Positions 1-64,000 of a stretch of 64,000 nucleotides of DNA are shown here, one piece after another; the stretch's first letter is position 1; each line of letters begins with the position of its first letter. The DNA is taken from assembly GCF_000372845.1 (NCBI RefSeq), contig NZ_KB889963.1, positions 3,120,304 to 3,184,303 on the forward strand, in the 5' to 3' direction. The stretch comes from Methylocystis rosea SV97. Its GTDB lineage: Bacteria > Pseudomonadota > Alphaproteobacteria > Rhizobiales > Beijerinckiaceae. A program made the translations under genes and the position numbers. Under the pieces are notes generated by a model. It was not told the origin of the DNA and did not search any database. It saw only the letters and a program-made list of their open reading frames with translations.

Positions 1-109
1 GGCGTTGCGCCGTTGAGGCTGGGTCCGCGTAATCCGCCTAATTCAGCGGCGCCCGATCACAAAATTCGTCAGACTGCACATTTTTCAAGTGACAGTCCGC
101 CCGTTTTGT

Positions 110-317
110 CCTAGTGTTCGCTCGCCAGGTTGGTTGGGGTAAAAGCCTAAGCGTCGAATGCGTCGCAGGAATTAGGCCCAGCTACGGTCCAAGTCGGGGA
201 GGACGCCGAACAGAACGCAGTTCGCCGGGGCTCGCAAGATGAGCCGGCGCGAACGGGCTATCGGAGCGACTTAAGACTTCGGAGCTTGGCGTTTCAGTTT
301 GGTAAAGGACGGGGTAC
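110..317 (+). ncRNA. candidate small RNA upstream of an intrinsic terminator (speculative)
   Basis: No convincing protein-coding frame runs through this stretch, yet it ends in a strong intrinsic terminator at 318-364. It contains local complementarity: CGAAC/GTTCG around 188-209 and GGCTC/GAGCC around 213-231. This is what a structured transcript would look like. I do not recognise it as 6S RNA, tmRNA, RNase P RNA or 4.5S RNA, and the 5' end given is a guess. It could equally be the 3' untranslated part of a gene that ends left of the window. Confidence 0.25.
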
Positions 318-364
318 CAAAGAGCGGGGAGCGGCGGGACGCCATTCCCGCTCTTTGTGTTTTT
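318..364 (+). terminator. Rho-independent terminator
   Basis: A 13-bp stem (318-330 paired with 345-357, one G-U pair) encloses a 14-nt loop and is followed directly by TGTTTTTAT. It lies about 155 bp before trxA and points the same way, so it ends a transcript that starts further left and insulates trxA. Confidence 0.75.
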
Positions 365-520
365 ATCGACGCGCGACACATTCGCCTGATGAATCGCTAT
401 CGTCGAAGAATGATTCCGATCGGTCTGAACTGGATCTGCTTGGGACGTCGCCTTGACGGGCGATGACGCGCTTCCTACGTTCCGCGCACGTCTAACGAAA
501 AGCCCAATGGAAGGCCGGCC

Positions 521-841
521 ATGACCACGCAGAAAATCACTGACGCCACTTTCGAACAGGAAGTGCTCAAATCCGCCGAGCCGGTTGTTGTCGATTTTTG
601 GGCGGAATGGTGCGGTCCCTGCCGCATGATCGCCCCGGCGCTGGAGGAGATCGCCGCGGAGATGAAGGGCAAGATCAAAGTCGTCAAGCTCAACATCGAC
701 GAAAACCCCGCCGTGGCGAGCAAGCTCGGCATCCGATCGATTCCGACGCTTATTCTGTTCAAGGACGGCAAGGCCGCCGCACAAAAGGTCGGCGCCGCGC
801 CCAAGGGCGAATTGTCGCGGTGGATCGCTGCAGCCGTGTGA
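521..841 (+). CDS. trxA: thioredoxin
   Basis: A small cytoplasmic dithiol-disulfide oxidoreductase of 106 residues, the normal size for a single thioredoxin domain. The redox centre WCGPC is present with cysteines at 31 and 34, preceded by the usual VDFWAEW strand. The conserved cis-proline is at 75 in SIPT. A GGAAGG ribosome-binding site sits just before the ATG and supports this start. It is followed 81 bp later by modA on the same strand, though a shared transcript is not certain. The family reduces protein disulfides using thioredoxin reductase. It could be a secondary thioredoxin rather than the main TrxA, since the classical trxA context (addA downstream) is absent here. Confidence 0.9.
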
Positions 842-922
842 ACGATTCTTGCAGTTGGGTCCAGCGGCCGGCGCATCGCAACAGGCATGCTCTCGAGCCA
901 TCAAACCTCGGGAGTTGCATAG

Positions 923-1705
923 ATGCGCCGACTACACGATTTTATCGCCGTCTGTTGCCTGATTGTTTTGACGCTCGCGCCGCTCCGCGCGGCGGCAGCC
1001 AGCGAAATCACCATCGCGGCGGCATCCGATCTCAAATTCGTGTTGCAGGAAATCGTCTCCAACTTTCAATCCGCCCATAAGGGCGACAAGGTCGACGTTG
1101 TTTACGGCTCTTCCGGCAAGCTGCAGACGCAGATCCGCGAGGGCGCGCCCTTCGACATTTTCTTTTCGGCCGACATCGCCTATGCGCGCGCGCTGCGCAA
1201 GGACGGCTTCGCGGCGACCGAGCCCACGCCCTACGCGGTCGGCAGGATCGTTTTGTGGAGCGCGACGCGGGACGCGACAAAATTGCGCCTGGAGGATCTC
1301 GCCGATCCCAAGATCGGCAAGATCGCGATCGCCAATCCGGCGCATGCGCCTTACGGCAGATGCGCGGAACAAGTGCTGCGCGCCGCCGGCCTTTGGGACA
1401 AGGTGAAGGACAAGCTTGTGTTCGGCGAGAACATCTCGCAGGCGACGCAATACGCCGAGACCGGCGCCGCCGATGTCGCGATGACCGCTCTTTCGATCGC
1501 TTTGAGCAAAGAGGTCGCCGACAGAGGCGGCTATTCTCTGATTCCAGAGACGCTGCATTCACGACTCGAACAGGCCTATGTCGTGACGCGCCAGGGCGCC
1601 GACAAACCTTTGGCGAAAACCTTTCTCGATTATCTCAAAACCGGACAGTCGCAGGCGATCATGATAAAGTTTGGCTTCGCGCCCCCCGGCCAGGCCGCGC
1701 GGTAG
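923..1705 (+). CDS. modA: molybdate ABC transporter substrate-binding protein
   Basis: Periplasmic molybdate/tungstate-binding protein of 260 residues. An N-terminal hydrophobic signal peptide ends near residue 25 (LRAAAA), followed by the family opening EITIAAASDLKF. The ligand-loop signatures YGSSGKLQTQI and GAPFDIFFSAD are present. A GGGAG ribosome-binding site precedes the ATG. It is the first gene of a modA-modB-modC set. The protein delivers oxyanion to ModB for import, feeding molybdenum cofactor synthesis. No clear ModE operator was seen in the 81 bp upstream. Confidence 0.95.
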   Translation: MRRLHDFIAVCCLIVLTLAPLRAAAASEITIAAASDLKFVLQEIVSNFQSAHKGDKVDVVYGSSGKLQTQIREGAPFDIFFSADIAYARALRKDGFAATEPTPYAVGRIVLWSATRDATKLRLEDLADPKIGKIAIANPAHAPYGRCAEQVLRAAGLWDKVKDKLVFGENISQATQYAETGAADVAMTALSIALSKEVADRGGYSLIPETLHSRLEQAYVVTRQGADKPLAKTFLDYLKTGQSQAIMIKFGFAPPGQAAR

Positions 1706-1810
1706 GCCCGTTTCGCCCGTGCACGTATCCGCTAAAATGTGGAACAGGCGGACGTTGACAGTCCTCCGCCTGTCTTAACCTCACCGCCGCCGCTCGGCGG
1801 CAGGTCTTGT

Positions 1811-2485
1811 ATGCCGACATCTGAAGATTTCGCGGCGATCTGGCTGACGCTCAAGCTCGCGACGATCGTCACCTTTCTGCTGCTCCTCATTGGCGCGCCA
1901 CTGGCGTGGTGGCTGGCGCGCACGCACTCCTGGATCAAGGGTCCATTGGGCGCGGTCGTGGCGCTGCCGCTGGTTCTGCCGCCGACGGTGCTGGGCTTCT
2001 ACCTGCTGCTGACCATGGGCCCGCATGGACCCCTGGGCAGGCTCACGGCGTTCCTCGGCGTCGCGCCCTTGCCTTTCACCTTCGCCGGCCTCGTCGTGGC
2101 GTCGCTTTTTTATTCGCTGCCTTTCGTGGTGCAGCCGATTCAGAACGCCTTCGAGGCGATGGGCGATCGTCCGCTGGAGGCCGCCGCCACCTTGCGCGCG
2201 AGCCCGCTGGACGCTTTCTTCACGGTGGCGCTGCCGCTCGCGCGGCCCGGTCTCGTCACCGCGGCGATCCTCGGTTTTGCGCATACGGTCGGTGAATTTG
2301 GCGTCGTTCTGATGATCGGCGGCGCCATTCCGGACAAGACGCGCGTGGTGTCGGTTCTGATCTATGACCAGGTCGAGTCGATGAACTACGAGCGCGCACA
2401 TTGGCTCGCGGGGGGTATGCTGCTGTTCAGTTTCTGCGTTCTCCTCGCGCTCTATGGGCGCCGACGGAACGGCCGCAATGGCTGA
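1811..2485 (+). CDS. modB: molybdate ABC transporter permease
   Basis: Inner-membrane permease of the molybdate importer, about 224 residues from the ATG at 1811. The reading frame extends upstream to 1739, but that part encodes a hydrophilic proline-rich stretch, whereas the ATG at 1811 starts directly before the first membrane segment and has GGCAGG upstream. Several hydrophobic helices follow. The EAA-type loop is visible as [25 protein letters not shown]-like sequence around residues 125-150. The end overlaps the modC start by 8 bp, which implies translational coupling. Confidence 0.94.
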
Positions 2486-3572
2486 CGGCGCCATCGCCGC
2501 GCGTTTCCGCCTCGCCTATCCCGGCTTCGCGCTCGACGTTGACCTCGAGCTGCCGGGACGCGGCGTCACGGCGCTTTTTGGCCCTTCCGGCTCAGGCAAG
2601 TCGACCGCCCTGCGCTGCATGGCGGGGCTGGCGCGCGCCCCCGACGGGCTTCTCAAGATCGGCGGCGACGTCTGGCAAGACGAGGCGCATGGCGTCTTCG
2701 TGCCGACGCATCGCCGCGCGCTCGGCATGGTGTTTCAAGATGCGAGTCTGTTTTCCCATCTCACCGTCAAAGGAAATCTCGACTATGGAATGACTCGCGC
2801 GCGCGTCACGGCGGCCGACGCAGGCCGCGAGGCGCTCTGCGAAATGCTCGACATCGCCGCTCTGGCGGAGCGCTGGCCGGATACGCTTTCCGGCGGCGAG
2901 CGACAGAGAGTCGCGATCGCCCGCGCCCTGCTGACGCGTCCGCAACTGCTGCTGATGGATGAGCCGCTGGCGTCGCTCGACGTGGCGCGCCGTCTCGACG
3001 TGTTGCCCTATCTCGAACGGCTGCGCGACGAACTCGACATCCCGATCATCTACGTCAGCCATGCGCCGGAAGAAGTCACGCGCATCGCCGACGAGGCCGT
3101 CGTGCTCGATCGCGGTCGCGTCGTCGCGCGCGGCGCGCCGCTCGACGTGCTGCCGAGCGCGAGCCGTCTTGTCGAAGGCGGCCGATTCGGCGTGGTCAAC
3201 GCGCTCAAAGCGCGCGTCGTCGCCGTCGACGACGCTTACGGCGTCACGCGGCTCGCCCATCCGGCGGGCGAGATCTTGATCGCTGCGCGTCTGGCGACGC
3301 AGCGCGAGGCGCGCGTCGTCATGCGCGCGACAGACGTTGCGCTTGCGATGTCCGAACCCCGCGACACCAGCGTGCGCACGATCTTGCGCGGACGCATCGA
3401 GAAGATCGATGCGACCGAGAGCGCCCTCGCCTTCGTCACGCTGACGCTCATCGGCGGCGACCGTCTTGTCTCCGCGATCACGCGGCTCGCGCTCGACGAG
3501 TTGCGGCTGACCGTCGGCGCAGACGTATTCGCCCTGGTGAAATCGGTCGCTCTCGACGAGCGCGGTCTATAG
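2478..3572 (+). CDS. modC: molybdate ABC transporter ATP-binding protein
   Basis: ATPase subunit of the molybdate importer, 364 residues from the ATG at 2478, which sits in the ATGGCTGA overlap with the modB stop. Walker [10 protein letters not shown] is at residues 35-43, the ABC signature [15 protein letters not shown] is near 140, and the Walker [13 protein letters not shown] follows. The C-terminal part after about residue 230 fits the regulatory TOBE/molybdopterin-binding domain seen in ModC. A start at 2454 is also open but lacks a matching overlap. Its stop codon abuts the stop of the opposite-strand gene with no gap. Confidence 0.95.
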
Positions 3573-4853
3573 GCCAGCGACGTCCGCCAGCCACGACGCC
3601 GCGATCGCCCCTGCGACGGCGAGAGCGGAAGCCGCGGCGAGTCTTTGGCCCATCACGGCGCCGCCGATAACCCAGCCCATCACGACTTTCGACGCCGTAT
3701 TCGACAGCAGCGCCAGCAGCACCGCTCCCGCCGCGGCCTTTACGCCGATCTCGGTTGCGCCGAGCCGCGCCATGGTCAGCCCGATCGCGTCAACGTCGAC
3801 GATGCCGGAGATGGCCGCGAGCGCATAGGCGCCGGCGCTTCCGGCGAAATGAGTCGCGAGCCGCGAGAGGATCATCACGGTCGCGAGGAGCGCGCCGAAT
3901 TTCAGCACCGCCATCAGATCCAGCGGATTGCCAACAGAAAAGCCGCTCGATTCTGCAGGCCGCTCGCTTCGTCGCAGGAGAAAGACACCGGCAAGCGCGA
4001 AGAGCACGCCGCCCGCAACGACCGGCGGCGCCAAGCGCCACGCGAGCGTCGGATTGATGACCGCGATGACGGCGATGATTCGCGGCGCCATCACCGCATT
4101 GGCGAAGATGGCGCCCGCCGCCGAAGCGCCAATCTGCGAGGGATGTTCCCGCGCCAGCCGCGACATCGCCGCCGTCGCGGCCGTCGATGACGCCAATCCT
4201 CCCGCCATGCCGGCGACGGCGACGCCGCGGCGGTAGCCGATGATTCGAACGGCGACGTAGCCCGCGAAGGAAATCACGCCAATCAGCACGGTCATCAGCC
4301 ACAATTCGAAAGGGTTCACCGCTTGCCACGGGTCAATGGCGCGATTGGGCAGAACGGGCAGCAGGATGAAGCTCATCGCGAGCAACGCCAGCCCGGAGCG
4401 CAGCTCGTCCCAGGTGATGCGCTTGACGAGGCCGTGGAGAAAAGCTTTGAGCGCCAGGATCGCCGTCGTCGCGACCGCCGCCGCGGCCGCGGCCTGTATG
4501 TCGCCAATCACGGCGAAGGCGCCGAGCGAAAAGGCAAGCGACGCCGCGACGACGGTCGTCGCGCCAAAGGTCTCATCATGGACATTTTCGCGATAGCGAT
4601 AGACGCCGATCAACGCGCCGATGAAGACAAGCGCGATCGCCAAAGCGACGACGCCGACGCCGCCATAAGGCTGAACGATGGCGCCCCATACGCCGCCGAG
4701 CAGTCCGGCAAGACCATGCGTGCGAAGACCGGCGGCGCGCTCGCCTTCCGACTCGTCGCGTGACGTCCAGCCTCGTTCGAGACCGATGAGAAGGCCGATC
4801 GCCAGGGCGATCGACAGTCTCTGAATCAGCTCGGCGGCGCTTAATTCGTACAT
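3567..4853 (-). CDS. MgtC/SapB and DUF4010 family membrane protein
   Basis: A polytopic inner-membrane protein of about 428 residues. The N-terminus (YELSAAELIQRLSIALAIGLLIGLERGW) is the MgtC/SapB-type opening with its conserved glycine-rich helix and ERG motif, and the rest is the multi-helix DUF4010 domain. The start at 4853 is chosen because the frame further upstream is highly charged and overlaps the neighbouring gene. The 5' end overlaps the stop of the YjbR-like gene by 13 bp, so the two are probably cotranscribed. The function of DUF4010 proteins is not established; links to magnesium homeostasis rest only on the MgtC-like part. Confidence 0.85.
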   Translation of the reverse strand: MYELSAAELIQRLSIALAIGLLIGLERGWTSRDESEGERAAGLRTHGLAGLLGGVWGAIVQPYGGVGVVALAIALVFIGALIGVYRYRENVHDETFGATTVVAASLAFSLGAFAVIGDIQAAAAAAVATTAILALKAFLHGLVKRITWDELRSGLALLAMSFILLPVLPNRAIDPWQAVNPFELWLMTVLIGVISFAGYVAVRIIGYRRGVAVAGMAGGLASSTAATAAMSRLAREHPSQIGASAAGAIFANAVMAPRIIAVIAVINPTLAWRLAPPVVAGGVLFALAGVFLLRRSERPAESSGFSVGNPLDLMAVLKFGALLATVMILSRLATHFAGSAGAYALAAISGIVDVDAIGLTMARLGATEIGVKAAAGAVLLALLSNTASKVVMGWVIGGAVMGQRLAAASALAVAGAIAASWLADVAGL

Positions 4854-5182
4854 TTGTTTTTCTTTGTGGTCGTTGTCTTTGTGGCGTGGCGCCAAGCCGT
4901 TTCAAGCGCATCGCGCAGCTCCGAGACATCAATCGCCTCGAGCAGAATCGTCGTCCATCCCTGCCGACCCCAGGCGTTGGGAACCGGCGCAAAGGCTTGC
5001 GGCGCCATCATGGATTTGAACGCCTGTTCTTCGGGCGTGAATTTCACATTCGCCGTCAGTCCGTCGGCCGCCAGAGTGGCGTAGATGCACGCGACTTTAA
5101 ATGCGGTTCTGTCGAAATGCGGCGCTTCGCGCGTTCCCTCGAGAGACAGTGCGATGCGCCGGAAATCATGGCTGCTGGCCAT
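4841..5182 (-). CDS. MmcQ/YjbR family protein
   Basis: A small cytoplasmic protein of 113 residues with the MmcQ/YjbR (CyaY-like fold) pattern: an N-terminal DFRRIALSLEGTREAPHFDRTAFKV, a central FTPEEQ, and GWTTILLEAIDVSELRDALETAWR near the C-terminus. The tail is lysine- and threonine-rich (KTTTTKKNK). The family is often called DNA-binding, but its role is not well established. It lies divergent from the aminotransferase gene and overlaps the downstream membrane-protein gene. Confidence 0.82.
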   Translation of the reverse strand: MASSHDFRRIALSLEGTREAPHFDRTAFKVACIYATLAADGLTANVKFTPEEQAFKSMMAPQAFAPVPNAWGRQGWTTILLEAIDVSELRDALETAWRHATKTTTTKKNKCTN

Positions 5183-5277
5183 CTCTGCTCCGTGAACGGC
5201 GGCGATGCCCGCCCCGATAATATGGCGCGCGGCGCCAAAAGCGTGCGCCCTGTCGAGATTGGCAATAGAAGGCTTGC

Positions 5278-6441
5278 ATGAACGTACCCCTACCCCCGTC
5301 CCGCCGCTCCAATATCGCGCCCTTCATGGCGATGGACGTGCTGCGTGACGCGAAGGCCTTGGAGCGCGCCGGCCGCAGCATCATCCATTTGGAGCTTGGC
5401 GAACCCGGAGTCGCCGCGCCGCGCCGCGTGCGCGAGGCCGCCGCCGAGTCGCTTGCCCACGGCTCGATCGGCTATGGCGAAGCGCTCGGCGACGCGCCGC
5501 TGCGCGCCCGCATCGCGCGCCACTATCGCGAACGCTATGGCGTCGAGGTCACGCCCGACCGCGTCATCGCCACGACAGGCTCATCCGGCGGCTTTCTGCT
5601 CGCCTTTCTCGCCGCGTTCGATCCGGGAGCAAGGATCGCCGTCACCGCGCCTGGCTATCCGGCCTACGCGAACATACTTTCCGCGCTTGGCCTGGAGCCG
5701 GTCCTGGTCGACATCGGTGAAGAGACGCGCTTTGCGCCCACGGCGGCGATGCTCGAAGCGGCCCATCGCGACAGGAAGCTTCACGGCGCGCTCTTTATGA
5801 GTCCCGCCAATCCGACCGGCGCGATGATCGCGCGCGATGAATTGGCGCGGATCTGCGCCTTCTGCGACGAAGCCGAAATCGTTTTCGTCTCGGACGAGAT
5901 CTATCACGGACTCGAATATGAGATGCGCGCGGAGACCGCGCTGCGCTTCTCGCAACGCGCCCTCGTCATCAATTCCTTCTCGAAATATTACGCGATGACC
6001 GGATGGCGGCTCGGGTGGCTCGTCGCGCCGCCCGAATTGATGCGTCCGCTCGAGCGGTTACAGCAGTCGCTGGCGATCTGCGCCCCGACCCTGTCGCAGC
6101 GGGCGGCGCTCGCCGCTTTCGACGCGGGCGACGAACTCGAGGCGAACCGCGCCGCCTATGCGCGAAACCGGGCGCTTCTGCTAGACCGCTTACCCAAAGT
6201 GGGACTGGACAATTTCGCGCCGCCCGACGGCGCCTTCTACATCTACGCCGACATTTCGCGCTTCACCGACGATTCGATCGGGTTCTGTCGGCGGATGTTG
6301 CACGAAGCCGGCGTCGCGACGACCCCCGGCCTCGATTTTGATCCGAGCCGCGGCGCAAAAAAGCTGCGGCTCTCTTACGCCGGGCCTGAGGCGGACGTGC
6401 GCGAAGGCCTCGCCCGCCTAGAAGCCTGGCTGCGGTCCTAG
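5278..6441 (+). CDS. pyridoxal phosphate-dependent aminotransferase (class I/II)
   Basis: A cytosolic fold-type I PLP aminotransferase of 387 residues, typical in length. Visible motifs are the substrate loop LELGEPGVAAP near residue 38, the SPANPTGAM asparagine motif, VFVSDEIYHGLEY (PLP-ring aspartate and tyrosine) and SFSKYYAMTGWRLGW, which carries the Schiff-base lysine near 237 and the phosphate-binding arginine. A purine-rich AGAAGG precedes the ATG. The amino donor and acceptor cannot be read from the sequence; relatives are annotated as aspartate/tyrosine-type or valine-pyruvate-type aminotransferases. It ends 4 bp into the convergent rne gene. Confidence 0.9.
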   Translation: MNVPLPPSRRSNIAPFMAMDVLRDAKALERAGRSIIHLELGEPGVAAPRRVREAAAESLAHGSIGYGEALGDAPLRARIARHYRERYGVEVTPDRVIATTGSSGGFLLAFLAAFDPGARIAVTAPGYPAYANILSALGLEPVLVDIGEETRFAPTAAMLEAAHRDRKLHGALFMSPANPTGAMIARDELARICAFCDEAEIVFVSDEIYHGLEYEMRAETALRFSQRALVINSFSKYYAMTGWRLGWLVAPPELMRPLERLQQSLAICAPTLSQRAALAAFDAGDELEANRAAYARNRALLLDRLPKVGLDNFAPPDGAFYIYADISRFTDDSIGFCRRMLHEAGVATTPGLDFDPSRGAKKLRLSYAGPEADVREGLARLEAWLRS

Positions 6442-9400
6442 CTTCCGAAAGGCGTACGCACGCGCTGCCACCAGCCGCCCTTCTTCGGGCGGTCGGGGTC
6501 CGCTTGGGTAATGACCACTTCCGTTGGCTCGCGCGAGGCGACCGGCTGTGGGGCGGGCTCGGGCGTCGGCGCCGCCGCCTGAGGCGGAGCGATCGGGGCG
6601 ACCGGCTCGCTTGCGCGCTCTTGGAAGGGCGGCTGGGAGGGCGGCGCAACCTCGGCGCCGTTTACCGGGTGCGGCGCCGGCAAAGTCTCCGGATAGTCCG
6701 GCGTCTGCGCCCCAGGCGGGGAAATCAGCGCCTGATCGTCCCCACCACCCTCGTCGAGCGCGAAGGCTGCGGAAGGGTCTTTGAATTCCTCGGGCAAGGG
6801 CGCGGATCGCCGCCAACGGCCAGGACCGCGATCTGAACCGCGATCCGGGCCGCGATTGCCGCCACGTCGGCCGCCGCGGCGGTCAGGCCGCTCCTCGGCA
6901 GGCGCCGGCGCGCCCTCAATCGCCGCCATGAGCGCAAGACCTTCGTCGGACGGCTGCTCGGCGCCGGGCGGCAAGGGTTCGCCACCCTGTGCGCCGCCGC
7001 CACGGCCTCGACGACGGCGACGGCGACGGCCGCGCGATGCGTCTTCTTCCGCGCCGAAGCGCGATCGTTCGCCGTTCTCGTCACGCTGGTCGCCGTTCGA
7101 CTCGACGGCTTCCTCTTCCACCTCGACGATTTCACCAGCGATCACGTCTTCCGGCGCCTCCTCCTCAAGAGATTCGGCGCGCAGCGAATCGACCCGCAGA
7201 GGCGCGTCGCGCTGGGAAACGCGCGGACCGGTCGCGAGTTCTCCGCGCTCGAGCGCATGATAGGTCGCGCCCGTCAGCGTATCGTCGGCGGCCACCGTGA
7301 TGTGGACGCCGAAGCGGCGCTCCAGCTCCTGCAAATGGGTGCGCTTCTGGTTGAGAATGTAGAGCGCCACCACCGCGCGGGTGCGCAGCGTGACGTCATG
7401 CGCGGCGCTCTTGACCAGCGCCTCTTCGAGCACGCGCAGCACGTGCAGCGCGACGGAAGCGGTGGAGCGCACATGACCGGCGCCGAGGCAGTGCGGACAT
7501 GGCACTGTCGACCCTTCAACGACGCCCGCGCGGATGCGCTGGCGCGACATTTCGAGCAAGCCGAAATGCGAGATGCGGCCGACCTGAATGCGGGCGCGGT
7601 CGTTTTTCAGCGCGTCCTTGAGGCGTCGCTCAACAGCGCGATTGTTGCGACTCTCCTCCATGTCGATGAAGTCGACGACGATCAGCCCGGCGAGATCGCG
7701 CAGTCGCAACTGCCGCGCCACTTCGTCCGCGGCTTCGAGATTGGTGCGAAGCGCCGTGTCCTCGATATTGTGCTCGCGCGTCGAACGTCCCGAGTTCACG
7801 TCAATCGCGACCAGCGCCTCGGTCTGGTTGATGACCAGATAGCCGCCGGATTTCAGCGTGACATGGTTGGAGAACATCGCGTCGAGTTGGGCCTCGACGC
7901 CGCTTTCGGCGAAGATCGGAAAGGCCTCGCGATGCAGGCGCACGTTTTTGGCGTGGCTCGGCATCAGCATGCGCATGAAGTCTTTGGCCTCGCGATAAGC
8001 GTCTTCGCCGGAAACGACCACTTCCTCGACGTCGCGCCCATAAAGATCGCGAATCGCCCGCTTGATGAGCGAGCCTTCCTCATAGACGAGGGTCGGCGCC
8101 GCGGAGCGCAGGGTCAATTCGCGCACGCTCTCCCACAGCCGCAGCAGATATTCGAAATCGCGCTTGACCTCCTGCTTGGTCCGCGTCGCGCCCGCCGTTC
8201 GCAGGATAACGCCCATCCCCTCCGGCACTTCGAGATCATGCACGATCTCCTTCAACCGCTTGCGATCCGCGCCGTCCGTGATCTTGCGCGAAATGCCCCC
8301 GCCGCGCGCGGTGTTGGGCATGAGCACGGAATAACGGCCGGCGAGCGAGAGATAGGTCGTGAGCGCGGCGCCCTTGTTGCCGCGCTCTTCCTTGACGACC
8401 TGAACGAGCAGCACCTGCCGCCGCTTGATGACCTCTTGAATCTTGTACTGGCGACGGGAGCGCGGCGCGCGATAGGGCGCTTCGTCCATCGCATCCCCGC
8501 CGATGTGCTCGACGTGATCGTCCTCGTCGTCGTGCTCTTCCTCGTCATGCTCCTCAGCCGGGGCGTTGACGCGGGCGCTGACCTCAGCCGTTTCGCCTTC
8601 AGCATCTTCGCGCGCGCGCTCACGCGCCTCGTCGCGCTCGTCCTGGCGGCGCGCTTTCAGTTCGTGGTCAGGCTCCGGCGCCTCGAGGGCAAACTCCTCG
8701 GCTTCGCCGGTCTCGACCGAACCGAAACCGGCCGGATCGATGGAAATCTGCTCATGCTGCGCCGCAGCGATCGGCTGATCGCCCGCTTCGGCCTCAACGT
8801 CCGTGCTCTCCGACCGAAACTCCGCGGATTCGGCGTCCCCGGCCTCGGGCTCCTCCGCCTCGACGTCTTGACCCCTCGATTCGGTCTCCGCGGCCACTGG
8901 CCGGGCTTCGAGATATTCTTGCGCCTCAGCTTGGCGCGCGAAATCCGGCGCGGCTTCAGACCGTTCCTCACCCGATTCGGCGAAGGCTGTTTCGGCCTGA
9001 TCCTCAATGACGACCGGCGAAGCGCCCGCGTCGTCGAGGGGCTCGCTCGTCACAGCCTCGTCGGCGCTCGCGCGCTTCTCGGCGCCCTCATGTTGGCGGC
9101 GGCGCGAACGACGCCCGCGACCATGCGGAACGCGCTCTTCCTCGTCGGCCTGCTGATGGGCGCGGCTCTCTTCCTCGAGCAGCGCCTGACGGTCGGCGAC
9201 GGGGATTTGATAGTAGTCAGGGTGAATTTCGGCGAAGGCCAGAAAGCCGTGACGATTTCCCCCATAGTCGACGAAGGCGGCCTGAAGGGACGGCTCAACC
9301 CGCGTGACCTTCGCGAGATAAATGTTGCCGCGCAGGGGTTTTTTGTCAGCAGCCTCGAAATCGAATTCCTGAACGCGGCTTCCACGTAGAACGACTACGC

Positions 9401-9446
9401 GGGTCTCCTCCGGGTGGGAGGCGTCGATGAGCATCTTGTTAGCCAT
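6438..9446 (-). CDS. rne: ribonuclease E
   Basis: Endoribonuclease that organises the RNA degradosome and processes rRNA and tRNA, 1002 residues from the ATG at 9446 (MANKMLIDA). The frame continues upstream to 9713 but that part is arginine-rich and unlike RNase E. The S1 domain (GNIYLAKVTRVEPSLQAAFVDYG) is split by an acidic, repetitive E/A/D-rich insertion of roughly 240 residues. The catalytic DNase I-like part shows AIDVNSGRST near residue 547 and DFIDM near 591, the two magnesium-binding aspartates. The Zn-link CPHC is near 650. The C-terminal arm is arginine/proline-rich and disordered, ending GGWWQRVRTPFGS. A long leader lies upstream (see 9447-10049). Confidence 0.95.
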   Translation of the reverse strand: MANKMLIDASHPEETRVVVLRGSRVQEFDFEAADKKPLRGNIYLAKVTRVEPSLQAAFVDYGGNRHGFLAFAEIHPDYYQIPVADRQALLEEESRAHQQADEEERVPHGRGRRSRRRQHEGAEKRASADEAVTSEPLDDAGASPVVIEDQAETAFAESGEERSEAAPDFARQAEAQEYLEARPVAAETESRGQDVEAEEPEAGDAESAEFRSESTDVEAEAGDQPIAAAQHEQISIDPAGFGSVETGEAEEFALEAPEPDHELKARRQDERDEARERAREDAEGETAEVSARVNAPAEEHDEEEHDDEDDHVEHIGGDAMDEAPYRAPRSRRQYKIQEVIKRRQVLLVQVVKEERGNKGAALTTYLSLAGRYSVLMPNTARGGGISRKITDGADRKRLKEIVHDLEVPEGMGVILRTAGATRTKQEVKRDFEYLLRLWESVRELTLRSAAPTLVYEEGSLIKRAIRDLYGRDVEEVVVSGEDAYREAKDFMRMLMPSHAKNVRLHREAFPIFAESGVEAQLDAMFSNHVTLKSGGYLVINQTEALVAIDVNSGRSTREHNIEDTALRTNLEAADEVARQLRLRDLAGLIVVDFIDMEESRNNRAVERRLKDALKNDRARIQVGRISHFGLLEMSRQRIRAGVVEGSTVPCPHCLGAGHVRSTASVALHVLRVLEEALVKSAAHDVTLRTRAVVALYILNQKRTHLQELERRFGVHITVAADDTLTGATYHALERGELATGPRVSQRDAPLRVDSLRAESLEEEAPEDVIAGEIVEVEEEAVESNGDQRDENGERSRFGAEEDASRGRRRRRRRGRGGGAQGGEPLPPGAEQPSDEGLALMAAIEGAPAPAEERPDRRGGRRGGNRGPDRGSDRGPGRWRRSAPLPEEFKDPSAAFALDEGGGDDQALISPPGAQTPDYPETLPAPHPVNGAEVAPPSQPPFQERASEPVAPIAPPQAAAPTPEPAPQPVASREPTEVVITQADPDRPKKGGWWQRVRTPFGS

Positions 9447-10049
9447 GGGGGACTCTTCTGCGGCGTCGCGCGCAATAACGCCGACGGGGCAAGCCTGAGT
9501 CCTCGAGGGGACTCGGCGACCGCTCTTTGGCGCATCCTGACGGCGCGAACGCTTCTTGTGAGGATAAGGGAGACAGGCCTGAGACCTGCGATACGCTTGC
9601 CGGCTTGCGAGCCGGCGGGACAAAGCGCATCGCGCCTCGTCCCCGTGAAATGACGAACGAGCCAAGAGGACATGTTTTTTGCGAGGCTGCGCCCTCCCGC
9701 GCGGACAAGCCACACGGAGGAAACGACTGCTCTCGCGCCTATCACGGTCCTGGCCATGAGATCGTCAAAAAACCTTTCGCACCGCCAAGTGGCGGCGACC
9801 AAACGTCACGACCTGCACGGGGCGGCGTATCGGAAAGCAACTGTCCGAAATTCTGTTGGCTCGACTTGACGGCCGCATTTTGCGGCAAATATCGCGCCGC
9901 AGAATTCCGCAGCTATCTCCTTACATATCGGTCGAAGTAGGCCGGCGCAAGCGCCGGCTCGGCTATTCACCGAAAAATTCATGGGGAAAGGTCCCGCAAC
10001 GGACGGCTTTCAGATAAGCTAACGATGCGTTAACGGCGCTCTTGCCACA
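9447..10049 (-). promoter_or_regulatory. long structured leader of rne and divergent promoter region
   Basis: About 600 bp separate rne from the divergent amidase gene and hold no gene I can support. Perfect small hairpins are at 9599-9616 (GCCGGCT, loop TGCG, AGCCGGC), 9497-9514 (GAGTCC/GGACTC) and 9941-9958 (GCCGGCG, loop CAAG, CGCCGGC). In bacteria where it has been studied, RNase E controls its own mRNA through a long structured 5' untranslated region. This stretch has the size and structure for that role, but the mechanism here is inference. Confidence 0.4.
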
Positions 10050-10109
10050 ATGCCAATCGCCGGATCGAAACGCCGCGCGAATTTGGGGACGCAGGTGAGG
10101 AGGACAGCT

Positions 10110-11366
10110 TTGCGCGCAGGGGCGTCACGACCGTTGATCGCAATGGCGGCCGCGTTCCTCATGGCTCTGGGCCCGCTAACGCGGTCTGCCGCCGCCGACG
10201 ATCAACGGAAGGAGATCTCTGCGCTGACCGCGCGTATCGAGGCGCTCCCCGATCGTTCCCGCCTCCTCTTCGATCTCACCGGCCTGCCGCCGGTGACCGC
10301 GCATCCCGTGTCGAACCCGCCGCGCATCATCGTCGACTTGCCGGAAGTGCTCTTCCGCATGGAGGCGAACGCCGGCCTGTCGCCCGGCGACAAGCTCATA
10401 AAATCATATCGTTATGGCACCTTCGCGCCGGGACGCTCGCGCGTCGTGATCGATCTCACGGGGCCCGCCAAGATTCTCAAGGCGGACAGCGAGGTCGCCG
10501 TCGGCGGACCGCGGCTCGTCATCGAACTCGCCCCGACCAGCGCCGGGCATTTCGCTTCGACCGTCGCCGAACAGGCGCGCCTCCAGCCCGCAGAACCGCC
10601 CAAACTGCCAGCGACGGCCGCCAAAGCGCCAACGGACAAGCCCATGGTGGTCATCGACCCGGGCCATGGCGGGGTCGATATGGGCGCAACCTCCAAGCAT
10701 GGCGAAATGGAAAAGGACGTCGTGCTCGAGTTCGCGCGCGCGCTGCAGGACAAAATTCAGGAAACCGGGCGCGCGCGCGTGCTTTTAACCCGCGACCACG
10801 ACATGTTTCTCCCGCTCGGCGAGCGGGTGCGAATCGGTCGCGAAAACAACGCGTCGCTGTTTATCTCGGTTCATGCGGACACGCTGTCCGCATCTCGCGT
10901 CGAGGGCGCGACCGTATACACGGTCTCTGAGCGCGCCTCGGACGCCGAAGCGGCGCGGATGGCCGAGAAGGAGAATCTCGCGGATCAGGCCGCCGGACTT
11001 GAAAGCAAGGCGGACGCCGAAGAGGTTGGCGACATATTGTTCGAACTCACGCGGCGCGAGACCCGCGGCTACAGTCGCCAGTTTTCGCATTCGCTGATCT
11101 CATTCTGGAAGGAAGTCGGGGCGCTCAACAAAAATCCAAGCCGTTCGGCGGGCTTCGTTGTGCTCAAAGCCTTTGACGTCCCCTCCGTGCTGCTCGAACT
11201 TGGATATCTTTCAAGCGAAAGGGATCTGTCCCGGCTGACGTCCCAGGACTGGCGCGAGCGCGCGGCGCAGAAAACCGCCGAAGCTGTTGACGCCTTTATC
11301 AGCGCGCGTAGCCGTGAAGCGCGGGCCCCCGCCGAAGCGCCCTCGGGCGCGGCGCGCCCACAATAA
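10110..11366 (+). CDS. N-acetylmuramoyl-L-alanine amidase (AmiC type)
   Basis: Periplasmic zinc amidase that cleaves the peptide from muramic acid during cell separation. I place the start at the TTG at 10110 because GAGGAGG lies 6 nt upstream and the product then begins with a clean signal peptide (MRAGASRPLIAMAAAFLMAL, cleavage after SAAA). A start at the ATG at 10050 has no ribosome-binding site and adds 20 basic residues. An AMIN domain covers about residues 35-140. A linker follows, then the Amidase_3 catalytic domain beginning VVIDPGHGGVDMGA with the zinc-binding histidine, a later SVHAD motif, and SVLLELGYLSSERD near the end. It is the gene before PBP1A, consistent with a peptidoglycan role. 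Confidence 0.92.
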   Translation: MRAGASRPLIAMAAAFLMALGPLTRSAAADDQRKEISALTARIEALPDRSRLLFDLTGLPPVTAHPVSNPPRIIVDLPEVLFRMEANAGLSPGDKLIKSYRYGTFAPGRSRVVIDLTGPAKILKADSEVAVGGPRLVIELAPTSAGHFASTVAEQARLQPAEPPKLPATAAKAPTDKPMVVIDPGHGGVDMGATSKHGEMEKDVVLEFARALQDKIQETGRARVLLTRDHDMFLPLGERVRIGRENNASLFISVHADTLSASRVEGATVYTVSERASDAEAARMAEKENLADQAAGLESKADAEEVGDILFELTRRETRGYSRQFSHSLISFWKEVGALNKNPSRSAGFVVLKAFDVPSVLLELGYLSSERDLSRLTSQDWRERAAQKTAEAVDAFISARSREARAPAEAPSGAARPQ

Positions 11367-11737
11367 AACACAAAATCACGGCACATGGAGACAGTCGCGA
11401 CGCACGATCGCCCGCGCGTCGCAGCCGCCGAAGAACGAGAAACGCAGACGCGGCGTCACACACTTGCGGATAAACGCTTCTCGCGTCGCGGCAATTTCGT
11501 GACCGGCGGCGTTCGCAGTCAAAGGCGCCGCGAGCCGGCGCCGGGAATTCGCCGAACGGTGGAATGATCCAAACGGGCGTTGTGAAAGAAAGCGACCCAA
11601 AAAGTGCGATCGCTCACTATATCTGAGCTGAACGAGTCGCGCGCCGACCAGGCTCAGGCGCCCGCGGTTGCGACACGGACTTTGGCATTGAAACAATAGC
11701 CGACGCCAGCCGCCGGCCGCTCTAAGGGTGATTTTTC
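11367..11737. other. intergenic region between amidase and PBP1A genes
   Basis: About 370 bp with no coding frame that shows protein-like composition on either strand. It presumably holds the 3' end of the amidase transcript and the promoter of the PBP1A gene. I found no clear terminator, repeat or operator in it. Confidence 0.5.
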
Positions 11738-14143
11738 ATGCGAATGCTCGCAAGGTTTTTGGGCTTCGTCTTCGCGACCGCGACGATCGTTTTCCTCATC
11801 GGAGCGATCGCCGGGTCCGGGCTGATCTATTATTTTTCCAAGGATCTGCCCGACACAGCCCAGTTGCGCGACTACGAGCCGCCAGTGACGACAAGGCTGC
11901 ACGCCGGCGACGGCTCGATCCTCGCCGAATATTCGCATGAACGCCGCCTGTTCCTGCCGAGTTCCGCCATTCCGCAGCTGGTGAAGCAGGCGTTCATCTC
12001 CGCCGAAGACAAGAATTTCTACAACCATGTCGGCATCGATCCGGAAGGCGTGATGCGCGCCGTGACGGTGCTCGCCCAGGGCGGTCGCCATGTGCAAGGC
12101 GCCTCGACCATCACGCAGCAGGTCGCCAAGAACTTCCTCGTCGGCAACGAGCGCTCGATCGAACGCAAGATTCGCGAAGCGCTCGTCGCCTTCCGCATCG
12201 AAGCGGCCTATCCCAAGGACAAGATTCTCGAGCTTTATCTCAACGAGATCTATCTCGGCCTTGGAAACTACGGCGTCGCAGCCGCGGCGCTCAATTATTT
12301 CAACAAATCGGTCAATGAGCTCACGCTCGCCGAGGCGGCCTATCTCGCGGCGCTTCCCAAGGCGCCGAGCAATTATCATCCGTTTCAGAATCGCGAGCGC
12401 GCCCTCGAGCGTCGCAACTACGTCATCGATCGACTGATCGCCGACGGCTATGTGACCGCCGACGAAGGCGCGAAGGCGAAAGCCGAACCGCTTGGCGTCA
12501 ATCCGCGCGTTCTCTCGCCTAACACTTATGTCGCCGGCTATTTCGCCGAAGAAGTGCGCCGTCAATTGCTGGAGCAACAAAGCGAGAAGAAGCTCTACGA
12601 GGGCGGGCTGTCGGTTCGCACGACGCTCGACCCCAAGATGCAGGCCCTCACGCGAAAGGCCCTGGCCGACGGTCTCGTTCGCTACGACGAGGCGCATGGC
12701 TTCCGCGGCGCGATGAACCACATCGACATCTCCTCCGACTGGGGCGTGACGCTCGCCGCTATTCCGGCGCTTGGCGACGTCAAGCCCTGGCGCCTCGCCG
12801 TCGTGCTCGATGTGACCGGCGACGCCGCGCGCATCGGCCTTCAGCCGGGACGCGAGAAATTCGGCGAAGTGGCGCGCGAACGCGAGACCGGCCTTCTCAC
12901 GGCCGAAGGCATGCGCTGGAGCGGCCGCACGCCGCGAACGGCCTTGACGACGGGCGACGTGATCTACGTCGAGCCGCTCGCGGGACGCGCCGGCCAATAT
13001 CGTCTGCGCCAGATCCCCGACATCTCCGGCGCGATGGTGGCCATGGACCCGCATACGGGCCGCGTCTTCTCCATGGTCGGCGGCTTTTCCTTCGACCAGT
13101 CGTCATTCAATCGCGCGACTCAGGCGTTGCGCCAGCCCGGGTCCTCGTTCAAGCCCTTTGTCTATGCGACGGCGCTCGACAATGGCTATACGCCGTCGTC
13201 GTCCATCCTCGACGAGCCGATTTCCATCCAGCAGGCGGACGGCACCTATTGGACGCCAGAGAATTTCGAAGGCGGCCACGGCACCGGCGCGCATCCGCTG
13301 CGCTACGGAATCGAGCATTCCAAAAACATGATGACGGTGCGTCTGGCGAAAGACGTCGGCATGCCGCTCATCGCCGAATACGCCAAACGCTTTGGCGTCT
13401 ATGACGAGATGACGCCCTATCTTTCCATGGCGCTCGGCGCCGGCGAAACGACGCTGCTCCGCATGGTCACCGGCTATTCGATGCTGGCGAATGGCGGCAA
13501 GCGCATTAAGCCCACGCTGATCGACCGCATTCAGGATCGCTGGGGCAAGACGGTCTACCGACATGACGAGCGTCAATGCATCGGCTGCGACTCCGCCAAA
13601 TGGGAGAATCAGCTCGAACCGAAGCTCATCGACAAGCGCGAACAGGTGCTCGATCCGCTCACCGCCTACCAGATCACCTCGATCATGGAAGGCGTGATCC
13701 AGCGCGGCACCGGCGTCTCGATCAGATCGGTCGGCAAGCACCTTGCCGGCAAGACCGGCACGACAAACGACGCAAAAGATCTTTGGTTCGTCGGCTTCTC
13801 GCCTGACCTCGCGGTCGGCGTCTTCATCGGCTACGATCGGCCGCGTTCGCTCGGCAGCCACGCCCAGGCCGCGCAGTTCGCCGCGCCGATCTTCCGCGAC
13901 TTCATGACCGTGGCTCTGAAGGACAAGCCCGATACGCCGTTCCGCGTGCCGCCGGGGATCAAGCTCATTTCCATCGATGTGCACTCCGGGCTGCGCTCGT
14001 CGGGAGCCGGCACGATTCTCGAAGCGTTCAAGCCGGGGACGGCGCCGCCCGACTCGTACTCCGGCGGCGGCGGCCCGCGCCAGCTCGATACGCCGCATGA
14101 CGTGGATCAGCAGGTCGGCAGCGGCACCGGCGGCCTCTACTAG
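11738..14143 (+). CDS. mrcA: penicillin-binding protein 1A (bifunctional transglycosylase/transpeptidase)
   Basis: Class A penicillin-binding protein, 801 residues, anchored by one N-terminal helix (about residues 8-32). The GT51 glycosyltransferase domain shows EDKNFYNHVGIDPEGVMRA, GASTITQQVAKN and KILELYLNEIYLG. A PBP1A-type OB insert follows. The transpeptidase domain has the catalytic serine motif SSFKP, the SKN motif (EHSKNMMTV) and KTGTT. A small insert with paired cysteines (CIGCDSAKW) precedes the KTG motif. The C-terminus is glycine- and proline-rich. The protein polymerises and cross-links peptidoglycan in the periplasm. Confidence 0.95.
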   Translation: MRMLARFLGFVFATATIVFLIGAIAGSGLIYYFSKDLPDTAQLRDYEPPVTTRLHAGDGSILAEYSHERRLFLPSSAIPQLVKQAFISAEDKNFYNHVGIDPEGVMRAVTVLAQGGRHVQGASTITQQVAKNFLVGNERSIERKIREALVAFRIEAAYPKDKILELYLNEIYLGLGNYGVAAAALNYFNKSVNELTLAEAAYLAALPKAPSNYHPFQNRERALERRNYVIDRLIADGYVTADEGAKAKAEPLGVNPRVLSPNTYVAGYFAEEVRRQLLEQQSEKKLYEGGLSVRTTLDPKMQALTRKALADGLVRYDEAHGFRGAMNHIDISSDWGVTLAAIPALGDVKPWRLAVVLDVTGDAARIGLQPGREKFGEVARERETGLLTAEGMRWSGRTPRTALTTGDVIYVEPLAGRAGQYRLRQIPDISGAMVAMDPHTGRVFSMVGGFSFDQSSFNRATQALRQPGSSFKPFVYATALDNGYTPSSSILDEPISIQQADGTYWTPENFEGGHGTGAHPLRYGIEHSKNMMTVRLAKDVGMPLIAEYAKRFGVYDEMTPYLSMALGAGETTLLRMVTGYSMLANGGKRIKPTLIDRIQDRWGKTVYRHDERQCIGCDSAKWENQLEPKLIDKREQVLDPLTAYQITSIMEGVIQRGTGVSIRSVGKHLAGKTGTTNDAKDLWFVGFSPDLAVGVFIGYDRPRSLGSHAQAAQFAAPIFRDFMTVALKDKPDTPFRVPPGIKLISIDVHSGLRSSGAGTILEAFKPGTAPPDSYSGGGGPRQLDTPHDVDQQVGSGTGGLY

Positions 14144-14192
14144 ATCGCGCACGGCGGCCGGAGACCTTTGGTTTCCCGCCGCCGGGGCATAT

Positions 14193-15011
14193 ATGCTCGA
14201 AGCGATGACCCTGGACGCCGAAACAACCGCGCGCGTGACGCAGGAGACCGCGGCTGGCGTCGCGACCCTGACGCTGAACAGCCCCGCCTCGCGCAACGCT
14301 CTCTCGCTCGCGATGATCGACGCCCTCGCGCGCAGTCTCGACGCGCTTGCCGGCAGCGACGACGTTCGCGTCGTCGTGCTGCAGGCGGAAGGTCCCGCCT
14401 TCTGCGCCGGCCACGACCTCAAGGAGCTGACGGCGCATCGCAACGATCCCGACCGAGGCCGCGCCTTCTTCGATAAGACCATGCGCGCCTGCGCGGCGTT
14501 GATGCAGAAAATCGTGACGCTGCCTCAGCCGGTCGTCGCGGCTGTCGATGAGATGGCCACGGCCGCCGGCTGCCAGCTCGTCGCGAGTTGCGATCTCGCC
14601 GTTGCGGGCCCGCGCGCGCGCTTCTGCACGCCGGGCGTCAACATCGGTCTTTTCTGCTCGACGCCGGCCGTGGCGCTCTCGCGCAATGTGGCGCCAAAGC
14701 AGGCGATGGAGATGCTGCTCACGGGCGTTCCCATCAGCGCCGAGGAGGCGCTGCGCATCGGCCTCGTCAACCGCATGTCAACCGATGGCGCAAGGACCGG
14801 CGCGCTGGCGCTGGCGCGTCTCATCGCGCAAAAATCCCCGCAGGCGATCCGCTTCGGCAAGAGGGCATTCTACGCCCAGCGTGAAAAGCCACTCAGTGAG
14901 GCCTATGAGCTGGCGAGCGCCGTGATGGTCGAGAACATGCTGGCGGAAGACGCCAAGGAGGGCGTGGCGGCCTTTCTGGAGAAGCGTGCGCCCACATGGG
15001 TCGAAAGTTGA
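14193..15011 (+). CDS. enoyl-CoA hydratase/isomerase family protein
   Basis: Crotonase-fold protein of about 272 residues. The oxyanion-hole segments are visible as FCAGHDLKELTAH (near 70-82) and DEMATAAGCQLVASCDLAVAG (near 115-135), followed by FCTPGVNIGLFCSTPAV. The frame is open from 13977, but upstream codons lie over the PBP1A gene; ATG codons at 14193 (GGGG upstream) and 14205 are the realistic starts. The GHDLKE pattern resembles the ECHDC3-like branch of the family rather than the classical FadB hydratase. The exact acyl-CoA substrate cannot be deduced. Confidence 0.88.
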   Translation: MLEAMTLDAETTARVTQETAAGVATLTLNSPASRNALSLAMIDALARSLDALAGSDDVRVVVLQAEGPAFCAGHDLKELTAHRNDPDRGRAFFDKTMRACAALMQKIVTLPQPVVAAVDEMATAAGCQLVASCDLAVAGPRARFCTPGVNIGLFCSTPAVALSRNVAPKQAMEMLLTGVPISAEEALRIGLVNRMSTDGARTGALALARLIAQKSPQAIRFGKRAFYAQREKPLSEAYELASAVMVENMLAEDAKEGVAAFLEKRAPTWVES

Positions 15012-15256
15012 ACGACTCCCGATAACGCGCGGCTCATGGCGATTGACCCAGCGACCGAGTTTGCAAAGCCGCAGGCTCGTAGAGTTGGGAGCGGCGACTT
15101 GCCATGCGCGCAGCTCTCGGCTGCGCCGCGACGCTGATCTTTCTTGCGCCTCTCTCAGCTAACCGGACGAGGCGCCGCACGCTATTTCGATCTTAAATGA
15201 TGTTTGCCGCACGTAGCCTGTTTCGCAGCGCGCGTCATTTTTGAAGGAAGACTAAA

Positions 15257-15352
15257 ATGTCCAGATTGCGCAATCGCGCCCTGCATCTGGCGCTGCTCCT
15301 TGCGCTCGCGATCGCCTTCACGCTCGCCGCCTTCCCGGCGCGCGCAGGCTGA
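15257..15352 (+). CDS. 31-residue ORF consisting of a signal peptide (possible micropeptide or remnant)
   Basis: An ATG preceded by GAAGGAAG opens a 31-codon frame: a basic N-terminus (MSRLRNRALH), about 14 hydrophobic residues and an FPARAG end that looks like a signal-peptidase I site, immediately followed by TGA. Nothing is left after cleavage. It may be a leader peptide, a tiny membrane protein, or the remnant of a secreted protein like the one encoded just downstream. No family assignment is possible. Confidence 0.35.
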   Translation: MSRLRNRALHLALLLALAIAFTLAAFPARAG

Positions 15353-15446
15353 CCGTCGAGCGCCGCCGCGAAATACTCGTCAGCTGCTTTGGCGGGCGTC
15401 GATGACTTATCGCGAGTTTTTTAGAACTAATTTTTTGGAGAGTGAA

Positions 15447-15887
15447 ATGAATGCTTTTCGTCTTTCGATCGCGCTCGCCGTCGCATCCTGCGCTTTTGCG
15501 CCGCCCGCGAAGGCGGATTTGACCGTCTGCAACAGAACGCCCGATCAAGTCACCGTGGCGTCCGCCTGGGTGAGTCCGAGCGGCGGATTCACGTCGGAGG
15601 GATGGTGGAAGCTTCGCGCCTGCGGCGGCTGCGAAAGAGTCGTTTTGCGCAGCGAGACGTCCGATCCGCATAATTACTTCTTTTACGCCCATGGCGCCGG
15701 CAGGGAATGGCGCGGCGACTCGGCTTTTTGCACGACCCCGGGCGCATTCAAGATCGGCAACGCCAAGCGCTGCGTGTTTGGACGCCGTGGCCAGATGAAG
15801 AACTTCGTTCATGTGACGAGCGGCAGCGGCAACCATACGCACAGCCTCACCGGCCGCTCGAGCAGCGGACGCGTGTGCATCGATTGA
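15447..15887 (+). CDS. secreted DUF1036 domain-containing protein
   Basis: A 146-residue exported protein. The ATG at 15447 has GGAG at a good distance and begins a signal peptide (MNAFRLSIALAVASCAFAPPAKA), whereas the frame open from 15204 encodes an implausible arginine-rich extension. The mature part starts LTVCNRTPDQVTVASAW, the typical DUF1036 opening, and has cysteines that could form disulfides, including an ACGGC pair near residue 60. The biological role of DUF1036 is unknown. It stops 8 bp before the convergent ccmB gene. Confidence 0.8.
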   Translation: MNAFRLSIALAVASCAFAPPAKADLTVCNRTPDQVTVASAWVSPSGGFTSEGWWKLRACGGCERVVLRSETSDPHNYFFYAHGAGREWRGDSAFCTTPGAFKIGNAKRCVFGRRGQMKNFVHVTSGSGNHTHSLTGRSSSGRVCID

Positions 15888-15894
15888 AGCTCTT

Positions 15895-16566
15895 CTATTC
15901 GCCGAGATAGCGCAGCGCCGCGGCGGCCGCGAAGGGGCAAAGCGCGAGAGCGGCGAGCGTGATCGCGCAGAGAATCGCGAAGGGCGCGTAGAAGGGCACG
16001 GCGCCGCCGCTCGCCGCCTCCGCGGCGGAGACGCCGAAGATCAGCACCGGGATCGTCAGCGGCAGGACGAGCAGCGCCATGAGCAGGCCGCCCCGCCTCA
16101 CGGTCACGGTCGCCGCCGCGCCAATGGCGCCGATCAGCGTGAGCGCCGGCGTGCCGACAAGCAGCGTCGCGACGACGCCGAGAAGCGCCATGGCCTCCTG
16201 CTGCAGCATCAACGCCAGAAACGGCGCGGCGATCACGAGCGGCAGGCCGGTCGCCGCCCAATGCGCCGCGCATTTGACGAGCACCGCCAATTCGAGCGGG
16301 GTCTCGGAAAGATGGAAGAGATCCAGCGAGCCATCCTCGGCGTCGGCCTGAAACAGACGGTCGAGACAAAGCAGCGTCGCCAGCAGCGCCGCGATCCACA
16401 GGATCGCCGGTCCGATGCGGGCGAGAAGATTGGGGTCGGGCCCGACGGCGAAGGGCACGATCGCGACGAGCGTCAGGAAGAACACGACGCCCATCGCGCC
16501 GGAGCCGCCGATGCGGCGCGCGACGCGCCATTCGCGCAGGAAAAGCGCGGCGAGCGGAGAACTCAA
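15895..16566 (-). CDS. ccmB: heme exporter protein CcmB
   Basis: Integral membrane subunit of the CcmAB(CD) complex of System I cytochrome c maturation, 223 residues, about six membrane helices. The N-terminus ALFLREWRVARRIGGSG and the FHLSETPLE loop are typical of CcmB. The probable start is a TTG at 16566. It lies downstream of ccmA on the same strand, separated by a palindromic repeat. Within the family CcmB works with CcmA, CcmC and CcmD to release holo-CcmE. ccmC, ccmD and ccmG are not next to it and must be elsewhere. Confidence 0.93.
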   Translation of the reverse strand: MSSPLAALFLREWRVARRIGGSGAMGVVFFLTLVAIVPFAVGPDPNLLARIGPAILWIAALLATLLCLDRLFQADAEDGSLDLFHLSETPLELAVLVKCAAHWAATGLPLVIAAPFLALMLQQEAMALLGVVATLLVGTPALTLIGAIGAAATVTVRRGGLLMALLVLPLTIPVLIFGVSAAEAASGGAVPFYAPFAILCAITLAALALCPFAAAAALRYLGE

Positions 16567-16608
16567 TCTAGACTCCAGGCTTTTATGGCGTTCGAGCCAA
16601 TCCCCCGG

Positions 16609-16708
16609 CCCCTCACCTCACCTCTCCCCGCTCCCGCGGGGAGAGGGGGCGGCAAGCGCGGCGCTGATGACCCCTCTCCCCGCTGGCGGGGAGAGGTGAG
16701 GTGAGGGG
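16609..16708. repeat. palindromic element with perfect 23-bp terminal inverted repeats
   Basis: The first 23 bp (16609-16631, beginning CCCCTCACCTCACC) are the exact reverse complement of the last 23 bp (16686-16708). Inside are further short complementary CCTCTCCCCGC/GCGGGGAGAGG arms. The whole 100-bp unit lies between ccmA and ccmB in what should be one transcript, where it would form a very stable hairpin in the mRNA. Its composition resembles other repeats in this window, which suggests a mobile MITE-like or REP-like family. Confidence 0.85.
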
Positions 16709-16741
16709 CGAGGGCAAGGAGCCGCAGAGAGAAACGCAGCA

Positions 16742-17419
16742 TTATCCCGCGCTCCCTAGCGCCAATTCCTTTGCTTCGTTCAATCCCAGCGGCTCATGCG
16801 TCGCGGCGACGATCAATCCGCCGAGCGCGCAATGATCGCGCATGGCGAGCGCGAATTTTTCGCGCGAGGCGCGGTCGAGCGCCGTCAGCGGCTCGTCGAG
16901 GAGCCAAAGCGGCCGAAAGGCGACGAGAAGACGCGCCAATGCGGCGCGCCGTTTCTGTCCGGCGGACAGCACGCCGAACGACGCGCCGGCGACATGGGAG
17001 AGACCGACGACCCCGAGCGCCGCGCCGACCGTGCGGCTGCGCCGGTCAGGCTCCTGAGCCAAATAACGCGACCAGAATTCGAGGTTCTCCTCGACGCTTA
17101 GCGCCGCCTTCATCCCATCGCTATGGGCAAGGTAATGCGCCTGCTGCGGCAGTTCGACGTCGGGCGGCCCGCCTTCGAGAGCGATCGAGCCTCCCGCGCG
17201 CGGCAGCAGTCCCGCCAAGGCCCGCAGCAGCGTCGATTTCCCGGCGCCGTTGGGACCCGTCACGATGAGCGCCTGCCCGGCGGAAAGCGAAAAGCTCAGG
17301 TGATCGAGCACGCGCCGGCCCCCGCGCAAAACGCCGAGATTATCGACGCAAAGACGTAAAGCGCCATCGACGGGCGGCGGAACGGGCGGCTCAACGGGCC
17401 CTGGGACATCGATCGACAT
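16742..17419 (-). CDS. ccmA: heme ABC exporter ATP-binding protein CcmA
   Basis: ATPase subunit of the CcmAB complex of cytochrome c biogenesis, 225 residues. It has Walker A GPNGAGKST near residue 55, the ABC signature VLSAGQKRRAALARL and Walker B LWLLDEPLTALD. The QAHYLAHSDGMKAALSVEENLEFW segment is characteristic of CcmA. The N-terminal 20 residues are proline-rich. It is the first gene of a ccmA-ccmB pair and is divergent from the oxoamine synthase gene. Confidence 0.94.
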   Translation of the reverse strand: MSIDVPGPVEPPVPPPVDGALRLCVDNLGVLRGGRRVLDHLSFSLSAGQALIVTGPNGAGKSTLLRALAGLLPRAGGSIALEGGPPDVELPQQAHYLAHSDGMKAALSVEENLEFWSRYLAQEPDRRSRTVGAALGVVGLSHVAGASFGVLSAGQKRRAALARLLVAFRPLWLLDEPLTALDRASREKFALAMRDHCALGGLIVAATHEPLGLNEAKELALGSAG

Positions 17420-17643
17420 GCGCTCCGCATAGAGCTTTGCGATCGACTCCGCCAGACAGCGGACAAGCCGTTCTTGACGGCCCGGTCCGCGCGCACCTCA
17501 AGCGCCCCGCCCTGCCCCCGGCCGCCCCGCTGGCGCAGACGGGACGGGAATGCTAAGCAGCGCAGACCCTTTCTTGGGCGCTCAGCGGCCCAAGTTCTCG
17601 CTAATCGCGCGCGGCGCGCCCGTATCCAGGGATTGCCCAGTAA

Positions 17644-18882
17644 GTGACGAAGCATAAGAGCTTAGAGGATTACGCGGCAAGACGATTCCGTTTTGCTGGC
17701 AACGCCTTGCTGGAGTTCAGCGATCCGTTCTTCGCCCAGATCGACAGGCTGCGAGCCGAATTCGAGGCGCAGGGCAAGCACTTCGTCAGCTTCGCCAATT
17801 ACGATTATCTCGGGCTCGCGAATCACCCGCGGATCCGCGAGGAAGCAAAGCGCGAGATCGACGGCCTCGGCATCGGCGCGCTGGCCTCGCGACTTGTCGG
17901 CGGCGAACGCACCACGCACAAGCCGTTCGAGGCGGAGATCGCCGAATTCCTTGGCATGGAAAGCGCGCTGACGCTCGTCTCCGGCTATCTCTCCAATGTC
18001 ACGACGATCGCCTGGCTGATGAGCGGCAAGCGCGACGCGATCTTCATCGACGAACTCGCGCATAACAGCATCGTCGCGGGCGCCGACGGCGCGCCGGCGC
18101 AGGTCGTCAAATTCCGCCACAACGATTTGGATCATCTCGACCATCTGCTCGCGCGCCACCGCGAGGAATACCGCAACGTCCTGATCGTGGTCGAGGGCGT
18201 CTACAGCATGGACGGCGACACCGCCGACCTGCCGCGGCTCCTCGCCATCAAGGACAAATACAAGGTCTGGCTTCTTGTCGACGAGGCGCATTCGCTCGGC
18301 GTGCTCGGCGCGACGGGCCGCGGCCTCGCCGAACATCAGGGCGTCGATCCGGCGCGCATCGACCTCATCGTCGGCACCATGTCGAAGACGCTCGCGTCCT
18401 GCGGCGGCTATGTCTGCGGCAAGAAGCAGGTCATCGACTGGTTTCGCTATACGCTGCCGGGCTTCGTCTACAGCGTCGGCCTGTCGCCCGTCATTCTCGC
18501 CGCCGCGCGCACTGCGCTGCGGCTGATGCAGGAAGAGACCTGGCGCATCGCCAAACTCGCGGACAACGCCGAGCTCTTCCGGACGGTCGCGCATGAGGCA
18601 GGATTCTCGACCGGGCCGGCGATCGGTCGCGGGGTCGTGCCGATCCTCTTCTCGAGCGACGTCGAGACGATGTGGGCGTCCCAGCATCTGCTGGAGAACG
18701 GCTATTACGTGCCGCCGGTCGTGCGCATCGGCGTGCCAAAGGACGGGCCGCGGCTGCGCTTCTTTTTCTCGGCGAACCACAGCGAAGCGGAAATCCGCGG
18801 CGTCATCCAGATGCTGCGCGACATGCCGCCGGTGACGGAAGAAGCGCATCAGATCGTCGCCGCGGCGATGGCGGGCGGCTAG
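17644..18882 (+). CDS. spt: serine palmitoyltransferase-like alpha-oxoamine synthase
   Basis: PLP-dependent enzyme of the alpha-oxoamine synthase family, 412 residues, starting at a GTG. Visible features are NYDYLGLANHP near residue 56, GIGALASRLVGGERTTH, the histidine of DELAHNSI, DEAHSLGVLG with the cofactor aspartate and histidine, and GTMSKTLASCGGY with the Schiff-base lysine at about 248. Serine palmitoyltransferases typically have GT(F/M)SK(S/T)LAS-GG here, whereas 2-amino-3-ketobutyrate ligase and 5-aminolevulinate synthase have different residues. With a ceramide-synthase-like gene, a dihydroceramide-desaturase-like gene and an FA2H-like gene downstream, the first step of sphingoid base synthesis (serine plus acyl-CoA or acyl-ACP to 3-ketosphinganine) is the best reading. 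An AONS or KBL activity cannot be excluded. Confidence 0.85.
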   Translation: MTKHKSLEDYAARRFRFAGNALLEFSDPFFAQIDRLRAEFEAQGKHFVSFANYDYLGLANHPRIREEAKREIDGLGIGALASRLVGGERTTHKPFEAEIAEFLGMESALTLVSGYLSNVTTIAWLMSGKRDAIFIDELAHNSIVAGADGAPAQVVKFRHNDLDHLDHLLARHREEYRNVLIVVEGVYSMDGDTADLPRLLAIKDKYKVWLLVDEAHSLGVLGATGRGLAEHQGVDPARIDLIVGTMSKTLASCGGYVCGKKQVIDWFRYTLPGFVYSVGLSPVILAAARTALRLMQEETWRIAKLADNAELFRTVAHEAGFSTGPAIGRGVVPILFSSDVETMWASQHLLENGYYVPPVVRIGVPKDGPRLRFFFSANHSEAEIRGVIQMLRDMPPVTEEAHQIVAAAMAGG

Positions 18883-18943
18883 CGCTGACTCCCGCGTCAC
18901 TTTGACGCTTTCGATTAAGGCCAGCGGCCGCTAGGACTTGCAT

Positions 18944-20158
18944 ATGGCGCGGATCGAGATTCTTCCGGTCGACGGCCCTTTGCGCTTTGCGACCTTCTGC
19001 AGGCTGCCACGGCTGCTCTATGCCGGCGCCGAAGGCTTCGCGCCGCCGCTCGACATCGAGCGCTGGAGCGTCTTCGCGCATAAGCTCAACCCGCATTACA
19101 AGCTCGTCGAGGAGCAGAAATTTCTCGCCCGCCGTGATGGCCAATGGGTCGGTCGCGTCATGGCGCAGATCTATAAGCCCGGCGTCACGCCGGTCGGCGC
19201 CTCCAATGCGCAATTCGGCGCGCTCGACGCAATCGACGACGTCGAGGTCGTGCGCGCGCTGACCCAGGCCGCCGAGGACTGGCTGCGCGCCAAGGGCGCG
19301 GAGCGGATCAACGGACCGTTCTCGCCGTCGGTCAACAAGGAGTGCGGACTTCTTGTCGATGGCTTCGACGCGACGCCGATGTTCTTCATGCCCTGGCATC
19401 CGCCCTATCTCTCGCGCCATCTCGAGGCGCTGGGCTATGAGAAGGCGCAAGACCTCCTGTCCTACCGCTTCGACATTTCGAGCGACGAGAGCGACAAGCC
19501 CGCGCGCATTTCAACGCGGCGCGAATGGCGCGATCGCTTGAAACTCAGGCCGTTGAACATGAAGGCGTTGAAGCAGGGCGAAACCGCGCTGATGACCGAG
19601 CTGTTCAACGACGGCTGGAGCGGAAATTGGGGTTTCGTGCCCTTCACCAAGGAAGAATTCGACTCCGACGCCGACGCGCTGCAATATCTCGTGCCGGAGG
19701 ATTTCGGCATCGTCGTCGAGCTTGACGGCGTTCCGCAGTCCTTTGCGATCGCGCTTCCCAATCTCAATGAGATTCTCGCCGATCTCAACGGACGCCTGTT
19801 CCCCTTCGGCTGGGCGCGCGCGTTTAAGCGATTCCGCTCGCATCAGTTCAAATCGGCGCGGCTGTTGCTGCTTGGCACGCGAAAGACGCTGCAAAGAAGC
19901 GCGACCGGCGGCGCGATCTTCCTGTCGCTGGTCGAAGAGATGCGGCGGCGCCACGCAAAAATCCGCGTTCCGCATCTCGAAGCGGGATGGGTGTTGGAAA
20001 GCAACGCCGACATGCGCCGGCCGATCGAAATGTTCGGCGGCAAGGTCGACAAGATTCATCGCATCTATGAAAAGCGCCTCACGGTCGGCGGCGGCGACGA
20101 GGCCATGCGTATGCGTGACGGCGTCACGGCAACTCAGCTACAGGATGCAACGTCATGA
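18944..20158 (+). CDS. GNAT-fold acyltransferase, candidate bacterial ceramide synthase
   Basis: A 404-residue soluble protein with GNAT-like features. An N-terminal segment on residues about 1-120 holds FLARRDGQWVGRVMAQI and FGALDAIDDVEVVRAL; the core follows with AERINGPFSPSVNKECGLLVDGF and FMPWHPPYLSRHLEALGYEKAQDLLSY; a second acyltransferase-like half includes IFLSLVEEMRRRHAKIRVPHLEAGWVLESNADMRRPIEMFGG. From memory, the bacterial ceramide synthase of Caulobacter (bCerS) belongs to this type of protein, unrelated to eukaryotic CerS. The start is placed at the ATG at 18944 (a TTG at 18938 is also open). It ends in an ATGA overlap with the desaturase gene. N-acylation of a sphingoid base is inferred from context. 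Confidence 0.75.
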   Translation: MARIEILPVDGPLRFATFCRLPRLLYAGAEGFAPPLDIERWSVFAHKLNPHYKLVEEQKFLARRDGQWVGRVMAQIYKPGVTPVGASNAQFGALDAIDDVEVVRALTQAAEDWLRAKGAERINGPFSPSVNKECGLLVDGFDATPMFFMPWHPPYLSRHLEALGYEKAQDLLSYRFDISSDESDKPARISTRREWRDRLKLRPLNMKALKQGETALMTELFNDGWSGNWGFVPFTKEEFDSDADALQYLVPEDFGIVVELDGVPQSFAIALPNLNEILADLNGRLFPFGWARAFKRFRSHQFKSARLLLLGTRKTLQRSATGGAIFLSLVEEMRRRHAKIRVPHLEAGWVLESNADMRRPIEMFGGKVDKIHRIYEKRLTVGGGDEAMRMRDGVTATQLQDATS

Positions 20159-21150
20159 ATGGCATATCCGTCACCGCCAATGGCGCCGACCGCTCGCATG
20201 TCGAGCGGCGCAAGCTGATCCTCGAAAAATATCCGCAAGTGCGCGAACTCTTCGGCAAGGACCCGGTGACCTTCAAGATCACGGCGGCGATTTTCGTCGG
20301 GCAGTTCGTCATCGCCGCGATCTTGGGTTCGCTCGGCCTTTCCTACTGGTGGCTGTCGCTCTTGATGGCGATCTGCGTCGGAGCCTTCGCCAATCACGCC
20401 AATTTCGTAATCATCCACGACGCGATTCACAATTGCGTCTTCGAGAGCCCGCTCGCCAACAAGTGGACGGCGATCCTCGCCGATCTTCCCAACGCCTTTC
20501 CGACGGCGATGGGCTTTCGCTGCTACCACATCAAACATCATTCGCATCTGTCGGCCTATGACTATGACGCCGACATTCCGAGTCGCTGGGAGGTCGAATG
20601 GGTCGGCAACAGCGGCTGGCGCAAGGCCGCTTGGATCTTCTTCTTCCCGGTCATTCAGCTTGCGCGCCTGTCGCGCCTGAAAGGCACGGTGCCGATCTGG
20701 GGAACCTGGACCTACGTCAATATCGCCGTCATCGCCGTCTTCGATCTTTTCGTGCTCTGGGCCTTTGGGCCGAACGCGCTGCTCTATCTTTTCTTTTCCT
20801 TCTGGTTTTCGGTTGGAGGCATGCATCCGCTGAGCGCGCGCTGGCTGCAGGAGCATTTCGCCTTCGGCCCCGACCAGGGGACGTTCGACTATTACGGGCC
20901 GCTCAACACGCTCGCGCTCAACATCGGCTATCACAACGAACACCACGACTTTCACGAGATCCCGTGGAACCGTTTGCCTCAGCTGAAGGCGATGGCGCCG
21001 GAGTTCTATGATGATCTGCGATGCCATCGCTCCTGGACCGCACTGCTCGTCACCTTCATCTTCGATCCGACCTATTCGCTCGGCACGCGGTCGGAAAATG
21101 TCACGCAGGCGGCGGAGCGCGTAGCGCCTGTCGTCGCGCCGGCGGAGTAA
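20155..21150 (+). CDS. sphingolipid delta-4 desaturase (DEGS-like) fatty acid desaturase
   Basis: Membrane di-iron desaturase of 331 residues with three histidine boxes: HDAIH at 88-92, HIKHH at 125-129 and HNEHH at 260-264. It resembles animal dihydroceramide delta-4 desaturase well beyond the boxes. The N-terminal ERRKLILEKYPQVRELFGKDP matches the DEGS-specific N-terminal domain, and GMHPLSARWLQEHF and YYGPLNTLALNIGYHNEHHDF match conserved DEGS blocks. Four or so hydrophobic segments are present. The start overlaps the acyltransferase stop (ATGA) and the hydroxylase starts 3 bp after its stop. It would introduce the 4,5 double bond of a ceramide-like lipid; an acyl-chain desaturase role is the alternative. 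Confidence 0.85.
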   Translation: MNGISVTANGADRSHVERRKLILEKYPQVRELFGKDPVTFKITAAIFVGQFVIAAILGSLGLSYWWLSLLMAICVGAFANHANFVIIHDAIHNCVFESPLANKWTAILADLPNAFPTAMGFRCYHIKHHSHLSAYDYDADIPSRWEVEWVGNSGWRKAAWIFFFPVIQLARLSRLKGTVPIWGTWTYVNIAVIAVFDLFVLWAFGPNALLYLFFSFWFSVGGMHPLSARWLQEHFAFGPDQGTFDYYGPLNTLALNIGYHNEHHDFHEIPWNRLPQLKAMAPEFYDDLRCHRSWTALLVTFIFDPTYSLGTRSENVTQAAERVAPVVAPAE

Positions 21151-21153
21151 GTC

Positions 21154-21801
21154 ATGACGCAGGACGTAAGAACGGAAGCGCTCGACGCTTCGCCCCGCCT
21201 CTTCGAGAGCGATCTTCTCGACAAGCTGTCGCGCGTGCATCATTTGACGCCGGTGATCGTCTATTGCCCGATCATTCTCGGCCTGGTGTTCTATTCGCTC
21301 ACCTTCAACAGTCTGACGCTCGTCTTATTGGGTCTTGTCGTCGGCTATCTGGGCTGGACGCTGACCGAATATTTCGGCCACCGCTATCTCTTTCACACCG
21401 TGTTCGCGCTGCCGTTCGGGCTTGGACCGCGCTTCCAATTCCTCATCCACGGCGTGCATCACATCTATCCCAACGACCCGCTGCGGCTCGTCATGCCGCC
21501 GCTGCTCTCGGCGCCGATCATGCTGATCGCGCTCGTCTGCGCCCGCCTGATTTTTGGCGCGACATTCGCGTGGCCAGCGCTCGCCGGCTTCATCACGGGT
21601 TATGTGATCTATGATTGCGTGCACTACTGGACGCATCACGGGCAGCCGAAGTCCGAATTCGCCCGCATGGTGAAGCGCCTGCACATGCTGCATCATTTCC
21701 GCGACGCCGAGAAAGGCTTCGGCGTTCACGCGATCTGGTGGGACTATGTGTTCGGCACGGCCTATCGCAAGGACGAGACGCCCGGCACGCGCGCGGTGTG
21801 A
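21154..21801 (+). CDS. fatty acid 2-hydroxylase-like (sterol desaturase superfamily) protein
   Basis: A 215-residue membrane di-iron oxygenase. The full histidine pattern of FA2H/Scs7 is present: EYFGHRYLFH near 70-79, HGVHHIYPNDPLRLVMPP near 95-112, YDCVHYWTHHG near 152-162, and LHMLHHFRDAEKGFGVHAIWWDYVFGT near 173-199. The loop with PxDxxRLVxPP and the GFGV-WD-VFGT end are specific to fatty acid 2-hydroxylases rather than sterol desaturases. It lacks the N-terminal cytochrome b5 domain of the yeast and animal enzymes. As the last gene of the sphingolipid-like operon it probably hydroxylates the N-acyl chain or the sphingoid base. Confidence 0.85.
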   Translation: MTQDVRTEALDASPRLFESDLLDKLSRVHHLTPVIVYCPIILGLVFYSLTFNSLTLVLLGLVVGYLGWTLTEYFGHRYLFHTVFALPFGLGPRFQFLIHGVHHIYPNDPLRLVMPPLLSAPIMLIALVCARLIFGATFAWPALAGFITGYVIYDCVHYWTHHGQPKSEFARMVKRLHMLHHFRDAEKGFGVHAIWWDYVFGTAYRKDETPGTRAV

Positions 21802-21810
21802 GGGCGCGCA

Positions 21811-21919
21811 CTACCTCCCCCTTGCGGGGAGGTCGATCGCCGAAGGCGATCGGGTGGGGGTAATAGAATTCACCCCACCCGGCTTGCTTCGCAAGCCACC
21901 CTCCCCGTCGAGGGGAGGG
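21811..21919. repeat. intergenic palindromic repeat downstream of the lipid operon
   Basis: A 109-bp block built of nested inverted repeats: CCTCCCC/GGGGAGG arms at the left, GATCGCC/GGCGATC and GGCTTGC/GCAAGCC hairpins in the middle, GGGTGGGG/CCCCACCC arms across the centre, and CCCTCCCC/GGGGAGGG at the right. It lies between the stops of two convergent genes and could act as a bidirectional terminator. It resembles the block at 42301-42463 in composition and arrangement. Confidence 0.7.
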
Positions 21920-21949
21920 AAACGCCCTATCTGCGACGAGTGCTGAATT

Positions 21950-24223
<2,274 letters not shown>

Positions 24224-24328
24224 AGGCCCTCCGAACAGATTGACCGAAATTCGTACACTCGAAGGAACATCCCAAAACGTTCGAACTTGCCGAAGCTAGC
24301 GGTTTCGCCGGGCCATGGGGAGTGGGAA

Positions 24329-27196
24329 CTACGCCGCTTCCGGCGCGGCTCCGACGAGGCGGCGCGCGTCCCGCGCGCTGATCGGGCGCCCAAAGGCGTA
24401 GCCCTGCGCGAAGCCGCAGCCGAGCTGATATAGCTCGATCGCGTCCTGCTCGGTCTCCGCGCCCTCGGCGACGACGTCCATGCCGAGATCCTGCGCCAGC
24501 GCGATGATCGAGCGCAGAATGATAGGGCGCGCGCCCTTGCCGGACTGCTTGATGAAGGAACGATCGATCTTGATCGTGTCGAAGGGGAAGCGCTGCAAAT
24601 AGGCGAGCGAAGAATAGCCGGCGCCGAAATCGTCGAGCGACAGCCCCGCGCCGAGTTCCTTGATGCGCGCCAGCATCTGCGCGGCATATTCGGGATTCTC
24701 CATCACCAGACTCTCGGTCAGTTCGAGTTTGAGGCTGCCTTTGGCGATGTCATTGCGCATCAACACGCTTTTGACGTCGCGCAGGAGGTCGTGGCGCAAG
24801 AGCTGGCGCGACGAGACGTTGACGGAGGCGAAAATCGGCGGATCGACCGCAAGCGCGCGTTGCCAGGCCGCGAGTTCGCGCGCCGTGCGCTCCAGCGCCA
24901 GAAGTCCGAGATCGACGATCAGCCCCGTCTGCTCGGCGATGGGAAGGAATTCGGAAGGCTCGAGCCGACCCAGGCGCAGATGGTCCCACCGCAGCAAGGC
25001 CTCGAAACCGGCAATGGTGCGATCCTCGAGCCTGACGATCGGCTGGAAGAAAACCTTGATCTCGCTGCGCTCCAACGCCCGCCGCAGATCGGCCTCGAGC
25101 GTCAGCCGGTCGGATCGCTGCGCGCGCATGGCCGGGCGGAACACTTCAATGCGGTTGCCGCCTGAGCGCTTGGCGTGGCGCATCGCGATCTGGGCGTCTT
25201 CCAGCATGTCGCCGGCGCCGGGATGCGTCTGCTGATCGTAGAGCGCGATGCCGATCGAGGCGAACAGCGCGATCTCCTGATCGGTGAAGCGCACCGGAAT
25301 AGACAGCGCGCGGCGCACCGAATCGGCGATGGAGATGACGTGGTCGGCGTGCGACTCTGAAACGAGGATGATCGCGAATGTATCGCCGGAAAGTCGCGCC
25401 AGCGTGTCTTGCGGCTGCAACAGCCGCGTCAGGCGATGCGCCACGGTGAGCAGAATGCTGTCGCCCATGGCCATGCCGACCTGCTCGTTGATCTGCTTGA
25501 AGCGGTCGATGTCGATGACGAGGATCGTCGGGCGCACGTCCTTTTCCATGCGCGCGAGAATCAGCGCGGCCTCCAGCCGATCGAAGAACAATTCGCGGTT
25601 CGGCAGGCCCGTCAGATTGTCATGCACGGCGTCGTGCAGCAGCCGTTCCTGGGCGTTGCGCTCGTCGGTCACGTCATTGAGCGTGCCGACGACGCGGATC
25701 ACCTCGCCGTCCGGGCCGACCACCGGCCGCGCCCGCAGCCGGTAGCAGAGGTAATGGCCGTCCGCCGCGCGCAGGCGGAAGTCCTGATTGATGCGGCCGC
25801 GCCGCTGCTCGAGAATGGCGTCGAGACAGGCGCGATAGCGGTCCTGCTCGAAGGGATGCAGCAGATCGAGCCAGGAGGAGGCGGCGCCCTCGAGCCCGCC
25901 GCGGTCGAGTCCGAGCGCCGCTTCCGCCTCCGGGCTGACATAGATGTGGTCCGACGGAACGTCCCAGTCGAACACGATCTCATTCGCGCCGGTGAGCGCG
26001 AGGGCCTTGCGCTCGACGTCGCTGATGGCCCCGTGCGACAGCCCGCCGGCGGCGAAGGCGTTTTGCATCACCGTGAATCCGATCAGCATCACGATGAGCA
26101 CCAGGCCCCCGACGAGCGCCGGAGAGACGAGATCGTTGGTGATCCAGCCGGCGACCGCAAATCCCGCCGTCGCCACCCACACGGCCAGCAGGAACCAGGT
26201 CGGGATCAGCATGATGGCCCGATCGAAGCCGTGCGACGCGAGATAGAGAATCAGCACGAAGCCGACGACGGCGGCCGTCGCCAGCGAGATGCGCGCAACG
26301 CCAGCGGCGACAGGCGCGTCGAACACCGCGAGGCCGACGAGGTCCAACAGAATCAGCAGCCACAGGGCGGCGACGTGCCAGGCGCGCACATGCCAGCGGT
26401 TGAGGTTCAGATAGGCGAAAAGGAAGACGACGAGCGTCGCCGAGAGAACCGTTTCGGCGCCGGCGCGCCAGATGCGGTTGGCGTTGGCGTCAAAGCCGAA
26501 AATCTTGTCCCAAAAACCGAAATCGATGCACACATAGGCCAGCACCGCCCAGGCGAGCGCCGCCGCCGCCGGGAAGATGACCGCGCCTTTCACCACGAAG
26601 ACGATGGTCAGAAACAGCGCGAGCAGGCCGGCGATGCCGATGACGATGCCCTTGTAGAGCGTCAGGCTCGTCACCTTGTCCTTATAGGCGGCTGGCTCCC
26701 ACAAATAGAGCTGCGGCAGATTCGGCGTGCGCAGCTCCGCGACATAGGTGACCGTCGTTCCGGGGTCGAGCGTCAGCCGGAAAACGTCGGCGTCCGAGGC
26801 GTCTTCGGCCTCGGGCGGAAAGCCCTGGCTGGCCGTGATCGCCGAAATGCGCGTCGAGCCGAGATCGGGCCAGATGACGCCCGAGCCCTGTAGGCGGTAA
26901 TGCGGAGCGACGATCAGGCGCTCGATCTGCTCATCCGTGTCGTTGGTGAGCGCGAAAACGATCCAGTTGGGCTGGCTGCCGGCCTCCTTGGCGCCGACTT
27001 CGATACGGCGGACGATGCCGTCCGAGCCAGGCGCGGTCGAGACCTGCAGCCGGTCGCCCTGCGAGGAATGTTTCTCGATGACATTGGTGAGATCGATCGC
27101 CCGCGCGCCCTGCGGCACCCGCACCGACTCCATGGCGACGGCCTGAGCCGAGAGGATGAACAGAAAGAGCGCAATTAGGTATTTTTTCAGACGCAC
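24329..27196 (-). CDS. membrane-bound c-di-GMP phosphodiesterase with PAS, degenerate GGDEF and EAL domains
   Basis: A 955-residue signalling protein. I place the start at the GTG at 27196 because it follows GAGAAGAG and opens a signal peptide ([21 protein letters not shown]). Residues about 22-180 form a periplasmic sensory domain resembling 7TMR-DISM extracellular regions. About seven membrane helices follow (184-400), then a PAS domain ([20 protein letters not shown]). The GGDEF domain has SGDTF near residue 604 instead of GGDEF, so cyclase activity is unlikely. The EAL domain keeps [44 protein letters not shown] and QGYAFGRP, so c-di-GMP hydrolysis is likely. It is divergent from ptsP. 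Confidence 0.88.
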
Positions 27197-27515
27197 GAAT
27201 TCTCTTCTCGATGCCGCAGGCTCGGAGAACGCGTCTGGCGCGGCCGATGCCGGGCGCGAAGCGCGTGGGCGGGCTGTCTTCGCCAGACTCTGATCGGAAA
27301 GTGGTAGAGGCTTCGAGCCTTGCCGGCAAGCCGATTCGCCAAGCTTTGCAATAACGGTATGTTCCTTGCGTCGCTGCGCTTCTTGGCCGCGCTTGCGGAG
27401 CGCGGACGGCGCCAATATACGCTGCTTGAAGGCCACCGTCGCAATCTGCAGGCGCATGGCGGTTTTTTTGCGGTGTGCCCACCCGCGAAATTCTGGGAAA
27501 ACGGGAACGGATTGG
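27197..27515. other. divergent intergenic region between the phosphodiesterase gene and ptsP
   Basis: About 320 bp. Long open frames cross it on both strands, but they are arginine/alanine-rich extensions without family resemblance. It should hold two divergent promoters. I could not identify convincing -35/-10 pairs or an operator. Confidence 0.45.
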
Positions 27516-29780
27516 ATGCGAAGCGCTCTCGGCGGCCCTCGCCTTCTGCTGCGCCGACTCCGCGAAATCAGCGCGGAACCGGTGAGCGCACAGGCGCGGC
27601 TCGACAAGATCGTCGTGCAGATCGCCGCGAATATGGTCGCCGAGGTTTGTTCCGTTTATGTGCTGCGCGCCGACCAGCGCTTGGAGCTTTACGCCACGGA
27701 GGGCCTTAACCGCGAGGCCGTGCATCTCACCACGATGCACGCGGGCGAAGGACTTGTCGGCCTGATCGCCAAAAGCGCCGAGCCTCTCGCCCTTTCGGAG
27801 GCGCAGGAGCATCCCTCCTTCTCCTACAAGCCGGAGACGGGCGAAGACGCCTATCACTCCTTCCTCGGCGTGCCGATCCTGCGCGGCGGCAACACGCTCG
27901 GCGTGCTCGTCGTGCAGAACAAGGTGCGCCGCGTTTATTCGGAAGAAGAGATCGAGGCGCTGCAGACGACGGCGATGCTGCTCGCCGAGCTCATCGCCTC
28001 GGGCGAATTGCAGGCGATCGAAGATCCGCGCGATCTCGCGCTTTATCGCCCGGCGTCGCTGAGAGGCGCGCCGATGGCGGAAGGCGTCGGCCTCGGCCAT
28101 GTGCTGCTGCACGAACCGCGCGTCGTCATCAAGCAGCTCGTCGCCGAGGACATGCCCTCTGAACTCGCGAGGCTCGAACATGCGATCGACGCGATGCGCC
28201 AGTCGATCGACGAGCTCGTCGCACATAGCGACCGTATCGCCGCCGGCGAGCCGCGCGAGGTGCTCGAAACCGTGCGGATGGTCGCTTACGACCGCGGCTG
28301 GGTGCGCCGCCTGCGCGAAGCGGTGATGACCGGGCTGACGGCGGAGGCCGCGGTCGAGCGCGTCCAGAACGACGCGCGCGCGCGCATGCAGCGTCAGACC
28401 GATCCCTATCTGCGCGACCGCCTGCACGATCTCGACGATATCGCCAACCGCCTGCTGCATCAGCTGACGGGTCAGAGCTACGTCGCCGATCGCGACAGCG
28501 TGCCGGAAAACGCCATCATCGTAGCGCGCACCATGGGGCCGGCGGCGCTTCTCGACTATGACCGCAAGCGGCTGCGCGGTTTGGTGCTGGAGGAAGGCGG
28601 GCCGACGAGCCACGTCGCCATTGTCGCGCGCGCGCTTGGCATCGCCACCGTAGGGCTCGTCGCCGGCCTGATCGACATCGTCGAAACCGGCGATCCGATC
28701 ATCGTCGACGGCACGACCGGCGAAGTGCATGTTCGGCCGCAGCCCGACGTGCAGAGCGCTTATGCCGAAAAAGCGCGGCTGCGGGCGCGGCGTCAGGAGC
28801 AATACGCCAAGCTGCGCGATGTGCCGGCGGTCACCAAGGACGGCGTCGAAATCGGGCTGCAGATGAACGCCGGCCTGGCGATCGACATGCCGCATCTGCA
28901 TGAGACCGGCGCGAATTCGATCGGACTATTCCGCACAGAGTTGCAATTCATGCTCGCGCCGCGCTTTCCGCGCATGGACGAGCAATATCGCTTCTACAAA
29001 GCGGTGCTCGACGCCGCGCCGGATAAGCCGATCACGTTTCGCACGCTCGACATCGGCTCCGACAAGATCCTTCCCTATATGGCGAAGATCGAAGAGGAGA
29101 ACCCGGCGCTCGGTTGGCGCGCCATCCGCATCGGCCTCGACAGGCCGGGGCTTTTGCGCATGCAGCTGCGCGCGATGCTGAAGGCGGGCGCCCATCGCGA
29201 TCTGCGCATCATGTTTCCGATGATCGCCAATGTCGCCGAATTTGACGCGGCGAAGGCGATTGCGCTGCGGGAACTCGAGCACATCACGCATCATCGCTAT
29301 CCGCCGCCGACGCGCCTGGAGCTCGGCGCGATGGTGGAAGTGCCGTCGCTCTTGTGGGAAATCGATCTTATCGCCGAGCGCGCGGATTTTCTGTCGGTCG
29401 GATCGAACGATCTGGTGCAATACATGTATGCGGCAGACCGCGACAACACGCGCGTCTCGAAGCGCTACGACAATCTCTCGCGGCCGGTCCTGCGCGCACT
29501 CGAGCGCATCGTCACGGCCGGCGCGCGGCACAACGCGCCGGTGACGCTCTGCGGCGAGATGGGCGGCCGCCCGCTCGAGGCGCTGGCGCTGCTCGGCATC
29601 GGTTACCGCTCGCTGTCGATGGCGGCCTCCGCCATCGGTCCGGTCAAGTCGATGATCCTCAGTCTCAATCTCGAAGAGACGCAGATGTATCTCGCCTCGC
29701 TGCTCGCGTCCGACGACGGCAGCGCTTCGGTGCGCGAGCAATTGCGCGATTACGCGATCGCGCGCGGCGTGCCCTTGTAG
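27516..29780 (+). CDS. ptsP: phosphoenolpyruvate-protein phosphotransferase PtsP (EI-Ntr)
   Basis: First enzyme of the nitrogen PTS, 754 residues from the ATG at 27516 ([15 protein letters not shown]), the normal length for EI-Ntr. An N-terminal GAF domain covers about residues 15-160 ([22 protein letters not shown] and [20 protein letters not shown]). The PEP-utilising mobile domain has the phosphorylated histidine at about 366 in [12 protein letters not shown]. The C-terminal PEP-binding barrel contains [18 protein letters not shown] and [16 protein letters not shown]. It transfers phosphate from PEP to NPr (PtsO), and the GAF domain may sense nitrogen metabolites. prfA follows 56 bp later on the same strand. 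Confidence 0.95.
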
Positions 29781-29836
29781 CGAGCGCCCTTTCTTCACGC
29801 CGTCGCCCTCACCTTTGCTCGGGAAGCCACCTCCCC

Positions 29837-30907
29837 ATGTTCGCTCAAGACAAGCTCGACCTCATTCTGCGGCGCTACGACGAGATCGGCGACAAGCTCG
29901 CGGCCGGCGCCGACGGGCAGGCGTTCGTCGCGCTCTCGCGCGAACGCGCGACGCTCGACGCGGTCGTCGACAGGATTCGCGCCTATCGCGCGGCGCAAAA
30001 GGAATCCGACGATCTTTCCGCCATGCTCGCTGACGCCTCGCTCGACGCCGAAATGCGCGGGCTGGCCGAAAGCGAGACGGAGGCCGCGCACGAACGACTT
30101 GCTGCGGCGGAAAGCGCGCTGAAACTGGCGCTTCTGCCGAAGGATGAAGCAGACGAGAAAGGCGTCATTCTCGAAGTGCGGGCCGGCACGGGCGGCGACG
30201 AAGCGGCGCTGTTCGCCGGCGATCTCTTCCACGCCTATCAGAGATATGCGGCGCTCAAGGGCTGGCGCATGGAGATCGTGTCCGAAAGCCCCGGCCCGCT
30301 TGGCGGATTCAAGGAAATCGTCGCCGAGATCATCGGTCGCAGCGTCTATGGCCGGCTGAAATTCGAGTCCGGCGTGCATCGCGTCCAGCGCGTGCCGGCA
30401 ACCGAGACGCAGGGTCGCATCCACACGTCGGCCGCGACAGTCGCCGTGCTGCCGCAGGCCGAGGACGTCGACGTCGACATCGACGAGAAGGATTTGCAGA
30501 TCGATACGATGCGCGCGCAAGGCGCCGGGGGCCAGCACGTCAACAAGACCGAGTCGGCCATCCGCATCACCCATATTCCATCGGGCATCGTGGTGATGAT
30601 GCAGGAGGAGCGCTCTCAACATCGCAACAGAGCCAAGGCGATGAACGTTCTTCGCTCGCGTCTCTATGACGCCGAACGACAGCGCCTCGACAATGAACGT
30701 TCGGAGGATCGCAAGCAGCAGGTCGGCTCAGGCGATCGCTCCGAGCGAATCCGCACCTATAATTTTCCGCAGGGACGCGTCACCGATCACCGCATCAATC
30801 TCACGCTCTACAAGCTCGACCGCGTGATGGAAGGCGAGTTCGACGAGATCTTCGACGCGCTGACGACCGATCATCAGCAAAAACTCCTCTCGCAAAGCGA
30901 GGCGTAG
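29837..30907 (+). CDS. prfA: peptide chain release factor 1
   Basis: Recognises UAA and UAG stop codons and triggers peptide release; 356 residues. The stop-codon recognition motif PAT ([11 protein letters not shown]) identifies RF1 rather than RF2. The catalytic GGQ lies in [15 protein letters not shown] near residue 230. The frame is open further upstream over ptsP, but [10 protein letters not shown] is the usual N-terminus. In many relatives prmC follows directly; here prmC is about 20 kb away. Confidence 0.96.
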
Positions 30908-31028
30908 ACGCGCCCGCCGAAATGACGTGCGCATGCGTCCTGTGCGCCGACGCACGAACGTCGGGGCAGGCTCTCGCTAGAGTGCGGCTACTCGCCAAAT
31001 GACGAGTGAGAACGCCGAGGAGAACCCC

Positions 31029-31292
31029 ATGTCTACGTTGAAAAAGATCGTCTCTACGAGTCTCGCCGCCAGCGTCATGTTGGGGACGGTCGCGAGCGCC
31101 ACGCCGGCATTGGCGTGGTCCAAATGGCACCATCACGGCTATGGCTGGGCGCCTTTCGCCGTGGGCGGCGCGCTCGCGTTAGGCGCAGTGGCGGCGGCCG
31201 CCGCGAGCGAGCCGGATTGCGGTTACGTTCGCGAGCCGATTTATAGCCGCTATGGTTATGTCATCGGCTACCGCGCCGTGCCGACGTGCTAA
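31029..31292 (+). CDS. small secreted hypothetical protein
   Basis: An 87-residue exported protein. GAGGAG precedes the ATG at 31029, giving a signal peptide MSTLKKIVSTSLAASVMLG with cleavage after TPALA. The mature part starts WSKWHHHGYGWAPF, continues with an alanine/glycine-rich hydrophobic stretch (AVGGALALGAVAAAAAS) and ends with a tyrosine-rich segment containing two cysteines (CGY and PTC). Similar small WxxHHHG-type proteins are frequent in Hyphomicrobiales, with unknown function. A strong terminator follows. Confidence 0.7.
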   Translation: MSTLKKIVSTSLAASVMLGTVASATPALAWSKWHHHGYGWAPFAVGGALALGAVAAAAASEPDCGYVREPIYSRYGYVIGYRAVPTC

Positions 31293-31320
31293 TGCGGCCA
31301 AGATCCCATCGTCAGGAAGG

Positions 31321-31342
31321 GGCCGGCCCACGCCGGCCTTTT
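31321..31342 (+). terminator. Rho-independent terminator after the small secreted protein gene
   Basis: A perfect 7-bp GGCCGGC/GCCGGCC stem with a CCAC loop is followed by TTTT. It lies 28 bp after the stop at 31292. On the opposite strand it may also help end the convergent gene whose stop is at 31359. Confidence 0.8.
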
Positions 31343-31358
31343 CATTGTGAGGCGCCGC

Positions 31359-31688
31359 TCACCAGCCGTAATCGAAATACTGACCGATTTCATTGTAGCG
31401 CTGGGGATCTTGCAGCGAGAAATCCTGCTGCTCCAGGAAGTAATTGTCGTTGGCGTAACGATTGGGCTGCAGATTTCCCTTCGCCGCGTCCGGCGCCGCG
31501 CCGTCGTCGAGCCAGTCCTTGCCCGTCGTCAGATTATGCGGCAGCGGAATCGAAAAATCATCGCCCTGCGTCGCGGTGACCTGTCCTGTCGCGACAGGCG
31601 CGCGTTGTTTCGATTTCGCGAGAGCGTCGCTCGAAGCAAGCGCGCCAACCAACGCGAGGCCCAACGCCAGTTTCAAAGACTTACGCAT
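31359..31688 (-). CDS. small secreted hypothetical protein
   Basis: A 109-residue exported protein starting at the ATG at 31688 (MRKSLKLALGLALVGALASS), with probable signal cleavage after SDALA. The mature part is polar and ends in an aromatic-rich tail: NRYANDNYFLEQQDFSLQDPQRYNEIGQYFDYGW. I do not recognise a family. It lies between a terminator and purH. Composition is normal for the genome, so it is probably a real periplasmic protein rather than a shadow frame. Confidence 0.65.
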   Translation of the reverse strand: MRKSLKLALGLALVGALASSDALAKSKQRAPVATGQVTATQGDDFSIPLPHNLTTGKDWLDDGAAPDAAKGNLQPNRYANDNYFLEQQDFSLQDPQRYNEIGQYFDYGW

Positions 31689-31745
31689 TTTTTGAACTCC
31701 GTTTCGCGTCAAGCGGCCACTCTAGCCGGATCGCCCGACGCATTG

Positions 31746-33338
31746 CTAGTGTCGGAAGTGGCGCACGCCAGTGAATACCATGGCGAGACCCTGTGCGTCC
31801 GCCGCGGCGATCACGTCCTTATCATTCATGGAGCCGCCGGGCTGGATGACGGCCGTCACGCCCGCCTCCGCCGCCGCCAACAGTCCGTCCGCAAAGGGAA
31901 AGAAAGCGTCGGAAGCGACGACGGCGCCTTTCGCGAGACTTGTCGTTAACCCCGCCGCGCGCGCGGCCTCCTGCGCCTTATGCGCGGCGGTGCGCGATGA
32001 GTCGACGCGCGACATTTGCCCGGCGCCGATTCCCACCGTGGCGGCGCCCTTCGCGTAGACGATAGCGTTCGACTTGACGTGCTTCACGACGCGGAAAGCG
32101 AATTTGAGATCCGCGAGCTCCTCGGCCGTCGGCTGGCGCTTCGTCACGACCTGCAGATTCATCTCGTCGACGACGGCGCGATCGCGCGATTGCGCAAGAA
32201 AGCCGCCCGAAACCGAGCGATAGGTCATGCCGGCCGCGCGCGCATCTGGAACGCCACCGGTCAACAGCAGACGCAGGTTCTTCTTGGAGCCGATGATGGC
32301 GATCGATTCTTCGTCGGCGTCGGGCGCGATGATCACCTCGGTGAAAATCTTGACGATCTCACGCGCCGCGTCGGCGTCGAGCTTGCGATTGAGCGCGACG
32401 ATGCCTCCGAAGGCGGACACCGGATCGCAACGCAACGCCTTGGCGTAGGCTTCGACAAGAGTCGCGCCTTCGGCGACGCCGCAAGGATTAGCGTGTTTGA
32501 CGATGACGACGGCCGCGGTCCGCGCCGGATCGAATTCCGCGACGCATTCGAAGGCCGCATCGGTATCATTGACGTTGTTGTACGAGAGCTGTTTGCCCTG
32601 AATCTGGCGCGCTGTTGCGACGCCCGGCCGCTTCTCGCCGGTGAGATAGAAGCCTGCGGATTGATGCGGGTTTTCGCCATAGCGCATCGGCTCGGCGAGT
32701 CGTCCGCCGAAGGCGCGCAGCGGCGGCGAGGCTTCGCCGATCTGCTGCGCGAGCCAGTTGGAGATCGCAGCGTCATAGGCGGCGGTGCGCGCAAACGCCT
32801 TCTGCGCGAGCCGTCGACGCGTCGCGAGCCGCGTTGCGCCATTCGTCGCCGCGAGTTCCTCGATGAGCGCGGCGTAATCATCGGGATCGACGACGACCGC
32901 GACGTCGTCGTGATTTTTCGACGCGGCGCGGATCATCGCCGGCCCGCCGATATCAATGTTTTCGACGCATTCTTCGAACGGCGCGCCTTTCGCAAGCGCC
33001 GCCTCGAAAGGGTAGAGATTGACGACGAGCAGGTCGATCGGCCGGATGTCATGCGCGAGCATCGCCGCTTCATGTTCGGGATTCTCGCGGATCGCCAGAA
33101 GGCCGCCATGCACCTTGGGGTGCAGAGTCTTCAGCCTTCCGTCCATCATCTCCGGAAACTGCGTGAGATCGGCCACATCGCGAACCGCAAGACCCGCCTC
33201 GGCGAGCGCCTTGCGCGTGCCGCCGGTGGAGACAAGCTCCACGCCATGCGTCGCCAGAACGCGCGCGAACTCGACAAGGCCTGTTTTGTCGGAAACGGAA
33301 ATCAGCGCGCGCGACACGTGGCGCAAATCGACGGGCAT
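31746..33338 (-). CDS. purH: bifunctional AICAR formyltransferase/IMP cyclohydrolase PurH
   Basis: Catalyses the last two steps of purine (IMP) synthesis; 530 residues, normal length. The N-terminal MGS-like IMP cyclohydrolase domain shows [21 protein letters not shown] and [19 protein letters not shown]. The C-terminal formyltransferase domain has [10 protein letters not shown], the KHANPCG motif with the catalytic Lys-His, and the end [10 protein letters not shown]...[13 protein letters not shown]. It lies downstream of a heparinase-like gene on the same strand with a 28-bp gap, the usual Hyphomicrobiales order. Confidence 0.97.
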
Positions 33339-33366
33339 CGCATACTCCTAACTCGCGCCGCGCTTA

Positions 33367-35085
33367 TCACACCTTGCCACCGGGAGGAACCTGCGCGCCT
33401 GCGCGCCGCCGGAAGCTCCAAGCAATCTCGGCCCCTGCAGCTGCCGCCCCTCGCACAATGATTTGCGCGCATTTGCGCGCGCCGCCGGGCGCGGCGAAGA
33501 AAATACTATCTTCGATTTCGGGCGTCAGGTCTTGCGCTTCAAAGATGAGGATTTCGCCATCGGCGAGCGTGAGTTCGATTGCGCCGTCGGCGTTCGGCGC
33601 GATGCGCACGCGTGGATGAATGTGAAAGCGCAGGGCGAAATCGCTCGCTTGGGCATGTCTTCCGCCGCGCTCCGCGCCGATGAGCCGATCGATGCCCAGG
33701 AGCGCGGCGCCATCGGCCGGAAGAGTCAGTTCGCGCTGATGGACAAGGCTGAAATCGCGCACATAGCCGTCATGCGACAAAATGAGCGTCGTCTCGCCGT
33801 CGAGACGGCGGCGCTCGACCGCCGTGTTGCGCGGGCCGCCGAGAACGCGCCCGGCGCGCCGGCGCGGCGCGCTCTGTGGCGCGATGCGGGCGCTGGAGCG
33901 ATCGCCGACGACGAGCGTCGAATGCGCGGCGGTGGCGCGCGCCAGTTCACGAGCGTCGAGATGCGGCGCCGAGGGAGCGCCGCAATTGACGACGACCCGC
34001 TCGATTCCCAGCGAATATTCGAAAGACAGGCAGCCGGCGTGGGCCGATAGAGAAAATTCGAAAGGCGGCGGCCCGCCGGCGTCGACGAGGACGAGCGCGT
34101 CGCCAGCCTCCATGCGCTGATAGCCGGCGTATGGCGCGTTGACGGGCGGCGCGCCGCGCGTGTCCTCATGGGCGAGCGCGCTCGCCAGCCGGTCCAGCGC
34201 CGTCGCGCCCATGCCGTTGAACAGCGCCAGCGAGCCGTCGCCATGCTGCAGCATCCGCAGCATCGGCATCATCCGGTCGATGGCGCGCAGGACGGCGGAC
34301 GGCGTTTGCAGGCCGCGCGCCGCAATCACCTGCCGCAGCGGCAACAAATCGAGCAGCAGGTCGACCGCGACCTGCGGATTGCGGCTGACATGGCCGCCGT
34401 CGATGAGGATTTGGCGGTCGAGCTCCGCGCTGAGCGCGCGCGACACATGCGGGGCGATTTTGCGGCCGGTGTCCGCGCAAACGGCGAATTCGGCAAGCGC
34501 AATGGCGCAGAAGGCGCGATCGGCGCCGCGTGCGCCGTCGCCGGCCAGCGCCCGCCAGAGCAGCCGCGCGTTGCGCGCGAGCGCCAGCATGAAGGCGTCA
34601 TAAAAATCGGCGTCGGCGCCATCGAGCAGGGTCGGCGATTGCGACAGAAACGAGAGGAGGCGCCGCGCGACGACGGCAGGCTCCATCGCCGGATCGTCGG
34701 CCGGAATTTTCGGAAGCGAAAGAAAATCCGCGACAAGCTCCTGCGCCGTGGCCAGCGCCACCCTCTTGTCCGAGGCCTGCAAATGCCGCAGCCAGGAGAA
34801 GCCTGCAAGGGAGCGCCGCCAGCAATCGGAAGGCGCGGCGACCAGAAAAGGCGATACGCCCCGCGCCTGCACGGTTTTCCCCTCGAAGGAGAAATAGCCG
34901 GCGTAGATCTGGTCGGCGACCGTCGAATCGGTGGTTCTGATGTCGGGAGGCGCGATACGCAGCCGCTCCGGCGGCGCGATCGCCATTGACTTCATGAGGT
35001 GATAGGGCGCGGCGGCGCCTCGCGCGAAGGCGCCCGCCGCCCGCGCCGCGGAAACGCTCGCCAGCCGAACCCTATCCCGCAACAT
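33367..35085 (-). CDS. heparinase II/III family protein
   Basis: About 572 residues from the ATG at 35085 (MLRDRVRLAS); a TTG at 35166 is also open. The N-terminal half is an alpha/alpha-toroid-like helical domain, with GHVSRNPQVAVDLLLDLLPLRQ as the family signature. The C-terminal half is beta-rich: GYQRMEAGDALVLVDAGGPPP, ahsgclsFEYSLG-type sequence, and HDGYVRDFSLVHQRELTLP. Relatives are annotated as heparinase-like polysaccharide lyases of unknown substrate. No signal peptide is evident. It sits immediately upstream of purH. Confidence 0.85.
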   Translation of the reverse strand: MLRDRVRLASVSAARAAGAFARGAAAPYHLMKSMAIAPPERLRIAPPDIRTTDSTVADQIYAGYFSFEGKTVQARGVSPFLVAAPSDCWRRSLAGFSWLRHLQASDKRVALATAQELVADFLSLPKIPADDPAMEPAVVARRLLSFLSQSPTLLDGADADFYDAFMLALARNARLLWRALAGDGARGADRAFCAIALAEFAVCADTGRKIAPHVSRALSAELDRQILIDGGHVSRNPQVAVDLLLDLLPLRQVIAARGLQTPSAVLRAIDRMMPMLRMLQHGDGSLALFNGMGATALDRLASALAHEDTRGAPPVNAPYAGYQRMEAGDALVLVDAGGPPPFEFSLSAHAGCLSFEYSLGIERVVVNCGAPSAPHLDARELARATAAHSTLVVGDRSSARIAPQSAPRRRAGRVLGGPRNTAVERRRLDGETTLILSHDGYVRDFSLVHQRELTLPADGAALLGIDRLIGAERGGRHAQASDFALRFHIHPRVRIAPNADGAIELTLADGEILIFEAQDLTPEIEDSIFFAAPGGARKCAQIIVRGAAAAGAEIAWSFRRRAGAQVPPGGKV

Positions 35086-35297
35086 GATGGCGCTCAGTGG
35101 GCGTCCTCCGATAGCGGCTCTCGCGCGATAGATCCCCACCGGCGTCGCGCCAGCGGGCAATATCAAACCCCGCTGTCCGCTTATAGTCCAAATTTCCGTG
35201 ACTTCCGAATGAGATCGCGGCGGCTTCGGCGCTACGCCATTGCATGCGAAAGGGGGAAAATGCCAATGTCGCGCCTCTTTTTTAGGAGGCTTCGCCC

Positions 35298-35828
35298 ATG
35301 CCGGTTTACACGATCGACGGAATCGCGCCGCGCCTTCCGGCTCCCGGCCGGTTCTTCGTGGCTCCGGGCGCGCACATCATCGGCCGCGTCGCGCTGGAGG
35401 AGGACGCCAATGTGTGGTTCGGCTGCGTGCTGCGGGGCGACAATGAGTGGATCACGGTCGGCGCCCGCACCAATATTCAGGAAAACAGCATTCTCCACAC
35501 CGACATGGGCTTCCCGCTCGTCATCGGGCCGGACTGCACGATCGGCCATGGCGTCATTCTGCATAGCTGCATCATCGGCGAAGCGACGTTGATCGGCATG
35601 GGGGCGACAATCCTCAATGGGGCGAAGATCGGCGCGAACTGCCTCGTCGGCGCCAATGCGCTGGTGACCGAAGGCAAGGAATTTCCCGACTATTCGCTGA
35701 TCGTCGGCTCGCCCGCCAAGGCGATCCGCACGCTCGACGAAGCGGCGCGCGAGCGCCATCTCGACTCGGCGAAACATTATGTGGAGAACGGTCAACGCTA
35801 CGCGAGCGGGCTGACGCTGATCGGCTGA
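35298..35828 (+). CDS. gamma-class carbonic anhydrase family protein
   Basis: A 176-residue left-handed beta-helix protein made of hexapeptide repeats. The three zinc-ligand histidines of gamma carbonic anhydrases are present at 67 (ENSILHTD), 84 and 89 (IGHGVILHS). AGGAGG precedes the ATG. Members range from active carbonic anhydrases to YrdA/PaaY-type proteins, so activity is likely but not certain. It is a single gene, convergent with the transglutaminase-like gene. Confidence 0.9.
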   Translation: MPVYTIDGIAPRLPAPGRFFVAPGAHIIGRVALEEDANVWFGCVLRGDNEWITVGARTNIQENSILHTDMGFPLVIGPDCTIGHGVILHSCIIGEATLIGMGATILNGAKIGANCLVGANALVTEGKEFPDYSLIVGSPAKAIRTLDEAARERHLDSAKHYVENGQRYASGLTLIG

Positions 35829-35834
35829 GCTCCC

Positions 35835-36458
35835 TTACCGCGACACATACAGCGGGGCGCTCGTCGCCGGGCTAATCGCCACCCAGGCGTTCTGATTTTG
35901 CTGCGACTGGCGCTTGACGAAGCGATAGGGAGCGCGCGTCCAGGGCCGCATCTCGTTGGACAGATTGTCGAGCACGAATTCGCCGCGGTTGGTCTTGACC
36001 GTCAGGACAGAATGGCCGTCGCCGTTCTTCTCCTTCACCACCGTGAGCAGCAGCGCCTGCCGCGGAAAGCCTTCCTCGATCAGCATGCGGCGCTTTAGAA
36101 GCGCGAAATCCTCGCAGTCGCCCTTCCCGTCGCTGGGATAATCCCACTGGTCGACCGCGCCCCAATGATCGGCGTCCGCGATCGGGTCAATGTTCTCATT
36201 CACCCAGGCGTTGATGCGCGCGATCTTGCGGTAAACGGCGGCGGTGAGTTCGACCTCCTGCGGCGCGGTTTCCTCGTTCTGGCATTCGCCCCGGTAGCGC
36301 TGGCAGAAGTCCACCCAGCCGTAAGGCACGCTCGTTTCCGGGCCAAGCGAGGCGAAACTCGCGGTTTCGGGTCCGGCGAAACTTTTCGCATTGACGGCGA
36401 TAAGCGCCGCGCCCGCCATCCCGAGAGCCACAACCGCCTTGCTAACGATGCCCAACAT
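35835..36458 (-). CDS. transglutaminase-like cysteine proteinase (BTLCP family)
   Basis: An exported protein of 207 residues. I choose the ATG at 36458 because GGAGG lies just upstream and the signal peptide MLGIVSKAVVALGMAGAALI then starts at once; the ATG at 36476 is the alternative. The catalytic triad of the bacterial transglutaminase-like family is visible: Cys115 in KGDCEDFA, His149 in GDGHSVLTV and Asp164 in FVLDN. YGWVDFCQRY near the N-terminus is typical. The family (PF06035) is periplasmic, and in the LapG branch cleaves adhesins under c-di-GMP control; no LapD partner is adjacent, so its target is unknown. Confidence 0.85.
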   Translation of the reverse strand: MLGIVSKAVVALGMAGAALIAVNAKSFAGPETASFASLGPETSVPYGWVDFCQRYRGECQNEETAPQEVELTAAVYRKIARINAWVNENIDPIADADHWGAVDQWDYPSDGKGDCEDFALLKRRMLIEEGFPRQALLLTVVKEKNGDGHSVLTVKTNRGEFVLDNLSNEMRPWTRAPYRFVKRQSQQNQNAWVAISPATSAPLYVSR

Positions 36459-36476
36459 AACCCGCCTCCGTGACAT

Positions 36477-36835
36477 GAGGCGAGGTTAGTTTTGTTGTTT
36501 TGCTGTCGATGAAAGTATTTCATCCGCATTTTACGCGAACGCGTTTAGATTTTGCTGCGTCGTCGGTAAGTATAATTTCGTCTTATGGGAATGCATAAAA
36601 TTTGATGCGATCTCCTATCACACTGAACTGCATCAAGTTTCTTCCTGCCCGGCGTCTCGTTTTCGGCCCTTCCGGCCACCCACACTTAAGCTTCGAGGAA
36701 CGCCGGTTAATATGCGACCGTTCTGGCGGTTAACGCGCCCGCTCGGCGCGAAAATTCTTTTAGCGAGTGTGACGGCGCGCCTTCGTGGAAGCGCAAATTC
36801 GTCACAGAGCTTTACGCCGAGCTCCAGGAGGGCGT
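36477..36835. other. AT-richer intergenic region
   Basis: About 360 bp. The part from 36480 to 36640 is clearly richer in A and T than the surroundings and is presumably the promoter region of the BTLCP gene. I see no convincing coding frame. A short frame starting at 36712 lacks protein-like composition. Confidence 0.45.
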
Positions 36836-38020
36836 CTATCGGTAAAGCCAGGCGTTGCGCGCCAGCATGCCGCCTCCGCCGAGCGCGCGGATCGCAAGAT
36901 TGCGCGCCGCGGCCGGCAGTCCGCGCATATGGAAATAGCCGCCCTGGCGACGAGACGCGCCCACGACCCGATCGGCGCGGGGAAGCCTTGCGGCCTCATA
37001 GGCGGCGAAGGCGGCCTCGACCGTCGCGCCCAATCGCATGAAGGCGTCCCCCAAGGCGTCGGCGTCCTCGATCGCCTGCGCCGCGCCCTGCGCCAGAAAG
37101 GGGACCATCGGATGCGCGGCGTCGCCGAGGAGCGTCACCGGTCCCTGCGTCCAGTGTTCCAGGGCCGGCCGCGTGAAAAGCGGCCAATGCCGCCAGGAGT
37201 CGCCCGCTTCGATCAAGTCGCGCAGTTCCGCCGCGATTTTACGCGGCGCGAGTCGGCGCGCGAGCGCCGCGCCTTTAAGCGACAGGCTTGACGCGGCGTC
37301 CTCGTCCTCCGGCGGCTCTTCAATGATGACGACGACGTTGATCATTGACGCGTCGCGCAGCGGATAGTGCACGACATGAGCGCCCGGCAGCAGCCAGAGA
37401 TTGGATTCGCGCACGCGCAACGCCGCCGGAACGCTCTCGGCGGGCAGCGTCGCGCGCCAGGCGACGCAGCCGGAATAGGCGGGCGCGTCGCGCTCGGACG
37501 GGACGAGATGGCCACGCACGCTCGAACGCACGCCGTCGGCGCCGATCAGGCCCGCCGCCTCGATTTCCTCGACGCCGTCCTGGGTGTGCACGCGCATGCG
37601 AACGCCTCGGGCGGTCGCCTCAAAATCGCCGACGCGGGCGCCGGCGCGGACATGCGTCTGCGGATTGTCCAGCGCCGCCTGCAGCAACGCGCCCTGCAAA
37701 TCGGCGCGGTGGAAAAGCCGGAACGGCGCGCCCCAGCGGGTCCTTGCGGCGTAAAGATCAAGGCGCGCCAGAACGGCGCCGTCCCGCCCGCGACGGATGT
37801 TGATGGCCTCGGGCTCCAGAGCGACGGCGGCGAGCGCCGGCTCGAGCCCAAGTTTGGCGAGGATGCGCCCGGCGTTCGGGGCGATCTGTAGTCCCGCGCC
37901 GACCTCGTCGATCCGAGCAGCGCGCTCCAGGACCAGCGTGCGCTTGCCGGCGCGCGCCAGCGACAGGGCTGCGGCGAGGCCGCCAATGCCTGCGCCGGCG
38001 ATGACGATCGGCGCGTTCAC
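36836..38020 (-). CDS. FAD-dependent monooxygenase (salicylate hydroxylase-like)
   Basis: Flavoprotein aromatic hydroxylase of 394 residues, starting at a GTG at 38020. The dinucleotide-binding GxGxxG motif is in IVIAGAGIGGLAAALSLARAGKRTLVLE. The second FAD motif is GDAAHPMVPFLAQGAAQAIEDA near residue 290, and the LIGADGVRSSVR motif near 155. The C-terminal GGYFHMRGLPAAARN is typical of the salicylate/3-hydroxybenzoate/6-hydroxynicotinate hydroxylase branch. The substrate is unknown. It begins 10 bp after the end of the upstream zinc-finger gene and is probably cotranscribed with it. Confidence 0.88.
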   Translation of the reverse strand: MNAPIVIAGAGIGGLAAALSLARAGKRTLVLERAARIDEVGAGLQIAPNAGRILAKLGLEPALAAVALEPEAINIRRGRDGAVLARLDLYAARTRWGAPFRLFHRADLQGALLQAALDNPQTHVRAGARVGDFEATARGVRMRVHTQDGVEEIEAAGLIGADGVRSSVRGHLVPSERDAPAYSGCVAWRATLPAESVPAALRVRESNLWLLPGAHVVHYPLRDASMINVVVIIEEPPEDEDAASSLSLKGAALARRLAPRKIAAELRDLIEAGDSWRHWPLFTRPALEHWTQGPVTLLGDAAHPMVPFLAQGAAQAIEDADALGDAFMRLGATVEAAFAAYEAARLPRADRVVGASRRQGGYFHMRGLPAAARNLAIRALGGGGMLARNAWLYR

Positions 38021-38030
38021 CCGCGTATTG

Positions 38031-38282
38031 TCAGGCGGCGGTGTCTTCAGAGATGCGATAGACGCATTCGGCCGGGTCGGCGCCGCCGCGCAGCGTCGCG
38101 TCGTAGACGTAATGCGTCGAGCAATAGGGGCAGACGGCCTCGTTCGACGCGCCCATGTCGAGATAGACATGAGGATGGTCGAAGGGCGGGAGCGCCCCGA
38201 TGCACATGAATTCCTTCGCGCCAATCCTGATCTGCGCGACGCCGGGCTGATTGTGGAAATGGGGCGTGTAATGCTGGGCCAT
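38031..38282 (-). CDS. CHCC-type zinc-finger domain protein
   Basis: A soluble 83-residue protein starting MAQHYTPHFHNQPGV at 38282. The zf-CHCC pattern of NDUFS6-like proteins is present: FMCIGALPPFDHPHVYLDMG and EAVCPYCSTHYVYD, which supply cysteine and histidine metal ligands. Bacterial relatives are widespread in Alphaproteobacteria, and the mitochondrial homologue is an accessory subunit of complex I. No respiratory genes are adjacent, so the role here is unproven. The frame open from 38675 overlaps the lipase gene and is not credible. Confidence 0.85.
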   Translation of the reverse strand: MAQHYTPHFHNQPGVAQIRIGAKEFMCIGALPPFDHPHVYLDMGASNEAVCPYCSTHYVYDATLRGGADPAECVYRISEDTAA

Positions 38283-38404
38283 GATCCGCTCTTCAGGTGA
38301 CGCCGCGTTTGCGGCTCGGGATTGCTCCGGCCCCCTATATTGGAGCGCGAAGGAATTGGATAGGGCCAAGGGCGCGCGCCGGCGCCCCCGCCTGCGACCA
38401 AGCC

Positions 38405-39496
38405 TCAGCGCTTGGTCAGCTTCAGCAGCAAATTTTCGGAACTTCTGATTTGCGACTGCAGCCGGAAGCGCGAGATCCGCCGCTGCCGGCGCCCCCGAGC
38501 CAACATGCTTGGTCCGATGTCGATCGAGGCGCCGCCGAGAAGGCGCATATACGTGCCGGTGTGGTGCTGCATGAAGGCCTGCGTGTACCAGTCCGCCGGA
38601 TAGAGTTCGAAGCAGGCTCCTGGCAGCGGCGCATCGTTGGATTGTTGCTGGGAATAGTTCGCCCCCTCCACCCACATGGCGTCCGCCCAGGCGACGAGGA
38701 GCAGACAGGCGGCGTCCGGAATCGGGATGTTGCAGCCATCATAGAGCGTGGAGAACGCGTCGAGATTTCCCCAGGTCAGGGGAGCGATATCCAGCGTGTT
38801 GTAGTAGCGCGGGCAATAACTGAATGTGGACGTGTAATAGTCCGCGAAGGCGGCGTTGCCGGCCGCCGGAGCCGCGAATGTCGCCGGCACGATAGGGTTC
38901 GAAACGCCGACGAGGGCAAGCGAGGACTGTAGCCAGGGCGCCAGCACCGAGGTCACGCATCCGCCGAGGCTGTGGCCCGTGCACACGAGAAGCGGGTTTT
39001 GGTTTTCCGGCGCCTGAAGGAAGTTCGCGACGAAATCTAGAAGCGAGACGCCGCCGGATGAAAAGCCCTGGATGGTCTCCAACGCGAAAAGCGTTCCGTC
39101 AGCCACAAGCGCCGGGCTTCCAAAGGGCAACCATGGCGGCGATCTCTGGAAAATAACGTAAAAATCCTCAAAAGCCTGCTGCAGGACGCCCCAGACGTCA
39201 TCGACGTCCGCGTCGGCGCCACGCGTGACGACGGCGGCGAAAGTCGGCGGAAGATTGGGGCCGTCATAATAGGCGGCCACGAAGACGAGATTAGCAAGAT
39301 CGTCGCTTTCGACCGGTCCCCAGACGCACGCCCATCGGCCCCCGGCGCTAAGAGGAGGCATTTTGGTGTTGACGAGCCCGGGAATGGCCGACGGCAAGGC
39401 ATAGGAAATTTGGCACAGCTGCAGATAGGCGACGCCAAAAATGTCAGTCGGACCCCTAGCAGGCTGCAACAAGTCTTCGTTCAATCTCTGGGACAA
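38405..39496 (-). CDS. class 3 lipase family protein
   Basis: A 363-residue alpha/beta-hydrolase of the fungal-type lipase (class 3) family. The nucleophile elbow GHSLGG places the catalytic serine at 176. FAAPAAGNAAFADYY around 220 and HHTGTYMRL near 320 fit the later acid and histidine regions. GGGGAG lies 6 nt before the TTG at 39496, which supports this start. There is no clear signal peptide. The C-terminus is basic (ARGRRQRRISRFRLQ). The gene is isolated and has an AT-rich upstream region unlike its neighbours, a possible sign of acquisition. The substrate is unknown. Confidence 0.82.
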   Translation of the reverse strand: MSQRLNEDLLQPARGPTDIFGVAYLQLCQISYALPSAIPGLVNTKMPPLSAGGRWACVWGPVESDDLANLVFVAAYYDGPNLPPTFAAVVTRGADADVDDVWGVLQQAFEDFYVIFQRSPPWLPFGSPALVADGTLFALETIQGFSSGGVSLLDFVANFLQAPENQNPLLVCTGHSLGGCVTSVLAPWLQSSLALVGVSNPIVPATFAAPAAGNAAFADYYTSTFSYCPRYYNTLDIAPLTWGNLDAFSTLYDGCNIPIPDAACLLLVAWADAMWVEGANYSQQQSNDAPLPGACFELYPADWYTQAFMQHHTGTYMRLLGGASIDIGPSMLARGRRQRRISRFRLQSQIRSSENLLLKLTKR

Positions 39497-39696
39497 ATGC
39501 TTCTCCCCAAATGACTTGTAAAAAAGCTTTATACCTGCGGCCGCTAGCCGGTGGGCGCAGATTCATTGCTTGAGCTACGCCTTAAGAGGACAAATTCTTC
39601 AATTAGTTTGATAAGATAACACAACACGAGCGGGCCGGATAGAAGACCGCACGGATCAACCTATGCAGGCGACTTGGACCCCGAACGAGACGCTCG
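39497..39696 (-). promoter_or_regulatory. AT-rich upstream region of the lipase gene
   Basis: About 200 bp, markedly richer in A and T than the rest of the window (for example AATTAGTTTGATAAGATAA near 39600). It likely contains the lipase promoter on the minus strand. The exact -35 and -10 elements cannot be fixed by eye. Confidence 0.35.
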
Positions 39697-40296
39697 TCAG
39701 CTCTCGTCCGACCGCCGCCCGACGCCGAGCGCTTCGAGCCGCGCCTGCTCCTCGGCCGTCAGTTCCGCCGGCCGCGCCGTCACGACGCCGCGCCGTCGCC
39801 GCGCCGCCATCCAGATGGCGGCGGCGCCCGCGAGCAGCGCGATCAACGGCGCGGCCCAGAGCAGCAGCGTGCCTGGCTTCACCGGCGGGCGCAGCAGCAC
39901 GAAATCGCCATAGCGGGCATGGACGAATTCGCGCACCTGCGCGTCGCTCATCCCCTCCTTCAGCTTCTCGCGCACGAGCACGCGCAAATCCTTGGCGAGC
40001 GAGGCGTCGGAATCGTCGATCGACTGGTTCTGGCAGACGAGGCAGCGCAGCTCGGTGGTGATCGCCCGCGCCCGCGCTTCGAGCGCCGGATCGGCAAGCC
40101 TTTCGCCGGGTGTGACGGCGTGAGCGGCGAGCGGGAGGAGAAGGAGCGCGATGAAGACCCCCACCCCAACCCTCCCCCGCTTCACGGGAGAGGGAGCAAG
40201 ATCCGGCGATTTCTCGCCATCCGGCAAATGCCGATCGTTAGGGTCCCCTCTCCCGCGACTGCGGGGGAGGGACAGGGAGGGGGCTCCGACGCTCAT
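39697..40296 (-). CDS. ccmH: cytochrome c-type biogenesis protein CcmH
   Basis: Membrane-anchored thioredoxin-like protein that reduces apocytochrome c for heme ligation. The redox motif LRCLVCQNQS is present, preceded by a signal-anchor (VFIALLLLPLAAHA) and followed by a C-terminal membrane helix (LLLWAAPLIALLAGAAAIWMA). The frame starts with an ATG that overlaps the ccmF stop as ATGA, which would give 199 residues. However, residues about 5-46 are encoded by a palindromic repeat (40158-40283) and are proline/arginine-rich. An internal GTG near 40164 would give a standard-length protein. Either the repeat inserted in frame after the start or initiation moved downstream. Confidence 0.88.
   Translation of the reverse strand: MSVGAPSLSLPRSRGRGDPNDRHLPDGEKSPDLAPSPVKRGRVGVGVFIALLLLPLAAHAVTPGERLADPALEARARAITTELRCLVCQNQSIDDSDASLAKDLRVLVREKLKEGMSDAQVREFVHARYGDFVLLRPPVKPGTLLLWAAPLIALLAGAAAIWMAARRRRGVVTARPAELTAEEQARLEALGVGRRSDES
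40158..40283. repeat. MITE-like repeat, copy 1, inside the 5' end of ccmH
   Basis: The 126-bp element has ends CCCCACCCCAACCCTCCCCC and the imperfect complement GGGGGAGGGACAGGGAGGGG. It shares arm sequences, an internal GGGAGAGGGAGCA block and CCGATCGTTAG with the copies at 57716 and 60846. It lies 10 bp after the ccmF stop and in frame within the ccmH reading frame, so it is probably translated or used as leader. Confidence 0.85.
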
Positions 40297-42264
40297 TCCG
40301 CCGGCTCCAGCGCTGGAGCGGCGGCGCGGCGGGCGACGCCGATGCGCAAACGCCGGTCGGCCAGCGACAGCGCGCCGCCGAACGCCATAATCAGCGCGCC
40401 GATCCAGATCAGCGTCACGAGCGGCTTCCAGTACAGCCGCGCATCGATCGTTCCATCCTCATGCGACTCGCCGATCGCCGCGTAAACCTGTCCGAGCGCC
40501 AGCGTGACGATGCCCGCCTCCGAGCGCGCCATGCGCCGCGCCTGATAGAAGCGCTTGGCCGGTTCGATCGTCGCGAGCGTCGCGCCGTCCTTGCGCACCG
40601 CCATGACGGCGTAGACTTCGGAATAATTCGGCCCCTGGCGCGGCGAAACAGATTCGATGCCGATCTGATAGGGACCGACGTCATAGAAGCTCGAAGGCTT
40701 CATCGCGACGATGGTTTCGACGCCCCAACCCGTCGCGGCCAGGCCGAGAAGCGTCAGCCCCATGCCGGCGTGAGCGATCGACGTGCCGAAGGCCGAAAGC
40801 GGCAGGCCGGCGAGCCGCTTCAGGCTCGCGCGCCCCGAGCTCCCTCGCACGCGCAGCGCGAGATCGCTCAAAGCGCCGACGACGAGATAGATCGCGATGC
40901 CGGCGGCAGCGACGGAGAGGAAGGGCGTTCCGTACCAGGCGCCGAACGCCGCCGTCGCGACGACCCCGACAAAGAAGGCGACGCGCAGCCGCTGCAAAGC
41001 GGCGGCCAGATCGCCGCGCTTCCAGGAAAGCATCTGGCCGATCGGCATCAACAAGGCGAGCGGCAGCGCGATCGGGATCAGCACGGTGTTGAAGAAAGGC
41101 GCGCCGACGGAAATCTTCTCGCCGGTGATCGCTTCGAGCGCCAGCGGATAGAGCGTCCCGACGACGACGGTGGCGCAGCACGCCGAAAGCAGCAGATTGT
41201 TGAGGACGAGCGCGCCTTCGCGCGAGATCGGCGAAAACAGTCCGCCGACGGGCAGCGCGCCGGCCCGCAGCGCAAAGAGCGCGAGCGCGCCGCCGATGAA
41301 GAAGACGAGAATGGCGAGAATGAACACGCCGCGGTCGGGATCGCTGGCGAAGGCATGCACGGACGTCAGCACGCCGGAGCGCACAAGGAAGGTGCCGAGC
41401 AGCGACAGCGAGAAGGCCAGGATCGCGAGAAAGATCGTCCAGACCTTCAGCGCCTCGCGCTTTTCCATCACGGCGGCGCTGTGCACGAGCGCCGTGCCGG
41501 CGATCCAGGGCATCAGCGACGCGTTCTCGACCGGGTCCCAGAACCAGAAGCCGCCCCAGCCGAGCGTGTAATAGGCCCAGTACGACCCCATGGCGATGCC
41601 GAGCGTCAGCGCGATCCAGGCGAAGAGAGTCCAGGGGCGAATGACGCGCGCCCAGCCGGCGTCGATGCGTCCGCCAATGAGCGCGGCGGCGGCGAAAGAG
41701 AACACGATCGAAAAGCCGACATAGCCGAGATAGAGCAGCGGCGGATGGATCGCGAGGCCCGGGTCCTGCAGGATCGGATTGAGATCGCGGCCTTCCCACG
41801 GCGCCGGCGCGACGCGGGCGAACGGATTTGAGGTGAGCAGAATGAAAAGAAGAAAGGCCGCGGCGACCGAGCAGCCCCTGCACGGCGAGCGCGTCGGCGC
41901 GCAGCCGGTCGGTCATCGCGTTCGAGAAAATCGCGATCAGCGCGCCGCACAGCGAGAGAACGAGCACCCACAAGAGCATCGAGCCTTCGTGATTCCCCCA
42001 CACGCCCGAGATTTTATAGATGAAGGGCTTCAGCGAATGGGAATTCTCGATCACGTTCACGAGCGAGAAGTCGGAAACGACATGCGCGTAGGTCAGCGCC
42101 CCGTAAGATAGCGCGACGAACAGGAATTGCGTGATCGCCGCCGGGCGCGCGACGCGCATCAGCGCCGTGTCGTTCAGCCGAGCGCCGATGAAGGGAATGG
42201 CGAATTGCGCCAGCGCAAGGGCGAGCGCCAGAACAAGCGCATAATGTCCGGTTTCAACGATCAT
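40293..42264 (-). pseudogene. ccmF: heme lyase CcmF, interrupted by a single-base frameshift
   Basis: CcmF carries out heme ligation in System I cytochrome c maturation, with many membrane helices. The N-terminal part (MIVETGHYALVLALALALAQF, start ATG at 42264) reads in one frame through KISGVWGNHEGSMLLWVLVLSL to ADALAVQGLL near 41870. The expected continuation VAAAFLLFILLTSNPFAR, RDLNPILQDPGLAIHPPLLYLGYVG and the WWD-like WGGFWFWDPVENASLMPW motif lie in another frame ending at 40293. Removing one C of the CC at 41867-41868 restores a complete protein of about 656 residues. The gene is otherwise intact, so a sequencing error or a very recent mutation is likely. The stop overlaps ccmH as ATGA. 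Confidence 0.85.
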
Positions 42265-42300
42265 GCAGACCTTCCGAGGATCGCAAGAAAGGGCGCATAT

Positions 42301-42463
42301 CCCTCCCCTTGACGGGGAGGGTCGAACCGCGACGCGGTTCGGGGTGGGGTGATCTCGTAGAGGGACTGTGAGATCGCCCCCCACCCGGTCGCTTCGCAGC
42401 CAAGTTTACGCATCCTGCATAAACTTGCCTGCGATGGCGACCGACCTCCCCACAAGGGGGAGG
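42301..42463. repeat. intergenic palindromic repeat between ccmE and ccmF
   Basis: A block of nested inverted repeats: CCCTCCCC/GGGGAGGG arms at the left, GAACCGC/GCGGTTC hairpin, GGGGTGGGG/CCCCCACCC arms across the centre, and CCTCCCC/GGGGGAGG at the right. It lies inside the ccmI-ccmE-ccmF-ccmH operon, 37 bp upstream of the ccmF start. Its arrangement matches the element at 21811-21919. Confidence 0.7.
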
Positions 42464-42484
42464 TATGAACCCGATGGCCGCCCA

Positions 42485-42922
42485 TCACTTCGTCTCTCCC
42501 TGCCAGACGCCCTGCTTCTTCAAAGCGTCGGCGACGTCGCGCGGCATGTAGCGTTCGTCGTGCTTGGCCAGCACGCTGTCGGCTCGAAAGCCGCCGGAGG
42601 GCTGCAGCACGCCGTCGACGACGACGCCCTGCCCTTCGCGGAAGAGATCCGGCAGCAGGCCCGTGTAGGACACCGTGAGATCGCTCGTCTTATCGGTGAC
42701 GGTGAAGCGCACATCTTGGCCATTCTTGACCACCGTGCCTTCCTTCACGAGACCGCCGATGCGCAGCCGCGCGCCGGAGGCCGTTTGCTTCTTCGCAAGC
42801 TCCGAGGGCGTGTAGAAGAATACGATATTGTCGCGCAGCGCGAACAGCATAAGCCCGGCGGCGACGCCGAGAACGGCCATCGCGCCGGCGATCAACGTCA
42901 GCCGCTTTCCCTTACGCGTCAT
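42485..42922 (-). CDS. ccmE: cytochrome c maturation heme chaperone CcmE
   Basis: Periplasmic heme chaperone of 145 residues with one N-terminal anchor (residues about 8-28). The heme-binding histidine is at 121 in [10 protein letters not shown], with the tyrosine of the conserved HDERY motif at 125. The OB-fold core [13 protein letters not shown]...VRFTVTD is present. It receives heme from the CcmABCD complex and passes it to CcmF. It is the second gene of the minus-strand ccm operon, separated from ccmF by a repeat. Confidence 0.95.
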
Positions 42923-42979
42923 TGTTCAAAACGCTCCCTTGCGGCCACCTATGGCCGCTCTCGCAAAAAGGCGAAACGT

Positions 42980-44095
42980 CTAGCCTCCGATATTCAGCTC
43001 CTTCGCCAGCGCCTCGATGCGGGCGACATCATCTTGCTTGCTGGCGAGCGCCTTGCGCGCCTCGGTCACGGCCTTCTTCGCCTTTTCCGTCTCCGCGAGG
43101 ACGCTATAGGCGCGAATGAGCTTCAGCCATCCTTCGACGTCGTCGCCCTTGGATTCGAGGCGCGAGGCAAGACGATCCACCATGCCGCGGATCATCTCCT
43201 GACGCTGATCGGCGGGCATCGCCGCAATCGCTTTGCCTTGTTCGCTCGACGGCCCGCGCGCGACGACCGGCGCGCTTGCTTCGCCGCGCAGAATGGCGAG
43301 CTGGGCGTTGACCGCCTTCAGATAAGCGGCGTCGGCCGGCGCGTCAGCAGCCATCTTGGCAAAGATTGCGATCGCCTTGTCCTTCTCGCCGGCCTGCGCG
43401 GCCGCCACGCCGAGGTAATACTGCGCCTCTGGCGCCGCCGCGTCGAGCGCGAGCGCCGCCTCGAAATCCTTCCTTGCTTGCGGCGTCACCACGCCTTGAG
43501 CGACGACGACGCGCGCTTCTCCGAGCGCCGCAAGTCGGGGCGCAGTTGCGCCCAAAAGTCGCAGCGCTTCCGAATAGGCGTGGACGGCGTCTTCGCCGCG
43601 CCCCGTGCGCAGCAGATATGGCGCGATGACTTCGAAGCCGCGGCCGTCTTCGGGATGCTCGCGCAAATGCTGTTCGATGCGCGCGACGGCGCCGGAGAGA
43701 TCATTGCGGTCCGGCGCGGAGTCGAGCCGCGCCGTCAGCGGCATATCCGGCATGTCAGAATGGCCGAGCCGCGCATAAAGCGTCAGCGCGACGGCGGGGA
43801 TGACCACGATGGCGGCGAGCGCCGCGCCGAGCGCGAGTTTGCGCGAGGAGACGACCCTCGCCTTTGGCGCGGCTTCCGCGCGCAACAGTCGGCGCGCCGC
43901 CTCGGTCTTCGCGGCGTCAGCGTCCGGCGCGTCGAGACGCCCTTCGGCGCGTTCCCTCTCGATTTCGGCGATCTGCTCCTCGAAAAAGGCGACGTCTGCG
44001 GCGCTTTCATCCCGCGCCCCATTCCGCATGGCGAGCGGCGCCAGCACCGCCATCACCGCGGCGCCGGTCAGCAAGGCGAAGATAAGCCAGATCAT
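42980..44095 (-). CDS. ccmI: c-type cytochrome biogenesis protein CcmI (CycH)
   Basis: Apocytochrome chaperone of 371 residues. Two membrane helices are visible (residues about 2-20 and 93-112) with a cytoplasmic coiled-coil-like loop between (FFEEQIAEIERERAEGRLD). The C-terminal periplasmic part has TPR-like repeats (GEDAVHAYSEALRLLG, DFEAALALDAAAPEAQYYLGVAAAQ, VEGWLKLIRAYSVLAETEKAK). It starts the ccmI-E-F-H operon and is divergent from the AAA ATPase gene. Confidence 0.93.
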   Translation of the reverse strand: MIWLIFALLTGAAVMAVLAPLAMRNGARDESAADVAFFEEQIAEIERERAEGRLDAPDADAAKTEAARRLLRAEAAPKARVVSSRKLALGAALAAIVVIPAVALTLYARLGHSDMPDMPLTARLDSAPDRNDLSGAVARIEQHLREHPEDGRGFEVIAPYLLRTGRGEDAVHAYSEALRLLGATAPRLAALGEARVVVAQGVVTPQARKDFEAALALDAAAPEAQYYLGVAAAQAGEKDKAIAIFAKMAADAPADAAYLKAVNAQLAILRGEASAPVVARGPSSEQGKAIAAMPADQRQEMIRGMVDRLASRLESKGDDVEGWLKLIRAYSVLAETEKAKKAVTEARKALASKQDDVARIEALAKELNIGG

Positions 44096-44187
44096 GCCCG
44101 CTCTTTAAGGCTTTGCGCTCCCTATTGGAAGGGCGGCCGTTGCTCCTGCACGCCCGTCCATCGGATATTCGCGCCAAGGGAGGCTCC

Positions 44188-45342
44188 GTGATTACGCGGC
44201 TCGCAATTTCCGGCTATCGATCCATCCGCGATCTGGTCCTTGCGCCGGGGCGTCTCACCATCGTGACTGGCGCCAACGGCGCCGGCAAGTCCAGCCTTTA
44301 TCGCGCGCTGCGTCTTCTCGCCGATGTTGCGCAGGGACGCATCGTCCAGTCCCTTGCCCGGGAGGGCGGACTGAATTCGACGCTATGGGCTGGGCCAGAG
44401 AAATTCTCCCGGGCCATGAAAGCGGGCGAGACTCCGGTAGAGCCCTTGGCGCGCCAGTCGCGAAAGGCGCTGAAGCTCGGCTTCGCTTCGAAGACCTATG
44501 GTTATGCGATCGACCTCGGCCCAACTTCCAATGCGACGGAGGCCTTCCCGCTCGATCCGCAGATCAAGCTCGAGGCGCAATGGACCGGAGAACATCTCGG
44601 CCATGCCAATCTTTTCGCCGAGCGACGGGGACCGAGCGCACGCATTCGCGGGGAAAAAGGCGAATGGCGGCAGGCCGCGGCTTCACTCGCCGGCGTCGAC
44701 AGCATGATGACGCACTGCGCCGACCTGCGCGAAGCCTATGACCTCTCGATCTTGCGTGAGACGGTGCGGAGCTGGCGCTTCTATGACAATTTGCGCGCCG
44801 ACCGCGAGGCGCCGGCGCGACGCCCGCAGATCGGCACCTTCACCCCCGCGCTCGCGGATGACGGCGCAGACCTCGCGGCGGCGCTCGCAACCATTTTGGA
44901 AGTTGGCGACGCGGACGGCCTGCACGAGACGATCGAGGACGCCTTTCCGTCCAGCACGATCGATATTTCGGCATCGGACGGTTACGTGGAGACGCTGATG
45001 CGCCAGCACGGTTTGCTTCGGCCGCTACGCGCCGCGGAACTCTCGGAAGGCACGCTGCGCTATCTGCTGCTCGTCGCTGCGCTGCTGACGCCGCGCCCGC
45101 CGCTGCTGATGGTGTTCAACGAACCTGAAGCGAGCCTCCATCCCAATCTCATCGGCGCGCTGGCGCGCCTGATGCACAAGGTCTCCAACGAGACTCAGCT
45201 GTTCGTCGTGTCGCACTCGGCCCAACTGGTCTCGGAACTGAGAAAAGATGATGGTTGCGTCGAAATCGCGCTAGAGAAGCGTTTGGGCGAGACGCTCGCG
45301 CCCGAACATGAGTCGCCAAAGTGGCGCTGGCCGTCACGGTAA
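44188..45342 (+). CDS. AAA family ATPase (RecF/OLD-like)
   Basis: A 384-residue ATPase beginning at the GTG at 44188, which follows GGGAGG at 5 nt spacing; the earlier ATG at 44113 lacks this. It opens ITRLAISGYRSIRDLVL with Walker A GANGAGKSS near residues 30-38. Walker B and catalytic glutamate are in LLMVFNEPEASLHPNLIGALARLM near 310, preceded by a signature-like ELSEGTLRYLLL and followed by the switch histidine in VVSHSAQLV. This is the AAA_21/AAA_15 type of SMC-like ATPase. No TOPRIM domain or partner nuclease is visible. Function is unknown; chromosomal, defence-related or toxin roles have all been found in relatives. Confidence 0.82.
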   Translation: MITRLAISGYRSIRDLVLAPGRLTIVTGANGAGKSSLYRALRLLADVAQGRIVQSLAREGGLNSTLWAGPEKFSRAMKAGETPVEPLARQSRKALKLGFASKTYGYAIDLGPTSNATEAFPLDPQIKLEAQWTGEHLGHANLFAERRGPSARIRGEKGEWRQAAASLAGVDSMMTHCADLREAYDLSILRETVRSWRFYDNLRADREAPARRPQIGTFTPALADDGADLAAALATILEVGDADGLHETIEDAFPSSTIDISASDGYVETLMRQHGLLRPLRAAELSEGTLRYLLLVAALLTPRPPLLMVFNEPEASLHPNLIGALARLMHKVSNETQLFVVSHSAQLVSELRKDDGCVEIALEKRLGETLAPEHESPKWRWPSR

Positions 45343-45416
45343 CGCTTGACTGGCGGGCGCGCCTAATCGGAATTGCGCCGGATCCTCGTGCGAACCCTCA
45401 TGCTCCGAGACCCTAA

Positions 45417-45893
45417 ATGCTCATCAACACGCCCTCGATCGAACAACTTTCCAGTGTGATCTCACAGGTCACCGGCCCAGCCTTTCTGCTCGCAGCCGAG
45501 GCGCAGCTCTTGGCCGTCCTCGTCTCACGATTGGACCGCATCATCGATCGTGCAAGAACCATCGTCCTGACTGACGGCGACAGCGCGGCGCAAGTCGATC
45601 TGAAAGCTGAACTGCCAATCCTCAGAAAGCGCGGCTTGCTGATGCATTACGCGATCTACTGGGGCGTCGCGAGCTGCATCGTGACGAGCGTTCTCGTCAT
45701 CGTCAGCTTCGGGGCGGCTTACCTTCATGTACGCCACGAGTATGGCGCGGGATTGCTGTTCGCCCTGGCGATGGCGCTGTTCACCGCCGCGCTGGTCGCC
45801 TTCGCGAGAGAATTGCAGCTCGGATATATTGAGATTAGCGGCGGCGCTAAGCCTCTCCAAAGACGCGCGCGAAAATCGTATCCACATGTTTGA
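45417..45893 (+). CDS. DUF2721 family membrane protein
   Basis: A 158-residue inner-membrane protein with about three hydrophobic segments: near residues 17-35, 75-100 (YWGVASCIVTSVLVIVSFGAAYL) and 110-130 (LLFALAMALFTAALVAFA). The region LLAAEAQLLAVLVSRLDRIIDRAR matches the DUF2721 pattern. Function is unknown. Its last 47 bp overlap the 3' end of purB on the other strand, an antisense arrangement that leaves no room for a terminator between them. Confidence 0.8.
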   Translation: MLINTPSIEQLSSVISQVTGPAFLLAAEAQLLAVLVSRLDRIIDRARTIVLTDGDSAAQVDLKAELPILRKRGLLMHYAIYWGVASCIVTSVLVIVSFGAAYLHVRHEYGAGLLFALAMALFTAALVAFARELQLGYIEISGGAKPLQRRARKSYPHV

Positions 45894-47190
45894 AGTGGTA
45901 CGAGAGGTCGAACAGCGCGTCCAATTCCGCCGGCGACAGCTTTGCGCTCACATCCTTGTCGTGCCCGAGCAGCGTGCGGAAATCCCCTTCCAAATTATTT
46001 TCTTGCGACGGGCGTCCCTCGAACGCCCTATGCCAAACCGGCATGGCGTTACGCTGCACCATGGCGTAGGCGTCTTCGCGCGAGACGCCTTTTTGCGTCA
46101 GCGCCAGAAGCACGCGCTGCGAATGAATGAGTCCCCCGAGCTTCTCTAGATTCTTGCGCATATTTTCGGGGTAGACGACGAGATTGTCGATGACGCTCGT
46201 CAAGCGCGCCAGCGCGAAGTCCAGAGTGACCGTCGCGTCAGGCCCGATCATGCGCTCGACGGACGAATGCGAAATATCACGCTCGTGCCAGAGCGCGACG
46301 TTTTCCATCGCGGGGATCGCCATGCCGCGCACGAGCCGCGCAAGTCCGGTCAGATTCTCGGTCAGCACCGGATTGCGCTTGTGCGGCATGGCGGAAGAGC
46401 CCTTCTGCCCTGCCGAGAAATATTCCTCCGCCTCGAGCACCTCGGTGCGCTGAAGATGACGGATTTCGATGGAGAGCCGTTCGACGGAAGACGCAACGAC
46501 AGCGAGCGTCGCAAAAAACGCCGCGTGGCGATCGCGCGGAATGACCTGCGTCGAGATCGGCTCGACGGTCAGTCCCATCTTATGCGCCACATAGTCTTCG
46601 ACGCGCGGATCAATATTGGCGAAAGTGCCGACGGCGCCCGAAATCGCGCAGGTCGAAATTTCCCTTCGCGCCTCGACGAGCCTTTCGCGCGCGCGGGTGA
46701 ATTCGGCGTAGGCCTGCGCCAGTTTCAGCCCGAACGTCGTCGGCTCGGCGTGAATGCCGTGCGAGCGGCCGATCGTCGGCGTGTATTTATGCTCATAGGC
46801 GCGCGTCTTGAGCGCGGACAGCAGCCCGTCGACGTCGGCGATCAAGAGATCCGCGGCGCGCGACAATTGCACGGCAAGACAGGTGTCGAGCACGTCGGAA
46901 GACGTCATGCCCTGATGCACAAAGCGCGACTCGGCGCCGATGAATTCGGCGAGATGGGTCAAAAAGGCGATTACGTCATGTTTCGTCACACGCTCGATCT
47001 CGTCGATTCGCGCGACGTCGAAGGTGACGAAATCCGCTTTGTCCCAGATCGCCTTGGCGCTCTCCCGCGGGATGACGCCGATCTCGGCGAGCGCGTCGCA
47101 GGCGTAGGCCTCGATCTCGAACCAGATGCGAAACCGCGTCTGCGGCTCCCAAATCACGGTCATCTCGGGTCTGGAATAGCGGGGGATCAT
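45847..47190 (-). CDS. purB: adenylosuccinate lyase
   Basis: Fumarase/aspartase-superfamily enzyme acting twice in purine synthesis (SAICAR and adenylosuccinate cleavage), 447 residues. The superfamily signature SSAMPHKRNP is near residue 262, with the catalytic-histidine region TSSDVLDT and GRSHGIHAEPTTFG earlier. The C-terminal ADSL_C part (QRVLLALTQKGVSREDAYAMVQRNAM) is present. The start MIPRYSRPEMTVIWEPQTRF is the canonical N-terminus. It is divergent from the DadA-like gene. Confidence 0.96.
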   Translation of the reverse strand: MIPRYSRPEMTVIWEPQTRFRIWFEIEAYACDALAEIGVIPRESAKAIWDKADFVTFDVARIDEIERVTKHDVIAFLTHLAEFIGAESRFVHQGMTSSDVLDTCLAVQLSRAADLLIADVDGLLSALKTRAYEHKYTPTIGRSHGIHAEPTTFGLKLAQAYAEFTRARERLVEARREISTCAISGAVGTFANIDPRVEDYVAHKMGLTVEPISTQVIPRDRHAAFFATLAVVASSVERLSIEIRHLQRTEVLEAEEYFSAGQKGSSAMPHKRNPVLTENLTGLARLVRGMAIPAMENVALWHERDISHSSVERMIGPDATVTLDFALARLTSVIDNLVVYPENMRKNLEKLGGLIHSQRVLLALTQKGVSREDAYAMVQRNAMPVWHRAFEGRPSQENNLEGDFRTLLGHDKDVSAKLSPAELDALFDLSYHFKHVDTIFARVFGEA

Positions 47191-47282
47191 CCGGCGCGCC
47201 CTGAAAATTTGTGGAAGAAGAGAGGCGCTAGCATGCGCGTTGCATCAAAGTCCATATATGGGGCGACCAGCTTGGAGGATTC

Positions 47283-48527
47283 ATGCAGTCGACGGATGTC
47301 GTCGTTCTTGGCGCCGGAATCGTCGGCGTCAGCGCCGCGCTGCATCTGCAGGCGCGCGGCCGCGACGTCGCGCTCATCGATCGCGTCGGCGCCGTGGGAC
47401 AGGAGACGAGCTTTGGCAACGCCGGCCTGATCGAACGTTCTTCCCTCATCCCCTATCTGTTCCCGCGCGATCCGGCGAAACTTATCAAATATGCGCTGAA
47501 CCTTCTGCCGGAGGCGCGTTATCACGTCTCGGCCATGCCGGCGGTGGGGCCCTGGCTCTTGCGCTATTGGCGCGAGAGCGCGCCAGAGAGGGTGCAGCGA
47601 AATATTGAGGCGCGACGCCCGCTGATCGAACACAGCCTGAGCGAGCATGAGGCGCTGATCCAGCAGGCAGGCGCCGGCGAGCTGTTGCGCAGGACCGGGT
47701 GGATCAAGCTGCATCGCAGCGAGCGGACTCTCGCCGCCGGCCTTGCCGACGCCGAGCGGCTGCGCGCCTATGATCTGCATATCGATACGCTCGACTCGGC
47801 CGGGGTCGCGGCGCTGGAGCCAGATCTCGCCCCGATCATGGGCGGTATCCATTACCGTGACACCGCCGCGATCATCGATCCCGCGGCTCTGTCGAAAGCC
47901 TATGCCGATCTGTTCGTCTCGCGTGGCGGCCATCTGCTCTCAGGTGACGCGCGCAGCCTTTCACAAGAGCCGGACGGGCGCTGGCGCGTCGAGGCCGGGC
48001 AAGGGCCGCTCGTCGCCGGCGCCGCGGTTGTAGCCCTCGGCCCCTGGTCGGACGCCATCTACGGGCCGCTCGGTTATCGCATTCCGCTCGGCTGGAAGCG
48101 CGGCTACCATATGCATTACGCCGCAAAGGACGGCGCAAAGCTCAATCATCCTATCCTCGACGCCGACGTCGGCTATCTCTTGGCGCCAATGCGCCGCGGC
48201 GTCAGGCTGACGAGCGGGGCCGAATTCGCCCGCCGCGACGCGCCGCCGACGCCGGTGCAGATCGAGGTTTGCGAACCGACGGCGCGCCGATTGTTTCCGC
48301 TCGCCGAACGGCTGGACCCTGAACCCTGGCGCGGCGCGCGGCCCTGCCTGCCGGACATGCTGCCGATCATCGGTCCTGCGCCGCGTCATCGCGGCCTATG
48401 GTTCGATTTCGGCCATGCGCATCATGGGCTGACGCTTGGGCCGGTTTCCGGCCGGCTCCTCGCGGATATGATGACGGGCGAACAGCCCTTCATCGATCCC
48501 GCGCCCTATCGGGCCGATCGATTCTGA
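47283..48527 (+). CDS. FAD-dependent oxidoreductase, D-amino acid dehydrogenase (DadA)-like
   Basis: A 414-residue flavoprotein of the DAO family. It begins DVVVLGAGIVGVSAALHLQARGRDVALIDR, a classic FAD-binding Rossmann motif, followed by GQETSFGNAGLIE typical of DadA. The C-terminal LPIIGPAPRHRGLWFDFGHAHHGLTLGPVSGRLLADMMTG closes the FAD site. GGAGG precedes the ATG. The amino acid oxidised is unknown; D-amino acid deamination at the membrane would be the family role. Confidence 0.88.
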   Translation: MQSTDVVVLGAGIVGVSAALHLQARGRDVALIDRVGAVGQETSFGNAGLIERSSLIPYLFPRDPAKLIKYALNLLPEARYHVSAMPAVGPWLLRYWRESAPERVQRNIEARRPLIEHSLSEHEALIQQAGAGELLRRTGWIKLHRSERTLAAGLADAERLRAYDLHIDTLDSAGVAALEPDLAPIMGGIHYRDTAAIIDPAALSKAYADLFVSRGGHLLSGDARSLSQEPDGRWRVEAGQGPLVAGAAVVALGPWSDAIYGPLGYRIPLGWKRGYHMHYAAKDGAKLNHPILDADVGYLLAPMRRGVRLTSGAEFARRDAPPTPVQIEVCEPTARRLFPLAERLDPEPWRGARPCLPDMLPIIGPAPRHRGLWFDFGHAHHGLTLGPVSGRLLADMMTGEQPFIDPAPYRADRF

Positions 48528-48547
48528 TCTTGCGACGATCCTTTGTT

Positions 48548-48961
48548 CTATTCGGCGCCGACGAGTTTGAGCGCGCGGTCCAAGACGCGCACGACGCGCG
48601 CGAGATCATGTCCGCGCCGAAGCACGAGCCCCGTCGCCGCGATGACGGAATAGGCGCCTTGCCGACGCGCTAGCGCCGGGTTCTTCTCGATTCGATACAG
48701 CGGCGCTTCGCTCGCGCGCCGAAAAATCGAGAACACGGCCTTCGCCGGCGTGAAGTCGATCGCATAGTCGCGCCATTCTCCCTGCGCGACTTTCGCTCCA
48801 TAAAGATTGAAGATGACGTTGAGTTCTAGGCGGCTGAATGAAACCGGCGCGCCGCGCTTGTCTCCCGGAACTCCCGACGCCGCGTCCGGCGAAGCCCCGC
48901 TCGCGACAACGACGAGCGCGGGTCGGGCCCGGCTGGGCTCCGTCGTCTCCGACTCCGCCAT
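48548..48961 (-). CDS. DUF2794 domain-containing protein
   Basis: A 137-residue soluble protein beginning MAESETTEPSRARPALVVV. After a disordered N-terminus of about 40 residues comes the conserved block VSFSRLELNVIFNLYGAKVAQGEWRDYAIDF, then LYRIEKNPALARRQGAYSVIAATGLVLRRGHDLARVVRVLD, which match DUF2794, a family found mainly in Alphaproteobacteria with no known function. The frame is open to 49150, but the extra sequence is not conserved-looking. Confidence 0.82.
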   Translation of the reverse strand: MAESETTEPSRARPALVVVASGASPDAASGVPGDKRGAPVSFSRLELNVIFNLYGAKVAQGEWRDYAIDFTPAKAVFSIFRRASEAPLYRIEKNPALARRQGAYSVIAATGLVLRRGHDLARVVRVLDRALKLVGAE

Positions 48962-49435
48962 GCGTCCGCTCTCCTCGATCTCTCTTAACCATGTTGGCCC
49001 GCAAGGATGCGCCGGGCAAGACTTAATGACTGGTTTGTGACCAGAATCTTCGCGTCCCTGCGCTCCGATAAGATTTGGCTGGGAAGAATCATACTTTCGC
49101 CGACTTGGCGCCCCTTGCCAGCCAAACGCGCCGCCCAAAATGAAGTTCATTGCCTCGACAGCTCGGGGCCACGCGTTTTCGGTTTCGTCAGCCCCCCAGC
49201 CCCCCGAAGCGTGCGGTTCAGAGATTTAGAGGTCGTGGCGATGGTCGAGCCGGCCGGGAGTTTCGCTCCCGCGCCGGCTCGTCTAGCTTTAGCGGGCTGC
49301 CTACCCGCCTTGAGCGGCCCCGCGGCGGCGCCCCGCCGCCGAGGCTCTTGCAAATTCCGCAACAATGACGAACTCAAGAGCCGCCGTCGCGTCGACCGCG
49401 ACGTGCATTCTCTTTTTCTTTTCATCGGAGAGAAC
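48962..49435. promoter_or_regulatory. divergent upstream region of htpG with a large hairpin
   Basis: About 470 bp without a supportable gene. At 49247-49280 there is a long hairpin: GAGCCGGC pairs with GCCGGCTC and, inside, CGGGAG with CTCCCG around a TTTCG loop, with one bulged C. A weak heat-shock sigma-factor-like match lies at 49114-49140 (CTTGCC, 14 bp, CCCAAAA). The hairpin would be in the htpG leader if transcription starts upstream of it. Confidence 0.4.
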
Positions 49436-51346
49436 ATGACCGACGACGCCGCATCCGTCGCCGCCGCGGCTCCCGCCGCCGATCCGCAAACCGCCGCCGA
49501 TTTCGGTTTTGAGGCCGACGTCGCACGGCTGCTCGAGCTGATGACGCACTCCGTCTATTCAGAGCGCGACGTCTTTCTGCGCGAACTCGTCTCGAACGCC
49601 GCCGACGCCTGCGAAAAGTTGCGCTACGAGGCGCTTTCCGACGAAAAACTCGCCGCGCAAGCCGCCGCGCCGCTCGTCACGATCTCACTCGATCAGGAGA
49701 AGCGCACGCTGACCGTCGCCGACAATGGGGTCGGCATGTCCCGCGAGGAGCTGATCAGCGCCCTTGGCACCATCGCCAATTCGGGCACGCGCGCCTTTCT
49801 CGACAAACTCGGGAAGGAAAAGGACGCCGGCTTCATCGGCCAGTTCGGCGTCGGCTTCTACTCCGCCTTCATGGTCGCCGACCGCGTCGAGGTCGCGACG
49901 CGGCGGGCCGGCCAGGATCAGGCATGGCTGTGGAGTTCAGACGGCAAGGGCTCCTATCAGATTGCGGCTCTGCCGCTCGAGGCGGCGCCCGCCGTCGGCG
50001 CCCGCGTCACGCTGCATCTCAACGCCGACAGCGATGAATTTCTCGACGGCTGGCGGGTTGAAAGCGTCGTGCGCGAGCACTCGGGCGCGATCGCCGCGCC
50101 GATTGATCTCATCGCGGCGCCGGGCGAAGAGCCCCGGCGGATCGCCGAAGGCGTCGCTCTGTGGACGAAGCCGAAGTCGGACATCACACATGAGCAATAT
50201 GTCGACTTCTACCGGCAAATGTCAGGGCAGCTGGATGAGCCCGCGCTGATCGCCCATTGGCGCGCCGAAGGGCGCACGGAATATACGGTGCTCGCCTTTG
50301 TCCCGGGCGCGCGGCCGTTCGATCTCTTCGATCCGGCGCGAAAGAGCAAATCCAAGCTTTATGTGCGGCGCGTGCTGATCTCGCGCGACATGGAGCTGCT
50401 GCCCGCGTGGCTGCGGTTCATGCGCATCGTCGTCGACAGCGCCGACATTCCGCTCAATGTTTCGCGCGAGATGGTGCAGAAAAGCCCGATCGCCGGCGCG
50501 ATCGGCAAGGCCATCGCAACGCGCATTTTGCAGGAACTCAAGAAGCTCGCCGACGCCGAGCCCGAAAAATTCGCCGAAGTGTGGAAGAACTTCGGCTCCG
50601 TGCTCAAGGAAGGGCTGCATGAAGACCCGAGCCGCCGCGACGATTTGTTCGAAATTGCGCGGTTCGCCTCGACGAAGTCCGAGGAACACACCCGCGCGCT
50701 CAAGAATTACGTCGCCGATCTGAGGGAAAATCAGACCGCGATCTATTATCTTGTCGGCGACGACATGAAGCGGCTGCGCGCCAGCCCGCAACTTGAAGGA
50801 TTCCGCGCGAGGGGCGTCGAAGTGCTGCTTCTCGACGACGCCGTCGACGCCTTCTGGGTGACGAGCGCGCTCGGCTACGAGGGCAAGCCGTTCAAATCCG
50901 TCACGCAGGGTCAGGCCGACATCGATTCGATCGCGCTCGTCGACGAAGCCAAGACGGAGGCGACGCCGCCGGCGGACGTGGCCGACCTGCTGGCGGCCCT
51001 CAAGGAGACGCTCACGGATCATGTCGACGATGTGCGCGCCTCGACGCGGCTGACGGACAGCGCCGTCTGCCTTGTCGCTCCGGACAGCGGGTTGGATCGC
51101 CAATTGTCCCGCCTTTTGGCCGAACATGGACAACAGGCGGCCTTCGGAAAGCCGGTTTTGGAGATCAACCCGAGGCATGAAGCGATCGTCGCGCTGGCGA
51201 CGGCCTTGCGCGCCAAAGGGCGTGAAGCGGCGCGTGACGACCAGTTCCTCCTGCTCGATCTCGCCCGCGTCGCCGACGGCGAGCATCCCATCGACGCAGC
51301 GGCTTTCGCAAAAAGGCTGACGGCGCTTCTCGCCAGCCGGGGGTAG
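49436..51346 (+). CDS. htpG: molecular chaperone HtpG (Hsp90)
   Basis: Cytosolic ATP-dependent chaperone of 636 residues from the ATG at 49436, preceded by CGGAGAG. The GHKL ATP-binding domain shows YSERDVFLRELVSNAADACEKLRY, DNGVGM and GFIGQFGVGFYSAFMVADRV. The middle domain has RRVLISRDMELLPAWLRFMRIVVDSADIPLNVSRE, an Hsp90 signature, and the C-terminal dimerisation domain ends near LLASRG. An N-terminal extension of about 15 alanine-rich residues precedes the conserved start. prmC begins 3 bp after the stop, so the two are probably coupled. Confidence 0.96.
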   Translation: MTDDAASVAAAAPAADPQTAADFGFEADVARLLELMTHSVYSERDVFLRELVSNAADACEKLRYEALSDEKLAAQAAAPLVTISLDQEKRTLTVADNGVGMSREELISALGTIANSGTRAFLDKLGKEKDAGFIGQFGVGFYSAFMVADRVEVATRRAGQDQAWLWSSDGKGSYQIAALPLEAAPAVGARVTLHLNADSDEFLDGWRVESVVREHSGAIAAPIDLIAAPGEEPRRIAEGVALWTKPKSDITHEQYVDFYRQMSGQLDEPALIAHWRAEGRTEYTVLAFVPGARPFDLFDPARKSKSKLYVRRVLISRDMELLPAWLRFMRIVVDSADIPLNVSREMVQKSPIAGAIGKAIATRILQELKKLADAEPEKFAEVWKNFGSVLKEGLHEDPSRRDDLFEIARFASTKSEEHTRALKNYVADLRENQTAIYYLVGDDMKRLRASPQLEGFRARGVEVLLLDDAVDAFWVTSALGYEGKPFKSVTQGQADIDSIALVDEAKTEATPPADVADLLAALKETLTDHVDDVRASTRLTDSAVCLVAPDSGLDRQLSRLLAEHGQQAAFGKPVLEINPRHEAIVALATALRAKGREAARDDQFLLLDLARVADGEHPIDAAAFAKRLTALLASRG

Positions 51347-51348
51347 AG

Positions 51349-52248
51349 ATGAATCTGGGCGCGAGCAAAGCCGCAACGAGCGATCCGCTGACGCGCGCCC
51401 AGGCGATCGCGACAGTTGCGGACTATCTCGGCGCCCGGGGAGTTGAGGACGCGCAGGAGGACGCACGCGCTCTGCTGCGCGCCGCCACCGGGCTGACGCG
51501 GCTCGAACTCGCCATGACGCCGCGCGCGCCGCTTTCGGACGAGGAGGCGCGCGCCCTCTCCCGCTACGCGGCGCGACGCGCCGCCCGTGAGCCGGTGTCG
51601 CGCATTCTTGGAGAGCGCGGATTCTGGACGCTCGACCTCGCCGTCGCGCCGTCAGTGCTCGATCCGCGGCCCGACACAGAAACGCTGGTCGAGACGGCGC
51701 TGCGCTTCGTTGCGGACAGGCGCGACGCGCCGCTCTCGATTCTCGATCTCGGCGCCGGCTCGGGCGCCATCGCCTGCGCGCTTCTCAGCGAGCTTCCGGC
51801 GGCGCGCGCCGTCGCCGTCGACCTCTCGGAGGACGCCTGCGCGGCGACCGCCGCAAATCTCGCCCGTTGCGGCCTGTCAGACCGCGCGGCGATTGTGCGC
51901 GGCCGCTGGGCGGAGGCGCTCCAGGCGCGTTTCGACCTTATCGTGTCCAATCCTCCCTATGTGCGCACGCAGGACATCGCAGGGCTCGATCCCGAGGTGC
52001 GGCTCCATGATCCGGCGCTGGCGCTCGACGGCGGCTCCGACGGGCTCGAGCGATATCGGGAGATCATCGGGGACGTGCGGCGGCTTCTTGACGAGGACAC
52101 GATCGTCCTGTTCGAGGTCGGCTTCGATCAAGCTGGCGGCGTCGCCGCGCTGTTGGAGGCCCACGGCTTCAACATCGAGCGTGTGGCGCGCGATGTTGGG
52201 GGCCACGAGAGGGTCGTGGCGGCGCGGCTTGGCCCGCCAAGGCCGTGA
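51349..52248 (+). CDS. prmC: peptide chain release factor N5-glutamine methyltransferase
   Basis: SAM-dependent enzyme that methylates the GGQ glutamine of RF1 and RF2; 299 residues. An N-terminal helical domain binds the release factor (residues 1-90, with PVSRILGERGFWTLDLAVAPSVLDPRPDTE). The SAM motif is ILDLGAGSGAIACALL near 125, and the substrate-binding NPPY is at 201-204. Its partner prfA is about 20 kb away at 29.8 kb rather than adjacent. It follows htpG with a 2-bp gap. Confidence 0.95.
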   Translation: MNLGASKAATSDPLTRAQAIATVADYLGARGVEDAQEDARALLRAATGLTRLELAMTPRAPLSDEEARALSRYAARRAAREPVSRILGERGFWTLDLAVAPSVLDPRPDTETLVETALRFVADRRDAPLSILDLGAGSGAIACALLSELPAARAVAVDLSEDACAATAANLARCGLSDRAAIVRGRWAEALQARFDLIVSNPPYVRTQDIAGLDPEVRLHDPALALDGGSDGLERYREIIGDVRRLLDEDTIVLFEVGFDQAGGVAALLEAHGFNIERVARDVGGHERVVAARLGPPRP

Positions 52249-52743
52249 CATATTGGCGACAGTACCCGCTTTTTTGGCCCGTCTCGCCGCGCTCGGCCTT
52301 GTTGCCGGCCACCCCCTCCACTATAGTCATCCCAGGTCCAGCCGATCGCCGACTTCGAGAACAACTCGAACGCTTTGGCCCCGCTTCGCGAACGGAAGCC
52401 CGAAACGACCGGCCAGGAGCAACGTCGAAATCGACATGAAAGCGCCGGAGTGAAGACCACTTCGATTGTCGGGGGCGTTGCGATCCGGCAGGCAGGCATG
52501 CAATCGCGTTGGACGTCAAGCCGTTGCGCTGAGGGGAATTGGCGCAAAGCTACGTGGGGCCGCCGATTGGCGCCGACTTGAGGAAAATCGACTCGCGCAC
52601 AGCGTTATCGAAGCTTGAGGTCCGAAAACGGATTGCTGTCGCCTGTCCGTTCGCGCATGCGCCGGGCGAAGGAATTTAGCGGCGACGTTATTGGGAACGC
52701 CGCGCAGGCGGGGCCGAGCGCAGCAAAGATTTCGGGGAGTTTG
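52249..52743. other. intergenic region between prmC and the DUF4167 gene
   Basis: About 495 bp. Open frames here are short and lack protein-like composition. A frame leading into the DUF4167 gene is open from 52615, but the ATG at 52744 has a good ribosome-binding site. I see no clear terminator or repeat. Confidence 0.45.
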
Positions 52744-53646
52744 ATGAGACCAGGGCAAAACAAGAGAATGCGCGGACGGCCCAACAACCGCAAAGGGCCC
52801 AATCCGCTAACACGGTCCTATGAGTCGAATGGCCCCGACGTGAAGATCCGCGGCACGGCTCAGCATGTCGCCGAAAAATATCTTCAGCTCGCGCGCGACG
52901 CGCAGTCCTCCGGCGACACGATCATGGCCGAGAGCCTGCTGCAGCATGCGGAGCACTATTTCCGGCTGATCGCCGCCGCGCAGCAGCAACAGCAAGTCAA
53001 CGGCTATGGGCGCCCGCAGCTGGAAGCGGAAGTCGACACCTCCGAGGACGACGACGATTTCGCCCCGCTTCCGGATCGTTTCGCGCCACTTGCCGAACGG
53101 CTGCCGCCGCCGGCCTTTCAGCCGCCGCCGCCGCCCTTCGCGTCGCAACCACAGCCGCAGCCGCATTTCTCGCAGCCGCAGCCGCAGCCCCAGCCTTTTG
53201 AGGAGCGCCCGATCGGCGAGATGCGCGCCGGCGAGCGCGTGGAGCGTCCGGAACGGCAGCAGCGGCCCGAGCGACCGCCGTTTAACCGAGATCGCAACGC
53301 CGAAGGCGGCGAACGTCCTCGTCACCAGGGATATGAGCGCGGCCGCGACCGCCGCTTCCAGCCGCGCCCCGAGGCCAGCGCGGCCGAGAGCGAACCAGGG
53401 ACGGCGCTTCCCTCATTCATCACCGCGCCAGTGGCGCGCGCCGCTGTCCCCAGCGAGGGCGCGGGCGCGGAACCCGTTCTCGAGCGCGAGAATGCGCCGC
53501 GTGAAACCGAGGGCGGAGTCAATTATCATTTGAGTTCACGCCGGCGCCGGCGCCCGCGCCCGCCGATGGATGACGTCGCCGGCGGCGCACGGGACGAGGA
53601 ATCGCCGCAGGTGGGCGAACTTCCGCTGGAGCCCGATCGGTTCTAG
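52744..53646 (+). CDS. DUF4167 domain-containing protein
   Basis: A 300-residue basic protein. GGGGAG precedes the ATG at 52744. The N-terminal DUF4167 domain shows MRPGQNKRMRGRPNNRKGPNPLTRSYESNGPDVKIRGTA and AEKYLQLARDAQSSGDTIMAESLLQHAEHYFRLI. The rest is low complexity: glutamine/proline repeats (PQPQPHFSQPQPQPQ), arginine-rich stretches and a basic SSRRRRRPRPP segment near the end. The composition suggests nucleic-acid binding, but the function is unknown. In Hyphomicrobiales this gene usually lies between prmC and clpB, as it does here apart from two inserted genes. Confidence 0.88.
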   Translation: MRPGQNKRMRGRPNNRKGPNPLTRSYESNGPDVKIRGTAQHVAEKYLQLARDAQSSGDTIMAESLLQHAEHYFRLIAAAQQQQQVNGYGRPQLEAEVDTSEDDDDFAPLPDRFAPLAERLPPPAFQPPPPPFASQPQPQPHFSQPQPQPQPFEERPIGEMRAGERVERPERQQRPERPPFNRDRNAEGGERPRHQGYERGRDRRFQPRPEASAAESEPGTALPSFITAPVARAAVPSEGAGAEPVLERENAPRETEGGVNYHLSSRRRRRPRPPMDDVAGGARDEESPQVGELPLEPDRF

Positions 53647-53650
53647 GGCT

Positions 53651-54409
53651 TCAGGCGAGGATGCTGATCGCGTCGCCGGCCTTGATCCGGCCACCCTCGA
53701 TCACCCGCGCGTAAACGCCGCAGTCAATGTGGCCGAAGTTCTGGCGGAGCGTTTGAACGAGATCCATGTCGCGTCGCCCTGTGCCCGGCTCGACGCCTGT
53801 TGCCGCGCAGCGATCGGTCATTTTGAGCACCTCGAGCCGTGCGCCGCCGATCGACAGCGTTCGCCCCAAGAGCGCCGCCTCGGCCCATGCGCCCATGTCT
53901 TCGACATAGAGATTGGCGCGAAACCGCAGCGGATCCATCGCGGCGCCTTGCGCCTGCGCAATCGCCGCAACGCTCGCCAAATTGACGAGTGAGACAAATC
54001 CCGACTTTGAATCCGTGAAGCGAAAGCCGTCGGGCGCGGCCAGAAGCCGCACGGGGCCACGGATTTCGGGCCCAAGAAAGCCGGTCAGGAAGGCCTCGAT
54101 GGGTTGGCGCCCTTCGGCGGACCGCAACTCTCCTCGCGCGACCTCGCGCCCTGCCCTGGCGATCGTCAATACGCCTGTCGAGTCATTGTAGCGCGTCGCA
54201 AGACCCGCGAGCCCGCCGTTCCTCATCAGCATCAGAAATTTGATCTTGGGCTGATGTTCGGGCGCCGCTGGATCGAAGCCTGAAGGACCGTTTTCCAGCG
54301 CGAACAGCCGATCTCCCGGAAAATAATCGCCAGTCTTCAGATCGGCGGCGTCCAGCGGCTCCGGCGAGAGGCCCTTGACGGGATAGCGGTAGAGAGAGGC
54401 GAGTCGCAT
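53651..54409 (-). CDS. MOSC domain-containing protein
   Basis: A 252-residue protein. The N-terminal MOSC_N beta-barrel domain opens MRLASLYRYPVKGLSPEPLD. The MOSC domain, related to the C-terminal part of molybdenum-cofactor sulfurase and YiiM/YcbX proteins, has FRANLYVEDMGAWAEAALLGRTLSIG and the conserved cysteine in MTDRCAATGVEPGTGRRD. It resembles YcbX-type proteins that deliver or use molybdenum cofactor in N-hydroxylated compound reduction, without the C-terminal ferredoxin domain of YcbX. It is convergent with the DUF4167 gene (4-bp gap). Confidence 0.88.
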   Translation of the reverse strand: MRLASLYRYPVKGLSPEPLDAADLKTGDYFPGDRLFALENGPSGFDPAAPEHQPKIKFLMLMRNGGLAGLATRYNDSTGVLTIARAGREVARGELRSAEGRQPIEAFLTGFLGPEIRGPVRLLAAPDGFRFTDSKSGFVSLVNLASVAAIAQAQGAAMDPLRFRANLYVEDMGAWAEAALLGRTLSIGGARLEVLKMTDRCAATGVEPGTGRRDMDLVQTLRQNFGHIDCGVYARVIEGGRIKAGDAISILA

Positions 54410-54503
54410 GGACGTCCCTGTTCGGTGACAAGTCGAGGCGAATTGCCTACACCTCCCCAGCCATCACGAAAACAGCGCCGCCGTTTCGCAAGGAGGGCCA
54501 TCC

Positions 54504-54913
54504 ATGTCGGACAAGACGCTCACAGTCCTCGTTCTGACCGCAGTGGCGTTTTCCGCCGCGCATGATCTCGACCACCTGTTGCGCGACGATTTCTCGCAAC
54601 CAGGGGCATGGGCGATCGTCGCCTCTTTTCTTTCGGTGAAATACGCGCTCACGGGCGCCGCGCTGTTTTTCTATTTCGCGGCAAGATCGGCGCGGGGTTC
54701 TGGGGGGTCATCGGCGTTCTCGGCGCCGTGGCGCTCTGGTTCGCGCATCTGAGCCCCGCCGCCGAGCAGCGGCCTCCTGACATTTCTGCGATGTACGGCA
54801 GCCCGATCGCTGGGTTCATCGCCTCGGGACTGGTCTATGCGATGACGCTGTCGCTCGTGGCCCTCGCGCTCTATGGGGGATGGCGCGCGGTCCGGGCGGG
54901 CAGGCGCGGTTGA
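54504..54913 (+). pseudogene. small membrane protein gene interrupted by a frameshift
   Basis: The first frame (ATG 54504, MSDKTLTVLVLTAVAFSAAHDLDHLL) encodes two hydrophobic helices up to FYFAARSAR near 54693. The sequence then continues convincingly in another frame, GFWGVIGVLGAVALWFAHLSPAAEQRPPDI followed by a last helix GLVYAMTLSLVALALYGGW, ending at 54913. One extra G in the GGGG run at 54694-54697 (or in the six-G run at 54702-54707) would fuse both parts into a protein of about 136 residues with four membrane helices. The break could be a homopolymer sequencing error or true decay. No family was recognised. It lies just upstream of clpB. Confidence 0.6.
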
Positions 54914-54960
54914 TCGATACATCTTCGCTTGCGGTCGAGTCCGCGCTTTCGCGCCGCACC

Positions 54961-54990
54961 CCCTTTAACCTCGTGCAGCCCTTCCCATAT
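54961..54990 (+). promoter_or_regulatory. sigma-32 (RpoH)-type heat-shock promoter of clpB
   Basis: CCCTTTAA at 54961-54968 differs at one position from the heat-shock -35 consensus CCCTTGAA. After 15 bp comes CCCATAT at 54984-54990, an exact match to the -10 consensus CCCATNT. It lies 100 bp before the clpB start and fits the known heat induction of clpB. Confidence 0.65.
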
Positions 54991-55090
54991 CGACCACGAG
55001 GGCAGCCGCAAGGGGCCTTGAACGAGAAATTTTGGACGCGAGGCGCGCCGCTTAAAACAAAGGGCCGCCTCATGGTCAGAGGGGCTAAAA

Positions 55091-57715
<2,625 letters not shown>

Positions 57716-57839
57716 CCCCCTCCCCAACCCTCCCCCGCTGCGCGGGAGAGGGAGCAGATTCCGCGCTTCGTCGGGATTTCGCTAACGGCGATCGTGAGCG
57801 TCCCCTCTCCCGCGAAGCGGGGGAGGGACAGGGAGGGGG
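57716..57839. repeat. MITE-like repeat, copy 2, abutting the clpB stop codon
   Basis: A 124-bp element starting directly after the clpB TAA. The ends CCCCCTCCCCAACCCTCCCC and GGGGGAGGGACAGGGAGGGG are imperfect inverted repeats of about 23 bp. Internal sequence GGGAGAGGGAGCAGATTCC and CGGGATTTCGCTAACG is shared with the copy at 60846 almost base for base. It may end clpB transcripts. Confidence 0.85.
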
Positions 57840-57885
57840 CTCTTGACGTTTCCCGAGCGCCGCGTTCTTGATGCGGGCGCGCCGC

Positions 57886-59496
57886 CTACCCCAGCCGCTC
57901 TTTCCTCCGGTTTAGCGTGTCCGCTTCGCGCAGATCGAGTTCGCGTTCGATGCGGCGGCGCGCTTCGTCGGTGAGTTTATCTTCCCGCAGCATGGCGTTG
58001 ATCAGATTGCGCTCCTCGGCGATGAGCTGCAGGTCGATCTCGTCGTGCAGCGCCGTCAGCGCGCGGCGCTCGTCACTTGACTCGCATTTCATGCGGACGC
58101 GCGACAGAAAGTAGTCCTGTTGCGCGAGAAGCGAGTTCATCGCTTCTTCCGGGACGTCATTCTCCGCGCCAAAACGCGCGAGTTTTGCGCTCGACGCCTC
58201 GATCGCGGCGTGGCGGGCGCGCAGCTCTTCAGCGCGATCGAGGACGCGTTCCCTCATGCCGGTTTTAACGAGGCCGAGTTTGCGAATGATCCAGGGCAAT
58301 GCCGACCCTTGGAAGACGAGCGTCACCATCACGACGCAGAAGGTGAGAAAAAAGATCGAGTCACGATAGGGAAACGGCTCGCCGTCCGCGGTGGCGAGCG
58401 GGATCGCCAGCGCCGCGGCGAGCGAGACAATCCCGCGCACCCCGGTGAAGGAAATGATGAAGGGCCATTGCCAGGGCGGCGAAGGATCGCGTCGCGCCAA
58501 CGGCGGAATGAGCCATCGCGGCAGATAGGTAATCGGAAACGTCCACACGAATCGCGCCGCGATGACGACAAGCGAAACGATCGCGGCGGACGTCGTCAGT
58601 TCGTACAGGGAATGATCTTGGATTCGCGCAAATAGCGCCTGCGCCTGTAGACCGGTGAAGAGAAAAACCAGACCTTCGATCAGAAAAAGGAAGAAATCCC
58701 AGAAGAACACGCCTTGCAGACGCGTCGCGGCGCTGATCAGCCTGGGGCCGTTCCAGCTGATGTAGAGGCCGGTGGCGACCGTCGCGATGACGCCCGAGCC
58801 GCCGAGATGTTCAGGCGGCCAATAGGCCAAGAACGGGGTGATCAGCGAGAGTGTGATTTCAATGCGCGGATCGCGCATGAAGCGACGCAACCGCAGCATC
58901 GTCCAGCCGACGCCAATCCCCCACACGATTTCGCCGGCGATAATCGCCGTGAAGGTCTCGCCTCCTTGCGCCAGCGAAAAGGAACCGACGCTGACCGCCG
59001 CCACCGCGAAGCGATAAAGGACAAGCGCGGTGGCGTCATTGGCGAGACCCTCTCCCTCCAAGATGACCGAGATGCGCCGCGGCAATTGCATACGCCTTGC
59101 AATGGCGAGCGGCGCGACGGCGTCGGGCGGCGATACGATCGCGCCGAGCACGAAGCCGACCGCCAAAGGCCAGCCGAGCAGCCATTTCGTCGCGAGTGAA
59201 ACGGAAATGGTGGTGAAGACGACGCAGCCGACGGCGAGCAGAAGGATCGGCCGCAGATTAAATTTGAACTCCCGCCAGCTCATATTGACCGCGGAGATGT
59301 AGATCACCGGCGGCAGCACGAGGAGCAGCACGAATTGCGGCTCCAACACAAGGGCGGGCACGCCCGGGGCGACGGCGATCAGCACGCCGGCCGCGACGAG
59401 CAGGATTGGCGCGGCGGCGCCGGAGCGCGACGCGATGAAGGCGACGAACGCCACCGCCGCGAGAAGAAAGACAAGCGTTTGCAGACCCGCGATCAT
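57886..59496 (-). CDS. Na+/H+ antiporter, CPA1 family
   Basis: A polytopic membrane antiporter of 536 residues with about 12 helices in residues 1-400. CPA1 hallmarks are the LPPVIYISAVNM helix, GAIVSPPDAVAPLAIARRMQLP (ion-site ND/PD region), LEGEGLANDATALVLYRFAV and FTGVRGIVSLAAALAIPL. The C-terminal cytoplasmic tail of about 120 residues is charged and helical (RVLDRAEELRARHAAIE). It exchanges protons for Na+ or K+ to control pH and salt. The exact cation is not deducible. Confidence 0.93.
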   Translation of the reverse strand: MIAGLQTLVFLLAAVAFVAFIASRSGAAAPILLVAAGVLIAVAPGVPALVLEPQFVLLLVLPPVIYISAVNMSWREFKFNLRPILLLAVGCVVFTTISVSLATKWLLGWPLAVGFVLGAIVSPPDAVAPLAIARRMQLPRRISVILEGEGLANDATALVLYRFAVAAVSVGSFSLAQGGETFTAIIAGEIVWGIGVGWTMLRLRRFMRDPRIEITLSLITPFLAYWPPEHLGGSGVIATVATGLYISWNGPRLISAATRLQGVFFWDFFLFLIEGLVFLFTGLQAQALFARIQDHSLYELTTSAAIVSLVVIAARFVWTFPITYLPRWLIPPLARRDPSPPWQWPFIISFTGVRGIVSLAAALAIPLATADGEPFPYRDSIFFLTFCVVMVTLVFQGSALPWIIRKLGLVKTGMRERVLDRAEELRARHAAIEASSAKLARFGAENDVPEEAMNSLLAQQDYFLSRVRMKCESSDERRALTALHDEIDLQLIAEERNLINAMLREDKLTDEARRRIERELDLREADTLNRRKERLG

Positions 59497-59557
59497 GCGC
59501 CCACCCTATAAGCCGCGCCTCGCGCAAGCGAACTCCGCATCGTGCTCGAAGCGAAGC

Positions 59558-60520
59558 TTATAATTTGCGCAGCGACACTTCCTCGATCCTGTGATCGGCG
59601 TCCTTGGTGAGGATCAAACTCGCGCGCGGGCGGGTCGGGGCGATGTTCTGGCGCAGATTCTCGAGGTTGATGCGCGTCCATATGTCTTTCGCGACGCGCG
59701 TCGTCTCCTCCGCATCCAGATCGGCATAGACGCGGAAGTAGGATTTCGGATCGCGGAACGCCGTCTGCTGAAGGCGCCGAAAGCGCTCCACATACCATCG
59801 CTCCAGCACACCTTCGGGCGCATCGAGATAGACCGAGAAATCGAAGAAGTCGGAGACGAAGGGAATTTCGCGGCCGTCGCGCATGCGCGGCGCAAGCAAG
59901 ACGTTGACGCCTTCGACAATGAGAATGTCTGGCCGGTCGACGCAGCTCGCTTCGCCCTCGACGACGTCATAGGTCATATGCGAATAGACCGGCGCGCAGA
60001 CGTTGCGCCGTCCCGCCTTCACATCGGAGAGGAATCGCAGCAGCGATTTGTTGTCGTAGCTTTCCGGAAAGCCCTTCTTGTCCATCAGCTTTTCGGCTTC
60101 AAGGATTCTGTTGGGCAAAAGAAATCCGTCGGTGGTGATGAGCTCCACTTTCGGCGTATTCGGCCAGCGCGACAACAGAGCGCGCAGCACGCGCGCCGTC
60201 GTGGATTTCCCCACAGCGACGGAGCCCGCGACCCCAATGATATAGGGAACCTTGCCGTCTTCGGCGCCGAGAAAGCGCTGCGTCGCCTTGAAGAGGCCCT
60301 GCGTCGCCGCAACGTAGAGCGCGAGCAGGCGCGAAAGCGGCAGATAGATCTCGATGACCTCTTCGAGCGAGATCGGATCGTTGAGGGACTTCAGCCGGAC
60401 GAGATCATCGAGCGTCAGCGTCAGCGGCGTATCGGCGCGCAGCGACGCCCATTCGGCGCGCGTAAAATGCCGGTAGGGGGAAAGAGCCTCGTTGTTGGGG
60501 ACGAGCTCCGCCACAGTCAT
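59558..60520 (-). CDS. coaA: type I pantothenate kinase
   Basis: First enzyme of coenzyme A synthesis, 320 residues. The P-loop [17 protein letters not shown] is near residue 98. [19 protein letters not shown] and [11 protein letters not shown] are typical of the prokaryotic type I kinase, as is the [10 protein letters not shown]-type segment ([15 protein letters not shown]). The start overlaps the hisE stop as ATGA, so it is the last gene of the his operon, the usual alphaproteobacterial arrangement. The enzyme is normally feedback-inhibited by CoA. Confidence 0.95.
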
Positions 60521-60840
60521 TCCTTTGCTCCGCGCGCGGCTTTCTCTGCGAGCCCGGACTGTTTCGTGCGCCGCTCCAGTTCGTGCAACACGTCGTCCAG
60601 CGAAATATCCCGCGCTTCAAGCATGACCAGCAGATGATAGAAAGTGTCCGCGGCTTCATTGACGAGCGCGCTTCGGTCGCCTTCTATCGCCGCGATCACC
60701 GTTTCGACCGCCTCTTCGCCGAATTTCTTGGCGATGCGCGGCATTCCGGCGTCGAGCAGGGTTTTCGTATAGGAGGTCGAGGCGCTGTCGTTGCGCCGTG
60801 CTTTGATGAGCGCGGCGAGATCGTCGAGCGTGAAACTCAT
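60517..60840 (-). CDS. hisE: phosphoribosyl-ATP diphosphatase HisE
   Basis: Second step of histidine synthesis (PR-ATP to PR-AMP), 107 residues from the ATG at 60840. The MazG-like all-alpha fold signature [37 protein letters not shown] contains the metal-binding glutamates and aspartate. It is separated from hisF by a palindromic repeat of 134 bp and overlaps coaA by 4 bp. Confidence 0.95.
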
Positions 60841-60845
60841 GACAG

Positions 60846-60979
60846 CCCCCCTCCCCAACCCTCCCCCGCTGTGCGGGAGAGGGAGCAGATTCCGAGCTTC
60901 ATCGGGATTTCGCTAACGCCGATCGTTAGCGTCCCCTCTCCCGCGAGCGAAGCGATGCGGGGGAGGGACAGGGAGGGGG
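60846..60979. repeat. MITE-like repeat, copy 3, between hisF and hisE
   Basis: A 134-bp element with the same ends and internal blocks as the copy at 57716 (GCAGATTCC, CGGGATTTCGCTAACG, GATCGTTAGCG), plus a 10-bp expansion GAGCGAAGCGAT near the right arm. It is inserted inside the his operon, starting 5 bp before the hisE start codon region and ending 34 bp after the hisF stop. In the mRNA it would form a large hairpin between the two genes. Confidence 0.85.
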
Positions 60980-61012
60980 TCATCGCCCCCGCGCTGCAAC
61001 TGGATTTTGCCA

Positions 61013-61791
<779 letters not shown>

Positions 61792-61795
<4 letters not shown>

Positions 61796-62547
61796 GCGTT
61801 CTCGGTCGCCGCGCGCGCGCGGATCATCGCCAACGCCTGCGCCGGATCGAGCCGCCCGTCATAGAGCGCCCGTCCGGTGATGGCGCCGGCGAGCTTGCGG
61901 CAGTCGGGCTGCAGCAGCCGCTCCACGTCGGCGAGCGACGCGAGGCCGCCGGAGGCGATGACGGGTATCGTCAAGGCGTCGGCGAGCGCCAGGGTCGCCT
62001 CGATGTTAAGCCCGGTCAAAACGCCGTCGCGCGAGATGTCGGTGTAGATGATGGCGCTCACCCCCGCGTCTTCGAAGCTCTTGCCAAGATCGAGCGCCGA
62101 CATGCGCGTGGCGCGGGCCCAGCCGTCGACGGCGACAAAACCATTCTTGGCGTCGACCCCTACGGCGACGCGGCCCGGGTGAAGGCGCGCCGCCTCGCGC
62201 ACGAAAGACGGATCTTTTACGGCCGCCGTGCCGATGATGACGCGCGCGACGCCTTTTTCCAGCCAGCGGGACAGCGTGCGCATGTCGCGAATGCCGCCGC
62301 CAAGCTGCACGGGAATCGTCAGCGCGGCGAGAATGGATTCGACCGCCTGCGCGTTGCGCGGCGCGCCGGCGAACGCGCCGTCGAGATCGACGACATGCAG
62401 ATATTCAAATCCGACTCGCTGAAAAGCGCGCGCCTGCTCGGCGGGATCGTCGTTGAACACGGTCGCGCGGTCCATATCGCCCTGCGCGAGGCGCACGCAC
62501 TGACCTTCCTTCAAATCGATTGCGGGAAACAGAATCACGGACGCCAC
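61792..62547 (-). CDS. hisA: phosphoribosylformimino-AICAR isomerase HisA
   Basis: Fourth enzyme of histidine synthesis, a TIM barrel of 251 residues. The catalytic aspartate is in [15 protein letters not shown] (near 11), with the second in [14 protein letters not shown]. Phosphate loops are VQLGGGIRD and [13 protein letters not shown]. It overlaps hisH by 13 bp and hisF by 4 bp. Confidence 0.97.
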
Positions 62548-63185
62548 CTCAGGAAATTGCCGATCAACGCTAGGCCCAGCCTCTGGCTTTTTTCGGGATG
62601 AAACTGCACGCCGACGATATTGTCGCGCGCCACGGCCGCAGTGAGCGGCGCGCCATAATCGGTCCTCGCCAGGATGTGCGCCGGCGACGTCGGCGCCAGC
62701 TGAAACGAATGGACGAAATAGGCATGCAATCCACGCTCTCCCGTCGGCACGCCGGCAAAGAGCGGATGTTCCCGGCTCAGCGTCAGCGTATTCCAGCCCA
62801 TATGCGGGATTTTCAGCGAAGGATCCGCAGGCTCGATCGCCGCGACGTCTCCCGGAATCCAGCCGAGGCCCGGCGTTTCGCCATGTTCAAGGCCGCGCGC
62901 GCCCATCAGCTGCATGCCGACGCAAATCCCTAAGAACGGCCGGCCGCGGTCGATGACCGCCTCCTGCAGGGCGGCGTAAAGACCCTCGATCGCCATCAGG
63001 CCGCGGCGACAATCGGCGAAAGCGCCGACGCCCGGCAGCACGACGCGCTCGGCGGCGCGCACGACGTCGGGGTCGCTGGTGACGCAAATGTCGCCTCGCG
63101 CCCGCGACTCGCGGGCGGCGCGCTCAAAGGCTTTCAAGGCGGAATGCAGATTGCCTGACCCATAGTCGATGATCGCGGTCGTCAA
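62535..63185 (-). CDS. hisH: imidazole glycerol phosphate synthase glutaminase subunit HisH
   Basis: Class I glutamine amidotransferase of 216 residues that supplies ammonia to HisF. The nucleophile cysteine is in [12 protein letters not shown] (near 92), and the catalytic His-Glu pair in VQFHPEKSQ near the end. It overlaps the upstream DUF2628 gene by 4 bp. Confidence 0.96.
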
Positions 63186-63580
63186 GGAGCGGGCTCCCCA
63201 GAAGGGCGATGGCGGTGGAAGTAGGCCGCCTCCGCCTCGTCGAGGTCATCGCCAATGACGAGATCCTGCTCGACATAGCCGCGACGCGCCAAATTCCAGC
63301 CGACGAGCCGCTCCCCCTCGAAACCGAGCCAGACAGCGAGCCCGAACGTCAGCCAGGACATCGCGTCGCGCGACACCCGCAGCTGCCAGGCGATAAGCGC
63401 CAAGGCGACGAGAAGCAGCGTCCAGAGGACGGCGACCAGCCAAGCGCGCCGCCAGGCCAGCCAGAACGGACCAAAAATAAAGGCCGGCCAGGAAAAGCCG
63501 TCGCGCAAAAAGACGATCTTGTCCGGCGCGGGAAGCTGGCCCGGCGCCATGCGCGGAAAATGAACAGTGAATATCGCCAT
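63182..63580 (-). CDS. DUF2628 domain-containing membrane protein
   Basis: A 132-residue protein starting at 63580 ([17 protein letters not shown]). Residues about 30-100 hold the DUF2628 core: [25 protein letters not shown] and two to three hydrophobic segments, then [17 protein letters not shown]. It is fitted tightly into the his operon between hisB and hisH (4-bp overlap with hisH). Its function is unknown, but cotranscription is very likely. Confidence 0.85.
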
Positions 63581-63614
63581 CGGCCGTCCCCTCGTCGGCG
63601 TCACACGCCTGTTT

Positions 63615-64000
63615 TCAGGCGGTGAGCGTTCCCTTGGTGGAAGGCGCTTCCCCCTGCGTGCGGCGCGGATCAATCGCCACCGCCTTGCCGAAGGCGCGCG
63701 CGAAGCCCTTGAAGGCGCTCTCGGCGATATGGTGGCTGTTGACGCCGCGCAGGCATTCGATGTGCAGCCCGACGCGGGCATGAACCGCAAAGGCCTGAAA
63801 AAATTCGCGCATCAGCTCGGTATCAAAGCCGCCGATCCGCTGCGCCGGAAATGCGACTTCGTAAACGAGAAAGGGCCGGCCCGAGACGTCCACGACGACG
63901 CGGGTCAGGGCCTCGTCGAGCGGCACATGCGCGTCGCCATAGCGGGAAATGCCCTTGCGATCTCCAAGCGCGCGATCCACCGCCTGGCCCACGGCGATGC
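63615..64000 (-). CDS. hisB: imidazoleglycerol-phosphate dehydratase HisB, 5' part cut by the window edge
   Basis: The C-terminal about 128 residues of the dehydratase that acts after HisHF. Typical blocks are [75 protein letters not shown] and [16 protein letters not shown] at the C-terminus. The metal-binding HHIAE motif is present. The N-terminus lies beyond position 64000. It is the first visible gene of the his operon. Confidence 0.95.

Follow-up and report, generated by a model that had tools for sequence, protein, structure and literature searches.

Two described bacterial systems stand closest to the locus reported here. In Caulobacter crescentus, PMC11324152 assigns roles in ceramide synthesis to Spt, AcpR, AasR, bCerS and CerR. 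In Pseudomonas fluorescens, sphinganine is made by the SgaAB/SgaC pathway, in which SgaB is a proven serine palmitoyltransferase (SPT) that uses L-serine almost exclusively, with a strong preference over alanine and glycine, according to PMC12134224. Literature searches on DEGS or FA2H in bacteria, and on SPT in Verrucomicrobia, found nothing useful, and no report of sphingolipids or ceramide in Methylocystis or other methanotrophs was found in the parts of the literature covered.

Here we analysed a 64,000-nucleotide stretch of the Methylocystis rosea SV97 genome (the window) that contains a four-gene operon. We conclude, from sequence comparison, that Methylocystis and other Beijerinckiaceae probably possess a non-canonical bacterial route to a Delta4-unsaturated, 2-hydroxylated and perhaps glycosylated ceramide.

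Operon structure and conservation

The operon consists of the following genes:

17644..18882, + strand: AOS, an alpha-oxoamine synthase (PLP enzyme; 412 aa, GTG start; PF00155)
18944..20158, + strand: GNAT, a GNAT-like, bCerS-family N-acyltransferase (404 aa from ATG; alternative start TTG at 18938)
20155..21150, + strand: DES, a DEGS-like membrane desaturase (331 aa; PF08557 and PF00487)
21154..21801, + strand: FAH, an SCS7/FA2H-like hydroxylase (215 aa; PF04116)

All four open reading frames are complete and lie head to tail at 17644-21801, as a preliminary description of this DNA had stated. The last three genes are joined, as also described there, by a 4-bp overlap (20155-20158) and a 3-bp gap (21151-21153), and 61 bp separate AOS from GNAT. 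A promoter scan found none, terminator-like sites numbered 7 compared with 3.9 expected from shuffles, and there are no inverted repeats 3' of the operon. A search of plasmids with P0003 gave no match.

The preliminary description had proposed co-occurrence in related genomes as a check. Of the 36 further genomes in the genus, 14 were examined at this locus (L087-L100), and all 14 have contiguous homologues of the four genes. The Lipid_DES domain occurs in 36 of the genus's 37 genomes, versus 2 of 385 genomes in a class-wide sample (both counts including this genome). The operon is therefore more than a chance arrangement.

The named loci are the best 80 of at least 553 confirmed relatives (27 Beijerinckiaceae-type and 53 others). 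Within these best 80, AOS, GNAT and DES occur together in 26 of the 27 Beijerinckiaceae-type loci, the exception (L125) starting at DES at a contig end, and FAH is absent from 12 of the 27. Among the 53 other loci in the same best 80 of at least 553, 16, mostly from Verrucomicrobia, have DES, FAH, an AOS or SPT and bCerS within 8 kb of DES; 5 further loci have DES, FAH and AOS; and 24 have DES without any partner gene in the DNA examined. Given these 24 loci and genome G055, in which DES lies in a 20-kb locus without AOS, GNAT or FAH, this lipid is not necessarily what DES acts on. In a Saprospiraceae locus (L161), the genes for DES, FAH, PAP2, SPT, bCerS and a CerR-like protein are consecutive; its SPT exceeds a curated cut-off (681 versus 640 bits) and its epimerase is 27% identical to CerR. 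In G401, DES directly adjoins bCerS, FAH and two LptF/LptG genes, and SPT, AcpR and CerR are encoded at a separate locus. The AOSs of Verrucomicrobia are a third type, also below the SPT cut-offs; their assignment as canonical SPTs was overturned by scores of about 320 versus 500 bits.

Acyltransferase, desaturase and hydroxylase

At E 0.1, neither Pfam nor NCBIfam models match the GNAT-like protein. It is 38% identical along its full length, in an alignment of 364 residues, to the protein in the bCerS position of locus L074, which lies beside a curated SPT, an ACP and two LptF/LptG proteins. Its AlphaFold2 model (mean pLDDT 86.5) matches the tandem-GNAT structures 2wpw and 7q3a in Foldseek (E about 1e-11). 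Homologues occur in 51 of 385 genomes of the class, this one included. The GNAT fold named in the preliminary description thus holds, now with homology to the bCerS family, and the enzyme would probably N-acylate a sphingoid base.

DES carries FA_desaturase (PF00487, 1.5e-23) and Lipid_DES (Sphingolipid Delta4-desaturase, PF08557; E 3.7e-9, score 36.3 bits, cut-off 23), the latter a short N-terminal match to residues 14-37. Both domains also exceed their cut-offs in 8 of 8 relatives tested. Histidine boxes H88-H92, H125-HH129 and H260-HH264 are invariant in 9 of 9 aligned sequences; their spacing is DEGS-like, as is a conserved motif, GYHNEHHDF..IPW..LP, accompanied by APEFYD. A search of the PDB with the DES profile gave no match at E 0.1, and the fold model is weak (pLDDT 71.9) and uninformative, its best Foldseek match being to putative desaturase chains of chloroplast motor complexes (E 1.9e-4), with AlkB at 8.8e-3. 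The domain and the three boxes agree with the earlier assignment to the DEGS-like family, and introduction of the double bond at the Delta4 position is the predicted activity.

FAH has a single recognized domain in its 215 aa, FA_hydroxylase (PF04116, 4.4e-16), and is closest to yeast SCS7 (4zr1; E 1.9e-24 over 187 residues), so that its previous description as FA2H-like is upheld. Alignment with 4zr1 places the eight-histidine metal site, and the RLVMPP motif is present. Yeast and animal members of the family have an N-terminal cytochrome b5 domain, which Pfam does not find in FAH. Hydroxylases adjacent to bCerS in other Alphaproteobacteria are not of the same kind (22-30% identity or a match over a short stretch only; RLVMPP in 0 of 11). 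As an SCS7/FA2H-like protein, FAH would be expected to hydroxylate the N-acyl chain at position 2.

Could the same pathway carry other decorations? It is unlikely that DES is itself a hydroxylase (of C4, giving a phytosphingosine type, or of the acyl chain), with FAH acting at another position and no Delta4 bond formed. The short reach of the PF08557 match would allow this, and desaturase-fold enzymes can hydroxylate: the DesA-family protein CC_0202 of Caulobacter is reported to be responsible for hydroxylation of the amide-linked acyl chain (PMC11324152). An SCS7-like hydroxylase is already present in the operon, however, and a second acyl hydroxylase would be redundant. The box spacing and motifs that we regard as DEGS-like also argue for a desaturase.

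Missing steps and a second operon

The preliminary description spoke of a complete late pathway. As a ceramide pathway the set is incomplete: the four genes include neither a ketone reductase nor an acyl carrier. The best match to CerR in the genome reached 51 bits (24%), compared with 176-220 bits in 5 canonical-type genomes (not counting the one that supplied the query), and was discarded; for AcpR, no match was found in the genome at E 0.01.

A second operon, 43 kb away and outside the window, encodes an ACP, a beta-ketoacyl synthase (KS), a MaoC-type dehydratase, a short-chain dehydrogenase (SDR) and a GT2 glycosyltransferase. It adjoins the first operon in 10 of the 27 Beijerinckiaceae-type loci among the best 80 of at least 553, and all 9 Methylocystis genomes searched have a match of 70-77% to its KS; in 5 other genomes the matches reach at most 38%. 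(Genes of L226-L229 were called with our own codon-usage script.) This operon is the likely complement to the four genes, and may supply an acyl chain, ketone reduction and a sugar.

SDR genes adjoin an AOS and/or GNAT of the window kind in five loci (L064, L086, L175, L177 and L195); the AOS-linked SDR of L086 also has a 45% match in G343, a genome without the acyltransferase. SDRs are abundant, and that of the second operon could equally be the ketoreductase of a chain-building module. The GT2 protein of this genome scores 28.3 bits with PF13506, the model for ceramide glucosyltransferase (GT21), against a cut-off of 21.7, and better with PF13632 (86.5); at E 1e-5, PF13506 is absent from the hits of L108 and L122. 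The protein resembles cellulose synthase more closely than it does any ceramide glycosyltransferase.

The first enzyme

The preliminary description took the synthase for an SPT; the curated models do not support a canonical SPT. AOS matches Aminotran_1_2 (PF00155, E 9.7e-48) but falls below the cut-offs of the SPT models NF047599, NF047600 and NF047603 (293 of 500, 277 of 640 and 211 of 670 bits), the first of which is passed by 4 of 4 AOSs tested from canonical loci (586-644 bits). It is likewise below the cut-offs for Kbl (278 of 460 and 226 of 493 bits), ALAS (236 of 339) and BioF (342 of 426). The same genome encodes two ALASs that exceed the cut-off (627 and 621 versus 339 bits) and a separate BioF-like protein (L008) that is itself below it (340 versus 426 bits).

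In a phylogenetic tree, window-type AOSs, polyketide-linked AOSs (whose genes adjoin or are fused to polyketide synthases) and 5 further AOSs form a clade of 20 rows (support 100/99). Within it the window type forms the sister group of the polyketide-linked side, the latter's branch being supported at 93/93. One row (L113) has an internal stop entered as X, and L172 is a partial AOS. The window AOS lies apart from E. coli Kbl, from E. coli BioF (BioF rows being flagged as long branches) and from the ALASs of its own genome; the clustering with Kbl or ALAS that would have contradicted a ceramide operon was thus not seen. On the failed cut-offs and the separate clade we reject AOS as a canonical SPT, and on the scores and tree position as Kbl, ALAS or BioF. 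The motif GTMSKTLAS had been read as SPT-type. Canonical SPTs show GTFSK instead (all 8 Alphaproteobacterial SPTs aligned), and GT[LM]SK followed by CGG or SGG marks the clade of the window AOS and its polyketide-synthase-linked relatives. Judged by sequence, AOS is a member of this clade, outside every curated SPT family. The proposed reaction is the condensation of a fatty acyl thioester with an amino acid, L-serine being the likeliest, which would yield a 3-ketosphingoid base.

In Sinorhizobium, Shinella, Caballeronia and Pseudomonas plasmids, relatives of AOS have capsule genes and polyketide synthases as neighbours; in Acidisoma they adjoin capsule and glycosyltransferase genes. A literature search on rkpA, rkpG and rkpH found none. 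No type I polyketide synthase lies beside the window AOS (its neighbours are CcmA on one side and GNAT-DES-FAH and ligA on the other). The neighbourhoods of the relatives, together with the cellulose synthase-like GT2, would fit a lipid product that anchors or carries a surface polysaccharide, such as the polyketide-linked relatives near capsule genes may make, with the acyltransferase and oxygenases tailoring the anchor. We consider this improbable: no capsule or polysaccharide-export gene adjoins the operon in the window, read by eye, and a bCerS-family acyltransferase with DEGS- and SCS7-like enzymes is a ceramide-tailoring set.

It is very improbable that AOS uses alanine or glycine and leads to 1-deoxyceramides or some other N-acylated amino ketone or amino alcohol. 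In favour of this reading, AOS belongs to no curated SPT family and its top score is with the model of alanine-using BioF, an argument weakened by the 300-400 bits that ALAS, Kbl and SPT proteins of this and other genomes also reach with that model. Against it, SgaB, which is encoded in a similarly built cluster, has a strong preference for L-serine over alanine and glycine (PMC12134224).

Proposed pathway

An unsaturated, hydroxylated ceramide is the best reading because a bCerS-family, a DEGS-like and an SCS7-like enzyme are encoded in one operon and this co-location recurs in other phyla. That part of the original proposal stands; its canonical SPT does not. AOS would join L-serine (most likely) and a fatty acyl thioester, and the ketone would be reduced, most probably by the second-operon SDR. 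The ACP, KS and MaoC-type dehydratase could make or lengthen an acyl chain, and the bCerS-family protein would attach the second chain. Desaturation between C4 and C5 would fall to the DEGS-like enzyme and 2-hydroxylation to the SCS7-like one; the GT2 glycosyltransferase would perhaps add a sugar to the ceramide.

More tentatively, this could be a third bacterial route to ceramide, in which a type II module (ACP, KS, MaoC-type dehydratase and SDR) would take the place of the polyketide synthase that supplies AOSs of this clade and of the AcpR that serves canonical Spt, and the SDR that of CerR. Once the DEGS-type double bond, the SCS7-type hydroxyl and a sugar were added, methanotroph membranes might contain a cerebroside resembling those of fungi or plants, whose sphingoid base could be very long.

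If the pathway is as proposed, Delta4-unsaturated, 2-hydroxylated ceramides are produced by methanotrophs that can be cultured and, judging from gene content, by Verrucomicrobia of soil and certain Saprospiraceae. Sphingosine-like bases and 2-hydroxyceramides from soils or wetlands would then lose their value as markers of eukaryotes. Bacteria would have paired the bCerS acyltransferase with first enzymes of unrelated types, and the question arises of whether DEGS and FA2H passed from bacteria to eukaryotes or in the other direction. Gene deletion and lipidomics would allow a direct test of membrane chemistry in organisms that form an important methane sink.

Comparison with known systems

The Methylocystis locus shares with C. 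crescentus a bCerS-family acyltransferase, through its likeness to the canonical-type L074 protein. It differs in having an AOS of another clade, in a genome in which CerR and AcpR orthologues were not found, and in holding DEGS-like and SCS7-like genes.

With the SgaAB/SgaC pathway, as described in PMC12134224, the locus shares the polyketide-linked kind of AOS (assigned by the tree for the Methylocystis AOS and by gene context for SgaB) and an SDR as proposed ketone reductase. The Methylocystis AOS lacks the adjoining type I polyketide synthase, discrete ACP, KS and dehydratase genes lying elsewhere, and the acyltransferase, DEGS-like and SCS7-like enzymes are additional.

Eukaryotic DEGS1/DES and FA2H/SCS7 resemble the Methylocystis enzymes in the Lipid_DES domain and histidine boxes, and in the SCS7 match and RLVMPP, respectively. 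In Methylocystis, however, the genes form a bacterial operon, the hydroxylase is short and without cytochrome b5, and the ceramide synthase is of the bacterial rather than the TLC type. The DES-FAH-AOS-bCerS clusters of Verrucomicrobia and Saprospiraceae (L128-L166) comprise the same functional set, but with other AOS types (a curated SPT only in L161), another gene order, and CDP-alcohol phosphotransferase or PAP2 genes within the cluster.

Gene organization and conservation

The host genus, Methylocystis, consists of alphaproteobacterial methanotrophs; the source genome is 3.9 Mb in two contigs, with the window at positions 3120304-3184303 of contig 1. Four complete genes and two flanking genes, the latter named by eye, are arranged as follows.

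17644-18882, + strand: alpha-oxoamine synthase (AOS)
18944-20158, + strand: GNAT-like acyltransferase
20155-21150, + strand: membrane desaturase (DES)
21154-21801, + strand: fatty-acid hydroxylase (FAH)
Upstream of the operon, opposite strand: ccmA
Downstream of the operon: ligA

The gene coordinates bear out the head-to-tail order given in the preliminary description, with a 4-bp overlap between acyltransferase and DES and a 3-bp gap between DES and FAH; 61 bp separate AOS and acyltransferase. A GC-rich 15-mer 3' of the operon (21818-21832) recurs with one mismatch at 42445-42459, possibly as an interspersed repeat; two matches were reached in 2 of 100 shuffles.

All four genes are contiguous in each of the 14 congener loci fetched. 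Within the genus, 36 of 37 genomes encode a Lipid_DES domain; outside the family but within the order it occurs in one of 24 genomes (G055), and across the class in 2 of 385, including our own. The DES alignment served to scan named genomes, and the 80 relatives retained, the best of 553, comprise 27 Beijerinckiaceae-type loci (including Methylocapsa, Methylocella, Beijerinckia and Methylovirgula records) and 53 others. Among these best 80, AOS, acyltransferase and DES occur together in 26 of the 27 Beijerinckiaceae-type loci, the remaining one being cut off at DES, and FAH is present in 15.

Identity of the desaturase, hydroxylase and acyltransferase

DES carries Lipid_DES (3.7e-9) and FA_desaturase domains (Pfam), with three histidine boxes that do not vary in 9/9 aligned relatives. 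FAH aligns with yeast SCS7 across 187 residues (1.9e-24), with the metal-binding histidines kept and DPLRLVMPP opposite DKYRLVMPP in SCS7. An FAH of another subfamily directly adjoins a gene resembling bCerS, of the canonical Caulobacter ceramide set, in 11 of 20 class loci (L061-L080), and blastp identified two further cases (L075 and L076); the RLVMPP motif is absent from those aligned. These may be additional sphingolipid-tailoring enzymes.

The acyltransferase had no match in a Pfam search; its predicted model is a tandem GNAT (pLDDT 86.5). From end to end it is 38% identical to the protein that occupies the place of bCerS in locus L074, which neighbours LptF/LptG genes, a curated SPT (627 versus a cut-off of 500) and an ACP. 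This neighbourhood resembles the surroundings of Caulobacter bCerS, as given in PMC11324152. Of 385 class genomes, 51 encode an acyltransferase homologue, including our own.

A distinct type of synthase

The AOS had been taken for a serine palmitoyltransferase (SPT) of the usual kind, a reading we abandon: it stays below the curated cut-off in three models for SPT and in those for BioF, Kbl and ALAS (4/4 AOSs of canonical loci clear one SPT model), and lies outside the SPTs in a maximum-likelihood tree of 40 rows, in which BioF rows were flagged as long branches. It groups with AOSs of Beijerinckiaceae, Afipia (L175), Acidisoma (L195) and genome G394 (L064). The adjacent group holds AOSs whose genes follow, or are fused to, large genes for KS-containing proteins or polyketide synthases, from Sinorhizobium, Shinella, Caballeronia, Methylobacterium, Planktothrix, Streptomyces and genome G219. 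Both groups form one clade (support 100/99) with SPTs, Kbl, ALAS and BioF outside; the AOSs of L172 and L177, also linked to DES, are placed on its polyketide side. According to PMC12134224, SgaB of Pseudomonas fluorescens joins L-serine and acyl-CoA, hardly using alanine or glycine, and the SDR SgaC is the proposed reducer of its product. Gene context, compared with a Pseudomonas plasmid, would place SgaB in the polyketide-linked clade.

AOS is fused to a polyketide synthase in Planktothrix (L200:1-7116) and to a KS-containing protein on a Streptomyces plasmid (L201:2299-7122). On an Antarctic Acidisoma plasmid (L195:5882-9927), a GNAT gene annotated as hypothetical, an SDR, an AOS (51%) and a sterol-desaturase-family gene are consecutive, accompanied by glycosyltransferase and capsule genes; we regard this row as a compact relative of the Methylocystis system. 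Genome G219 (loci L086 and L075) combines a canonical SPT-bCerS region with a cluster of KS-containing megasynthase, AOS, GNAT and SDR, possibly two ceramide routes within one cell.

Missing steps and a second operon

Canonical CerR was not found in our genome (best match 51 bits, 24%; five genomes of canonical type, the query's own not counted, give 176-220 bits), and AcpR had no match there at E 0.01. At least 10 of the 27 Beijerinckiaceae-type loci, which are cut and come from the best 80 of 553 relatives, have a convergent second operon beside the AOS operon, in the order ACP, KS, small ORF, MaoC-type dehydratase, SDR and GT2.

Contig 1, ~3089079-3094893, - strand: second operon in our genome, 43 kb before AOS and outside the window

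Pfam backs the ACP (27.0 versus 20.8), KS, dehydratase, SDR and GT2. It gave no match for the small ORF, which by position only is a putative dehydratase partner. The KS has 70-77% identity in 9/9 Methylocystis genomes searched and ≤38% in five others. A second KS of this family (70%) lies on contig 2 of our genome (L227:9340-10563), between murA-like and galU-like genes (named by eye). For the SDR the contrast is weaker, at 50-70% in the same nine genomes and ≤48% in others. GT2 narrowly clears the GT21 (ceramide glucosyltransferase) model and is closer to cellulose synthase.

Related SDRs adjoin AOS and/or GNAT in L064, L086, L175, L177 and L195, and the best match of the L086 SDR in our genome is the second-operon SDR (156 bits; next 66). 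A different SDR copy matches it better in G002, and a match (45%) is also present in G343, which is without the acyltransferase; given these mixed matches, we consider the second-operon SDR the leading, rather than proven, candidate ketone reductase.

Linkage outside the family

Among the 53 other loci within the best 80 of 553 relatives, several of which stop at contig ends, 16 have FAH, AOS and a bCerS-like gene ≤8 kb from DES: 14 from Verrucomicrobia or Spartobacteria and Chthoniobacterales, one labelled Acidobacteria and one from Saprospiraceae. The remainder have DES with FAH and AOS (5), with FAH (4), with AOS (1), with an AOS resembling that of the window or the polyketide-linked ones (3), or alone (24). 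In Verrucomicrobia the AOS represents a third type, under SPT cut-offs (~320 versus 500; 3/3 tested); that of Saprospiraceae is a curated SPT (681 versus 640), in the order DES, FAH, PAP2, SPT, bCerS and CerR-like epimerase. In G401, DES directly adjoins bCerS and FAH, and the genome has a canonical SPT-AcpR-CerR locus. This occurrence of DES beside bCerS with at least three AOS types is our best evidence that DES acts on ceramides or their bases.

Another Lipid_DES desaturase of G401 (41%; L082) lies in a 20-kb locus that lacks the remaining three genes. In Verrucomicrobial clusters, CDP-alcohol phosphotransferase genes adjoin bCerS (L128:13184-14125 and L136:15333-16037), which suggests a product with a phospho head group.

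Proposed route

From the observed gene structure, families, conservation and linkage, we infer every reaction below and its position. AOS would join serine and acyl-ACP (or acyl-CoA) to form a 3-ketosphingoid base, the ketone of which the SDR would reduce; the bCerS homologue would N-acylate before or after this reduction. DES would then introduce the Delta4 double bond, FAH would add the 2-hydroxyl and GT2 would perhaps glycosylate. The union of such enzymes in one bacterial operon, or around different AOS types in further phyla, did not turn up in the open-access literature searched, and may still be published. bCerS, DEGS, SCS7 and polyketide-type SPT are each already known singly.
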